A stretch of DNA of 44,162 bases from Hyphomonadaceae bacterium (GTDB lineage: Bacteria > Pseudomonadota > Alphaproteobacteria > Caulobacterales > Aquidulcibacteraceae): NCBI GenBank assembly GCA_014378995.1, contig JACMMP010000207.1, positions 1 to 44,162 of the forward strand, in the 5' to 3' direction. This document shows, in pieces, positions 1 through 44,162 of the stretch. Below the pieces are notes generated by a model. That model saw nothing but the letters and a program-made list of their open reading frames with translations. It was not told the origin of the DNA and searched no databases. Positions within the stretch are counted from its first letter, which is position 1; each line of letters begins with the position of its first letter. A program made the translations under genes and the position numbers.

Positions 1-898
1 CAACGGTCCATGCCGCGCGAATTTCCGCCGGCGTCTCAAAAGCCGCTGCGCGCCAACCGAGCGCCGCCCGCGCAGCCGCCACCTCCGCCGGTCCCAGCGG
101 CGCGCCGTGAACAGCGGCGCTGCCCTGTTTGGAGGGCGCGCCATAGCCGATGATCGTGCGGCAAGCCACGAAAGACGGACGCGGATCCAGTCGCGCGGCA
201 GCGAGCGCCATTGCGATTGCCGCTGTGTCGTGGCCGTCGACGGAGACCGTGTGCCAGCCAGCCGCCGCAAAACGATCTAGCTGCGCCGTTGAGGTCGACA
301 GGCTGGTCGGGCCGTCGATCGAGATTTCGTTGTCGTCCCAAAGCACGATCAGACGCGCAAGTTGCAAATGCCCGGCGAGATCGAGCGCCTCTTGGCTCAG
401 CCCCTCCATCAAGCACCCATCGCCCGCGATAACGTAAGTGAAGTGATCGACGAGGCTATCGCCGAAGCGCGCGTTCAACATGCGCTCCGCCAGCGCCATG
501 CCGACCGCGGCGCCAAGCCCCTGTCCCAGCGGACCAGTGGTAGTCTCGACACCGAGTGTGTGCCCGTACTCCGGATGTCCGGCGGTGCGGCTGCCGAGTT
601 GGCGAAAGCTTTCCAGTTCTTCGCGCGGCATATCGGCGTAGCCGATCAGATGATGCAGCGCGTATTGCAGCATCGAACCGTGCCCAGCCGACAGAATGAA
701 ACGATCGCGATCGGGCCAATCGGGTTGCTGGGGGTCAATCGTCAGAAATTGCGTAAACAGCACCGTGGCCACGTCCGCCATGCCCATCGGCATGCCTGGG
801 TGACCGCTCTTGGCGTGCTCCACCGCATCCATCGCCAAAGCGCGGATTGCGTTCGCCATGTCTCGCATCGTGACATCGGGCGTGAGCTGATCAGGCAT
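1..898 (-). CDS. tkt: Transketolase, N-terminal part (cut by window edge)
   Basis: Thiamine-diphosphate enzyme moving two-carbon units in the regenerative phase of the Calvin cycle and the pentose phosphate pathway; cytosolic. Reading back from the ATG at 898 the frame stays open to the window edge, about 299 residues. It shows the transketolase N-terminal signatures: [12 protein letters not shown] near residues 31-42, SAGHGSML with the active-site His near 73, GPLGQG, and the ThDP/metal motif GDGCLMEG followed by NEISIDG. The PP domain is visible; the Pyr and C-terminal domains lie outside. Its ATG overlaps the end of prk by 8 bases, so it is translated in a row with prk and fbp, which argues for a CBB-dedicated copy (cbbT). 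Whether another tkt exists in the genome cannot be seen. Confidence 0.95.
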
Positions 899-1778
899 GG
901 CGCTCACCGCTGCGGCGGCTGCGGTCGATCAGACGAATGATCATGGGCGTGAGGACAAGCTGCATCGCCAGGTCGAGCTTATCGCCGGGAATGACGATGG
1001 AATTGGCCCGGCTCATCCAGCTGCCGGCGATCATCGAGACCAGGTAGGGAAAATCAATGCCGCGCGGATCGCGGAAGCGGATCACCACGAGGCTCTCGCC
1101 CACAGTCGGTATCCAGCGCGCAATGAACGGGTTGGATGTATCGACGACGGGAACGCGCTGGAAATTGATGTCCGTGTGACTGAACTGCGGACAGATCACG
1201 TGCACATAAGCGTGCATGCGGCGCAGGATCGTATCGGTCACCGCTTCGGTGCTGTAGCCGCGCGAAGCGCGGTCCCGGTGCATCTTCTGGATCCACTCCA
1301 AATTGATGACCGGCACCACGCCGAACTTGAGATCTGCAATTTCGGCGATGTTGATGTCGTCGGTCTTCAGCGCGCCATGCAGCCCTTCATAGAACAGGAC
1401 GTCCGTACCCTCGCCGCACTCCCTCCAAGCGGTGAATTCTCCTTGGGGGACGCCGTGGAGTTTTGCTTCGGCTTCATCGTGCACGTACTGCCGGGTCTGC
1501 GCGCGGCCAGTTTCGCCATAACTTTTAAACTGGCGCTCGAGCTCTTTCAGATCATTGGCCTCAAGCGAAAAGTGGCTGAAGGTCATGTCGCCTTCGCTCG
1601 TGCGCTTCACGAGTTCGGCCTTCATGTCTGCCCGGTTGTAGCGATGAAACGCATCACCCTCGATCGACGCGGCGGTGATCTTCTCGCGCCTGAATATCTG
1701 ATCGAACGTATGCTTCACGGTGCTCGTGCCCGCGCCCGAAGAGCCGACGACGGCAATGATGGGATGAGCCACCGACAT
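891..1778 (-). CDS. prk: Phosphoribulokinase
   Basis: ATP-dependent phosphorylation of ribulose 5-phosphate to ribulose 1,5-bisphosphate, the CO2 acceptor for RuBisCO and one of the two reactions unique to the CBB cycle. The 295-residue product has the usual length of the proteobacterial (class I) enzyme. It begins with a Walker A loop GSSGAGTST (residues about 12-20), followed by the family stretches [24 protein letters not shown] and [11 protein letters not shown]. It lies 8 bases downstream of fbp and overlaps tkt. Also known as cbbP. Presence of this gene is the strongest evidence in the window for autotrophic capacity; the RuBisCO genes themselves are not in view. Confidence 0.96.
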
Positions 1779-1786
1779 CGCTTCGC

Positions 1787-2848
1787 CTAAGAGCTAAACA
1801 AGCCGCGCTGCTGGAACAGCGGCGCGACTTCGCGAGCAAAAGAGGGATCGAGGTGATGCTGGCGCACGAGTTCAACCAGCGGCGGCGAGCCGAACACCAA
1901 AGGCGTGCGCTGATGCAGCTCCGCCGGAATCTTGTCGAGAATGCGCTCGATGCCGTCGGTGGCTGCGCCGCCCGCTTGCTCCACCAACATGGCCAGCGGC
2001 GCCGCTTCGTAGAGCAGCCTTAGCCTCCCGTTCTCGTAGCCCGCGCGGCGATCAGCAGGATAAAGATAGATGCCGCCGCGGGTGAGGATGCGATGCGCCT
2101 CGCCGATGACGCATGCGACCCAGCGCATGTTGAAGTTTTTCACGCGCGGCCCGTCGTCGCCCGCAACGCAATCCTCGATGAAGCTTCGGATCTGCGCTGA
2201 CCAATGGCGATTATTGGAAGCGTTGATCGCATACTCGCGAATAGCCGCATCAATACGAACGCCGCGCTTTGAGAGCCGGAAGGTTTCGGTGTCGGGATCA
2301 AGCACGTAGAGATCGACGCCCTCGCCGAGCGTGAGCATCAGCGCCGTGTGCGCCCCGTAGATAAAGTAGCCGGCCGCGAGTTGTTCGGATGAAGGCCGAA
2401 GAAACGACGCCGTCGCGCCAGCCGCGGAAACCGGCAGGATCGAAAAAATCGTGCCGATCGCGGCGTTGATGTCGATGTTCGAAGAACCGTCCAGCGGATC
2501 GACCGCGATAGCTAAATTTCCACCCGCGTTTAGCGTGAGAATCGCGTCTTCTTCTTCCGATGCGTAATAGGCAACGGCCGTATTCTTTAGCGCATCGAGC
2601 ACAATTGTATTTGCGGCGACATCCAATGCCTTTTGCGAGTCGCCATCGGCATTCCTTGCGCCGGTGTCTGCGCCGAGTTCGCCGGCCAGGGGCCCGCGCG
2701 CGGCAAGCCTCGATACCGTCGTGCCGGCGTGTGCAAGGGCTAGAACCGCGCCAACAATTACGGAGCGCGAGCTATCCGAGGCGGCCCAGGCCCTAAGCGT
2801 CTCCTCGAGCGTAGCGCCCACCGGGAACAGTTGGCTTGCCGGGGCCAT
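1787..2848 (-). CDS. fbp: Fructose-1,6-bisphosphatase, class 1
   Basis: Hydrolyses fructose 1,6-bisphosphate (in CBB versions often also sedoheptulose 1,7-bisphosphate) in the regenerative phase of the cycle. About 353 residues. The metal/substrate motif AVDPLDGSSNIDINAAIGT is clear in the middle, preceded by ASEEEDAIL, and GGIYLYPADRR lies in the C-terminal half. I chose the ATG at 2848, which has GGAG at good spacing (GGAGAACGCCC before ATG); an in-frame start at 2890 would add 14 residues without a visible ribosome site. First gene of the minus-strand CBB run fbp-prk-tkt and divergent from cbbR, as in classic cbb operons (cbbF). Confidence 0.94.
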   Translation of the reverse strand: MAPASQLFPVGATLEETLRAWAASDSSRSVIVGAVLALAHAGTTVSRLAARGPLAGELGADTGARNADGDSQKALDVAANTIVLDALKNTAVAYYASEEEDAILTLNAGGNLAIAVDPLDGSSNIDINAAIGTIFSILPVSAAGATASFLRPSSEQLAAGYFIYGAHTALMLTLGEGVDLYVLDPDTETFRLSKRGVRIDAAIREYAINASNNRHWSAQIRSFIEDCVAGDDGPRVKNFNMRWVACVIGEAHRILTRGGIYLYPADRRAGYENGRLRLLYEAAPLAMLVEQAGGAATDGIERILDKIPAELHQRTPLVFGSPPLVELVRQHHLDPSFAREVAPLFQQRGLFSS

Positions 2849-2950
2849 GGGCGTTCTCCAGCCGGACCGACGCCCCGCGTGCGAAAACACTTGCCTTGCG
2901 GTTGGGAAAAGAAAATTTTAAAAGAAATACGCCTTGCAAAGAAAAACTAA
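2849..2950. promoter_or_regulatory. Divergent fbp/cbbR control region
   Basis: The 102 bases between the two divergent genes include an A-rich stretch (about 2908-2950) that stands out from the GC-rich surroundings. LysR-type CbbR proteins bind T-N11-A boxes in exactly such cbbR/cbb intergenic regions and activate the cbb operon while repressing themselves. Short T-N11-A matches are present but too frequent in this A-rich tract to pick one with confidence. Confidence 0.5.
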
Positions 2951-3865
2951 ATGTCAGATCTCCGCGGGCTTTCCTTGCGCCAACTCCGCGCGCTGGCGGC
3001 GACGGTGGAGCTGGGCTCCGTGTCGGCGGCGGCGCGGCAGCTTTATGTGACTCCGCCGGCGATCTCGATTCAGTTGAAGTTATTGGCTAAAATTGCCGGC
3101 GCCGAGATTGTCCAAAGGACGCCCACCGGATTTGAACCCACCGATGTCGGCCGCGAACTCCTCACTGCTGCGAACGAAATCGACCGTTTGCTCGGGCGCT
3201 TTCAGGATCGGATTGCGGCTTTGAAGGCGGGCGCCACGGGGTTGGTGAGTCTGGGGGTGGTGAGCACTGGAAAGTACTTCGCGCCGGCGATCGTCGCCGC
3301 CTTCCAGCGCGCGGAGCCGGGCATCGTCGTCAAACTGTCTATCGGAAACCGGAGCGAGATCATCAAAGGCCTCGAACAGCACGAGTTCGACCTACTGATC
3401 ATGGGGCGTCCGCCCGAACACGTGGAGGTCATGCGCGAGATTCTCGGCGATCACCCGCATATCTTGATTGCACCACCCGATCATCCGCTCGCCAACCAGC
3501 CCGGCCTCGGGCCGGAAGATCTCGCGCAACAGACCTTTCTTGCTCGCGAGGAAGGGTCCGGCACTCGCATGTTGATGGCGCGCTTCATCGACCGGATGGG
3601 GGGGCGATCCTATAAAGTGGTCGAAATGGGCACCAACGAAACGATCAAACAAGCCGTCATGGCAGGCTTGGGAATTGCGATCATTTCGGCCCATACGTGC
3701 GCGTCGGAACTTGCTCAGGGCAAGCTGATCGCGCTCCAGGTCGGCGGCCTCCCCATCGTTCGCCAATGGTATTTGATTCACCGCATTGATCGCGAACTCA
3801 GCCACGCCGCCCGACGTTTCCAGAGCTTCGTGGCAAACAACAAGCCCGCTCTTTTGCCGCGCTAA
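2951..3865 (+). CDS. cbbR: LysR-family regulator CbbR
   Basis: 304-residue LysR-type transcriptional regulator. The N-terminal winged helix-turn-helix (residues about 5-65) has the family pattern LSLRQLRAL, GSVSAAARQLYVTPPAISIQLK. The remainder is a periplasmic-binding-protein-like co-inducer domain with GLVSLGVVSTGKYFAPAIV and IGNRSEIIKGL, typical of CbbR rather than other LysR proteins. It is divergent from fbp-prk-tkt, the standard position of cbbR. Expected role: activation of the CBB genes in response to metabolites such as RuBP or NADPH (family knowledge). Start: ATG at 2951 shortly after an A-rich leader; no strong Shine-Dalgarno is seen. Confidence 0.93.
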   Translation: MSDLRGLSLRQLRALAATVELGSVSAAARQLYVTPPAISIQLKLLAKIAGAEIVQRTPTGFEPTDVGRELLTAANEIDRLLGRFQDRIAALKAGATGLVSLGVVSTGKYFAPAIVAAFQRAEPGIVVKLSIGNRSEIIKGLEQHEFDLLIMGRPPEHVEVMREILGDHPHILIAPPDHPLANQPGLGPEDLAQQTFLAREEGSGTRMLMARFIDRMGGRSYKVVEMGTNETIKQAVMAGLGIAIISAHTCASELAQGKLIALQVGGLPIVRQWYLIHRIDRELSHAARRFQSFVANNKPALLPR

Positions 3866-3966
3866 ATGTGCGAGCTGACTGGACAGGGCGGAATGTCGAA
3901 ATAACTTGACAGCTCCGGCGGCTAGGCCTTCCGGTAGATAGATAAAATTCAGGGAGGCAGCTTTCT

Positions 3967-4476
3967 ATGGTGCGTTCAATTCTTGGCGCTGTTGCGCTCG
4001 CCGCGCTCGTGTCGATGGCGGCATGCTCACCGCCAGCGGAAAAAGCGTCTCCGCCACCGACAACGACGGCTGAAACTCCGGCGCCTACGCCGCCACCCGC
4101 CGCGCCCGTGGGCGAAGTGATGCAGCTTGCGATTACCGATGCGAGCGGCGCGCAATTGTCTGGCGATACTGAGCGTGGGCGGCGCATCTTCGCGCAGTGC
4201 GCCACGTGCCATTCCCCGGATCAGGGCGTGAACCGTGTCGGCCCGTCACTGCATGCAATCGTGGGCCGTCGCGCTGGCTCTATTCCGGGCTTCCGCTACT
4301 CGGACGCCAACCGCAATTCCGGCATCACCTGGACCGAGCAGGAAATGTTCACGTACCTCGAAAACCCCCGCGCCCGCATACCCGGCACGATCATGGCTTT
4401 CGTCGGGCTGCGTAATCCTCAGCAACGCGCTGACGTCATCGCGTATCTGAAGCACAACGCAGCGACCAATCCGTAA
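3967..4476 (+). CDS. Lipoprotein-type class I cytochrome c (c2-like)
   Basis: 169 residues. A signal sequence (residues 1-19, MVRSILGAVALAALVSMAAC) ends in a lipobox-like MAAC with Cys20, so the protein is probably lipid-anchored. A Pro/Ala/Thr-rich linker (about 21-50) leads to a single class I cytochrome domain with haem motif CATCH at 78-82 and likely axial Met143 in GTIMAFVGL; the C-terminal helix contains ADVIAYLKHN. A strong ribosome site AGGGAGG sits at 3951-3957. Such anchored c2 proteins (compare cytochrome cy) carry electrons from the bc1 complex to the reaction centre or to oxidases. It lies between CBB and PGC genes and, with no pufC in the puf operon, is a good candidate for the reaction-centre donor (inference). 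Confidence 0.85.
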   Translation: MVRSILGAVALAALVSMAACSPPAEKASPPPTTTAETPAPTPPPAAPVGEVMQLAITDASGAQLSGDTERGRRIFAQCATCHSPDQGVNRVGPSLHAIVGRRAGSIPGFRYSDANRNSGITWTEQEMFTYLENPRARIPGTIMAFVGLRNPQQRADVIAYLKHNAATNP

Positions 4477-4494
4477 TCTTCGCAGAGCGCGAGC

Positions 4495-4526
4495 GGGCCG
4501 CCGGAAAACACCGGCGGCCCGTTTTT
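4495..4526 (+). terminator. Rho-independent terminator after cytochrome c gene
   Basis: Ten-base GC arms (GGGCCGCCGG and CCGGCGGCCC) around the loop AAAACA, followed by GTTTTT. It lies between the convergent cytochrome gene and the DUF3833 gene. The T run favours termination of the plus-strand transcript. Confidence 0.9.
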
Positions 4527-4534
4527 GCTGGCGC

Positions 4535-4984
4535 TTAGTTGCGCCGCTTGAAAACAAGTGTGGTCTGGCCCACCCGAATGCCAAACTTGCTGATGCGCGC
4601 TTCGTTGACGAGCAGATCCTGCCCGACCTGAACGAACCGCTCGTCAAAGCGCACCCGAAAGCGCCTTGAGCCCACCTTCAACGAAAACAGATACGACCAG
4701 CGCAGTTCGCCGCCGCGAACGCGCCCCTTTGCGGCGCCGATAATGTCATCGGCACGCGCCTCGTAGCCGTGTTCGCCAACGCACGAGATGCGCCAGACCC
4801 GGCGCTCTCTTTCGCCATCGTCGAAGGTGAAGTCTTCGGTCAGCACGAGCACGCCGTCATCGATCAAACCGTCGAGCTCAACGGAGAACCGGCGCCGGAC
4901 CGCGCCCGAGCGATCCTGAAAGACGCCAAAGCCCTGGGTGCGGCCAAGCAAGAACTGCTCCAGCCGCGGACCCTCTGCTGACAA
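4535..4984 (-). CDS. DUF3833 family protein
   Basis: About 149 residues, resembling the DUF3833 family: LEQFLLGRTQGFGVFQDR at the N-terminus, then RRRFSVELDG, LTEDFTFDDGERERRVW, and a C-terminal SKFGIRVGQTTLVF. It is read in a frame different from the upstream membrane protein. The likely start is TTG at 4984, placed after GGAGG (inside the preceding gene's last codons) with about 10 bases spacing; the frame has no ATG near there. The family is of unknown function; some proteins carry a lipoprotein signal, but none is visible here, so a cytoplasmic or membrane-peripheral location is possible. Last gene of the bchG-bchP-tspO run, suggesting a membrane- or pigment-related role (inference). Confidence 0.72.
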   Translation of the reverse strand: MSAEGPRLEQFLLGRTQGFGVFQDRSGAVRRRFSVELDGLIDDGVLVLTEDFTFDDGERERRVWRISCVGEHGYEARADDIIGAAKGRVRGGELRWSYLFSLKVGSRRFRVRFDERFVQVGQDLLVNEARISKFGIRVGQTTLVFKRRN

Positions 4985-4989
4985 TGCGT

Positions 4990-5253
4990 TTACATCCTCC
5001 GCCGCACCAAGTCGGCCAGGTGAAACGGGAATGACGCGGCGATCAGCGCTACTACCCATATCAAGTCCGCTCCCGTCAACGCCGCACGCAGCGCCAACAA
5101 CAGAAAAACGCCCGGCGCAAAAGCGAACATCAAGTCGACCGCCCTGCGCACTCTGGAATTGCGCCCGCTTCGAATAAGCAAAACGGCGATCTCCAGCGCC
5201 ATCACCAACAGAACAACATCGACGATGCGGCCGCTGGTGATGAAATCCTGCAT
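4990..5253 (-). CDS. Small membrane protein, unknown function
   Basis: 87 residues with hydrophobic segments at about 10-27 (VVLLVMALEIAVLLI), 39-57 (LMFAFAPGVFLLLALRAA) and 62-78 (LIWVVALIAASFPFHLADL), so probably three membrane spans with an Arg-rich C-terminus (VRRRM). ATG at 5253 has GGAG seven bases upstream and follows tspO by 15 bases. I do not recognise a characterised family. Its position between tspO and the DUF3833 gene suggests these two small genes form a pair. Confidence 0.72.
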   Translation of the reverse strand: MQDFITSGRIVDVVLLVMALEIAVLLIRSGRNSRVRRAVDLMFAFAPGVFLLLALRAALTGADLIWVVALIAASFPFHLADLVRRRM

Positions 5254-5268
5254 CGGCGCGCTCCAAGG

Positions 5269-5760
5269 TTAGCCGAAGGGAGCGTTTAGACGCACGACAT
5301 CAAAGTTGAGTACGGACGCCAACGAGACCCAGATCAAGTACGGCGTCAGCAAAACGCTTGCGAGCCGCGCATGACGCGCGCTGAAGATCATAAGCGCAAC
5401 AATCGAAAGCCAGAGCGCCCCGACTTCGAGCAGCGCCCAATCCGGCCGGTGCAACCGGAAGAACAGCAAGCTCCACAGCAAATTGAGGAAACCGTTGAGC
5501 GCACAGAGGCCTATCAGCCATTCGCGCTCGGCGCCCTTGGGCGCGTTGCGCCAGGTTATGGCCGCCGACACCGCCGTCAACGCAAAAATTGTCGTCCAAG
5601 CGATGCCAAACACGGGGTCTGGAGGCTGCCAATCAGGCTTGCGCAGACTTTGATACCACGGCCCGAGGTCGGTGATCGTCGCGCCCATAACAGCAACGAA
5701 AAGCGCCGCGCCGCCCGCCACCCAAATCGCACGCAAGCGCGGCGCGCGCGCGCTGGTCAC
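5269..5760 (-). CDS. tspO: Tryptophan-rich sensory protein TspO/MBR
   Basis: 163 residues, five predicted membrane helices, Trp-rich: GPWYQSLRKPDWQPPDPVFGIAW, NLLWSLLFF and YLIWVSLASVLN are TspO hallmarks. In Rhodobacter, outer-membrane TspO (old name CrtK) affects tetrapyrrole traffic and tunes photosynthesis gene expression to oxygen (established for that genus). The start is GTG at 5760, which shares GTGA with the bchP stop; an upstream in-frame extension would lie wholly inside bchP and lacks TspO similarity. Its place directly after bchP is common in purple bacterial clusters. Confidence 0.93.
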   Translation of the reverse strand: MTSARAPRLRAIWVAGGAALFVAVMGATITDLGPWYQSLRKPDWQPPDPVFGIAWTTIFALTAVSAAITWRNAPKGAEREWLIGLCALNGFLNLLWSLLFFRLHRPDWALLEVGALWLSIVALMIFSARHARLASVLLTPYLIWVSLASVLNFDVVRLNAPFG

Positions 5761-6959
5761 GACGGCGACAGGCCGAGCAAATGTCCCATGTCCTTCATGA
5801 AAATGCGCACGTGTGCGCCTGGCTTTGCACGCACCAATTCCTTGTTCATGTAAGCTTGCCAAGTGAGGTGTTGAACATCGGGATCGGCACACATGGTGAC
5901 GAAGCGCTCGCGCCGCTTGTCGCTGCGGTACCAAAAATGCTGCATGATGCCGAGTATCCAAAACACCTTGCCGTGCTCGCGCATGAATGTTTTGCGCGCG
6001 CTGGCCAGTTCTCGCGCATCGCCTGTTTGCACAAAGGCGCCCGCGGCGTCTGCCGCAAGCCGGCCGCCGACCATGGCGTAGTAGATACCCTCGCCGGATG
6101 CTGGCGCTACGACGCCTGCCGCATCGCCCGCAAGTAGCACGTCACGCCCATTGTCCCAGCGGCCGAGCGGCTTTAGCGGAATAGGCGCGCCCTCGGTGCG
6201 CAGTGTTTCGCATGCCGCGAGCCCGGATGATTGCCGCAACTTGCTGACCGCCCCGCGCAGCGAGAAGCCCTTGTTCGCCGAACCGACGCCCACGCTCGCC
6301 GTTTCTCCGTGTGGAAACACCCAAGCGTAAAAATCTGGCGACAGCTCGCCTTGGTAATACACGTCGCAGCGCCGGCCGTCGAAACCGCCTTCGCCCTGCG
6401 CCGGCGTGCGGATGATTTCGTGATAGGCGAACACGCACGGCATGCGCTCAGCGCCCTTGATGTTTTGTTTAGCAACCTGCGAGCGCGCGCCGTCGGCGCC
6501 AATGACGACACGGCCGCGCACGCGTTCAATGCGCTCCTTCTCAGCGCCACTTGGTTGGTAGCAGACGACGGGCACACCATCCGAATCGTGATCAACGGAC
6601 TTAAAGGCGCCGTCGATACGATCGGCGCCGGCGTTCACGGCTCGCTCGCGGAGCCATTCGTCAAAGTGCTCGCGGTCGACCATGCCAACGAAACCGCCTT
6701 CGATCGGCATGTCCACTTCGCGGTCGGACGGTGCGATCATGCGGGCTGCGTTGGCGCGCGCCACGAGCAGATGGTCGGGGATATCGAAATCGCGGATCAA
6801 ACGCGGTGGAATGGCGCCGCCGCAGGGCTTGATGCGGCCGGCGCGGTCAAGCAACAGCACGTGAAGACCGGAATTGGCGAGGTCTGTCGCGGCCGTGGCC
6901 CCGGCTGGACCGCCGCCGACAACAATCGCGTCGTAGGTAAGAGTTCGCACTGTGCTCAT
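5757..6959 (-). CDS. bchP: Geranylgeranyl reductase BchP
   Basis: 400-residue FAD/NADPH oxidoreductase that reduces the geranylgeranyl tail of bacteriochlorophyll to phytyl in three steps, or geranylgeranyl diphosphate before attachment. Visible: the dinucleotide fold YDAIVVGGGPAGATAATDLA (residues about 9-28), KPCGGAIPPRLI, VVIGADGARSQVAK, YYQGELSPDFYAWVFPHG, and the second FAD contact VLLAGDAAGVVAPASGEGIYYAM. Length is normal for the family. The ATG shares ATGA with the stop of the upstream transporter gene, so the genes bchG-transporter-bchP-tspO are translationally coupled. Confidence 0.96.
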   Translation of the reverse strand: MSTVRTLTYDAIVVGGGPAGATAATDLANSGLHVLLLDRAGRIKPCGGAIPPRLIRDFDIPDHLLVARANAARMIAPSDREVDMPIEGGFVGMVDREHFDEWLRERAVNAGADRIDGAFKSVDHDSDGVPVVCYQPSGAEKERIERVRGRVVIGADGARSQVAKQNIKGAERMPCVFAYHEIIRTPAQGEGGFDGRRCDVYYQGELSPDFYAWVFPHGETASVGVGSANKGFSLRGAVSKLRQSSGLAACETLRTEGAPIPLKPLGRWDNGRDVLLAGDAAGVVAPASGEGIYYAMVGGRLAADAAGAFVQTGDARELASARKTFMREHGKVFWILGIMQHFWYRSDKRRERFVTMCADPDVQHLTWQAYMNKELVRAKPGAHVRIFMKDMGHLLGLSPS

Positions 6960-8275
6960 GAGCGCACTCCTTCGTATGCAACTGGCGTTCCTAGATTAGG
7001 CGATGTCGGCGCAGCGGCGAGACCCAAGCGGGCGGCCAGCATCGCCGCGAACCCGAAGAGCGCCGCCTCAAGCGCAAACACGATGAGAAAGGCGTTCTCG
7101 TCGGGCAAGAACGCGCGCAGTGCGTCGACGCCTGCGGCGCCTGTGAACCCGCCAAGGCCAAACGCCATGGCTTGCGCGGCGCCCCAGACGCCCATGCGCA
7201 CGCCTTCGCGCTGCCCGCGCCCGGCGCCAGCAAGCCCCATCATCGAGCCGATCGCGGATACGGCGAACACGCCGTTGCCAAAGCCGAGCGCGAACACCGT
7301 TGGCGCAAGCGGCCAACTCGGCCCCACGGCGCTTGCACACGCGAGCGCCAGCAATGCAGCCGCGGACCCGATGCAGCCAGCAATGGTCCAACGCTGCATC
7401 CAAACGCGCTTGCCGTCACCCACGCGCGCGCCCAACGCGCCAACAAGGATCATGCCGAGAAGCACGCCGCCGTGCTGAATGCCGGCAAGCTGCGTGGACT
7501 GGCCCGGCGTCATGCCGAAACGCAGCCCGGCGAACGGCTCAAGAATGAGGTCCTGCGCGCTGTAAGCGAGCATCGACACGAACACGAATATTGTGAAGCG
7601 GCGCGCCAGCGGTTCGGCCCAAATCTCCGCCAGCACTTGCCTGAACGGCGGCTTGACTACCTCATCTTCCGGCGCGCGCGCTATTTCGCGCTCGACGCCC
7701 CACACCGCTAGCAGCGTCACCAAGAACGCGATGCCGGCGACGCCGGTCGCGACGAAGGCGAGGCGCTGCGGCGAGAAGGGATCGAGCAGCCCGCCCGCCA
7801 CGCCAGCGGTGACGACGATACCGACGATCATCATGATCCAGGTGGTCGCGGCGGCGGCTGGCCGGCGCTGCGGCGCAGTGTGGGTGGCCAGCAGAGCCAG
7901 CAGTGAGGTGCCGGCCGCACCGACGCCGGCGCCGATCATCGAGAACGCCAAAACGCCAAGCAAAACGCCCAAAAGCGGCGACGAACCCATAAGCAACGTC
8001 GCATCAGTGGCGAGGACGCCGCCGAGAGCGAGAACAGCCATGCCGCCAATGATCCAAGGCGTTCGCTTGGCGCCCATGTCGGAGCCGTAACCCCAGCGCG
8101 GGCGCGAAATCTGAATTGCGTAGTGCCACGCCACCAACGCCGCGGGCAGCATCGCCGGGAGCGCGAACTCAACGACCATGACCCGGTTGAGCGTCGATGT
8201 CGTCAGCACCACGATCGATCCGAGCGCGCTTTGCACCAGACCAAGACGAATAATCGTGAGCCAGCTGAGCGTCAT
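6956..8275 (-). CDS. PucC/LhaA-family MFS protein (bchG-bchP linked)
   Basis: 439-residue, roughly 12-span major facilitator protein of the BCH1/PucC family. Family features: LVQSALGSIVVLTTSTLNRVMVVE in the first helix region, YAIQISRPRWGYGSDMGAKRTPWIIGG, and LILEPFAGLRFGMTPGQSTQLAGIQHGG. Members help assemble or deliver pigments to light-harvesting complexes; in many clusters one copy sits between bchG and bchP (orf428/bch2 type), separate from lhaA, and a second copy is indeed found here at 20709. The start at 8275 shares ATGA with the bchG stop; longer in-frame reading would lie within bchG. The exact substrate is not known. Confidence 0.92.
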   Translation of the reverse strand: MTLSWLTIIRLGLVQSALGSIVVLTTSTLNRVMVVEFALPAMLPAALVAWHYAIQISRPRWGYGSDMGAKRTPWIIGGMAVLALGGVLATDATLLMGSSPLLGVLLGVLAFSMIGAGVGAAGTSLLALLATHTAPQRRPAAAATTWIMMIVGIVVTAGVAGGLLDPFSPQRLAFVATGVAGIAFLVTLLAVWGVEREIARAPEDEVVKPPFRQVLAEIWAEPLARRFTIFVFVSMLAYSAQDLILEPFAGLRFGMTPGQSTQLAGIQHGGVLLGMILVGALGARVGDGKRVWMQRWTIAGCIGSAAALLALACASAVGPSWPLAPTVFALGFGNGVFAVSAIGSMMGLAGAGRGQREGVRMGVWGAAQAMAFGLGGFTGAAGVDALRAFLPDENAFLIVFALEAALFGFAAMLAARLGLAAAPTSPNLGTPVAYEGVRS

Positions 8276-9186
8276 GACGGGCTTCCCGTCAAAACGCCGA
8301 GTGCAAACGCGCTCGTCAGCATCCCCAGCACGTAGAGCAACACGCCGGTGGCGTTGAACCACGGCGCGTGCTTGCGCGGATCGGTGACAAGCCGCGCCAT
8401 TAGATAAAGCTGAACGAATAGCGAGACAGCGACGCCGGCGGCATGAAATGGCTGGCCCCAGGCAAACAGCAACCCAACCACCACAAACTGCGGCGCAGCC
8501 ATGACCGCGCAAGCCAAGCGCGCGGCCTTCTCGACGCCAAGCTGAACCGGCAGCGAGCGTATGCCGGTTTGCCGATCGCCTTCGATAGCCTTGAAATCAT
8601 TCAGCACCATGATGCCGTGGGCGCCGATGCTGTAGAGTGCGGCGATCAACAGGATGCGTGCATCAGGAAGAGCTGCAAGCATAACGGCGGCGCCGGTGAA
8701 CCAGGTGATGCCTTCATAAGAAAGCGCGCAAACCGCCGGCCCCCACCATCCGCTCTGCTTCAACCGAAGCGGCGGCGCGCTATAAGCCCACGCGAGCGCC
8801 ATGCCGACGGCCGCAGCCGCAAACACCCAAGGCCCGAGCGCGAACGCCCAGACCATCGATACGATCGTCCAGATGATCGCGATCCAAAGGCCCCAGCGGC
8901 CTGGCACACGTCCGGACGGGATTGGGCGATGTGGTTCGTTGATCGCGTCGACATGACGGTCGAACCAATCGTTGACGGCTTGGCTCGTTGCACAGATCAG
9001 CGGTCCGGCAAGCATGATGCCCGCTAGCGCCATCGGCCATCTCGCGCCAAGGTCGGCGCCCGACGAAACGACGCCGCAGCCAAACGCCCACATGGGCGGA
9101 AACCAAGTAATGGGCTTGAACAGTTCCAGCACCGCGCGCGGCGACGGGAACGAGGACGCGGGAGCTGCGGCGGAAGCGGGTGCCAT
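8272..9186 (-). CDS. bchG: Bacteriochlorophyll synthase BchG
   Basis: UbiA-type membrane prenyltransferase joining bacteriochlorophyllide a to geranylgeranyl or phytyl diphosphate. Motifs: LFKPITWFPPMWAFGCGV near the N-terminus, the Asp-rich prenyl-diphosphate site AVNDWFDRHVDAINEPHRPIPSGR, and a second acidic motif VLNDFKAIEGDRQTGIRSLPV; about eight to nine membrane segments. About 304 residues from ATG 9186. A TTG at 9222 would add 12 residues but falls inside an operator and -35-like TTGACA, so I prefer 9186. Directly behind ppsR but with its own control region. Confidence 0.95.
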   Translation of the reverse strand: MAPASAAAPASSFPSPRAVLELFKPITWFPPMWAFGCGVVSSGADLGARWPMALAGIMLAGPLICATSQAVNDWFDRHVDAINEPHRPIPSGRVPGRWGLWIAIIWTIVSMVWAFALGPWVFAAAAVGMALAWAYSAPPLRLKQSGWWGPAVCALSYEGITWFTGAAVMLAALPDARILLIAALYSIGAHGIMVLNDFKAIEGDRQTGIRSLPVQLGVEKAARLACAVMAAPQFVVVGLLFAWGQPFHAAGVAVSLFVQLYLMARLVTDPRKHAPWFNATGVLLYVLGMLTSAFALGVLTGSPS

Positions 9187-9203
9187 TCCGCAGACGCTAC
9201 AAA

Positions 9204-9221
9204 TGACACTTTGCAGTGTCA
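9204..9221. promoter_or_regulatory. Perfect palindrome in bchG promoter
   Basis: TGACACTTTGCAGTGTCA is a perfect inverted repeat with seven-base arms and a four-base centre, abutting the PpsR-type operator at 9217-9234. On the minus strand it begins with TTGACA, a perfect -35 hexamer for bchG. Probably an operator or a second regulator site; assignment is inferred from position and symmetry. Confidence 0.6.
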
Positions 9222-9234
9222 ATTAGAGTTGACG
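9217..9234. promoter_or_regulatory. PpsR/CrtJ-type operator upstream of bchG
   Basis: TGTCAATTAGAGTTGACG fits the PpsR/CrtJ operator TGT-N12-ACA except for G at the last base. It lies between ppsR and bchG, just upstream of the chosen bchG start, and its first 12 bases are identical to one of the two bchC sites at 35927. Repression of bchG under oxygen or light is expected by analogy. Confidence 0.75.
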
Positions 9235-9245
9235 CTTTCGCGCTG

Positions 9246-10676
9246 TCAGTTTGGAAAGTCGCCCAGCCCGTACCGGTGAAGCTTTGAATAAAGGCTTTGC
9301 CGGCTGAGGCCGAGAATTTCCGCGGCCGACGCGCGATTGTTCGACGTCAGCTCAAGCGCCGCTTCGATGCAAAGGCGCTCCACCAGATCGGTGGTCTCAC
9401 GCACCAGTTCTTTGAGCGTCACTCGGCCGACCAGATGCGAGAGTTGCTCGACTGAGCGCGGCAAATCACCGGCCGCGCGGGCAGCAACGGGGGCGCCCCG
9501 AGCCGCACTGCGGATCGTGAAACCATAGCACGCGACAGAACTATCCGGCACGAAGACGGCCGAAACTTCGACGTCCTCTTGCCCGCCGAACGTGTTGCGC
9601 AGAACCGTGGCGAAATTCTTGATCGAACCGTGTTCGCGCAGGCTCGAGACCAATATATTGCGGTCGATGTCCGGCCGGCCGAGGAAAGTTTCCAGGGATT
9701 GTCCGCGCGCCTGCTCTTTGCTCGGCACGCGGGTGAGATCGAGAAACGCGTTGTTTTCCGCAACAATTGCGAGCTTCTCATCGGTGACGACGAAGGCATC
9801 CGGGATGCGGTCGAGCATGTCGATGAGATGCTGGTTCGGATCGCGGATGGCCGCTGCTTGGTCACGAGACGCCAGCCGCACCAGGAATAGAGACGTCCTG
9901 TCCTGGCGAAATAGCGACGCTGAAACGACAAACGAAGCGCCTGCGCTGGTCAATGTCGCTTGCGTGTTCAGGCGGGCGCCAGTCTGGGCCATCGCCAGCA
10001 ACGAAACTGCCGCATCGCGCGCGCCTGGGTCGAACACCGCCGAGAAAGCGCGCCCAACTAAGGGCCCGCCCGCACCACCGACCAAACGATCGGCGGACGG
10101 ATTCGCTTCGACGATTTTTCGGTTTGTGGCGTCCACCACGATCACGGCCTCGGACGCGAGTTGGAATAGCAAGCGGTATCGCGATTCCGCGTCGCGCACG
10201 CGCGCGTAATCGCGCTCAATCGCTTGCTGCGCTTGCACCAAACGCTGCTGCAGTTCCGCTGTGGCGCGATGATCGCGACCAATTGCAATAACGCGGCCCT
10301 CTTGCCCCGCATCGATGGCCAGGTAGCGCACCGAAATCGATGAGCCCTGAGGCGTCGGATGATTGATCTCGCGCCAACGCGCGTTTCCGTTGCCCGCGGC
10401 TTCACGCAGCATTTCCTCGACCTTGTGCCGGCTTTCCAAGGTCACAGTGTCGGTCCAACGCTTGTCGAGCCAATCGTGCAAACCGTCGCGCGCAAGATCT
10501 TCGTTGCCGACGGCGAGGTCGCGGATCACGCCGTCGCGATCGATGATCATCGCGACATCGCCGCCCGCAGCGACAACCTTAGCGGACACCTCCGCCCCGA
10601 GAGCTCCAAGGAGGTCGCGCGAGAAACCAGTTTCCGTTGGCCCGTTAGGAGGCGCCTGCATCATTTGAACTCGCAC
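9246..10676 (-). CDS. ppsR: Photosynthesis repressor PpsR (CrtJ)
   Basis: 476-residue regulator: an N-terminal PAS-like region, a coiled coil (about 140-165, ELQQRLVQAQQAIERDYARVRDAE in part), two PAS domains (about 165-270 and 280-380) and a C-terminal Fis-type helix-turn-helix ending NNRASAAEILGLSRQSLYSKLHRYG. It binds TGT-N12-ACA sites and represses bch, crt and puf-type genes in response to oxygen, redox or light. Only two cysteines are present, Cys383 and Cys436; Cys436 in VERLCIEAAL matches the redox-active Cys in the HTH of CrtJ/PpsR. Start is GTG at 10676; ATGs at 10664 and 10661 are alternatives. It follows ppaA by 27 bases. Confidence 0.94.
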   Translation of the reverse strand: MRVQMMQAPPNGPTETGFSRDLLGALGAEVSAKVVAAGGDVAMIIDRDGVIRDLAVGNEDLARDGLHDWLDKRWTDTVTLESRHKVEEMLREAAGNGNARWREINHPTPQGSSISVRYLAIDAGQEGRVIAIGRDHRATAELQQRLVQAQQAIERDYARVRDAESRYRLLFQLASEAVIVVDATNRKIVEANPSADRLVGGAGGPLVGRAFSAVFDPGARDAAVSLLAMAQTGARLNTQATLTSAGASFVVSASLFRQDRTSLFLVRLASRDQAAAIRDPNQHLIDMLDRIPDAFVVTDEKLAIVAENNAFLDLTRVPSKEQARGQSLETFLGRPDIDRNILVSSLREHGSIKNFATVLRNTFGGQEDVEVSAVFVPDSSVACYGFTIRSAARGAPVAARAAGDLPRSVEQLSHLVGRVTLKELVRETTDLVERLCIEAALELTSNNRASAAEILGLSRQSLYSKLHRYGLGDFPN

Positions 10677-10703
10677 TCGCCTTCTCTTGGACGCCTACTG
10701 CGC

Positions 10704-11591
10704 CTAAAGGCGTGCGAGTTGCCTCACCGCGCCTTCCGCCTTCAGCACAGCCTCTCTCGCATCGGTGGCCACGCCATCGGCGCCCACCCTCGCAACGAGC
10801 TCCGGCCGCTCCAGGAAAAGCCGTCCCCCAACGATCACGCTGATATCCCGATTTCGGGACGCGCGACGCACCGACATAATCATCGGCGCCAATTGATCAA
10901 GCCGCGCGTCACAACTGGCTGTCAGTCCAAAGATGTCAAACGCATGAGAGTGGGCCGCCCGGACGGTCTCTTCCGTTTCGCCGGAGAGTTCAGTCCAAGT
11001 GCGCCAACCCGACCGGCGAAAAAATTCCTCGATAATGACGAGGCCGAAAGTGTGCTGCTCGCCCGGCGCTGCCGCAAATAGCGCAGCCCTACCAGTATGC
11101 GCCGCACCCTCGGCAAGCGGCCCATGCAAGCTGAGTTCACGCACGACTTGCTGAAGCCGCCCCAGCGCTATGGTGACGTCGGCGAAGGAGACGCGGTCTT
11201 CATTCCAATACTCGCCCAACCGCCGCGCCGTTGGCGCCAAGAGGTCAAGGTATAGCGTTTCCATCGAAACGCCCTGCTGGAGCAAGTTACCAATCACCGC
11301 CAGGAGGGAATCGCGCCCTCCATTGAGCGAAATCTCGCAAAATCTTTCGGTCGCCTCGGGTCCTAAGGGAATTTTACGCCTGGATTCCTCCGGTTCGGCG
11401 CATGTCTGATGCACCAGCATCAAACGAGGAATAATCTCGCCCTCGACTATGCGGGCGAGTTCATCGGACCGTTCACGCCTGGACGGCCTCGTTGCGGCGA
11501 CCCGCAGGCCATACTCGCGGCCGCCGTCGGTCCACAGCGACGAATCCTCGCCGCACAGGTCAAATGCGCGCATCACCGGAAGGCTAGCCAT
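10704..11591 (-). CDS. ppaA: B12-binding photosynthesis regulator PpaA/AerR
   Basis: About 295 residues. The middle part (LYLDLLAPTARRLGEYWNEDRVSFADVTIALGRLQQ) is the helical cap of B12-binding photoreceptors and the C-terminal half is the Rossmann-like cobalamin domain, with His180 in the GEQHTFGL motif as likely lower ligand and a late VGGRLF. AerR/PpaA binds cobalamin and works with PpsR/CrtJ as an anti-repressor (Rhodobacter). An in-frame start at 11663 would add 24 residues; AerR of R. capsulatus is known to have long and short forms, so both are conceivable. I chose ATG 11591, which follows a G-rich AGGGGGCG. Adjacent to ppsR, the typical pairing. Confidence 0.9.
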   Translation of the reverse strand: MASLPVMRAFDLCGEDSSLWTDGGREYGLRVAATRPSRRERSDELARIVEGEIIPRLMLVHQTCAEPEESRRKIPLGPEATERFCEISLNGGRDSLLAVIGNLLQQGVSMETLYLDLLAPTARRLGEYWNEDRVSFADVTIALGRLQQVVRELSLHGPLAEGAAHTGRAALFAAAPGEQHTFGLVIIEEFFRRSGWRTWTELSGETEETVRAAHSHAFDIFGLTASCDARLDQLAPMIMSVRRASRNRDISVIVGGRLFLERPELVARVGADGVATDAREAVLKAEGAVRQLARL

Positions 11592-11792
11592 GACGCCCCC
11601 TTGTGCGGAGTCCTCCCAACGCGCGCGGCTCCGCAACCGCGCTTCTCCCGTTCTCGGTAGCAAGCATAGGTCCGAGACGGGCGCCTTCTTGACCAGGCGC
11701 GCTTCCCCTTGGGGGTAGTTATCGGCCCGGCGCCGTACCGTAAGCAGACATTACGTTTCGACGCGAGAGTAATTTCGTCCAAAACGCGCAAG

Positions 11793-11810
11793 TGTCAACT
11801 TATTTGGACG
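11793..11810 (+). promoter_or_regulatory. PpsR/CrtJ-type operator upstream of bchF
   Basis: TGTCAACTTATTTGGACG matches the local operator pattern TGTCA-N8-KGACR. It lies in the 295-base region between divergent ppaA and bchF, 10 bases upstream of a TTGACA at 11821-11826 with a weak -10 (TACGCT) 18 bases on. An inverted copy of the half-site (CGTCCAA) occurs at 11776-11782. Confidence 0.72.
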
Positions 11811-11820
11811 TTCCGTTTCC

Positions 11821-11850
11821 TTGACAATCTGAAGCGGGCGGCAATACGCT
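11821..11850 (+). promoter_or_regulatory. Putative promoter of the bchF superoperon
   Basis: A perfect -35 hexamer TTGACA (11821-11826) is followed after 18 bases by TACGCT (11845-11850), in front of bchF and just after a PpsR site. The -10 match is poor; the call rests mainly on the -35 and position. Confidence 0.45.
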
Positions 11851-11886
11851 TCGAGCAGGCGATCGCAAGAACCAGGGAGGTCGGCG

Positions 11887-13829
<1,943 letters not shown>

Positions 13830-13833
13830 TGCG

Positions 13834-15369
13834 ATGCAATTGACCGTCTGGACATACGAAGGACCGCCTCATGTCGGCGCCATGCGTATCGCCACGGCGA
13901 TGAAGGGCCTGCACTACGTTCTGCACGCGCCGCAGGGCGACACCTACGCCGACCTCCTGTTCACGATGATCGAGCGGCGCGATGCGCGCCCTCCCGTGAC
14001 CTACACCACGTTTCAGGCGCGCGACCTCGGCGGCGACACTGCGGAATTGTTCAAAACCGCGGCGCGCGAGGCTTACGAGCGCTTCAAGCCCGAGGCGATG
14101 ATCGTCGGCGCCTCATGCACCGCAGAGCTGATCCAGGACGATCCGGGCGGGCTGGCGCGCGCGCTGGCCCTTCCTATTCCGGTCATTGCGCTCGATCTGC
14201 CGTCTTATCAAAAGAAGGAAAATTGGGGCGCGTCAGAGACGTTCTACCAATTGGTGCGCACGTTCGCGCCTAAGGTCGAAGGCGCAGCGCCGCGCACGCC
14301 AGGAGAGCGCCCGCGCTGCAACATACTCGGCCCCACCGCGCTGGGCTTTCGCCATCGTGACGATGTGGCTGAAGTGAAGCGTCTGCTTTCCCGGCTTGGT
14401 GTCGATGTCAATGTCACCGCGCCGCTCGAAGCGACGCCGTCAGATCTCGCGCGCTTAGCGGACGCTGACGTCAATGTCGTTCTCTATGCCGAGATTGCCG
14501 ACGTCGCCGCGCGCTGGCTTGAACGCACGCACGGTCAAAAGACCATTCGCACCGTGCCGATCGGCCACAACGCTACCAGAGAATTCATCACTGAGATCGC
14601 CGCTCTCACCGGCGTCGATCCGGCGGCAGTGTTGGACGACGCCAACGCCCGCCTGCCCTGGTGGTCGCGTTCCGTGGATTCCAACTATCTCACCGGCAAG
14701 CGCGTCTTCATCTTCGGCGACGCAACCCACGCCATCGCGGCGGCCCGAGTCGCGTCGGAGGAGCTTGGCTTCGAAGTCGTCGGGCTTGGCAGCTATGCGC
14801 GCGAATTTGGGCGCGAGGTGCGCGCCGCCGCCGAGAAGCTGGGGCTGACCGCACTCATCACGGACGATTATCTGGCTGTCGAACAGGCGATCTCCGAACT
14901 GCAGCCCGAACTGGTGCTGGGCACGCAGATGGAGCGTCACATCGCCAAGCGGCTAGGCATTGGCTGCGCGGTGATTTCGGCGCCTGCGCACGTGCAGGAC
15001 TATCCGGCGCGCTACTCGCCGCAGATGGGCTTCGAAGGCGCCAACGTGTTGTTCGACACGTGGGTGCATCCGCTCGTTATGGGCCTCGAAGAACATTTGC
15101 TGGCGATGTTCCGCGAGGATTTCGAATTCAACGACGCCGCTGGCGCTTCGCACCTAGCGTCGGTCCATCCCTCCGCACCGCAGGGGACACCGGAGGTCAC
15201 CGCCAGCGAAATTGTCTGGTCGAAAGAGGCGGAAGCCGAACTAACGAAAATCCCATTCTTCGTGCGCGGTAAGGCCCGCCGCAACGCAGAACGTTTCGCC
15301 GCCGAGCACGGGCTGGCGCTCATTCAATTGGAAACGTTGTATGACGCAAAAAGCCATTTCGCGCGCTGA
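13834..15369 (+). CDS. bchB: Dark protochlorophyllide reductase subunit BchB
   Basis: NifK-like partner of BchN. 511 residues, starting [19 protein letters not shown]; Asp36 (APQGDTYAD) is the unusual aspartate ligand of the shared [4Fe-4S] cluster known from R. capsulatus. Later segments [37 protein letters not shown] and the C-terminal [19 protein letters not shown] (the C-terminal helical domain contacting substrate) are all present. Its last 29 bases overlap the start of bchH. Confidence 0.97.
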
Positions 15370-18300
15370 GGACGCCTCCGTCCGCGTCGTGATTGTCACG
15401 CTGGACAATCACCTCGCCGGCGTCGTGCGCCGCGCGGAGAAGGCGTTGGCGCGCGAGATTCCCGGCCTGCGCATCGCGCTGCACGCCGCCGCAGACTGGG
15501 CCGATGACGCCGCAGCGCTCGACGCTTGCCGCGCCGACATCGCGACCGGCGACATCATCGTCGCCACGATGCTGTTCATGGAAGACCACATGCAGGCCGT
15601 GCTGCCGGCGCTCGAAGCGCGGCGCGACCAGTGCGACGCCATGATCGGCGCTATGTCGGCGGGCGAGATCATTCGCCTGACCCGGCTTGGGCCGTTCCGC
15701 ATGGACGGATCGCAGAAAGGGCCGATCGCGTTGCTGAAGCGGCTGCGCGGTTCGAAGTCAAACAAAGTGAGCTCCGGCGCGGGCCAGATGGCGATGCTGC
15801 GCCGCCTGCCCAAAATTCTCCGTTTCATTCCAGGCACTGCACAGGACCTCCGCGCTTATTTCCTGACGATGCAGTACTGGCTCTCCGGGTCGCAGGACAA
15901 CGTGGCCGGCTTGGTGCGGTTTCTGGTTGGCCGCTACGCGGACGGGCCGCGGCGCGCGCTGCGCGAAAAGGTCAATGCGCCGCCGCCGCGCGAATATCCC
16001 GACATCGGCCTCTACCACCCGCGCGCGCCGGGTAAGATCGTAGAGTTGGCAGAGTCTTTGCCGGCCACCTCAGCGACATCCGGAACTGTCGGCGTGCTGG
16101 TTCTGCGCTCCTACGTGCTGGCCGATGACGCGGGCCACTATGACGGCGTGATCGATGCGCTTGAAGCGCGCGGCCTCAAAGTCATCCCTGCTTTCGCGAC
16201 CGGACTCGATGCGCGGCCCGCGATTGAGAAGTACTTCCTGTCCGACGGCAAAGCGACGGTGGATGCGGTCGTGTCTCTGGCTGGCTTTTCGCTAGTCGGT
16301 GGCCCCGCCTATAACGATTCCGGCGCCGCCGAAGCCATGCTTGCGCGTCTCGATGTCCCCTACATTTCCGCCCAGCCGCTGGAATTTCAAAGTCTGGAGC
16401 GTTGGGGCGCATCGAACACGGGGCTCACACCGGTTGAATCCACCATCATGATCGCGATCCCAGAACTCGACGGCGCCACCGCGCCGATCGTGTTCGGCGG
16501 CCGCTCCGATGGATCGGGCGAGGCCTGCACCGGTTGCGCCAAAGGCTGCCGTTTCGGCGCGCATCAAGGCGCGTCCAAGATGTGCGCCTGCCCTGAGCGC
16601 GCCGAAATGCTCGCCGCCCGGGTCACGCGGCTCATCGCGTTGCGCAACACGCCGCGCCGCGACCGCAAGATCGGCGTCGTGTTGTTCAATTTTCCGCCGA
16701 ACTCCGGCGCGGTTGGTTCTGCGGCGTACCTGGCCGTATTCGCGTCGCTCTGGAACACATTGAAGGCGCTCAAAGCCGAAGGGTACGAGGTCGAAGTCCC
16801 CGCATCGGTGGACGCGTTGCGCGCACGCTTACTGGAAGGCAATGCGCAACGCTGCGGCGTCGACGCCAATGTCCATGCGCGGATCAGCGCCGACGATCAC
16901 GTTCGCCGCGAACCGCACCTCGCTGAGATCGAAGCGCAGTGGGGCCCGGCGCCTGGCCGGCAACTGACCGATGGGCGATCGCTATTCGTCCTGGGCGCGC
17001 AGTTCGGCAGCGTGTTCGTCGGTCTTCAGCCCGGCTTCGGCTATGAGGGCGATCCGATGCGCCTGATGTTCGAGAAGGGCTTTGCGCCAACGCACGCCTT
17101 CTCTGCTTTCTATCGGTGGCTTCGTGAGGATTTCGGCGCGCACGCCGTGCTGCATTTCGGCACCCACGGCGCGCTTGAGTTCATGCCCGGCAAGCAGGTC
17201 GGCCTTACCGGCGCCGATTGGCCCGACCGGCTGATCGGCGATCTGCCGAATTTCTATCTCTACGCTGGCAATAACCCGACCGAAGGCATGATCGCGAAGC
17301 GGCGCTCGGCCGCCACCCTGATCACGCATCTCACGCCGCCCATCGCCAAGGCCGGGCTCTATCAGGGCCTGCAAAACCTCAAATCTTTGCTTGCGGGCTG
17401 GGACGACCCAATGCCGGCATCGGAAAAAAGCTCGCTCGCCGGCTACATACAGGACAGCGCCGTCGCGCTTGAACTCGCCGACGCCGCGCCGGTTTGGACA
17501 GACGGCGATCACGCTCGCATTGCGGACTTGAACGGGCGCGTGGCCGAGCTTGAAAACACACTGATCCCGAGCGGCCTGCACACGATTGGGGAGCCGCCCA
17601 GCGCCTCCGAACGCGTCGATATGCTGCTCGCAATCGCCGAAGGGCGCGGCGAAACCCCGCCCCGCGCGGCGCTCGATTCCCTCGTGCACGGCGCGAGCCC
17701 CGAGAACGCCCTGGGTAAAGCCGGCAAAAAATCACGCACGTTGCTCGCGCTGATGCGCGATCTCAAGGCGACGGATGATCTGCTCGCCCGCGATCACGAA
17801 CTCGGCGCCATCGTCCGCGCGCTGGACGCGCGCTACATACGCCCCGCGCCCGGCGGCGACATCGTGCGCACACCCGCCGTGCTGCCGACCGGCCGCAACA
17901 TGCACGGCTTCGACCCGTTCCGGATTCCGAGTGCGTTTGCGGTCCATGATGGGGCGATGCAGGCGAACCGCGTGCTTGCGCGGCATCAGAAAGAGTGCGG
18001 CCGGCTGCCTGAATCCGTCGCCATGGTGCTGTGGGGCTCGGACAATCTAAAAAGCGAAGGCGGGCCCATCGCGCAGGCCATGGCGCTGCTAGGCGCGCGT
18101 CCGCGCTTCGACGCATATGGCCGGCTGTGCGGCGCAGCGCTTGTGCCGCTAGCGGAGCTGCAGCGCCCGCGGATTGACGTTGTGATGACTTTGTCGGGCA
18201 TCTTCCGCGATTTGCTGGCGCTGCAAACGCGCATGCTGGCCGAAGCCGCGTATCTGGCGGCCATCGCCGACGAACCGGAAGCGCAGAACTTCGTGCGCAA

Positions 18301-19081
18301 GCATGCCTTGCAGCATCAGCAAGCGCACGGTTGCGATATCGAGACAGCGGCGCTCCGCGTATTCTCGAACGCCGACGGCGCCTATGGCGCCAATGTCAAT
18401 CAACTGATCGACGCTGGCGTTTGGAGCGAGGAAGAAGAACTGGCGGACGCCTTCGAAAGCCGCAAATCCTTCGCGTACGGGCGCACTGGCAACGCCGTGC
18501 GCCAATCCCAAATCTTCAAAAGCATCCTGAAGAGCGTCGACTTCACTTATCAGAACGTGGAATCCGTCGAACTTGGCGTGACGACTATCGATCATTACGT
18601 CGACGCCCTGGGCGGCATGAGCCGGGCCGTACAGCGCGCCAAGGGCGCAGCCGCGCCGGTTTACATCGGCGACCAGACCCAAGGCGAAGGCAAGGTGCGG
18701 ACCCTGGCCGAGCAAGTTGCGCTCGAAACCCACACCCGCACGCTCAATCCGCGCTGGTATGAAGGCTTGCTGAAGCACGGCTACGAAGGCGTGCGCCAGA
18801 TCGAAGCGCAAGTGACCAACACGATGGGCTGGTCGGCCACCACGGGCCAAGTCGCGCCGTGGATTTATCAGCGCATCAGCGAAACTTACGTGCTCGACGA
18901 GGCGATGCGCCGGCGTCTTGCCGCGCTTAATCCGAAGGCTTCCGTGCGCATGGCCAACCGCCTGCTCGAAGCGCACGAACGGCAATATTGGCGCCCGGAC
19001 GCGGCGACGCTCGATGCGCTGCGCAACGCTAGCGACGAACTCGAAGATCAATTGGAAGGCGTCGCCGCGACAGCGGCGTAA
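15341..19081 (+). CDS. bchH: Magnesium chelatase large subunit BchH
   Basis: Porphyrin-binding subunit of Mg-chelatase, inserting Mg2+ into protoporphyrin IX with BchI and BchD; cytosolic. 1246 residues, normal for BchH. Conserved blocks: [85 protein letters not shown], and [17 protein letters not shown] five-cysteine patch at 396, 399, 403, 415 and 417 could hold an iron-sulphur cluster, as reported for R. capsulatus BchH. The ATG lies inside the end of bchB (29-base overlap). Only the very end of bchD is in the window, and bchI is not seen. Confidence 0.97.
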
Positions 19082-20708
<1,627 letters not shown>

Positions 20709-20712
<4 letters not shown>

Positions 20713-22142
20713 GCGACAACGCTCGCCCCCGGCCGATGACATGGCGCCAGTTTGCAGCGACCATGCTGCCGTTCGCGGATTCCGCGACGCGGGAGTTGCC
20801 GCTGCCGCGGCTGCTGCGGCTCGCGCTGTTCCAAGTGTCGGTTGGCATGGCGGCCGTCCTGCTGACCGGCACGCTCAACCGCGTCATGATCGTGGAGCTC
20901 GGCATATCGGGTTGGGTGGTTGCGCTGATGGTGGCGCTGCCTTTGGTGTTTGCGCCGCTGCGCGCGCTGATCGGCTTTAAATCGGACACCCACCGCTCGG
21001 TGCTGGGCTGGCGGCGCGGGCCTTACATCTGGTTCGGCTCGATGCTGCAATTCGGCGGCTTCGCCATCATGCCGTTCGCGTTGCTGATCTTATCTGGCGA
21101 CACGCACGGGCCGGTGATCGTCGGTCACGTCGCCGCGGCGTTGGCGTTCCTGCTGGTCGGCGTCGGCATGCATACAACACAGACCGCGGGCCTAGCGCTC
21201 GCGAGCGATCTTGCGCCCGAAGAGGCGCGCCCGCGCGTGGTTGCGCTGCTCTACGTCATGTTGCTCGCCGGCATGCTGGTGAGTTCGCTCGTGATCGGTC
21301 TGCTGCTCACCGATTTCAGCGCGCTGCGGCTCATTCAAGTCATCCAGGGTGCAGCCGTCGTGACGATGGCGCTCAACATGGTCGCGCTCTGGAAACAAGA
21401 AATTCGCGACCCCGTTCTCACTTCGCCGGAACGCGAACACCCGCCCTTCGCCCAGCAATGGCGCGCGTTCATCTCTGGCGGTCGCGCGAGCCGGTTGCTG
21501 GTTGCGGTGGGCCTCGGCGCGGCGGCTTTCAGTATGCAGGATGTCCTGCTCGAGCCCTACGGCGCGCAGGTTCTCGGGCTTTCAGTGGCGGCCACGACAG
21601 CACTTACGGCGCTCTGGTCTTGGGGAACGCTTTCGGGATTAGCGCTCGCTGCCCATCGGCTAGGCGAAGGCGCCGAGCCGCATCGGCTCGCCGGATTCGG
21701 CGCCGTAGTTGGCATCGCCGCCTTCTCCTTCGTAATCTTTGCGGCGCCGATCAATTCGACGCCGCTTTTCCTGCTCGGCGTCGCGGGCATCGGCTTCGGC
21801 GGCGGTCTCTTCGCGGTGGGCACGCTCACGGCCGCCATGGCGCTCACGCGCGACGGTCAATCGGGTTTGGCGCTCGGCGCCTGGGGCGCTGTGCAAGCGA
21901 CCGCGGCGGGTGTGGCGATCGCGTTGGGCGGAGCGCTCCGCGACGTGGTCGGGGAGCTGGCGGAAAGCGGGCGCCTCGGCGCAGCGCTGAGTGGCCCCGC
22001 CACCGGCTATGGCTTCGTCTATCATTTGGAAATTGGTTTGTTGTTTGCCGCCTTGATCGCGATTGGCCCGCTTGCGCGCCACGCCGTCGATCATCCCCCT
22101 TCCTCCTCAGCCAAGTTCGGCTTGGCTGAGTTTCCGACCTGA
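20709..22142 (+). CDS. lhaA: Light-harvesting 1 assembly protein LhaA
   Basis: 477-residue, 12-span PucC-family protein located, as usual, between bchM and puhA. It shows LFQVSVGMAAVLLTGTLNRVMIVELG, GFKSDTHRSVLGWRRGPYIWFGSMLQFGG, and QDVLLEPYGAQVLGLSVAATTALTALWSWGTL. LhaA is needed for LH1 assembly in Rhodobacter. ATG 20709 overlaps the bchM stop; the second copy of the family in this window is the protein encoded at 6956-8275. Confidence 0.94.
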
Positions 22143-22162
22143 TTGCCAGCGGAGAATGCGCA

Positions 22163-22945
22163 ATGCTTGACCCGGTCTTTAATGGCGGCCTCGATGTCGC
22201 CGAATGGGTGCTCTACGGCTTCTTCCTTTTCTTCTTCGGCCTGGTGGTTTACCTGCGCCGCGAAGATCGCCGCGAAGGGTATCCGCTCGAAGATGACGTG
22301 AGTGGACGCCACGAGCCCCTCGGCGGCCTCTTATTCACCGCGCAACCGAAAGTGTTTCGCCTGCCGCATGACGGCGGCACGGTGACCAAGCCCAACGCCG
22401 CGCGCGATACGCGCGAAGTTAACGCGCGCCGCACGGCGCCTTGGGCGGGCTCGCCGCTCGAGCCGATTGGCGATCCGATGCTGGCCGGCGTTGGTCCCGG
22501 CGCTTATGCCGAACGGGCGCGTACGCCCGATCTCATGTTGCACGGCGCCCCGCGCCTTGCGCCGCTCCGCGCCGCCGAGGATTTCTACCTCGACAAGCAC
22601 GACCCCGATCCGCGCGGGATGATAGTGGTTGGCGCTGACAACGCCGAAGCCGGCACTGTGAGCGATGTTTGGGTCGATCGCAGCGAGTATTTGATCCGTT
22701 ACCTTGAAGTCGAACTGCCTGGCGCTGGCGGACCTCGGCGCGTCTTGCTGCCAATGCCGCTCGCGAAGATCCAGCGCTCGCGCCGCCGCGTTCAAGTGCA
22801 GGCCATTCTCGGCTCGCAATTCACCAGCGTGCCGACTTTGGCCAATCCCGATCAGATCACACGCGACGAAGAAGAGCGTGTCAGCGCTTATTACGGCGCC
22901 GGGGTTCTCTACGCGACACCAGGACGTGTGGAGCCCTGGCTATGA
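22163..22945 (+). CDS. puhA: Reaction-centre H subunit PuhA
   Basis: H subunit of the photosynthetic reaction centre: one N-terminal membrane helix (about residues 12-31, WVLYGFFLFFFGLVVYLRRED) and a large cytoplasmic domain that caps the quinone sites and delivers protons to QB. 260 residues, normal. Typical sequences include REGYPLEDD, LEPIGDPMLAGVGPGAYAER, and VSDVWVDRSEYLIRYLEVEL. Twenty bases after lhaA; its end overlaps puhB by ATGA. Confidence 0.97.
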   Translation: MLDPVFNGGLDVAEWVLYGFFLFFFGLVVYLRREDRREGYPLEDDVSGRHEPLGGLLFTAQPKVFRLPHDGGTVTKPNAARDTREVNARRTAPWAGSPLEPIGDPMLAGVGPGAYAERARTPDLMLHGAPRLAPLRAAEDFYLDKHDPDPRGMIVVGADNAEAGTVSDVWVDRSEYLIRYLEVELPGAGGPRRVLLPMPLAKIQRSRRRVQVQAILGSQFTSVPTLANPDQITRDEEERVSAYYGAGVLYATPGRVEPWL

Positions 22946-23589
22946 GCGAGCACGATTTCGAGCCCATCCGCGGCTTGCCGGGCAATTTGCCGGCCGGCGA
23001 GCGCTTGCTTTGGCAGGGCGCGCCGGACTGGTGGGCGCTCGCGCAACGCGCCTTTCACTTGCGCTCCGTCGCGATTTATTTCGCCATTCTGATCGTTTGG
23101 CGCGGCGTCAGCGCGGCGCAACAAGGCGCATCCGCCGAGGGCGCAGTGCAGGCGGCGTTATGGCTTATTCCCGTCGCGCTGCTGGCGCTGGGGTTACTTG
23201 CCGGCTTGGCGGCGCTCGCGGCGCGCACCAGCGTCTACACGATCACGACAAAGCGCGTCGTCCTACGTGTCGGCATGGCGTTGCCGAAGGCGATCAACAT
23301 CCCCTTCACCATCATCGAGAACGCCGCGCTCAGAGCCTACAGCGACAAAACCGGAGATGTGGCGCTCACGCTGACGCCGCCCAACAAGATCGCCTACCTG
23401 TTGTTGTGGCCGCATGCGCGCCCGATCAAGCTGGCGCGGCCGGAACCGACGCTACGCGCCGTCGCCAATGGCGCAGAGGTAGCTGCGATTCTGGCAAGCG
23501 CGCTGCAAGCGGCGCAGGCAAGCCGCGAAGCGACACCAGTAACAGAACCATCCGCCGCCGCGCCGCAAGGCGCGTTGGCGCCAGCATAA
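22942..23589 (+). CDS. puhB: Photosynthetic complex assembly protein PuhB
   Basis: 215 residues with a short cytoplasmic start (FEPIRGLPGNLPAGERLLWQGAPDWWALAQRAFHLRS, the family hallmark), three hydrophobic segments (about 48-64, 75-95 and a short third) and the PH-like part YTITTKRVVLRVGMALPKAINIPF. PuhB acts as a reaction-centre assembly factor in Rhodobacter. The C-terminal Ala-rich tail is not conserved. Confidence 0.93.
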   Translation: MSEHDFEPIRGLPGNLPAGERLLWQGAPDWWALAQRAFHLRSVAIYFAILIVWRGVSAAQQGASAEGAVQAALWLIPVALLALGLLAGLAALAARTSVYTITTKRVVLRVGMALPKAINIPFTIIENAALRAYSDKTGDVALTLTPPNKIAYLLLWPHARPIKLARPEPTLRAVANGAEVAAILASALQAAQASREATPVTEPSAAAPQGALAPA

Positions 23590-23606
23590 CAAGAGGCGCA
23601 TGAACA

Positions 23607-24068
23607 ATGAGCGCGATTGACAAAGACCCGTTCCCGCGTTGGACGCTGTTCGCCGCGGCGACCCTGATCGTCTTCTCGCTCGTCGCCGCAGCCAGTGGGC
23701 GCTACCTGAATCTGAATGCTGAGCCGAGTGCGGAGCAGGCCGACATCGCGCCCATCAGCGTGCGCGACCTGACGTTTGCTGACGCACCAGATGGCTCAGT
23801 GCAGGTGTTGGACGCAACGGGCGAGCAAATTGTGCTGGTCCTCGAACCCGGCACCAACGGCTTTATCCGGGGGGTGTTGCGCGGCATGGCCCGCGCGCGG
23901 CGTGCGCGAGGCATAGACCAGGCGCCGCCCTTCCGTCTCGCCGAGTGGCCCGATGGGCGGCTCTCTCTAGAGGACACCGCGACGGGACAACGCATCGAAC
24001 TCAACTCCTTCGGCGCCGATAACCGCGCCGCCTTCGCCCGCTTGCTGGTGAGCGAGTCGCAAACTTGA
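23607..24068 (+). CDS. puhC: Photosynthetic complex assembly protein PuhC
   Basis: 153 residues: one membrane anchor (about 13-31, LFAAATLIVFSLVAAASGRY) and a soluble, probably periplasmic domain with SVRDLTFADAPDGSVQVLDA and the GTNGFIRGVLRGMARARR signature of the family. PuhC is needed for efficient reaction centre and LH1 organisation in R. capsulatus. Placed after puhB with a 17-base gap; its TGA overlaps the ATG of the next small gene. Confidence 0.92.
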   Translation: MSAIDKDPFPRWTLFAAATLIVFSLVAAASGRYLNLNAEPSAEQADIAPISVRDLTFADAPDGSVQVLDATGEQIVLVLEPGTNGFIRGVLRGMARARRARGIDQAPPFRLAEWPDGRLSLEDTATGQRIELNSFGADNRAAFARLLVSESQT

Positions 24069-24364
24069 TGCCCCTGCTCTCCCGCCGCACGCGCAACACG
24101 CGCTGCACCATCGAGATCGAGCACTCCGATGAAAGCCTGCACGCGCACGTCGAACTCGACGATTGCGCCGATCTCCACCCCGGCGACCGGGTCCGCGTCC
24201 ACGGCGCGCCGATCCGCGTCTCGTTCGGAGAGCGCCTGGTTTTGCGCCGCGACGCGACAGTCGAGCGCGCCGGTTGGTTTGAACGTCAATGGACGCGCTT
24301 CAGCGCGCGTTTTGAACTCGGCGAACTTTACGAAGTCAGCTTCACGCCAAGGAGATACCTGTGA
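24068..24364 (+). CDS. Conserved small PGC protein between puhC and acsF
   Basis: 98 residues, soluble and charged, containing [34 protein letters not shown] and [22 protein letters not shown]. Beta-strand rich by eye, possibly a small beta-barrel. It overlaps the puhC stop (TGATG) and the acsF start, so it is translated between them. A small unnamed gene at this place is common in purple bacterial clusters as far as I recall; its function is not known. An assembly or cyclase-accessory role is an inference from position only. Confidence 0.8.
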
Positions 24365-25428
24365 CCACCGCAACCTTGGACGCGCCCGCGGTCAATGAGA
24401 CCACACGGATCGCGCAAGAAGACACCGTGCTGAGCCCGCGCTTTTACACCACCGACTTCGACGCGATGGACCGCATCGACGTCTCCCCGGTGCGACGGGA
24501 GTGGGACGCCCTGATCGCCGAGCTGGCAAGCGACATTAACAAGAACCACTTCAAGCGCGTCGACGCCTTCGCCAACACGCTCGACCAGCTCGAGCCAGAA
24601 CTGCGCAAGGAGTTCGTGGACTTCCTGGTCAGCTCGCTGACCGCCGAGTTCTCGGGTTGCGTGCTCTATGCCGAGATCGCCAAGCGGGCGCAAAACCCGG
24701 ACATCAAAGCCCTGTTCAAGTTCATGAGCCGCGATGAATCGCGCCATGCCGGCTTCATCAATGAATCGCTGAAGGATTACGGCATCGGCGTCGATCTCGG
24801 TTTTCTGACAAAGACCAAGAAGTACACGTTCTTCAAGCCGAAGTTCATCTTCTACGCCACTTACCTGTCGGAGAAGATCGGCTACGCCCGGTACATCACC
24901 ATTTTCCGTGAGCTGGAGCGCAACCCGGATCGGCGTTTCCATCCGATCTTCAGCTGGTTCAAGGAATGGTGCGCGGATGAATTCCGCCACGGCGAAGCCT
25001 TCGCACTGCTCATGCGCTCCGATCCGAAGCTGCTAAAAGGCGGCAATCGCTTCTGGATCCGTTTTTTCCTGGTGGCGGTCTACGCCACCATGTACGTGCG
25101 CGATCATAACCGGCCCGCCTTTCATCGCGCCCTGGGTGTCAATCCCACGGACTACGATTACCGCGTCTTCCGTATCTGCTCGGAAATCACCAAGCAGGTG
25201 TTTCCATTCACGCTCGACACCGACAACCCGCGATTCCGCGCGGCGATGGAGCGGCTGCGCACAGCGGCCGATGCGATGAGCGCCAACGCTGCGCGCGGCG
25301 GACTGATTGCAGGCATAAAGAACATCGGCCAAATGCTCGCTTTGGCGGGCGCTGCGATTACCCTTTTCACCACGCCTGTCGTCGAGCACGAACTGCCGCT
25401 TGACGTGCGTATGGCGCCGGTGTGGTGA
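24361..25428 (+). CDS. acsF: Aerobic Mg-protoporphyrin monomethylester cyclase AcsF
   Basis: Oxygen-dependent diiron enzyme forming the fifth (E) ring of bacteriochlorophyll from Mg-protoporphyrin IX monomethyl ester. 355 residues, normal length. The diiron ligand segments are visible: [25 protein letters not shown], and [16 protein letters not shown], along with [21 protein letters not shown] start at 24361 overlaps the preceding gene by four bases. No bchE (anaerobic cyclase) occurs in the window, so pigment synthesis as encoded here needs oxygen. Confidence 0.97.
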
Positions 25429-25440
25429 GGGCCTGACTTG

Positions 25441-26268
25441 GTGACGTTCGCCGCAATCGCTCCGCCGGTCTTGTTCGCGGTGTTTGTGTGGTGGTTCTCC
25501 ACGGGCGCGATCCTGTGGCTCGGACGCCTACCGCGCGCGACCTTCGCCTGGAGCTTTGGGGTGGCAAGCCTGGTCGCGGCGGCGGCGCTTTACGCCTTGG
25601 CGACGAGCGCCGGCGAAGCAAGCGCCGAGAGCGCCTACCTCGCCTTCGCCTGCGCCGTCGCGATTTGGGGCTGGCACGAAATGAGCTTCCTAATGGGCTT
25701 CATCGTCGGCCCGCGCCGTACGGAATGCCCAACCGACGCGCGCGGTTGGCGCCGTTTCAAGTTTGCGGCCGCCACCCTGATGCATCACGAAATCGCACTG
25801 GCGTTGACCGCGGTCGGGCTTGTTGCGCTCACATGGGGTCAACCCAACCAGATCGGAGCGCATACATTCCTCATTCTTTGGGCGTTGCGTCTCAGCGCAA
25901 AGCTCAACCTCTTTCTCGGCGCGCCCCATCGCAGCGAGGAATTGCTGCCGCCTCACCTCGCGCATTTGAAGAGCTATTTCCGCAACCGGCGCATGAATGC
26001 GTTGTTTCCGGTTTCGCTTTTGGCTGGCTTGGCGCTGGCGGCAATGCTTGTCGCCGGCGGCTTGGCGGCCGATGCGACACCACACGATCAGGTTGGCGCA
26101 TCCCTGCTGCTCGCGCTGCTTTTGCTTGGACTTCTCGAACACGTTTTTCTCTTCGTCCCGCCACCCAATGCGATGCTCTGGGGGTGGGCGACGAAAACGC
26201 CGACATCTTCTCCACCCAATCCGCCGGCGCGCAACGAGCGTCTTTCCGTAACTGCATCCATCGACTAG
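25441..26268 (+). CDS. puhE: Photosynthetic complex assembly protein PuhE (DUF3623)
   Basis: About 275 residues with seven or eight hydrophobic segments. Family landmarks are [15 protein letters not shown] near the start, [51 protein letters not shown], and [22 protein letters not shown] at the end. PuhE modulates bacteriochlorophyll and complex assembly in R. capsulatus. Start is GTG at 25441 or TTG at 25438, both after GAGG at the end of acsF. Followed after 10 bases by hemA. Confidence 0.93.
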
Positions 26269-26278
26269 CGAGAGCCAT

Positions 26279-27499
26279 ATGAACTACGACGCTTTCTTCA
26301 AGGATCAGCTGGACGCCCTCCACGGGGAAGGCCGCTATCGCATTTTCGCAGAATTGGAACGCAAGGCAGGCGCCTTCCCGCGCGCCAAGCGGTACAAGCA
26401 AGACGCCGTTGCTGAGGTCACGGTGTGGTGCTCGAACGATTATCTGGGCATGGGCCAAAACCCCAAAGTGCTGGCCGCCATGCATGAGGCGATCGATCAA
26501 TGCGGCGCTGGCGCCGGCGGCACGCGCAACATTTCCGGCACCAATCACTACCACGTGCTGCTCGAGCGAGAATTGGCCGATCTCCATCGCAAGGACGCCG
26601 CGCTGCTGTTCACCTCCGGCTATGTATCCAATTGGGCGGCGTTGAGCACACTGGCCTCCCGGCTGCCGAATTGCGTCGTGCTTTCCGACGCGGGAAATCA
26701 TGCCTCAATGATTGAAGGCATCCGCCACAGCGGCGCCGAACGGATCATCTTCAAGCACAGCGATCCCGAGGATCTCGATCGCAAGCTCGCGGCGCTGGAT
26801 CCGGCGCGGCCAAAGCTGGTTGCGTTCGAATCCGTCTATTCGATGGATGGAGACATCGCCCCCATCGCCGAGCTATGCGACGTCGCCGACAAGTACGGCG
26901 CGATGACCTATCTCGACGAGGTTCACGCCGTGGGCCTCTACGGTCCGCGCGGCGGCGGCATTGCCGAGCGCGATGGCGTCATGCACCGGCTGACCGTGAT
27001 CGAAGGGACGCTCGGCAAGGCGTTTGGCGTACTCGGCGGCTACATCGCCGGATCGGGGGCCATGTGCGACTTCGTCCGCAGTTTCGCTTCGGGCTTCATC
27101 TTCACGACGGCGCTGCCGCCGGCGGTTGCCGCCGGCGCGCTGGCGAGTATCAAGCATTTAAAGGAGAGCCAGGTCGAACGCACCCGGCATCAAGAGCGCG
27201 TCGCCAAAGTGCGCCGCAAACTCGACGCGCTCGGCATTCCGTGCATGGACAATCCGAGCCACATCATTCCGGTGATGGTCTGCGATCCGATCAAGTGCAA
27301 ACAGATCAGCGATTGGCTGCTGGACAATTACGGCATCTATATTCAGCCGATCAATTACCCCACCGTGCCGCGCGGCACTGAACGCTTGCGCATCACACCC
27401 TCGCCCCTGCACTCCGATGACGACATCGACCGGCTAGTCTCGGCGCTGTCGGATTTGTGGTCGCAATGCGCCTTGAATCGCTCCTCGGCCGCCGCTTGA
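26279..27499 (+). CDS. hemA: 5-aminolevulinate synthase HemA
   Basis: PLP enzyme condensing glycine and succinyl-CoA to ALA, the alphaproteobacterial (C4) entry to tetrapyrroles. 406 residues. Visible: [70 protein letters not shown], and the PLP lysine Lys247 in [10 protein letters not shown]. Placement as the last pigment gene of the bchF superoperon ties precursor supply to bacteriochlorophyll synthesis. Many purple bacteria carry a second ALA synthase elsewhere; this cannot be judged here. Confidence 0.96.
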
Positions 27500-28047
27500 G
27501 CAAAGCGCGCGCCACCGCCGCACACCGCGCGGATGAGATCGTAATTCCAGCGATCGCGGCCGACGGTACGCTTTACCCAATGGAAAAAATGCAGGCGCAC
27601 CGCCAGGGCGCATTGCACTTGGCCATATCCGTTTTCGTGATGGACGGCGATGCGCTCCTCATGCAGCGGCGCGCACTGACAAAATATCATTGCGGCGGGC
27701 TCTGGGCCAACACGTGCTGCTCGCATCCCAGCTGGGGCGAGACGCCAGAGGCGAGCGCACGCCGGCGATTGCGCGAGGAGCTTGGGCTCTCGCTCGATCT
27801 GGACGCACGGAATGTGATCGATTACGAGGCCGAGGTGACAAACGGCCTGCGCGAGTGCGAACGCGTCCATGTCTTTCGCGGCGAAGCGGACCGCAACACG
27901 ATCCTACTCTCACCCGATCCTGACGAAGTGAGCGATGCGCGCTGGGTGAGCTTGCCGGTGCTGCGCAGCGACGTCGCCGATCGTCCCGGAGCATATGCAC
28001 CCTGGTTTCGCATCTACCTGAACCGCTGGGACGAACTCGGTCTCTAG
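27466..28047 (+). CDS. idi: Isopentenyl-diphosphate delta-isomerase, type I
   Basis: Nudix-fold isomerase interconverting IPP and DMAPP, feeding carotenoid and phytyl-tail synthesis. About 193 residues: [39 protein letters not shown] with the catalytic Cys, the Nudix-like helix [11 protein letters not shown], and the Glu-bearing [18 protein letters not shown]. Start is ATG 27466 or GTG 27457; either overlaps the end of hemA by about 34-43 bases. In Rhodobacter idi also lies in the photosynthesis cluster. Last gene of the superoperon, followed by a terminator. Confidence 0.94.
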
Positions 28048-28069
28048 GCAAGCTTCCCGCGAAGCCAAG

Positions 28070-28100
28070 AAAAAAGGCCGGAGCTTTCGCTCCGGCCTTT
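28070..28100. terminator. Bidirectional terminator between idi and pufM
   Basis: Nine-base arms GGCCGGAGC and GCTCCGGCC with loop TTTC, flanked by an A run on the left and TTT on the right, so it can end both the plus-strand superoperon and the minus-strand puf transcript. Confidence 0.92.
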
Positions 28101-28119
28101 GCTTTTACACGTCAGCTCT

Positions 28120-29274
28120 TTAGTTGCGCGGCGCCTGCTCCGACGGCGCTGGCCGTTGTTCTGGCGGCGTCGTCGGCGCAGTGCCTTCGGCGGGCACATT
28201 GCCTTCAGGGATGGTCGCCTCCGGCGTCGGGATGATTGCGCCGTCTTCCGGCACCGGCGTCAGAGAGCCAGCCGCGTCTGCGGGCAGTGGCGGCAGCGGC
28301 CCCTGATCCTGCACCGGCAAAGGCGGGCCGACATAGGTCGCGCTGGTGTCGTAACCAGGCGCGAAATTATGCTCGACCGCCCAGAGGTACCAATTGTCGA
28401 CAGCGGTGCCTGTCAACAAGATGCCAATGCCGCCCGTGAGCGTGCACAACACGGCAAACCACCAGGCCCAGCGGTGAATGGATTCAGCGGTGGCGTTAAA
28501 GCCCATCGTCCAGCGCCAGAACAATGCGCCGCGTTCGAAGGCGGTGCCGCGGTCGGTGATCTGTTCGATTTCGCGCTCGCCGCCGTAGCGGCTGACGGCG
28601 AGCACGGTGGCGCCGTGCATGGCGAAGAGAAGCGCCGAACCGTAGAGGAACGCGATCGAGAGCGCGTGGAACGGGTTGTAGAAGAGATTGCCGTAAGTGA
28701 TCGAGAACGCGCCCGTCCAATCCAAGTGCGGGAAGATGCCAAACGGCACCGCTTCGCTCCAGCTGCCCATCAGGATCGGGCGAATGAAGCCAAGCACGAG
28801 GTAAAGCCAAATCGCCGACGCGAAGGCCCACGCGACATGCGTCCCGAGGCCTAGCGAGCGGGCGCGGTTATAGGTGCGTATCCAGAAAAGAATGATGGAT
28901 GTCGTCAGGAAGAAGCCGGCCATCAGCCACCATCCGCCTTGGTTGAGCGGCGGCAGGATGTTCAGCCCCTGCTCCGGCGGCGGCGGCTCGAGCGCGAGCC
29001 ACGGCAATTGCCGCACGAACTCGATCGGGTCCCACCCCACCGACGCCCACATGTTGAGCCCGATGATCTCAATGGCGATGAAACCGCAGAAGAGCGACGC
29101 AACGCCGGTCCAGCCCAGATAGATCGGGCCAAGCTGGGCGTTGCCGATCCAACCGAGCAAACGACTGTATGTTTTCCCGCGCGTGCGCGGCTGATCGCCT
29201 TGAGGCAACGCCGGACCGGTCTCATACGGCCCGCGAACCTGAACTTGCGTGAAGATGTTCTGATACGCGGTCAT
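28120..29274 (-). CDS. pufM: Reaction-centre M subunit PufM with long C-terminal tail
   Basis: M subunit of the type-2 reaction centre, holding half of the special pair, the non-haem iron site and QA. Five membrane helices; recognisable are [84 protein letters not shown] and [13 protein letters not shown]. The core ends near residue 315 (normal M subunits are about 305-325). A Pro/Ala/Glu-rich, apparently disordered tail of about 69 residues follows ([19 protein letters not shown] in part), on the periplasmic side by known topology. Total 384 residues. Start 29274 shares ATGA with the pufL stop; an in-frame start at 29334 would lie inside pufL. No pufC follows. Confidence 0.95.
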
Positions 29275-30119
29275 GGATTCGACCCTCCAGAAGACGCTTC
29301 CCAGATCGGCAGGTCGAGCCACCAATTCCACCACTCAGGCCAGCCGAGAACCCAGACCGGTCCGCTGATGATCATGCAGACGGCGCTGAAAAACACAGCC
29401 GCGAGCGCGAGGAAAAGCCCGAGCCTGTGAATGCCGAGCGTGCCAATCGAATAGCCCATCACGTCGCGGAAGAAGGTGTCCTCGTACTCAGGCGACTTCA
29501 CCGTACCGCGGTTGCCGGGATTGACCGCCGACAAAATGAGCGAGCCGTGCAGCGCGAGCGCAAAGCACGTGGTGAAGAAGAACGACACTGCGATCATGTG
29601 TGCGGGATTGTAGTGGAAGTTGAGATATTGATAGCCGGTGTTGGACACCCAGTCCAAATGGCTGAAAATCCCGTATGGAAAGCCGTTGGCCCATGCGCCC
29701 AGCATGACTGGGCGAATAACGACGAGCGTCACGTAAGCGGCGATGGCGAAGCTAAACGCGAACGGGACGTGCAGTCCCATCCCAAGCTTGCGCGAGATTT
29801 CGACTTGCCTAAGCGCCCAGGAAACGAATGCGCCGATCGCACAGATGGTGATGACCTGCCAGAGGCCCCCCTCTTTGAGCGGGGCAAGTCCCAATCCGTA
29901 CCTTGCGTCCGGCGGATTGATGCTGATCAGCCAGACATTCCACGTCGGCCCTATGGCCGCGCCGTAGATGATCAGCGCCGTTCCCAGCGACGCGAAAAAG
30001 ATCGTCGTGACCCCGAAGAAGCCGACGTAAAACGGCCCGACCCAAAAGTCGAACAAATCGCCGCCGAGCAGTGTCCCGCCGCGAACGCGATACTTTCTTT
30101 CAAAGCTCAGGAGGGCCAT
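29271..30119 (-). CDS. pufL: Reaction-centre L subunit PufL
   Basis: 282 residues, five membrane helices, normal length. Landmarks: [81 protein letters not shown], and [14 protein letters not shown]. It binds half of the special pair and the QB pocket. ATG at 30119; separated from pufA by 110 bases holding a hairpin. Confidence 0.97.
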
Positions 30120-30174
30120 TGCCTCTTCTCCGCCAAGCCAGCAGCAAGTCCCGCCGCCGCACTAAGTTTGAACA

Positions 30175-30212
30175 CGACGAGCGCAATCGAGTTTGATCGA
30201 TCACGCTCGCCG
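30175..30212 (-). ncRNA. Intercistronic mRNA hairpin between pufA and pufL
   Basis: Two 16-base arms (30175-30190 and 30197-30212) pair over almost their full length, allowing G-U pairs, with a six-base loop. No T run follows, so it is not a terminator. In R. capsulatus a hairpin at this place blocks 3' decay and keeps pufBA mRNA in excess of pufLM, giving many LH1 units per reaction centre; the same role is inferred here. Confidence 0.75.
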
Positions 30213-30229
30213 CGCGTCATGTTGCCTGC

Positions 30230-30415
30230 TTAAGCCGGGTTGATCGGCGACTCGATCGAAGCTGCGGGAGCGGAATTTGCCCCCGGTCCTTCGATCCAGT
30301 TGAACCGATCAGTGCTGAGCAGGATGAAGTGGATCAGCAGTGCGAGCGTGAACAGGAAGATAAACAACCCGATCAGAACGCGCCGCGGATCAAAAAGCAG
30401 CCAAAGTCGCCACAT
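30230..30415 (-). CDS. pufA: LH1 alpha polypeptide PufA
   Basis: 61 residues, single membrane helix. N-terminal [17 protein letters not shown] is the LH1-alpha hallmark; His29 ([12 protein letters not shown]) is the bacteriochlorophyll ligand, followed by RFNWIEG. The Ala/Pro-rich C-terminal tail is normal for the family. Lies 14 bases after pufB. Confidence 0.97.
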
Positions 30416-30429
30416 GTTTCAGTCTCCCT

Positions 30430-30660
30430 CTATCCGAAGAAAGCCGAAGCCGTGAGGCTGGCCATTTGGATGCCGTCTTGTAGTTCGGCGTAACCGCCGG
30501 GGCCTGGCAGCCAAGGACGCCACATCCAGACGAGGATGTGAGCGACGATGGCGATAAGCGTGAAGAGAATGAAGCTCCCCATAAATACTTTGTGGAACTC
30601 TTTCGCTTCAGCCTCAGTCAGGCCCGATAGTGACCCTGTTCGGGCGTCTCTTTCTGACAT
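30430..30660 (-). CDS. pufB: LH1 beta polypeptide PufB with extended C-terminus
   Basis: 76 residues, longer than the usual roughly 48-55. The core is standard: [21 protein letters not shown] with His23, membrane helix with ligand His41 ([17 protein letters not shown]). After RPWLP, where most LH1-beta chains end, about 25 further residues follow ([20 protein letters not shown] in part), facing the periplasm by known topology. Strong ribosome site GGAGGA before the ATG. First gene of the puf part; 190 bases downstream of bchZ. Confidence 0.95.
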
Positions 30661-30696
30661 TTACGTCCTCCGGTTCTCCATTTGCCGGATAGCCGC

Positions 30697-30714
30697 GGCT
30701 GTGGAGATACAGCC
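30697..30714 (-). other. Small hairpin in the bchZ-pufB spacer
   Basis: Six-base arms GGCTGT and ACAGCC with a six-base loop in the leader just upstream of pufB. The 190-base bchZ-pufB spacer holds no convincing gene (no PufQ-like frame) and no clear sigma-70 promoter by eye. The hairpin might stabilise the puf mRNA 5' part, but this is weakly supported. Confidence 0.35.
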
Positions 30715-30850
30715 TTGGTCAGCCGCGCTGTTTCCAGACGCGACGAGTGACTTGGCGCGGCAAAACCAAGCCCAATTCGAATTCTCTCGACCCTGGTGCG
30801 CGCGCAAGCGCGGGGTCTCCTTGCAGCGGGCCGGGCAAACAGGCGCACGA

Positions 30851-32305
30851 TCATGCGACCTGACCCTCCATGATTTCTGCGCGCGCGCGCGCAAAGCGCG
30901 TCGGCGTCACGCGATTTTCGCCTGCCATGCGGGCCGCCCGTTCGGCGGCGTCGCGCAAGCGCTTAGCGGCTGAAATTCGCACCAGTACCGGCTGCGCCTC
31001 GACGAAATCGTCGAACGCGGCCTTGGCGGCATCGTCCCAAGCGATTTCAACGTGCGCGCGCGCGGGCGTCGCTTCGACTTTATCGAGCTGGACGCCAAGC
31101 GGGAGAATGTGAAACAGCGCATCGAACAACGCGTTGCACACTTCCTGCACCAGATAAGTGGCGCCGGCATAGCCCATGAACGGCGTGCCCGTATGGCGCC
31201 GGATCACGGCGCCAGGGAACGATGCCGGGATGTAGCAAGCGCGCGAGCCGAGTTCGGCCATGTACATGCGCTCGTTCACGCTGCCGAACATCACCAGAGG
31301 CGGCGTGGTGCGGATCGCTTCGCGCACCGCTGCATTGTCGGGCTTGACGCCAGCTGTGCGTGAGAATGAGAACGTGCACGGCAGTCCAAGATCGTTCTCG
31401 AGGAAACTGCGAACGCCCCGCGCATAGGTTTCATTGGCGACGATCGCAAAGCTCGCGGTGCCGAAGAAATCCTGCGTCACCGAGCGCCACAGATCCCAGA
31501 TTGGCTTGATCGTGGTGTGCTTCTCGCGTGCGATGAAAGGCTCTGGATCCAGACCCGTCAGTTCGCCGAGGGTGCGCAGAAACTTCGTTGTTGAATCCAG
31601 CCCGACCGGCGCTTGCAGATACGGCCGCTCCAGCGTCTCGCACAATTGGCGGCCGAACTCGCGGTACATGCAGACGTTCACTTCCGCGAGCGCGAGCTTC
31701 TTCACATCGGCCAGATGGCTCCCAAGCGGGAACACCATGTTCACTTCCGCGCCGACACCTTCGATCAACCGGCGAATCTCGGCGAGGTCGGACGGCATGT
31801 TGAACATGCCGTACATCGGGCCAATGATATTGACCTTTGGCTTCTCACCTTCCTTGCGCGGCTTCAGCTTCGGGACTTTCTTCGTGCCGAACTGAGTCCA
31901 TAGCCAGGTGAGCGCACGGTTTGCGCTTTGCCACTGATCCTCGTCGATCGTGCGCGGCAGGAAGCGCTGGATGTTGGTGCCTTCCGGCGTCACGCCGCCG
32001 CCGATCATCTCGGCGATCGAACCTGTGACGACAACCGCGGGCAGATCGCGGTCCAGCGTTTTCCAGGCGCGCCGCATAGCGCCCTCGGTGCCGGTCTTGC
32101 CAAGTTCGTCTTCGCTCAGACCCGTGACCACGATCGGCAATTCATGCGGCGGCAGCCCGTCCGTATAGTGCAACACCGACGTGACCGGCAGATTCTCGCA
32201 ACCCACCGGGCCGTCGATAATGACCTGCAAGCCCTTTATCGCGGTGAAGGCGTAAACGGCGCCCCAGTAACCGCCCGCGCGGTCGTGATCGAGGATGAGG
32301 GTCAT
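30851..32305 (-). CDS. bchZ: Chlorophyllide a reductase subunit BchZ
   Basis: NifK-like subunit of chlorophyllide a oxidoreductase (BchX2, BchY2Z2), reducing ring B to the bacteriochlorin level. 484 residues from ATG 32305 ([20 protein letters not shown]), overlapping the bchY stop by ATGA; longer in-frame reading lies within bchY. Landmarks: [57 protein letters not shown] and [21 protein letters not shown]. Confidence 0.96.
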
Positions 32306-33918
32306 GTGCCCACCGCCTCTTCGGCCGCGCGCGACGCCGCCATCGTTTTGGCGTAACGCGCCTTGAACTCTGGCCGATCTTGCGGCGTCTCTTCCCACAC
32401 GCCGGCGGTGTGCCCTGCGCCGACGCCGTCAAAAAATTCGGTCATGCGGTCGAAGCGGCCTTTGTTGGCAAGCGCTGCGTTGATCACTTGCGCGAGCGAG
32501 CCCGCGCCCGCGGCGCCCATCAGGGGGCGCGCGGAAATGAGATTGGTGAAATAGAGCGCCGGAATCGACCGCTCCTTCGCGTGCTGCACCACCGGCGTGG
32601 TGCCGATGGCCAGATCAGGACCGAGCTCTTCGACCGCGGCGATGTCCTGCTCAAGCGAAGCCCGATACTGAATGCGGACGCCTTTGGCCTCCAGCCAAGC
32701 GCGATCGGGATCCGACCATTGCGTGCGCGGACAAGCGGTGCCGACGTATGGCACATCCGCGCCGCTCTCGATCAGCAAGCGCGCGACCAGTAATTCCGAG
32801 CCCTCGTAGCCCGAGACGGTGATGCGCCCTTTGATGGGCGCGCGAGACAACGCGCCCGCGATGGCTGCGAGCGCCTTATTTTTGGCCGCGTCAATCTTGT
32901 CCTGCGCCACGCCGCACGCGGCGCCGATCGCATCGAGCCAAGCCGCCGTGCCGTCGCGTCCGACCGGCGCCGAGCCGATCACCTTGCGGCCCGCCGCTTC
33001 GAACTCGCGCACCGAGGCGGTGTAAAACGGATGGATCGCCGCCACCGCGGCGCAATCGAGCGCCGCATAAAGCTCGCGCCACTCGCGTGTCGGCACCACC
33101 GGCCCCGCGGCCAAGCCCATCGGTTCGAGCATCATGCCGACGCCCACAGGGTCGCCGGGAAACATCTCGCCCAACAACGTAATTGTGGGCAGCGCCGCAC
33201 GCTCCCTTGGCGCTGCGACCGGGCCTTGCTCGGCTTCGTTGCGCGCGTATTTCAACATCGCGCCGGCCAGCACGTCCTTAGCTTCAGCATGCGTAGGCAC
33301 GCCGAAACCTGGCACGTCGATACCAATGACGCGCACGCCATTGATTTCGTCCGGCAAGAGCTGCAGCGGCACGCCCGATGCGGTCGGCACGCAAAGATTG
33401 GTGACGATGATGGTGTCGTAGAGTTCAGGATCGGCGAGTTTGAACACCGCATCGCGGATGTCCTCGAACAATTTTCCCGTCACCAGCGTCTCTGAATTGA
33501 ACGGCACGTAGCCGACGGTGCGGCGCGCGCCGTAAAAGTGCGAGGTGAAGGTCAGCCCGTACACGCAGCAGGCCGAACCGGAGAGCACCGTCGCCGTGCG
33601 CCGCATCCGCAATCCGACGCGCAGACTGCCAAACGCGGGGCACATGCTCTGCGGCTGATCGTGCGGTCCTTTGGGATAATCCTGCGCGTAGCGCGCAAGC
33701 ACTTCGGACTTGCCGGCGCTCGCTGCGGCTTTCTGCAGCTCTTCGGCGCCAGCGTGACAACCGACGCTCTCTTTTGCGCTGTCAGGCGCAGCCGCGCTTA
33801 CGGGAGCTCCAATAACGGCCGCACTTACGCCCCCCGACTCGCTGCGCGCAGCTCCTCCCCCGCCAGCGGGGGAAGAACTACCGTCGTAATCGACTTCGGA
33901 GGTTAGGCGTTCGCTCAA
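32302..33918 (-). CDS. bchY: Chlorophyllide a reductase subunit BchY
   Basis: NifD-like partner of BchZ. 538 residues. The conserved part starts near residue 54 with [13 protein letters not shown], followed by [35 protein letters not shown] and [20 protein letters not shown]. An N-terminal extension of about 50 residues is partly encoded by a palindromic repeat element (residues about 15-30). The start is TTG at 33918, one base after the bchX stop; no ATG, GTG or TTG lies in frame between it and the conserved part, so the repeat must be translated. Coupled to bchX and bchZ. Confidence 0.94.
33829..33876 (-). repeat. Palindromic repeat element inside bchY
   Basis: On the minus strand a perfect stem TCCCCCGC-TG-GCGGGGGA (33856-33873) is followed by the self-complementary CTGCGCGCAG (33842-33851) and a G run (33829-33835). 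This arrangement resembles the short dispersed palindromic elements found between genes of many alphaproteobacteria. Here it is in frame inside the 5' part of bchY. No second copy was noticed in the window. Confidence 0.65.
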
Positions 33919-33919
33919 T

Positions 33920-34909
33920 CTACACCGCGTCGTAAATCACTTCGAGCGAGGGCTTTTCGACGTACGTCGCGCCGCGCATGTCGGCCTGGGTCGCGGGCAT
34001 CAGCACGACGCCGCCGCCGACCTGATCGGACGCAAATAGCCCGAGCAACTCGTCCTGGCTCAACGGCTTTGGGCGCACCGGTTGGGCCGTCGCGACGTTC
34101 TCCGCCAATCCTTCGAACAGCGAACCCCAGCGTTCGCCCGGCATCCCAATGATCTGATAATTAGCCGACTTGCGGCGGATGTCTTCGTCGGCCGGAATCG
34201 CGCAAAGAACCGGAATGCCGACGGCTTCGGCGAACGCATGCGCCTCGCCGGTGCCGTCATCCTTGTTGATGAGCATGCCGGCGACGCCAACATTGCCGCC
34301 CAGCTTGCGGAAATACTCAACCGCCGAGCAAACATTTTTGGCGACATACAAAGATTGCAGATCGTTTGAGCCGACAACAATCACCTTCTGGCACATGTCG
34401 CGCGCGATCGGCAGCCCGAAGCCCCCGCAGACAACGTCGCCGAGGAAGTCGAGCAATACGTAGTCAAAGCCCCAATCGTGGAAGCCAAGTTTCTCCAGCA
34501 ATTCGAAACCATGGATGATGCCGCGCCCACCGCAGCCGCGGCCGACTTCCGGTCCGCCGAGCTCCATCGCGAACACGCCGTCGCGCTGGAAGCACACATC
34601 CTCGATGCGCACTTCATCACCCGCCGCCTTCTTCTTCGAGGACGTTTCAATGATGGTCGGGCACGCTTTGCCGCCGAACAGCAGCGAGGTCGTGTCTGAT
34701 TTTGGATCGCATCCGATCAGCAGCACGCGCTTACCCTGCTGCGCCATCATGTAGCTGAGGTTGGCAAGAGCGAAGCTTTTGCCGCTGCCCCCTTTGCCAT
34801 AGATGGCGATGATCTGCGTTTCTTTCGTCACCTCGCCGGTGTGCACGGGATCTGGTTCAATCTCCGCTTCGGCGCGCAAAGCGCGATTGTCGAGCAAGGT
34901 GACGCCCAT
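33920..34909 (-). CDS. bchX: Chlorophyllide a reductase ATPase BchX
   Basis: NifH-like iron-sulphur ATPase donating electrons to BchYZ. 329 residues. P-loop IYGKGGSGKSFALANLSYMM, GCDPKSDTTSLLFGG, cluster cysteines in GRGCGGRGII and [17 protein letters not shown], and ADEDIRRKSANYQI. ATG at 34909 overlaps the bchC stop (TGATG); a start at 34945 would lie inside bchC. Confidence 0.96.
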   Translation of the reverse strand: MGVTLLDNRALRAEAEIEPDPVHTGEVTKETQIIAIYGKGGSGKSFALANLSYMMAQQGKRVLLIGCDPKSDTTSLLFGGKACPTIIETSSKKKAAGDEVRIEDVCFQRDGVFAMELGGPEVGRGCGGRGIIHGFELLEKLGFHDWGFDYVLLDFLGDVVCGGFGLPIARDMCQKVIVVGSNDLQSLYVAKNVCSAVEYFRKLGGNVGVAGMLINKDDGTGEAHAFAEAVGIPVLCAIPADEDIRRKSANYQIIGMPGERWGSLFEGLAENVATAQPVRPKPLSQDELLGLFASDQVGGGVVLMPATQADMRGATYVEKPSLEVIYDAV

Positions 34910-35841
34910 CAGCTGTCTCTCCAATCGAGGATCATTTTGAGGCACGCGGAATCGCCGAAGGCGGTGCGATATGCCTCGCCCGCGTCCGCTGCGGCCATAC
35001 GGTGTGTAATCAGAGCATCGAGAGACAACGCTCCCGTTTCAATGAGCGCGCGCGTGGCCGCTAGATCGTCCGGCGCCCATTCCGCTGCAACGCGAAAGCG
35101 CGCTTCCTTCATGAAGGCCGGCGGAAATGCGAAACTCAGCGGCTTATCGTAGAAGCCCGCCAGGACAATCTCGCCGCCTTTGGCCAGCTTGCGCACCAGC
35201 GTATCGAGCAAAGCCGAATCACCGCTCGCGTCATAAATGGCCCGATAGTCCGTACGCTGATCTTCCTCGGGATCAATCACCGCATAGTCGCCGCCGCCAT
35301 CGCGGCGTGATGCGTTGGTCTCCCAAACCACCGGCGCTGGCGCGCCCTCGGCCATGGCGACACGCGCAAGCAGGCGCCCCAGCACGCCGTGGCCGATGAT
35401 CAGATCGGGCGCTGCGCCCCCAGCGATGGCGTGACGCGCCGTCGCCGCCAACGCGATCAGCACGCCGCGTTCTTGCAGCGATTCAGAAATTGATGCTGCG
35501 CGCGAAGAGGCTGTCACCAAAGTCCGCGCCGCGCCGCCGAACAGGCCGCGCGCATCAGAATAGCAAGCAGCGCCTGGCACGAAAACGGTCTCGCCGATGC
35601 GCGAACGCGCGTTGCGCCCAGAATCCACGATGCGGCCGACGGATTCATAACCGGGCACCAATGGATATCCCATTCCGGGGAACGGCGGCATGCGTCCTGA
35701 CCACAAGAGCCGTTCGGTGCCGGTGCTGATGCCGCTCCAGTCGACATCTACCACGACATCGTCGTCCTTGGCGGGGTGCAGATCGAGACTGCGCAGCGCT
35801 AAGCGCTCCGGTCCCTCCAGCACAACGGCCATGGTCTCCAT
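34909..35841 (-). CDS. bchC: 3-hydroxyethyl bacteriochlorophyllide a dehydrogenase BchC
   Basis: Zinc-alcohol-dehydrogenase-like enzyme oxidising the C3 hydroxyethyl group to acetyl, the step after BchF and BchXYZ. 310 residues: [96 protein letters not shown]. Length normal. First gene after the paired PpsR sites at 35901-35944, so the bchCXYZ-pufBALM string probably starts here. Confidence 0.96.
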
Positions 35842-35900
35842 TCCGGCTCTCTCCGCACGCCCACCGCAGGGCTACCCGCCCGGCTCGGTCACAACGCGAG

Positions 35901-35918
35901 TGTCAGCTTAGGTTGACG
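35901..35918. promoter_or_regulatory. PpsR/CrtJ-type operator 1 upstream of bchC
   Basis: TGTCAGCTTAGGTTGACG, the bchC-proximal member of a pair. The gap to the second site is 8 bases, the spacing known for cooperative CrtJ/PpsR binding at the Rhodobacter bchC promoter. Located between crtF and bchC. Confidence 0.8.
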
Positions 35919-35926
35919 CTTTTCGA

Positions 35927-35944
35927 TGTCAATTAGAGAGGACG
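35927..35944. promoter_or_regulatory. PpsR/CrtJ-type operator 2 upstream of bchC
   Basis: TGTCAATTAGAGAGGACG, the distal member of the pair. On the minus strand it contributes TTGACA, a perfect -35 hexamer for bchC with TAAGCT about 16 bases on, inside site 1. This suggests that PpsR occludes RNA polymerase. Confidence 0.78.
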
Positions 35945-35969
35945 CCAATCTGGTTTAAAACTCGCCCGC

Positions 35970-37082
35970 TTAGCGTCTCGCCACAATGATGCTGAGTAGG
36001 CTTGGTGTGCGGGTGCGAAGGCGGCGGAAATGGCCGAATCCGGCCTCGCGGAGGAGGCTGACGATCTCCGCAGGCGTCCTGGCCCGGCCCCGCCCCATGG
36101 CCAGCAAATACATCCCGAAATAAGCGTCGGCCACCCGGTCAGCCTTCGGCGCGCCGGACATCGGCTCGGCGACAAGAAGCGCGCCTTCGCTTGGCAGCGC
36201 GGAGCGAATATTGCGCAACAGCGTCAAGGCGCCCTGGTCGCTCTGGTCGTGAACGATGCGGACGAGGGTCATGAGATCCGCGCCGCGCGGAATGGGGTCA
36301 GTCAGAAAGTCGCCGCCGATGGCCGTGGCGCGCTGCGACAATCCCCTCGATTCGAAGTGACGTTGCGCGCGCTCGCAAACAGCCGGCAGGTCAAACAGAA
36401 TCAGGCCGAGCTTTGGCGCGTCAGCGCCGGCGGCGGCTAGAAAGGCGCCCTCGCCGCCGCCAACAACGAGCACGGATTTGTGCCGCCTGACATCGTAGGC
36501 ATGGAGTATCTCAGCCGCCACGGCCGGCTGCGTCGACGTCATCAACGCGGAATAAGCCGACACCGCTTCCGCCGCCGCGGCGCGCGCGCCTCCCGCTTCC
36601 GCATAGGGCCAAAACCGCGCCAACTCGCCCCGTCCGCGCCGCAACACGCCGACGCTGTCGGCAAGGTCAGCGTACAGCAGGGCGTGGTGGGCGATCATGT
36701 CCTTCAAGCCGGCATTGCCAAGCAGCGCCGCCCCTTGCGGACCCAGCGCGAAACGGCCATCGCCGACGCGCTCTGCAAGCCCGAGGGCCGCCGCAGCCGC
36801 GAGCAGACGCTCAGCGGACTCCAGCGGCAAAGACAAATCCTCGGCTAACTCCGCCGCGGCCGTCGGCGCGCGCAACAAACGTTCCAACAGCCCGAGCTCG
36901 ACGCAGGCCGTCAGCACCTGCGAATAAACAAAGCCCGCGACAACATCAAAAAGCGCTGTGGCCCTGCGATTTGCGATGCCGCGCGTTAGCGGAAATCCGG
37001 CGGCCCAGCGCTGAAATCGCGCATCGGACAGCAGCCTGTTGCGCCATGCGACCCAGCCTTCACGCCATCGATGCGCGGCCAT
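35970..37082 (-). CDS. crtF: Carotenoid O-methyltransferase CrtF
   Basis: SAM-dependent methylation of the tertiary hydroxyl of hydroxylated carotenoids (demethylspheroidene or 1-hydroxy spirilloxanthin precursors). 370 residues: N-terminal GWVAWRNRLLSDARFQRWAA, AAAELAEDLSLPLESAERLL dimerisation/helix region, SAM loop VLVVGGGEGAFLAAA with LFDLPAVCERAQRHF, and LMTLVRIVHDQSDQGALTLLRNI. Four bases after crtE. Followed by the bchC control region. Confidence 0.95.
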   Translation of the reverse strand: MAAHRWREGWVAWRNRLLSDARFQRWAAGFPLTRGIANRRATALFDVVAGFVYSQVLTACVELGLLERLLRAPTAAAELAEDLSLPLESAERLLAAAAALGLAERVGDGRFALGPQGAALLGNAGLKDMIAHHALLYADLADSVGVLRRGRGELARFWPYAEAGGARAAAAEAVSAYSALMTSTQPAVAAEILHAYDVRRHKSVLVVGGGEGAFLAAAGADAPKLGLILFDLPAVCERAQRHFESRGLSQRATAIGGDFLTDPIPRGADLMTLVRIVHDQSDQGALTLLRNIRSALPSEGALLVAEPMSGAPKADRVADAYFGMYLLAMGRGRARTPAEIVSLLREAGFGHFRRLRTRTPSLLSIIVARR

Positions 37083-37086
37083 TGCG

Positions 37087-37959
37087 TCAAGCGGCTGCGG
37101 TGCGCGCCAATTGCTTTGGCGTCAGCCGCTTTGCCTGCATCCACACCAAATTCCGCAAAGCCTCGGCGCCATCGCACTCAGGAACTGCTTCGATCGCGCT
37201 GGCCACGAGGCTCTCAAGCCGCGCCACGGCGCCCTTGACGCCGAGCTCGGCCACCGCGCTTGGGCGGCGTAGGAAACTGTCGGACCCGGTGGGTTTGCCG
37301 CACTCCTCCGGATTGGACAGTGCATCCAGGAGGTCGTCAGCAACCTGATAGGCGGCCCCGAGCCGCTCGCCGAGCGCCACCCAAGGTTCAGGATCCTCGC
37401 CCGCCGCGACGGCGCCAGCCATCGTGGCCGCCACAAAAAGCGCGCCCGTTTTGGCGCGATGGTAAGGCTCAAGCGGCGTGAAAGGTTCGCTCTCCCAAGC
37501 TTGGCCAGCCACGATGCCCGACGGCATCCCCACGCCCCAGGTCATTGTCGCCATTAGCGTCGGCAAACGGAGCGGCGCGGCGGCGCCCGCGATCGCAAGC
37601 GTCTCGAAGGCCATGACGATGAGCGCATCACCCGCCAGCACAGCCAGCGGTTGGCCGAACGCGGCATGTGTAGAGGGTTTACCGCGGCGCGTTGCGGCGT
37701 TGTCAAAGCACGGCAAGTCGTCGTGCACGAGCGACGCGCAGTGCAGCAATTCTATCGCCGCCGCCGCCGCCTCCGCCAATTCTGGGGTGTCGTCGCCGCA
37801 CGCGTCCGCCACCGCCAAGCACAGGAGCGGCCGGACCCTCGCGCCCCCCGAAAACACCGAATGCCGGATCGCGGCTGCTAGCCGGGGCGGCGCTCCTGCG
37901 GCCCCAGACCGCGCAACGGCCGCTTCCAGAGCTCCTTCGATCCGCTCGGATGAGGTCAT
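37087..37959 (-). CDS. crtE: Geranylgeranyl diphosphate synthase CrtE
   Basis: Trans-prenyltransferase making the C20 precursor of carotenoids and the bacteriochlorophyll tail. 290 residues. First Asp-rich motif in HCASLVHDDLPCFDNAATRRG, second in YQVADDLLD, plus SGGARVRPLLCLAV. Start ATG 37959 follows GGAG with six bases spacing; the longer frame to 37995 would read into the operator. Divergent from crtD. Confidence 0.95.
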   Translation of the reverse strand: MTSSERIEGALEAAVARSGAAGAPPRLAAAIRHSVFSGGARVRPLLCLAVADACGDDTPELAEAAAAAIELLHCASLVHDDLPCFDNAATRRGKPSTHAAFGQPLAVLAGDALIVMAFETLAIAGAAAPLRLPTLMATMTWGVGMPSGIVAGQAWESEPFTPLEPYHRAKTGALFVAATMAGAVAAGEDPEPWVALGERLGAAYQVADDLLDALSNPEECGKPTGSDSFLRRPSAVAELGVKGAVARLESLVASAIEAVPECDGAEALRNLVWMQAKRLTPKQLARTAAA

Positions 37960-37984
37960 GTAAGTCTCCGCGCTGCGGCCCTTG

Positions 37985-38002
37985 TGTCCACCCAACCTGA
38001 CA
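37985..38002. promoter_or_regulatory. PpsR/CrtJ-type operator between crtE and crtD
   Basis: TGTCCACCCAACCTGACA is an exact TGT-N12-ACA match in the 79-base divergent spacer, placed to control both crtE-crtF (minus) and crtD-crtC (plus). Confidence 0.8.
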
Positions 38003-38038
38003 TATCATGCTGTCCAGTCAATCGAATGGATCGGACGC

Positions 38039-39586
38039 ATGTCGCGGGATACCGCCATAGTTGTCGGCGCAGGCATCGGCGGGCTGTGCGCCGCCGTGGC
38101 CCTCGCCAGGGCTGGTGTTCAGACCTGCGTTCTGGAGCGCGGCCCGTCTCCGGGCGGCAAGATGCGCCAGGTCGATGTCGCGGGCGCCCATATCGATGCC
38201 GGCCCCACCGTGTTGACCATGCGCTGGGTGTTCGACGACCTCTTTGCCGACGCTGGGTCCCAACTGTCGGACCACGTAACCCTCACCGGCCTTCCGACTC
38301 TGGCGCGCCACGCTTGGAGCGATGGCGCGATGCTCGACCTCCATGCCGACACAGCGCGAACAGCCGACGCAATCGGCGCCCTATCGGGCACGGCCGACGC
38401 GCGCGGCTACCTTGCCTTCTGCGCCGAAGCGAAGCGCATCTACGATACGCTGCGTACGCCATTTCTCACTTCGACGAAGCCAGATCCCATCACGCTCTCG
38501 CGCCGCATCGGTCTAAGCCGCGCCGGCGATCTCTTCGCCATCCAGCCATTCGAAACCATGTGGAGCGCGCTCAGCAGGCATTTCCGCGATCCGCGGCTGC
38601 GGCAATTGTTCGGCCGCTACGCCACCTATTGCGGCTCATCGCCGTTTCAGGCGCCGGCCACGTTGATGCTGATCGCGCATGTCGAGCAGCAGGGCGTGTG
38701 GAGCGTCGAAGGCGGCATGCACAAACTCGCAGGCGCGCTGGAGGCGCTAGCGAAATCGCTGGGTGTGAGCTTCCACTACAATAGCGACGTCGAGCGGATC
38801 GAGTTCGCCGGCGGGCGGGCGAGCGGCGTGCGCTTGCGCGGCGGCGCGCGGATCGAAGCCCGTGACATCGTTTTCAACGGCGATCCGAACGCGCTGAAGG
38901 CCGGCCTGTTGGAGACATCTTCCGCAGGTGCGCCCGCCTTGCCGCCTACGACAAATTCCCTGTCCGCAATCACCTGGTGTCTCAAAGCGCAGACCCACGG
39001 CTTCAATCTTTCCCGCCACAACGTGTTCTTCTCGGACGACTATCGCGCAGAGTTCGACGACCTTTTCCGTCGCGGCGCCTTGCCGAAAGCGCCGACACTG
39101 TACATTTGCGCGCAGGATCGCGAGGGCGGCGATGATGCGCCCAACGCTGAGCGCCTGCTCGTCCTCGTCAACGCGCCGGCCAGAGGCGGCGCTATTGCAG
39201 CAGCGGAGATCGAAGCATGCGAGACCGCGACATTCGCCCATCTGCGCCGCTGCGGGCTGGAGATCAGCGCAACAACGACGCCGGCGCGTACGACGCCCGC
39301 GGACTTCGAGCGCCTCTTCCCAGCGACGGGTGGAGCTCTTTACGGGCGCGCCACGCACGGCTGGGCGGCGGCGTTTCAGCGCCCGGGCGCGCGGACGCGG
39401 AGTCCGGGGCTCTACCTGGCGGGCGGGGGAGCGCACCCGGGCGCGGGTGTGCCGATGGCGGCGTTGTCCGGACGCTTGGCGGCAGAGAGCTTGCTGGCGG
39501 ACCGCGCTTCGACGCGCCGATTCCAGCCGGCGGGTATTCGTGGTGGTACATCGACGCTCTTAGCGACGACAAAACACAAGGCCTGA
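38039..39586 (+). CDS. crtD: Hydroxyneurosporene-type carotenoid 3,4-desaturase CrtD
   Basis: FAD-dependent carotenoid dehydrogenase of the CrtI family. 515 residues: AIVVGAGIGGLCAAVALARAG (about 5-25), the CrtD-like GGKMRQVDVAGAHIDAGPTVLTMRWVFDDLF, VWSVEGGMHKLAGALEALA and a C-terminal FAD motif GLYLAGGGAHPGAGVPMAALSGRLAAESL. The last 23 or so residues (after LLADRAST) have no counterpart in the family pattern I know and overlap in another frame with the conserved start of CrtC. ATG 38039; an earlier in-frame start at 37982 would cover the operator. Confidence 0.92.
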   Translation: MSRDTAIVVGAGIGGLCAAVALARAGVQTCVLERGPSPGGKMRQVDVAGAHIDAGPTVLTMRWVFDDLFADAGSQLSDHVTLTGLPTLARHAWSDGAMLDLHADTARTADAIGALSGTADARGYLAFCAEAKRIYDTLRTPFLTSTKPDPITLSRRIGLSRAGDLFAIQPFETMWSALSRHFRDPRLRQLFGRYATYCGSSPFQAPATLMLIAHVEQQGVWSVEGGMHKLAGALEALAKSLGVSFHYNSDVERIEFAGGRASGVRLRGGARIEARDIVFNGDPNALKAGLLETSSAGAPALPPTTNSLSAITWCLKAQTHGFNLSRHNVFFSDDYRAEFDDLFRRGALPKAPTLYICAQDREGGDDAPNAERLLVLVNAPARGGAIAAAEIEACETATFAHLRRCGLEISATTTPARTTPADFERLFPATGGALYGRATHGWAAAFQRPGARTRSPGLYLAGGGAHPGAGVPMAALSGRLAAESLLADRASTRRFQPAGIRGGTSTLLATTKHKA

Positions 39587-40425
39587 CGATCATCGCCTTC
39601 GTCGGCAGCGTGTTCTCGCCGTATTACGCTTGGTCGGGTTGGCGCGAGCCTGAAAATCACTGCGCGCTCAACGTGGCGCTCTACGGCCCGACGCGAAATC
39701 TTTGGGCGATGACGGAGCGTGGCCGCGGCAGCCTCAAGCGCGAAGCGGACGCCATCTCTATTGGGCCGAGCGCCATGCACTGGAAGGGCGATGCGCTTCA
39801 TGTCGAGATCAACGAATGGACAGCGCCGATCCCAACGCGTTTGCGCGGTGCAGTGACGCTGCATCCCCAAGCACTCGCGCAGGAGACCTTCGCCCTGGAC
39901 GCGGACCATCGTCATCATTGGCGCCCGATCGCGCCATCAGCGCGCATCGAGGTGCGGCTCGATGAACCCAATGTGCGCTGGAACGGCCGCGCCTATTTCG
40001 ACAGCAATTGGGGCGAGGAGCCGCTCGAGAACGCATTTCGCGCTTGGGACTGGTCTCGTGCGCACACGAACGACGGCGCGATCGTCTATTATGATCTCGC
40101 GCCGCGCCATGGCGCGGATCGGACGCTGGCCTTACGTTTCGGTCGCGACGGCGGAGCGCACGCGATACAAGCGCCTCCGCGCACGCCTCTGCCGGGCACG
40201 TTCTGGGGCTTGCAGCGCGCCACACGCGGCCGCCCGGGCGAGGCGCCGCGTCTCGTCCGCACGCTCGAAGATGCGCCGTTCTATGCGCGCTCGGCGCTCG
40301 CCGGCGAGATCGATGGAAGTCCTGCCGACATTGTGCACGAAAGCTTGTGGCTGGAGCGCTTCGCCAATCCTCTGGTGCGGGCGATGCTACCCTTCCGGAT
40401 GCCGCGTCTCGTCGGGCGGCGCTGA
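39217..40425 (+). CDS. crtC: Carotenoid 1,2-hydratase CrtC (start uncertain)
   Basis: Adds water to the psi end group of acyclic carotenoids such as neurosporene or lycopene. The conserved protein begins near 39500 with FDAPIPAGGYSWWYIDALSDDKTQGLTIIAFVGSVFSPYYAW, then WGEEPLENAFRAWDWSR and VIHESLW-like ending VHESLWLERF. Between the ATG at 39217 and that point there is no ATG, GTG or TTG in frame. The 39217 start has a good GGAG eight bases upstream but would add about 98 Arg/Gly-rich residues read out of frame across crtD. Either that extension is made, or a rare start (CTG 39364, ATT 39520) or reading-frame shift is used. The family identity is firm; the 5' end is not. Confidence 0.85.
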   Translation: MRDRDIRPSAPLRAGDQRNNDAGAYDARGLRAPLPSDGWSSLRARHARLGGGVSAPGRADAESGALPGGRGSAPGRGCADGGVVRTLGGRELAGGPRFDAPIPAGGYSWWYIDALSDDKTQGLTIIAFVGSVFSPYYAWSGWREPENHCALNVALYGPTRNLWAMTERGRGSLKREADAISIGPSAMHWKGDALHVEINEWTAPIPTRLRGAVTLHPQALAQETFALDADHRHHWRPIAPSARIEVRLDEPNVRWNGRAYFDSNWGEEPLENAFRAWDWSRAHTNDGAIVYYDLAPRHGADRTLALRFGRDGGAHAIQAPPRTPLPGTFWGLQRATRGRPGEAPRLVRTLEDAPFYARSALAGEIDGSPADIVHESLWLERFANPLVRAMLPFRMPRLVGRR

Positions 40426-40530
40426 CGTATCGTCCTTGCGCGACACGGTCCAATATTCGTACCCGGCCCAAGCGAGCGCGACGCCGCTGAACAGCACGAA
40501 CTCGAGCAAGAAAAGCGGGTTGATGTCCAT
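40387..40530 (-). CDS. Small single-span membrane protein downstream of crtB
   Basis: 47 residues, MDINPLFLLEFVLFSGVALA then WAGYEYWTVSRKDD: one membrane helix (about 5-22) and a charged C-terminus. Start ATG 40530, eight bases after the crtB stop, so it is the last gene of the crtI-crtB string; its 3' end overlaps crtC by 39 bases on the other strand. I recall similar short unnamed proteins near crt genes in other clusters but cannot assign a function. Too short for most gene finders. Confidence 0.65.
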   Translation of the reverse strand: MDINPLFLLEFVLFSGVALAWAGYEYWTVSRKDDTSAPPDETRHPEG

Positions 40531-40537
40531 AGCGCCC

Positions 40538-41569
40538 TCAGGCTGTGCGGCGCGGACGCTGTTCCAACGCCGCAAACAAATCAATCACCCAATGTACGCG
40601 CTGTGCGTCGCCCCGGACCGGCGCCCCGGCGGTTCCGCTAACGGCATCGACCAAGAACTGCGTCTGCGCCAGTGCTGGCGCGGCGTGACTTGCGGACGCG
40701 GAACGCCCTGTTCGCGACAGCGCGTGTAACGTGAGAGCCAGTTTTCGCGTCGCAGGCACTACAGCGCGGCGGCTCACGGAATCGCATCCATGGCGCGACA
40801 CTTCAGCGCCGATCTCGGCATAAAGATGCCGCGCTGCGAAAATCGCGGGGCGGAACTGCGCCGGTAAAGCGGCGATCCCTAGATCAGCGCGTTGGTAAAG
40901 TTCGTCTGCGTGACGAAGCAGCCGCGCGATAATGGCGGCAATCTTCGCGTCGAACGCGGGCGCCGCCAGCCACACGTCGGGATCAAGGCCTGCTTGCCGC
41001 ATCCAAGCGCGCGGCAGATACAGCCTCCCAGCGCGCGCATCCTCGCCAACGTCTCGCGCGACATTGGTCAACTGCATCGCCACACCAAGATCGCACGCGC
41101 GCGCCACCATGTCCGGCGTGCGCGCATCCATCAAAGCAGCCATCATCGCGCCGACTGAACCAGCCACGCGCGCGGCATAGGCGTAGAGATCGTCCAACGT
41201 CTCGCACTGGCGCCCTGCGGCGTCCCAGGCGAGCCCGTCGAGCAAAGCATCGAACACGGCGCGTGGAATGGCGAAGCGCTCCACGGTGTCGGCCAGCGCC
41301 CGGTCGATACCGCCCGACGGCGCGCCGGAATAGATGCCGTCGAGCCGCGCCGTCAGACGCGCGACAGCATCGGCGCCGCCATGAAGTTCATCAACGCTAT
41401 CGTCCGAAAGGCGGCAAAACGCATAGAGCGCGTAAGCCCCGCCGCGCACGTGCTCCGGCAATAGATGCGACGCCGCGTAGAATGAGCGCGAGCCGCCGCG
41501 GATCATCTCGCGGCAGGTCGCGAGGTCGCCTGGGGTAGCGCGCTCAGGCGCGCGTAAGTTCGGAAGCAT
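40538..41569 (-). CDS. crtB: Phytoene synthase CrtB
   Basis: Head-to-head condensation of two GGPP to phytoene. 343 residues from ATG 41569. First Asp-rich site in YALYAFCRLSDDSVDE, second in LTNVARDVGEDARAGRLYLP; also GGSRSFYAASHLLP near the N-terminus. The start lies inside the last 26 bases of crtI; the much longer in-frame reading upstream lies within crtI. C-terminal extension LAQTQFLVDAVSGTAG is moderately long. Confidence 0.95.
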   Translation of the reverse strand: MLPNLRAPERATPGDLATCREMIRGGSRSFYAASHLLPEHVRGGAYALYAFCRLSDDSVDELHGGADAVARLTARLDGIYSGAPSGGIDRALADTVERFAIPRAVFDALLDGLAWDAAGRQCETLDDLYAYAARVAGSVGAMMAALMDARTPDMVARACDLGVAMQLTNVARDVGEDARAGRLYLPRAWMRQAGLDPDVWLAAPAFDAKIAAIIARLLRHADELYQRADLGIAALPAQFRPAIFAARHLYAEIGAEVSRHGCDSVSRRAVVPATRKLALTLHALSRTGRSASASHAAPALAQTQFLVDAVSGTAGAPVRGDAQRVHWVIDLFAALEQRPRRTA

Positions 41570-43079
41570 GAGGCGCCACGAAATCCAATACGCGCGCCGA
41601 AGAGAGCACGCCAGGAACGCCCGCGCCAGGGTGCGTCCCGGCGCCGACAAGATACAAATTCTTGATGTCTTCGCTCCGATTGTGCGGCCGAAACCAAGCG
41701 CTCTGCGTGAGAATGGGCTCGAGCCCAAACGCCGCGCCCTTGGCGGCGCGCAATTGGTCACGGAAATCGAGCGGCGTCATCACGCGCGACGTGACGATTT
41801 CGCGCTCCAAGCCCGGCAGCAGCGTCTGCTGCAGGCGCTGCTCGATTTTGCGCCGGTACGGCTCGGCGTGTTCGGTCCAATCAATGCCAGCGTCAAGATG
41901 CGGCACGGGCGACAGCACGTAGAAGCCATCGCATCCCGGCGGCGCAAGCGAGGGATCGGTCGCGGTTGGCCGATGCAGATAAAGGCTCATGTCGTCGGCC
42001 AAGACCTTGCGCGTGAAGATGTCTTCGATAAGCCCGCGATAGCGCGGCCCGAGCAGGATCGTGTGATGGTCGATGTTGGGATAGCGCCGGCGTGTGCCAA
42101 AATACCAAACGAACAAGCTCATCGAATAACGTGATGACGCGAGTTTCTTGTCACTCCAAGTTTTTCGCGCCGCGGCGGGAATTAGGCGCCCGTACGTGGT
42201 CGCGGAATCTGCGTTGGACACCACGATATCGGCGCTGACGATTTCACCCGTACCCAGCCGCACCCCGTTCGCCCGCGCATCATTCAACGTGATTTCCGCG
42301 ACGTCTGCATTGCACCGAACTGCCCCGCCTTGCCCCTCTATGAGCCGCACCAGCCCCTGCACGAGAGCCCCCGTCCCGCCCATGGCGAAGTGAACGCCGT
42401 GCAGACGTTCTAGATGCGAGATGAGGCAATAGATCGCCGTCGTCGTGAATGGATTGCCGCCGACGAACAGCGGATGAAAGCTCAACGCCACGCGCAAGCG
42501 CGGATCCCGCACATAGGAAGCCACGAGATCGTAGACGCTCCTGTGGCCGCCGAGCCGCAAAAGCTCCGGCGCAATGCGGAGCATGTCGGTGAACGAGCTG
42601 AACGGCGCATGGCCCAGCTTTTCAAAGCCGATGCGATAAATCTCTTCGCTGCGGCGCATGAAGCGCGCGTAGCCATCGACATCGCCGGGAGCGACCCGCG
42701 CGATCTCGGCGCGCATGACTTCAGGATCGCGGCTGCACTCAATGCTCGTCCCGTCGTCGAACCGAAGGCGATAGAACGGGTCGATTGCGCGCAGATCGAC
42801 ATCGTCGCTCAACTTGCGCCCGCACAGCGCCCACAAATCCTCAAACAGGAACGGCGCGGTGATGATGGTCGGCCCGGCGTCAAACGTGAACCCGTCCTGA
42901 CGATGCACGTAAGCGCGCCCGCCCGGCGCATCGAGACGCTCCAGCACGCTGACGCGATAGCCGCGCGCGCCCAGCCGCACCGCCGCCGCCAATCCGCCGA
43001 AGCCCGCGCCAATCACCACGGCGTGCGGACGAGGGTCCGGATCAGCGCCAACAGCGCTCGCAGGCGCGAGTGTCAACAT
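41544..43079 (-). CDS. crtI: Phytoene desaturase CrtI
   Basis: FAD enzyme desaturating phytoene to neurosporene or lycopene. 511 residues: AVVIGAGFGGLAAAVRLGARGYRV (about 19-43), LDAPGGRAYVHRQDGFTFDAGPTIITAPFLFEDL, HFAMGGTGALVQGLVRLIEGQGG and C-terminal NLYLVGAGTHPGAGVPGVLSSARV. The ATG at 43079 lies inside a PpsR-type operator and has no visible ribosome site; the next candidates (GTG codons at HAVV) cut close to the FAD fold. With crtC, crtD and crtF but no crtA in view, a spirilloxanthin-type end product is likely. Confidence 0.95.
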   Translation of the reverse strand: MLTLAPASAVGADPDPRPHAVVIGAGFGGLAAAVRLGARGYRVSVLERLDAPGGRAYVHRQDGFTFDAGPTIITAPFLFEDLWALCGRKLSDDVDLRAIDPFYRLRFDDGTSIECSRDPEVMRAEIARVAPGDVDGYARFMRRSEEIYRIGFEKLGHAPFSSFTDMLRIAPELLRLGGHRSVYDLVASYVRDPRLRVALSFHPLFVGGNPFTTTAIYCLISHLERLHGVHFAMGGTGALVQGLVRLIEGQGGAVRCNADVAEITLNDARANGVRLGTGEIVSADIVVSNADSATTYGRLIPAAARKTWSDKKLASSRYSMSLFVWYFGTRRRYPNIDHHTILLGPRYRGLIEDIFTRKVLADDMSLYLHRPTATDPSLAPPGCDGFYVLSPVPHLDAGIDWTEHAEPYRRKIEQRLQQTLLPGLEREIVTSRVMTPLDFRDQLRAAKGAAFGLEPILTQSAWFRPHNRSEDIKNLYLVGAGTHPGAGVPGVLSSARVLDFVAPHASELTRA

Positions 43080-43088
43080 CAGTGGACA
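43071..43088. promoter_or_regulatory. PpsR/CrtJ-type operator overlapping the crtI start
   Basis: TGTCAACATCAGTGGACA is an exact TGT-N12-ACA match between bchO and crtI. The best crtI start codon (43077-43079) lies within it. Confidence 0.75.
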
Positions 43089-43129
43089 CTTAATCGTGTC
43101 TGGTTGCGCCGCGCAAGCCCAGCCCTTGC

Positions 43130-44008
43130 TCAGGCCTGATTGCGCAGCGCGTCAAGAACGTAGCCGGCAATCAGGTCAGGCGCTTCTTCGTGCGCCAGAT
43201 GACCAAGCCCCGGCGCCAGCACAACCCCCGCGCCGGGCAACATCCGCGCCACGTCGCGCGCAGCGCGCACGGGCACAGCGCGATCACGCTCGGCGGCGAT
43301 CAGCGTCATTCGCGTGCGAAGATTGGGCAGGTCGCGCTTTAGCGCATACAAATCCCAATGCGCCATCAATCCGACGGTGCCTTCCAAATGGCCCAAAGTC
43401 CGGAACAAGCGCTCGTAATAGTCCAGCCCTTCCGCGTCGAGCGTCGATCCGGTGCCGTGCATCAAGCGCGCAATGGCGCCGGGCTGAGCGGCGCGGTGTG
43501 CGAAGTAGCTCAGCGTCATCGGATTGGCGAAGAGAACGCGCGCCAAGTCCGGCGCCCATCGCCCAAGCGGGCCTCCGAACGGAAGCAGCGCGCCATTAAT
43601 GCTGACAATGGCGCGAGGTGCGGCGAGCCCGTCGAGCGACATGCGCACGGCGATAGCGGCGCCGGCGGAATGTCCGACGATTGCGTGCGGCGCAATATCG
43701 AGTGCGTCAGCAAGCGCGCCGACGCTCCGGGCCACGCTCGGCAAAGCCATATCCGAGCGTTGGCGCGGCGGCGATGTGAAACCATGCCCCGGCAAATCGG
43801 GCGCGACGATCGTGTAGGATCGCGCAAGCAAAGGCGCGAGCGCGCGCCACGAATGCGTCGCAGCGCCCGTTCCATGCAGCAACAACAAAGGCGGGCCCTC
43901 GCCCATCACCTGCACGTGCCAGCGTAATCCCGCCGCTTCGACAAAGCGGCTCGCTGTGCGGTTGGGCCAAGCGGCGCCTTCCACGTCCCAATCCGGCTTC
44001 CTCTTCAT
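43130..44008 (-). CDS. bchO: Alpha/beta hydrolase BchO
   Basis: 292-residue alpha/beta hydrolase of the BchO type: WPNRTASRFVEAAGLRWHVQVMGEGPPLLLLHGTGAATHSW, PDLPGHGFTSPP, nucleophile elbow VGHSAGAAIAVRM, and a C-terminal LGHLAHEEAPDLI with the catalytic His. Always linked to bchI-bchD; its exact role in Mg-chelatase or pigment synthesis is unproven. The ATG shares ATGA with the bchD stop. Confidence 0.94.
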   Translation of the reverse strand: MKRKPDWDVEGAAWPNRTASRFVEAAGLRWHVQVMGEGPPLLLLHGTGAATHSWRALAPLLARSYTIVAPDLPGHGFTSPPRQRSDMALPSVARSVGALADALDIAPHAIVGHSAGAAIAVRMSLDGLAAPRAIVSINGALLPFGGPLGRWAPDLARVLFANPMTLSYFAHRAAQPGAIARLMHGTGSTLDAEGLDYYERLFRTLGHLEGTVGLMAHWDLYALKRDLPNLRTRMTLIAAERDRAVPVRAARDVARMLPGAGVVLAPGLGHLAHEEAPDLIAGYVLDALRNQA

Positions 44009-44162
44009 CGTCCTGCTGGCGCAAAGGCGCGGACGATGCCCGCGACCGCGCCCGCCTCCGCAAAGGGCAAAAGCGCATAGGCTGCGCCCATTTCCCCGGC
44101 CAGCCGATCCGCGTCGGGCCGCGCCCGCGGCGACGTGTCGATAAACACAGCCGGCAGCGCCG
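44005..44162 (-). CDS. bchD: Magnesium chelatase subunit BchD, C-terminal end
   Basis: The last 52 codons of a gene entering from the right edge: PAVFIDTSPRARPDADRLAG, EMGAAYALLPFAEAG and a stop overlapping the bchO start. This matches the end of the von Willebrand (integrin I) domain of BchD, where FIDTSPRPR-type sequence is typical. The position next to bchO fits bchI-bchD-bchO order, so bchI is expected just outside the window. Confidence 0.85.
   Translation of the reverse strand, partial: ALPAVFIDTSPRARPDADRLAGEMGAAYALLPFAEAGAVAGIVRAFAPAGR

Follow-up and report, generated by a model that had tools for sequence, protein, structure and literature searches.

PufM, the M subunit of the photosynthetic reaction centre, carries a long, acidic and proline-rich C-terminal tail in a puf operon without pufC. 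We propose, with a probability of about 0.38, that on the donor side of the reaction centre this tail would form an acidic arm, perhaps serving a probably lipid-tethered cytochrome c2 whose gene lies in the same cluster. What is unusual about the locus is the PufM tail; the PufB tail and the lack of pufC in the operon are ordinary. The window, i.e. the whole stretch of DNA analysed (44,162 nucleotides, from a Hyphomonadaceae bacterium), contains the following features.

3967..4476, + strand: cytochrome c2-like protein at the end of the photosynthesis gene cluster (PF00034, 39.8 bits, cut-off 21.3)
3967-4026, + strand: signal and lipobox of the c2 (pattern match)
4027-4155, + strand: linker of the c2, 43 residues, Pro/Ala/Thr, followed by a class I haem domain with one haem motif
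27457..28047, + strand: idi-like ORF (named by eye), convergent with pufM
28100-28073, - strand (that of pufM): terminator-like hairpin, 12-bp stem, directly after pufM
28123..28368, - strand: PufM C-terminal tail, 82 residues after ...WYLWAVEH, net charge -8, 24% Pro, 13% Ala
29274-28120 (also given as 28123..29274), - strand: pufM, reaction-centre M subunit, 384 aa, ATG at 29274 (TIGR01115; PF00124)
30119-29271, - strand: pufL (TIGR01157, 439.8 bits)
30415-30230, - strand: pufA, LH1 alpha, 61 aa (NF040861)
30433..30504, - strand: PufB C-terminal tail, 24 residues after RPWLP, a common long form
30660-30430, - strand: pufB, LH1 beta, 76 aa (NF040862, 86.5 bits, curated cut-off 61)

The puf operon and its neighbours

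The operon has the order pufB-pufA-pufL-pufM on the minus strand (30660-28120), and all four products match curated models. PufM reaches 523.5 bits against TIGR01115 (curated cut-off 364.25) and PufB also scores above the curated cut-off of NF040862, so both belong to their respective families. No extra gene was seen inside the operon. The terminator that had been predicted right after pufM is indeed there, in the form of the 12-bp hairpin, and behind it lie the idi-like ORF and then a hemA-like ORF (also named by eye), both convergent with pufM. No pufX was found directly behind pufM, the place being taken by the hairpin and the idi-like ORF, i.e. judged at this locus the core is not of the PufX type. 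A bchZ-like ORF (named by eye) ends only about 190 nt before pufB, which leaves little room for pufQ. The expected absence of pufX and pufQ thus holds for the DNA adjoining the operon. Window positions 1-3865, which adjoin the photosynthesis gene cluster, contain ORFs resembling (by eye) a transketolase, a fructose-bisphosphatase and a CbbR-like LysR regulator, which suggests a Calvin-cycle cluster. The window's family is very probably that of Aquidulcibacter, as the DNA behind pufM in G003 translates identically to that of A. paucihalophilus TH1-2; PMC12700997 places this genus in the Caulobacterales.

Absence of pufC and gene order behind pufM

The original prediction placed no pufC in or next to the operon; this is correct, and a profile search with PF02276 across the window's genome (87.8% complete) gave no match either. 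The genome-wide search covered 24 and 35 genomes, three of them common to both sets, with the named loci (see below) outside its scope. Two of the 24 family genomes with a puf match were positive, namely G055 (same genus as the window) and G023 (same family), and the eight other long-tail genomes were unmatched like the window. The window's reaction centre does not belong to the tetrahaem-cytochrome kind, either by presence of pufC or by a PufM end of 18-27 residues.

The surroundings of puf are syntenic among the family genomes compared. The order is pufM-pufC-idi-hemA in the pufC-containing G055 and G023, where pufC lies between pufM and idi, and pufM-idi-hemA in the window, G025, G011 and locus L031, where the distance behind pufM is about 70-330 nt; in G030 it is about 2 kb. 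The simplest reading of this gene order is that pufC may have been deleted behind pufM. The PufM of G055 groups outside the long-tail branch in the PufM-core tree, so a transfer of the gene cluster could also have played a part. In five long-tail genomes (G046, G050, G035, G037 and G029; loci L123-L125, L127 and L128) the idi-hemA pair is inverted relative to the window.

We also considered the PufM tail as a remnant of PufC, as several PufC C-termini are Ala/Pro-rich too, yet no alignable similarity was found by eye and the idea was dropped. The PufC of G055 (L131) has a strongly acidic Asp/Glu/Ala tail beyond its last haem motif.

Length of the PufM C-terminus in operons with and without pufC

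The PufM ends were compared in a panel of 129 distinct PufM sequences, drawn from 80 named loci and from genome searches at three levels (60 genomes of the family, 299 of the order, 385 of the class). Tail length was counted as the residues after the position of ...WYLWAVEH, and an operon was scored as pufC-containing if at least three CXXCH motifs lie close behind pufM. Long tails are over-sampled in this panel because the 80 named loci were taken as the best matches to the query, with one of the search patterns placed inside the tail. Six order genomes with a pufM match fall outside the panel (G086, G088, G103, G174, G179 and G198); they cannot have a long PufM tail since their open frames are only 306-330 aa.

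The PufM ends of pufC-containing operons are 18-27 residues long in 76 of 78 rows. The remaining two, L037 and L047 from Myxococcota, have tails of 122 and 104 residues; these are Ala/Ser/Pro-rich and occur alongside pufC, and the PufC of L037 has an Ala/Ser/Pro-rich end as well. In the 51 rows without pufC the ends comprise 4-10 residues in 37, 20-21 in three and 59-86 in eleven. Ten of these eleven are related, i.e. nine genomes of the window's family and the MAG L031. The eleventh, L162 (G622), belongs to another family and has an 86-residue tail of unrelated sequence with a net charge of -18; its genome gave no PF02276 match.

Long PufM tails are enriched among the rows without pufC (11/51 vs 2/78; Fisher p 0.0007 with kinship ignored), which is not a phylogenetic test given the kinship of the rows and a tree that yields no more than three starred independent pairs. 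The suggested link between the PufM tail and the loss of pufC therefore stands as an association, resting on very few origins. Independent-pair tests were also tried and set aside, as they had too little power for every trait pair.

In a tree of the PufM core (tail excluded) the ten related long-tail rows fall in one branch of 23 rows (SH-aLRT 98). The same branch holds 13 short-tailed rows without pufC, some of which are nested among the long-tailed ones with supports of 82-94. This topology, with its modest supports, fits a single gain of the tail in this branch followed by later losses. Three frames were read downstream of the stop in the short-tailed relatives, and nothing similar to a fossil tail was seen by eye.

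Composition, constraint and predicted disorder of the PufM tail

TIGR01115 (305 positions) ends at residue 306 of the window's PufM, which leaves 78 residues beyond the model. The original prediction was right that PufM is extended, and its estimate of about 69 extra residues was too low. The tails of the ten related operons share a net charge of -5 to -9 and 24-30% Pro, contain no Cys and are 59-85 residues long. The many insertions and deletions imply that the exact length matters little.

The PufM tail is weakly but significantly constrained, i.e. under weak purifying selection. In seven of the ten long-tail sequences (G035 and G037 were omitted as close to G050, and G030 as hard to align) the tail has a pooled pN/pS of 0.516, 3.4 times the value of 0.151 for the core. 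The tail value is below 1 in 21 of the 21 pairs of these seven sequences, and significantly so in three non-overlapping pairs (Fisher p 1e-6, 0.002 and 1e-4). Furthermore, a distal motif of the form IIPTPxxxxPEG...PAEGTAP can be recognised in nine of the ten sequences, G030 being the exception.

PufM residues 311-384 have a pLDDT below 50 in an AlphaFold2 model built from 26 aligned rows, and the tail is probably disordered. The model as a whole is modest (mean pLDDT 61.7), and residues 1-53 likewise stay below 50. When the last 93 residues of PufM were compared to solved structures, RC-M chains matched only over the first 18-28 residues. Matches to SspB chains (E 0.36-0.6) were taken as chance.

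The PufB tail

A PufB tail of about 25 residues past the RPWLP end had been predicted, and this is what we find: NF040862 ends at residue 51 of 76, 25 residues before the end of the protein, and 24 residues follow RPWLP. Such tails are ordinary. At least 15 residues follow the RPWL position in 75 of the 114 scored operons (PufB was unscored in 15 of the 129 panel rows), and long PufB is found in 45 of 68 operons with pufC and in 30 of 46 without (Fisher p = 1). Where a long PufM tail comes with a scored PufB, that PufB is long in all ten rows (nine relatives without pufC and one pufC-containing Myxococcota row), and the PufB of L031 is long as well. Long PufB is nevertheless simply a common type, as 65 rows carry it without a long PufM tail. 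The long PufB is shared by six of nine short-tailed relatives of genus g2, and the PufB of the other three is short, which shows that the two tails have no fixed pairing.

The notion of matching, coordinately lengthened tails thus does not survive: the PufB tail is as common with pufC as without it, and its independence of pufC, named beforehand as an observation that would speak against the idea, is largely what the panel contains. According to PMC7806223, the Rps. palustris maps have no density for the C-terminal 13 residues of LH1 beta or the final 17 of LH1 alpha, and mass spectrometry revealed heterogeneous cleavage of these tails. The PufB tail has no special part in the mechanism discussed below.

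A cytochrome c2 with a lipobox

The cytochrome at the end of the photosynthesis gene cluster is a class I cytochrome c by its match to PF00034. Orthologues were defined by at least 125 bits and at least 49% identity, the latter limit being added after the data had been seen; 125 bits alone is also passed by the pufM-less G034 (130.7 bits, 46%) and G012 (125.1 bits, 43%) and by the pufC-containing G543 (125.3 bits, 46%). By this rule the c2 is present in 40 of the 43 order genomes that have pufM and no pufC beside puf (20/20 in the family, 20/23 in the others) and absent from three, G103, G180 and G239. In 30 of the 40 it lies on the pufM contig, 15-54 kb away, and in 10 on another contig. One of the 40, G268, has two PufM loci, one without pufC and a second (55% identical to the query PufM) with pufC, i.e. 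beside a PF02276 match. Two further genomes, G015 and G027, with puf fragments at contig ends only, also have the c2 and are counted outside the 43.

The same rule gave no orthologue in the pufC-containing G055 and G023, nor in 15 of the 16 pufM-less family members tested. The exception, G028, has a lipobox c2 near a contig end (L260, 9552-10004); the genome is rated 100% complete and no pufM was found in it, and its photosynthesis gene cluster may be unassembled or lost. Outside the order, the c2 occurs in one of seven genomes without pufC (G420) and in two of 17 with pufC (G310 and G620), and it is absent from the long-tailed, pufC-less G622. The lipobox is present in G310 and G620 and weak in G420, and the gene order at the c2 end of the cluster in G310 is very similar to that of the window. 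A strict or dedicated replacement of PufC by this c2 was rejected since it is also found in the pufC-containing G310 and G620. Its distribution, together with the gene order in G310, makes it look like an old member of the cluster rather than one invented after the loss of pufC.

A lipobox, detected by pattern match only, was found in 29 of the 30 c2 loci examined, G027 having none, and by this motif the c2 is probably lipid-anchored. The haem domain carries a net positive charge in eight of nine long-tail genomes, G025 (-1) being the exception, and lies between -5 and +5 in short-tail genomes. Linker lengths of the c2 are 43-57 residues in the nine long-tail genomes vs 53-97 in 18 short-tail ones (Mann-Whitney p 8e-5), a comparison that contains few independent events because half of the 18 short-tail values come from one genus. 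The 18 short-tail values come from among the 31 other order genomes that have the c2 and no pufC, and G027 was dropped as it lacks the lipobox. The linkers are themselves acidic, with a net charge of -3 to -7 in long-tail genomes. In L224, L225 and L226, from other families of the order, they reach 92-97 residues with a net charge of -27 to -30.

A possible role for the PufM tail

We propose that the lineage lost pufC by a deletion behind pufM and that, once the cytochrome subunit was gone, a c-type cytochrome would have to dock directly on the reaction centre. The PufM tail would then reach into the periplasm on the donor side as a flexible arm with a negative charge. Such an arm could enlarge the capture radius, or the local concentration, for the mostly basic haem domain of a c2 that a lipid tether would already keep at the membrane, and could hold it loosely, whereby re-reduction of the special pair would be freed from dependence on free diffusion. 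We base this on the length of the PufM ends (18-27 residues in 76 of 78 operons with pufC, mostly 4-10 without) together with the contacts of the RC-M end with Cyt, on the position of pufC between pufM and idi in G055 and G023, on the acidity of the tail in the ten related operons and in the unrelated G622, on the constraint on the tail, on the presence of the c2 in 40/43 order genomes that lack pufC beside puf, and on a haem domain of positive net charge in 8/9 long-tail genomes. It also agrees with docking in Rba. sphaeroides, described as a positive c2 on a negative RC (PMC6688529). The suggestion that the tail guides an anchored cytochrome gains some support from the lipobox cytochrome c of the same gene cluster (window 3967-4476). 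If the proposal is right, the PufM C-terminus would track the type of electron donor; in the panel, length alone separates operons with pufC from most of those without.

Several observations speak against an arm. Most operons without pufC (37/51) manage with 4-10 residues and the tail was apparently lost within the window's own family. Long tails also occur with pufC (2/78), and the c2 is patchy, being present in the pufC-containing G310 and G620 and missing in the long-tailed G622. The acidic c2 linkers could moreover compete with the PufM tail for the same site. A tail without any specific role is almost as likely: the end that docks PufC would no longer be needed, the C-terminus would have drifted, and a Pro/Ala/Glu-rich extension would be harmless in the periplasm, so that the weak constraint would act only against aggregation, protease sites and loss of solubility. 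Drift sits well with the variable length (59-85), the many indels and the 3.4-fold pN/pS, and with short-tailed relatives nested among long-tailed ones and long tails both with and without pufC. It is harder to reconcile with a pN/pS significantly below 1 in three non-overlapping pairs, with a distal motif kept in 9/10 sequences and with acidity recurring in the unrelated, pufC-less G622.

That same conserved motif could instead mean that the tail binds and stabilises or shapes the core complex itself, its partner being either the C-termini of LH1 or an uncharacterised periplasmic subunit. Periplasmic tails might hold complexes together by analogy with the LH1 alpha extensions that bind Cyt elsewhere (PMC10214105, PMC9640540), but no structure is predicted for the tail, the window's operon has no extra gene, and the long (6/9) and short (3/9) PufB of the short-tailed g2 relatives show no fixed pairing; we consider this improbable. 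A joint surface of the PufM and PufB tails in place of PufC or PufX, as originally suggested, is not supported and is very unlikely. Long PufB does accompany the long M tail in ten of ten scored rows (one with pufC) and in L031, but 65 rows combine it with a PufM that has no long tail, operons with and without pufC carry PufB tails equally often, and LH1 beta tails are described as cleaved in Rps. palustris (PMC7806223).

Returning to the acidic arm, we speculate that two tethers could replace the bolted-on cytochrome. One would be the flexible linker of a lipid-anchored c2; the other, confined to one clade, would be a charged, disordered PufM arm that has taken over part of the tethering. The shorter c2 linkers of long-tail genomes are what such a trade-off would predict, and we regard this extension as rather unlikely.

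Comparison with known systems

We recognised no account of a long PufM tail or of a lipid-anchored c2 in the literature searched, which does not prove that none exists. Long PufM chains are found in the PDB entries 7o0u (chain M, 367 aa) and 9h19 (chain M, 392 aa), which we take to be Gemmatimonas complexes. In phmmer, residues 1-379 of the window's PufM align with residues 1-381 of 9h19_M. These chains are missing from the 24 matches obtained with the last 93 residues of PufM, although low-complexity tails rarely match. The Gemmatimonas complexes contain an RC-C cytochrome subunit according to PMC12817894, whereas the window's genome has no detectable pufC. In Cyt-containing species the C-termini of RC-M are described as contacting the Cyt subunit extensively (PMC9640540). 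This docking end of purple bacteria with pufC occupies the same position in the chain as the window's tail, on the periplasmic donor side (PMC9640540), but it has 18-27 residues in 76 of 78 operons as opposed to 82 in the window, where pufC is absent.

The LH1 beta chain of PDB entry 6z5s is long as well (65 aa in the PDB), and residues 8-59 of the window's PufB align with it. We presume that this entry is from Rps. palustris. A difference is that the C-terminal 13 residues of the Rps. palustris chain are described as missing or cleaved (PMC7806223). At the interface of RC and c2 in Rba. sphaeroides positive c2 residues pair with negative RC residues, as described in PMC6688529. In other species LH1 alpha has C-terminal extensions that bind the reaction-centre Cyt subunit (PMC10214105, PMC9640540).

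On the side of the donor, the cycA of Porphyrobacter neustonensis, listed at one end of the photosynthesis gene cluster in PMC5424368, resembles the window's c2 by position; the text there makes no mention of a lipid anchor. In a comparison with cytochrome cy, the window's c2 matches 6xkw_Y with E 1e-25. Cytochrome cy retains a transmembrane anchor, whereas the lipobox of the window's c2 (pattern match only) suggests a lipid anchor. The cy of Rhodobacter is described as a membrane-anchored mono-haem cytochrome that serves as a donor to the reaction centre (PMC9640540). The usual account of how reaction centres are re-reduced after losing the bound cytochrome offers either PufC or a c-type cytochrome that is soluble or held by a transmembrane anchor; if our proposal is true, an acidic PufM arm combined with a lipobox c2 conserved in the gene cluster would be a further donor arrangement.
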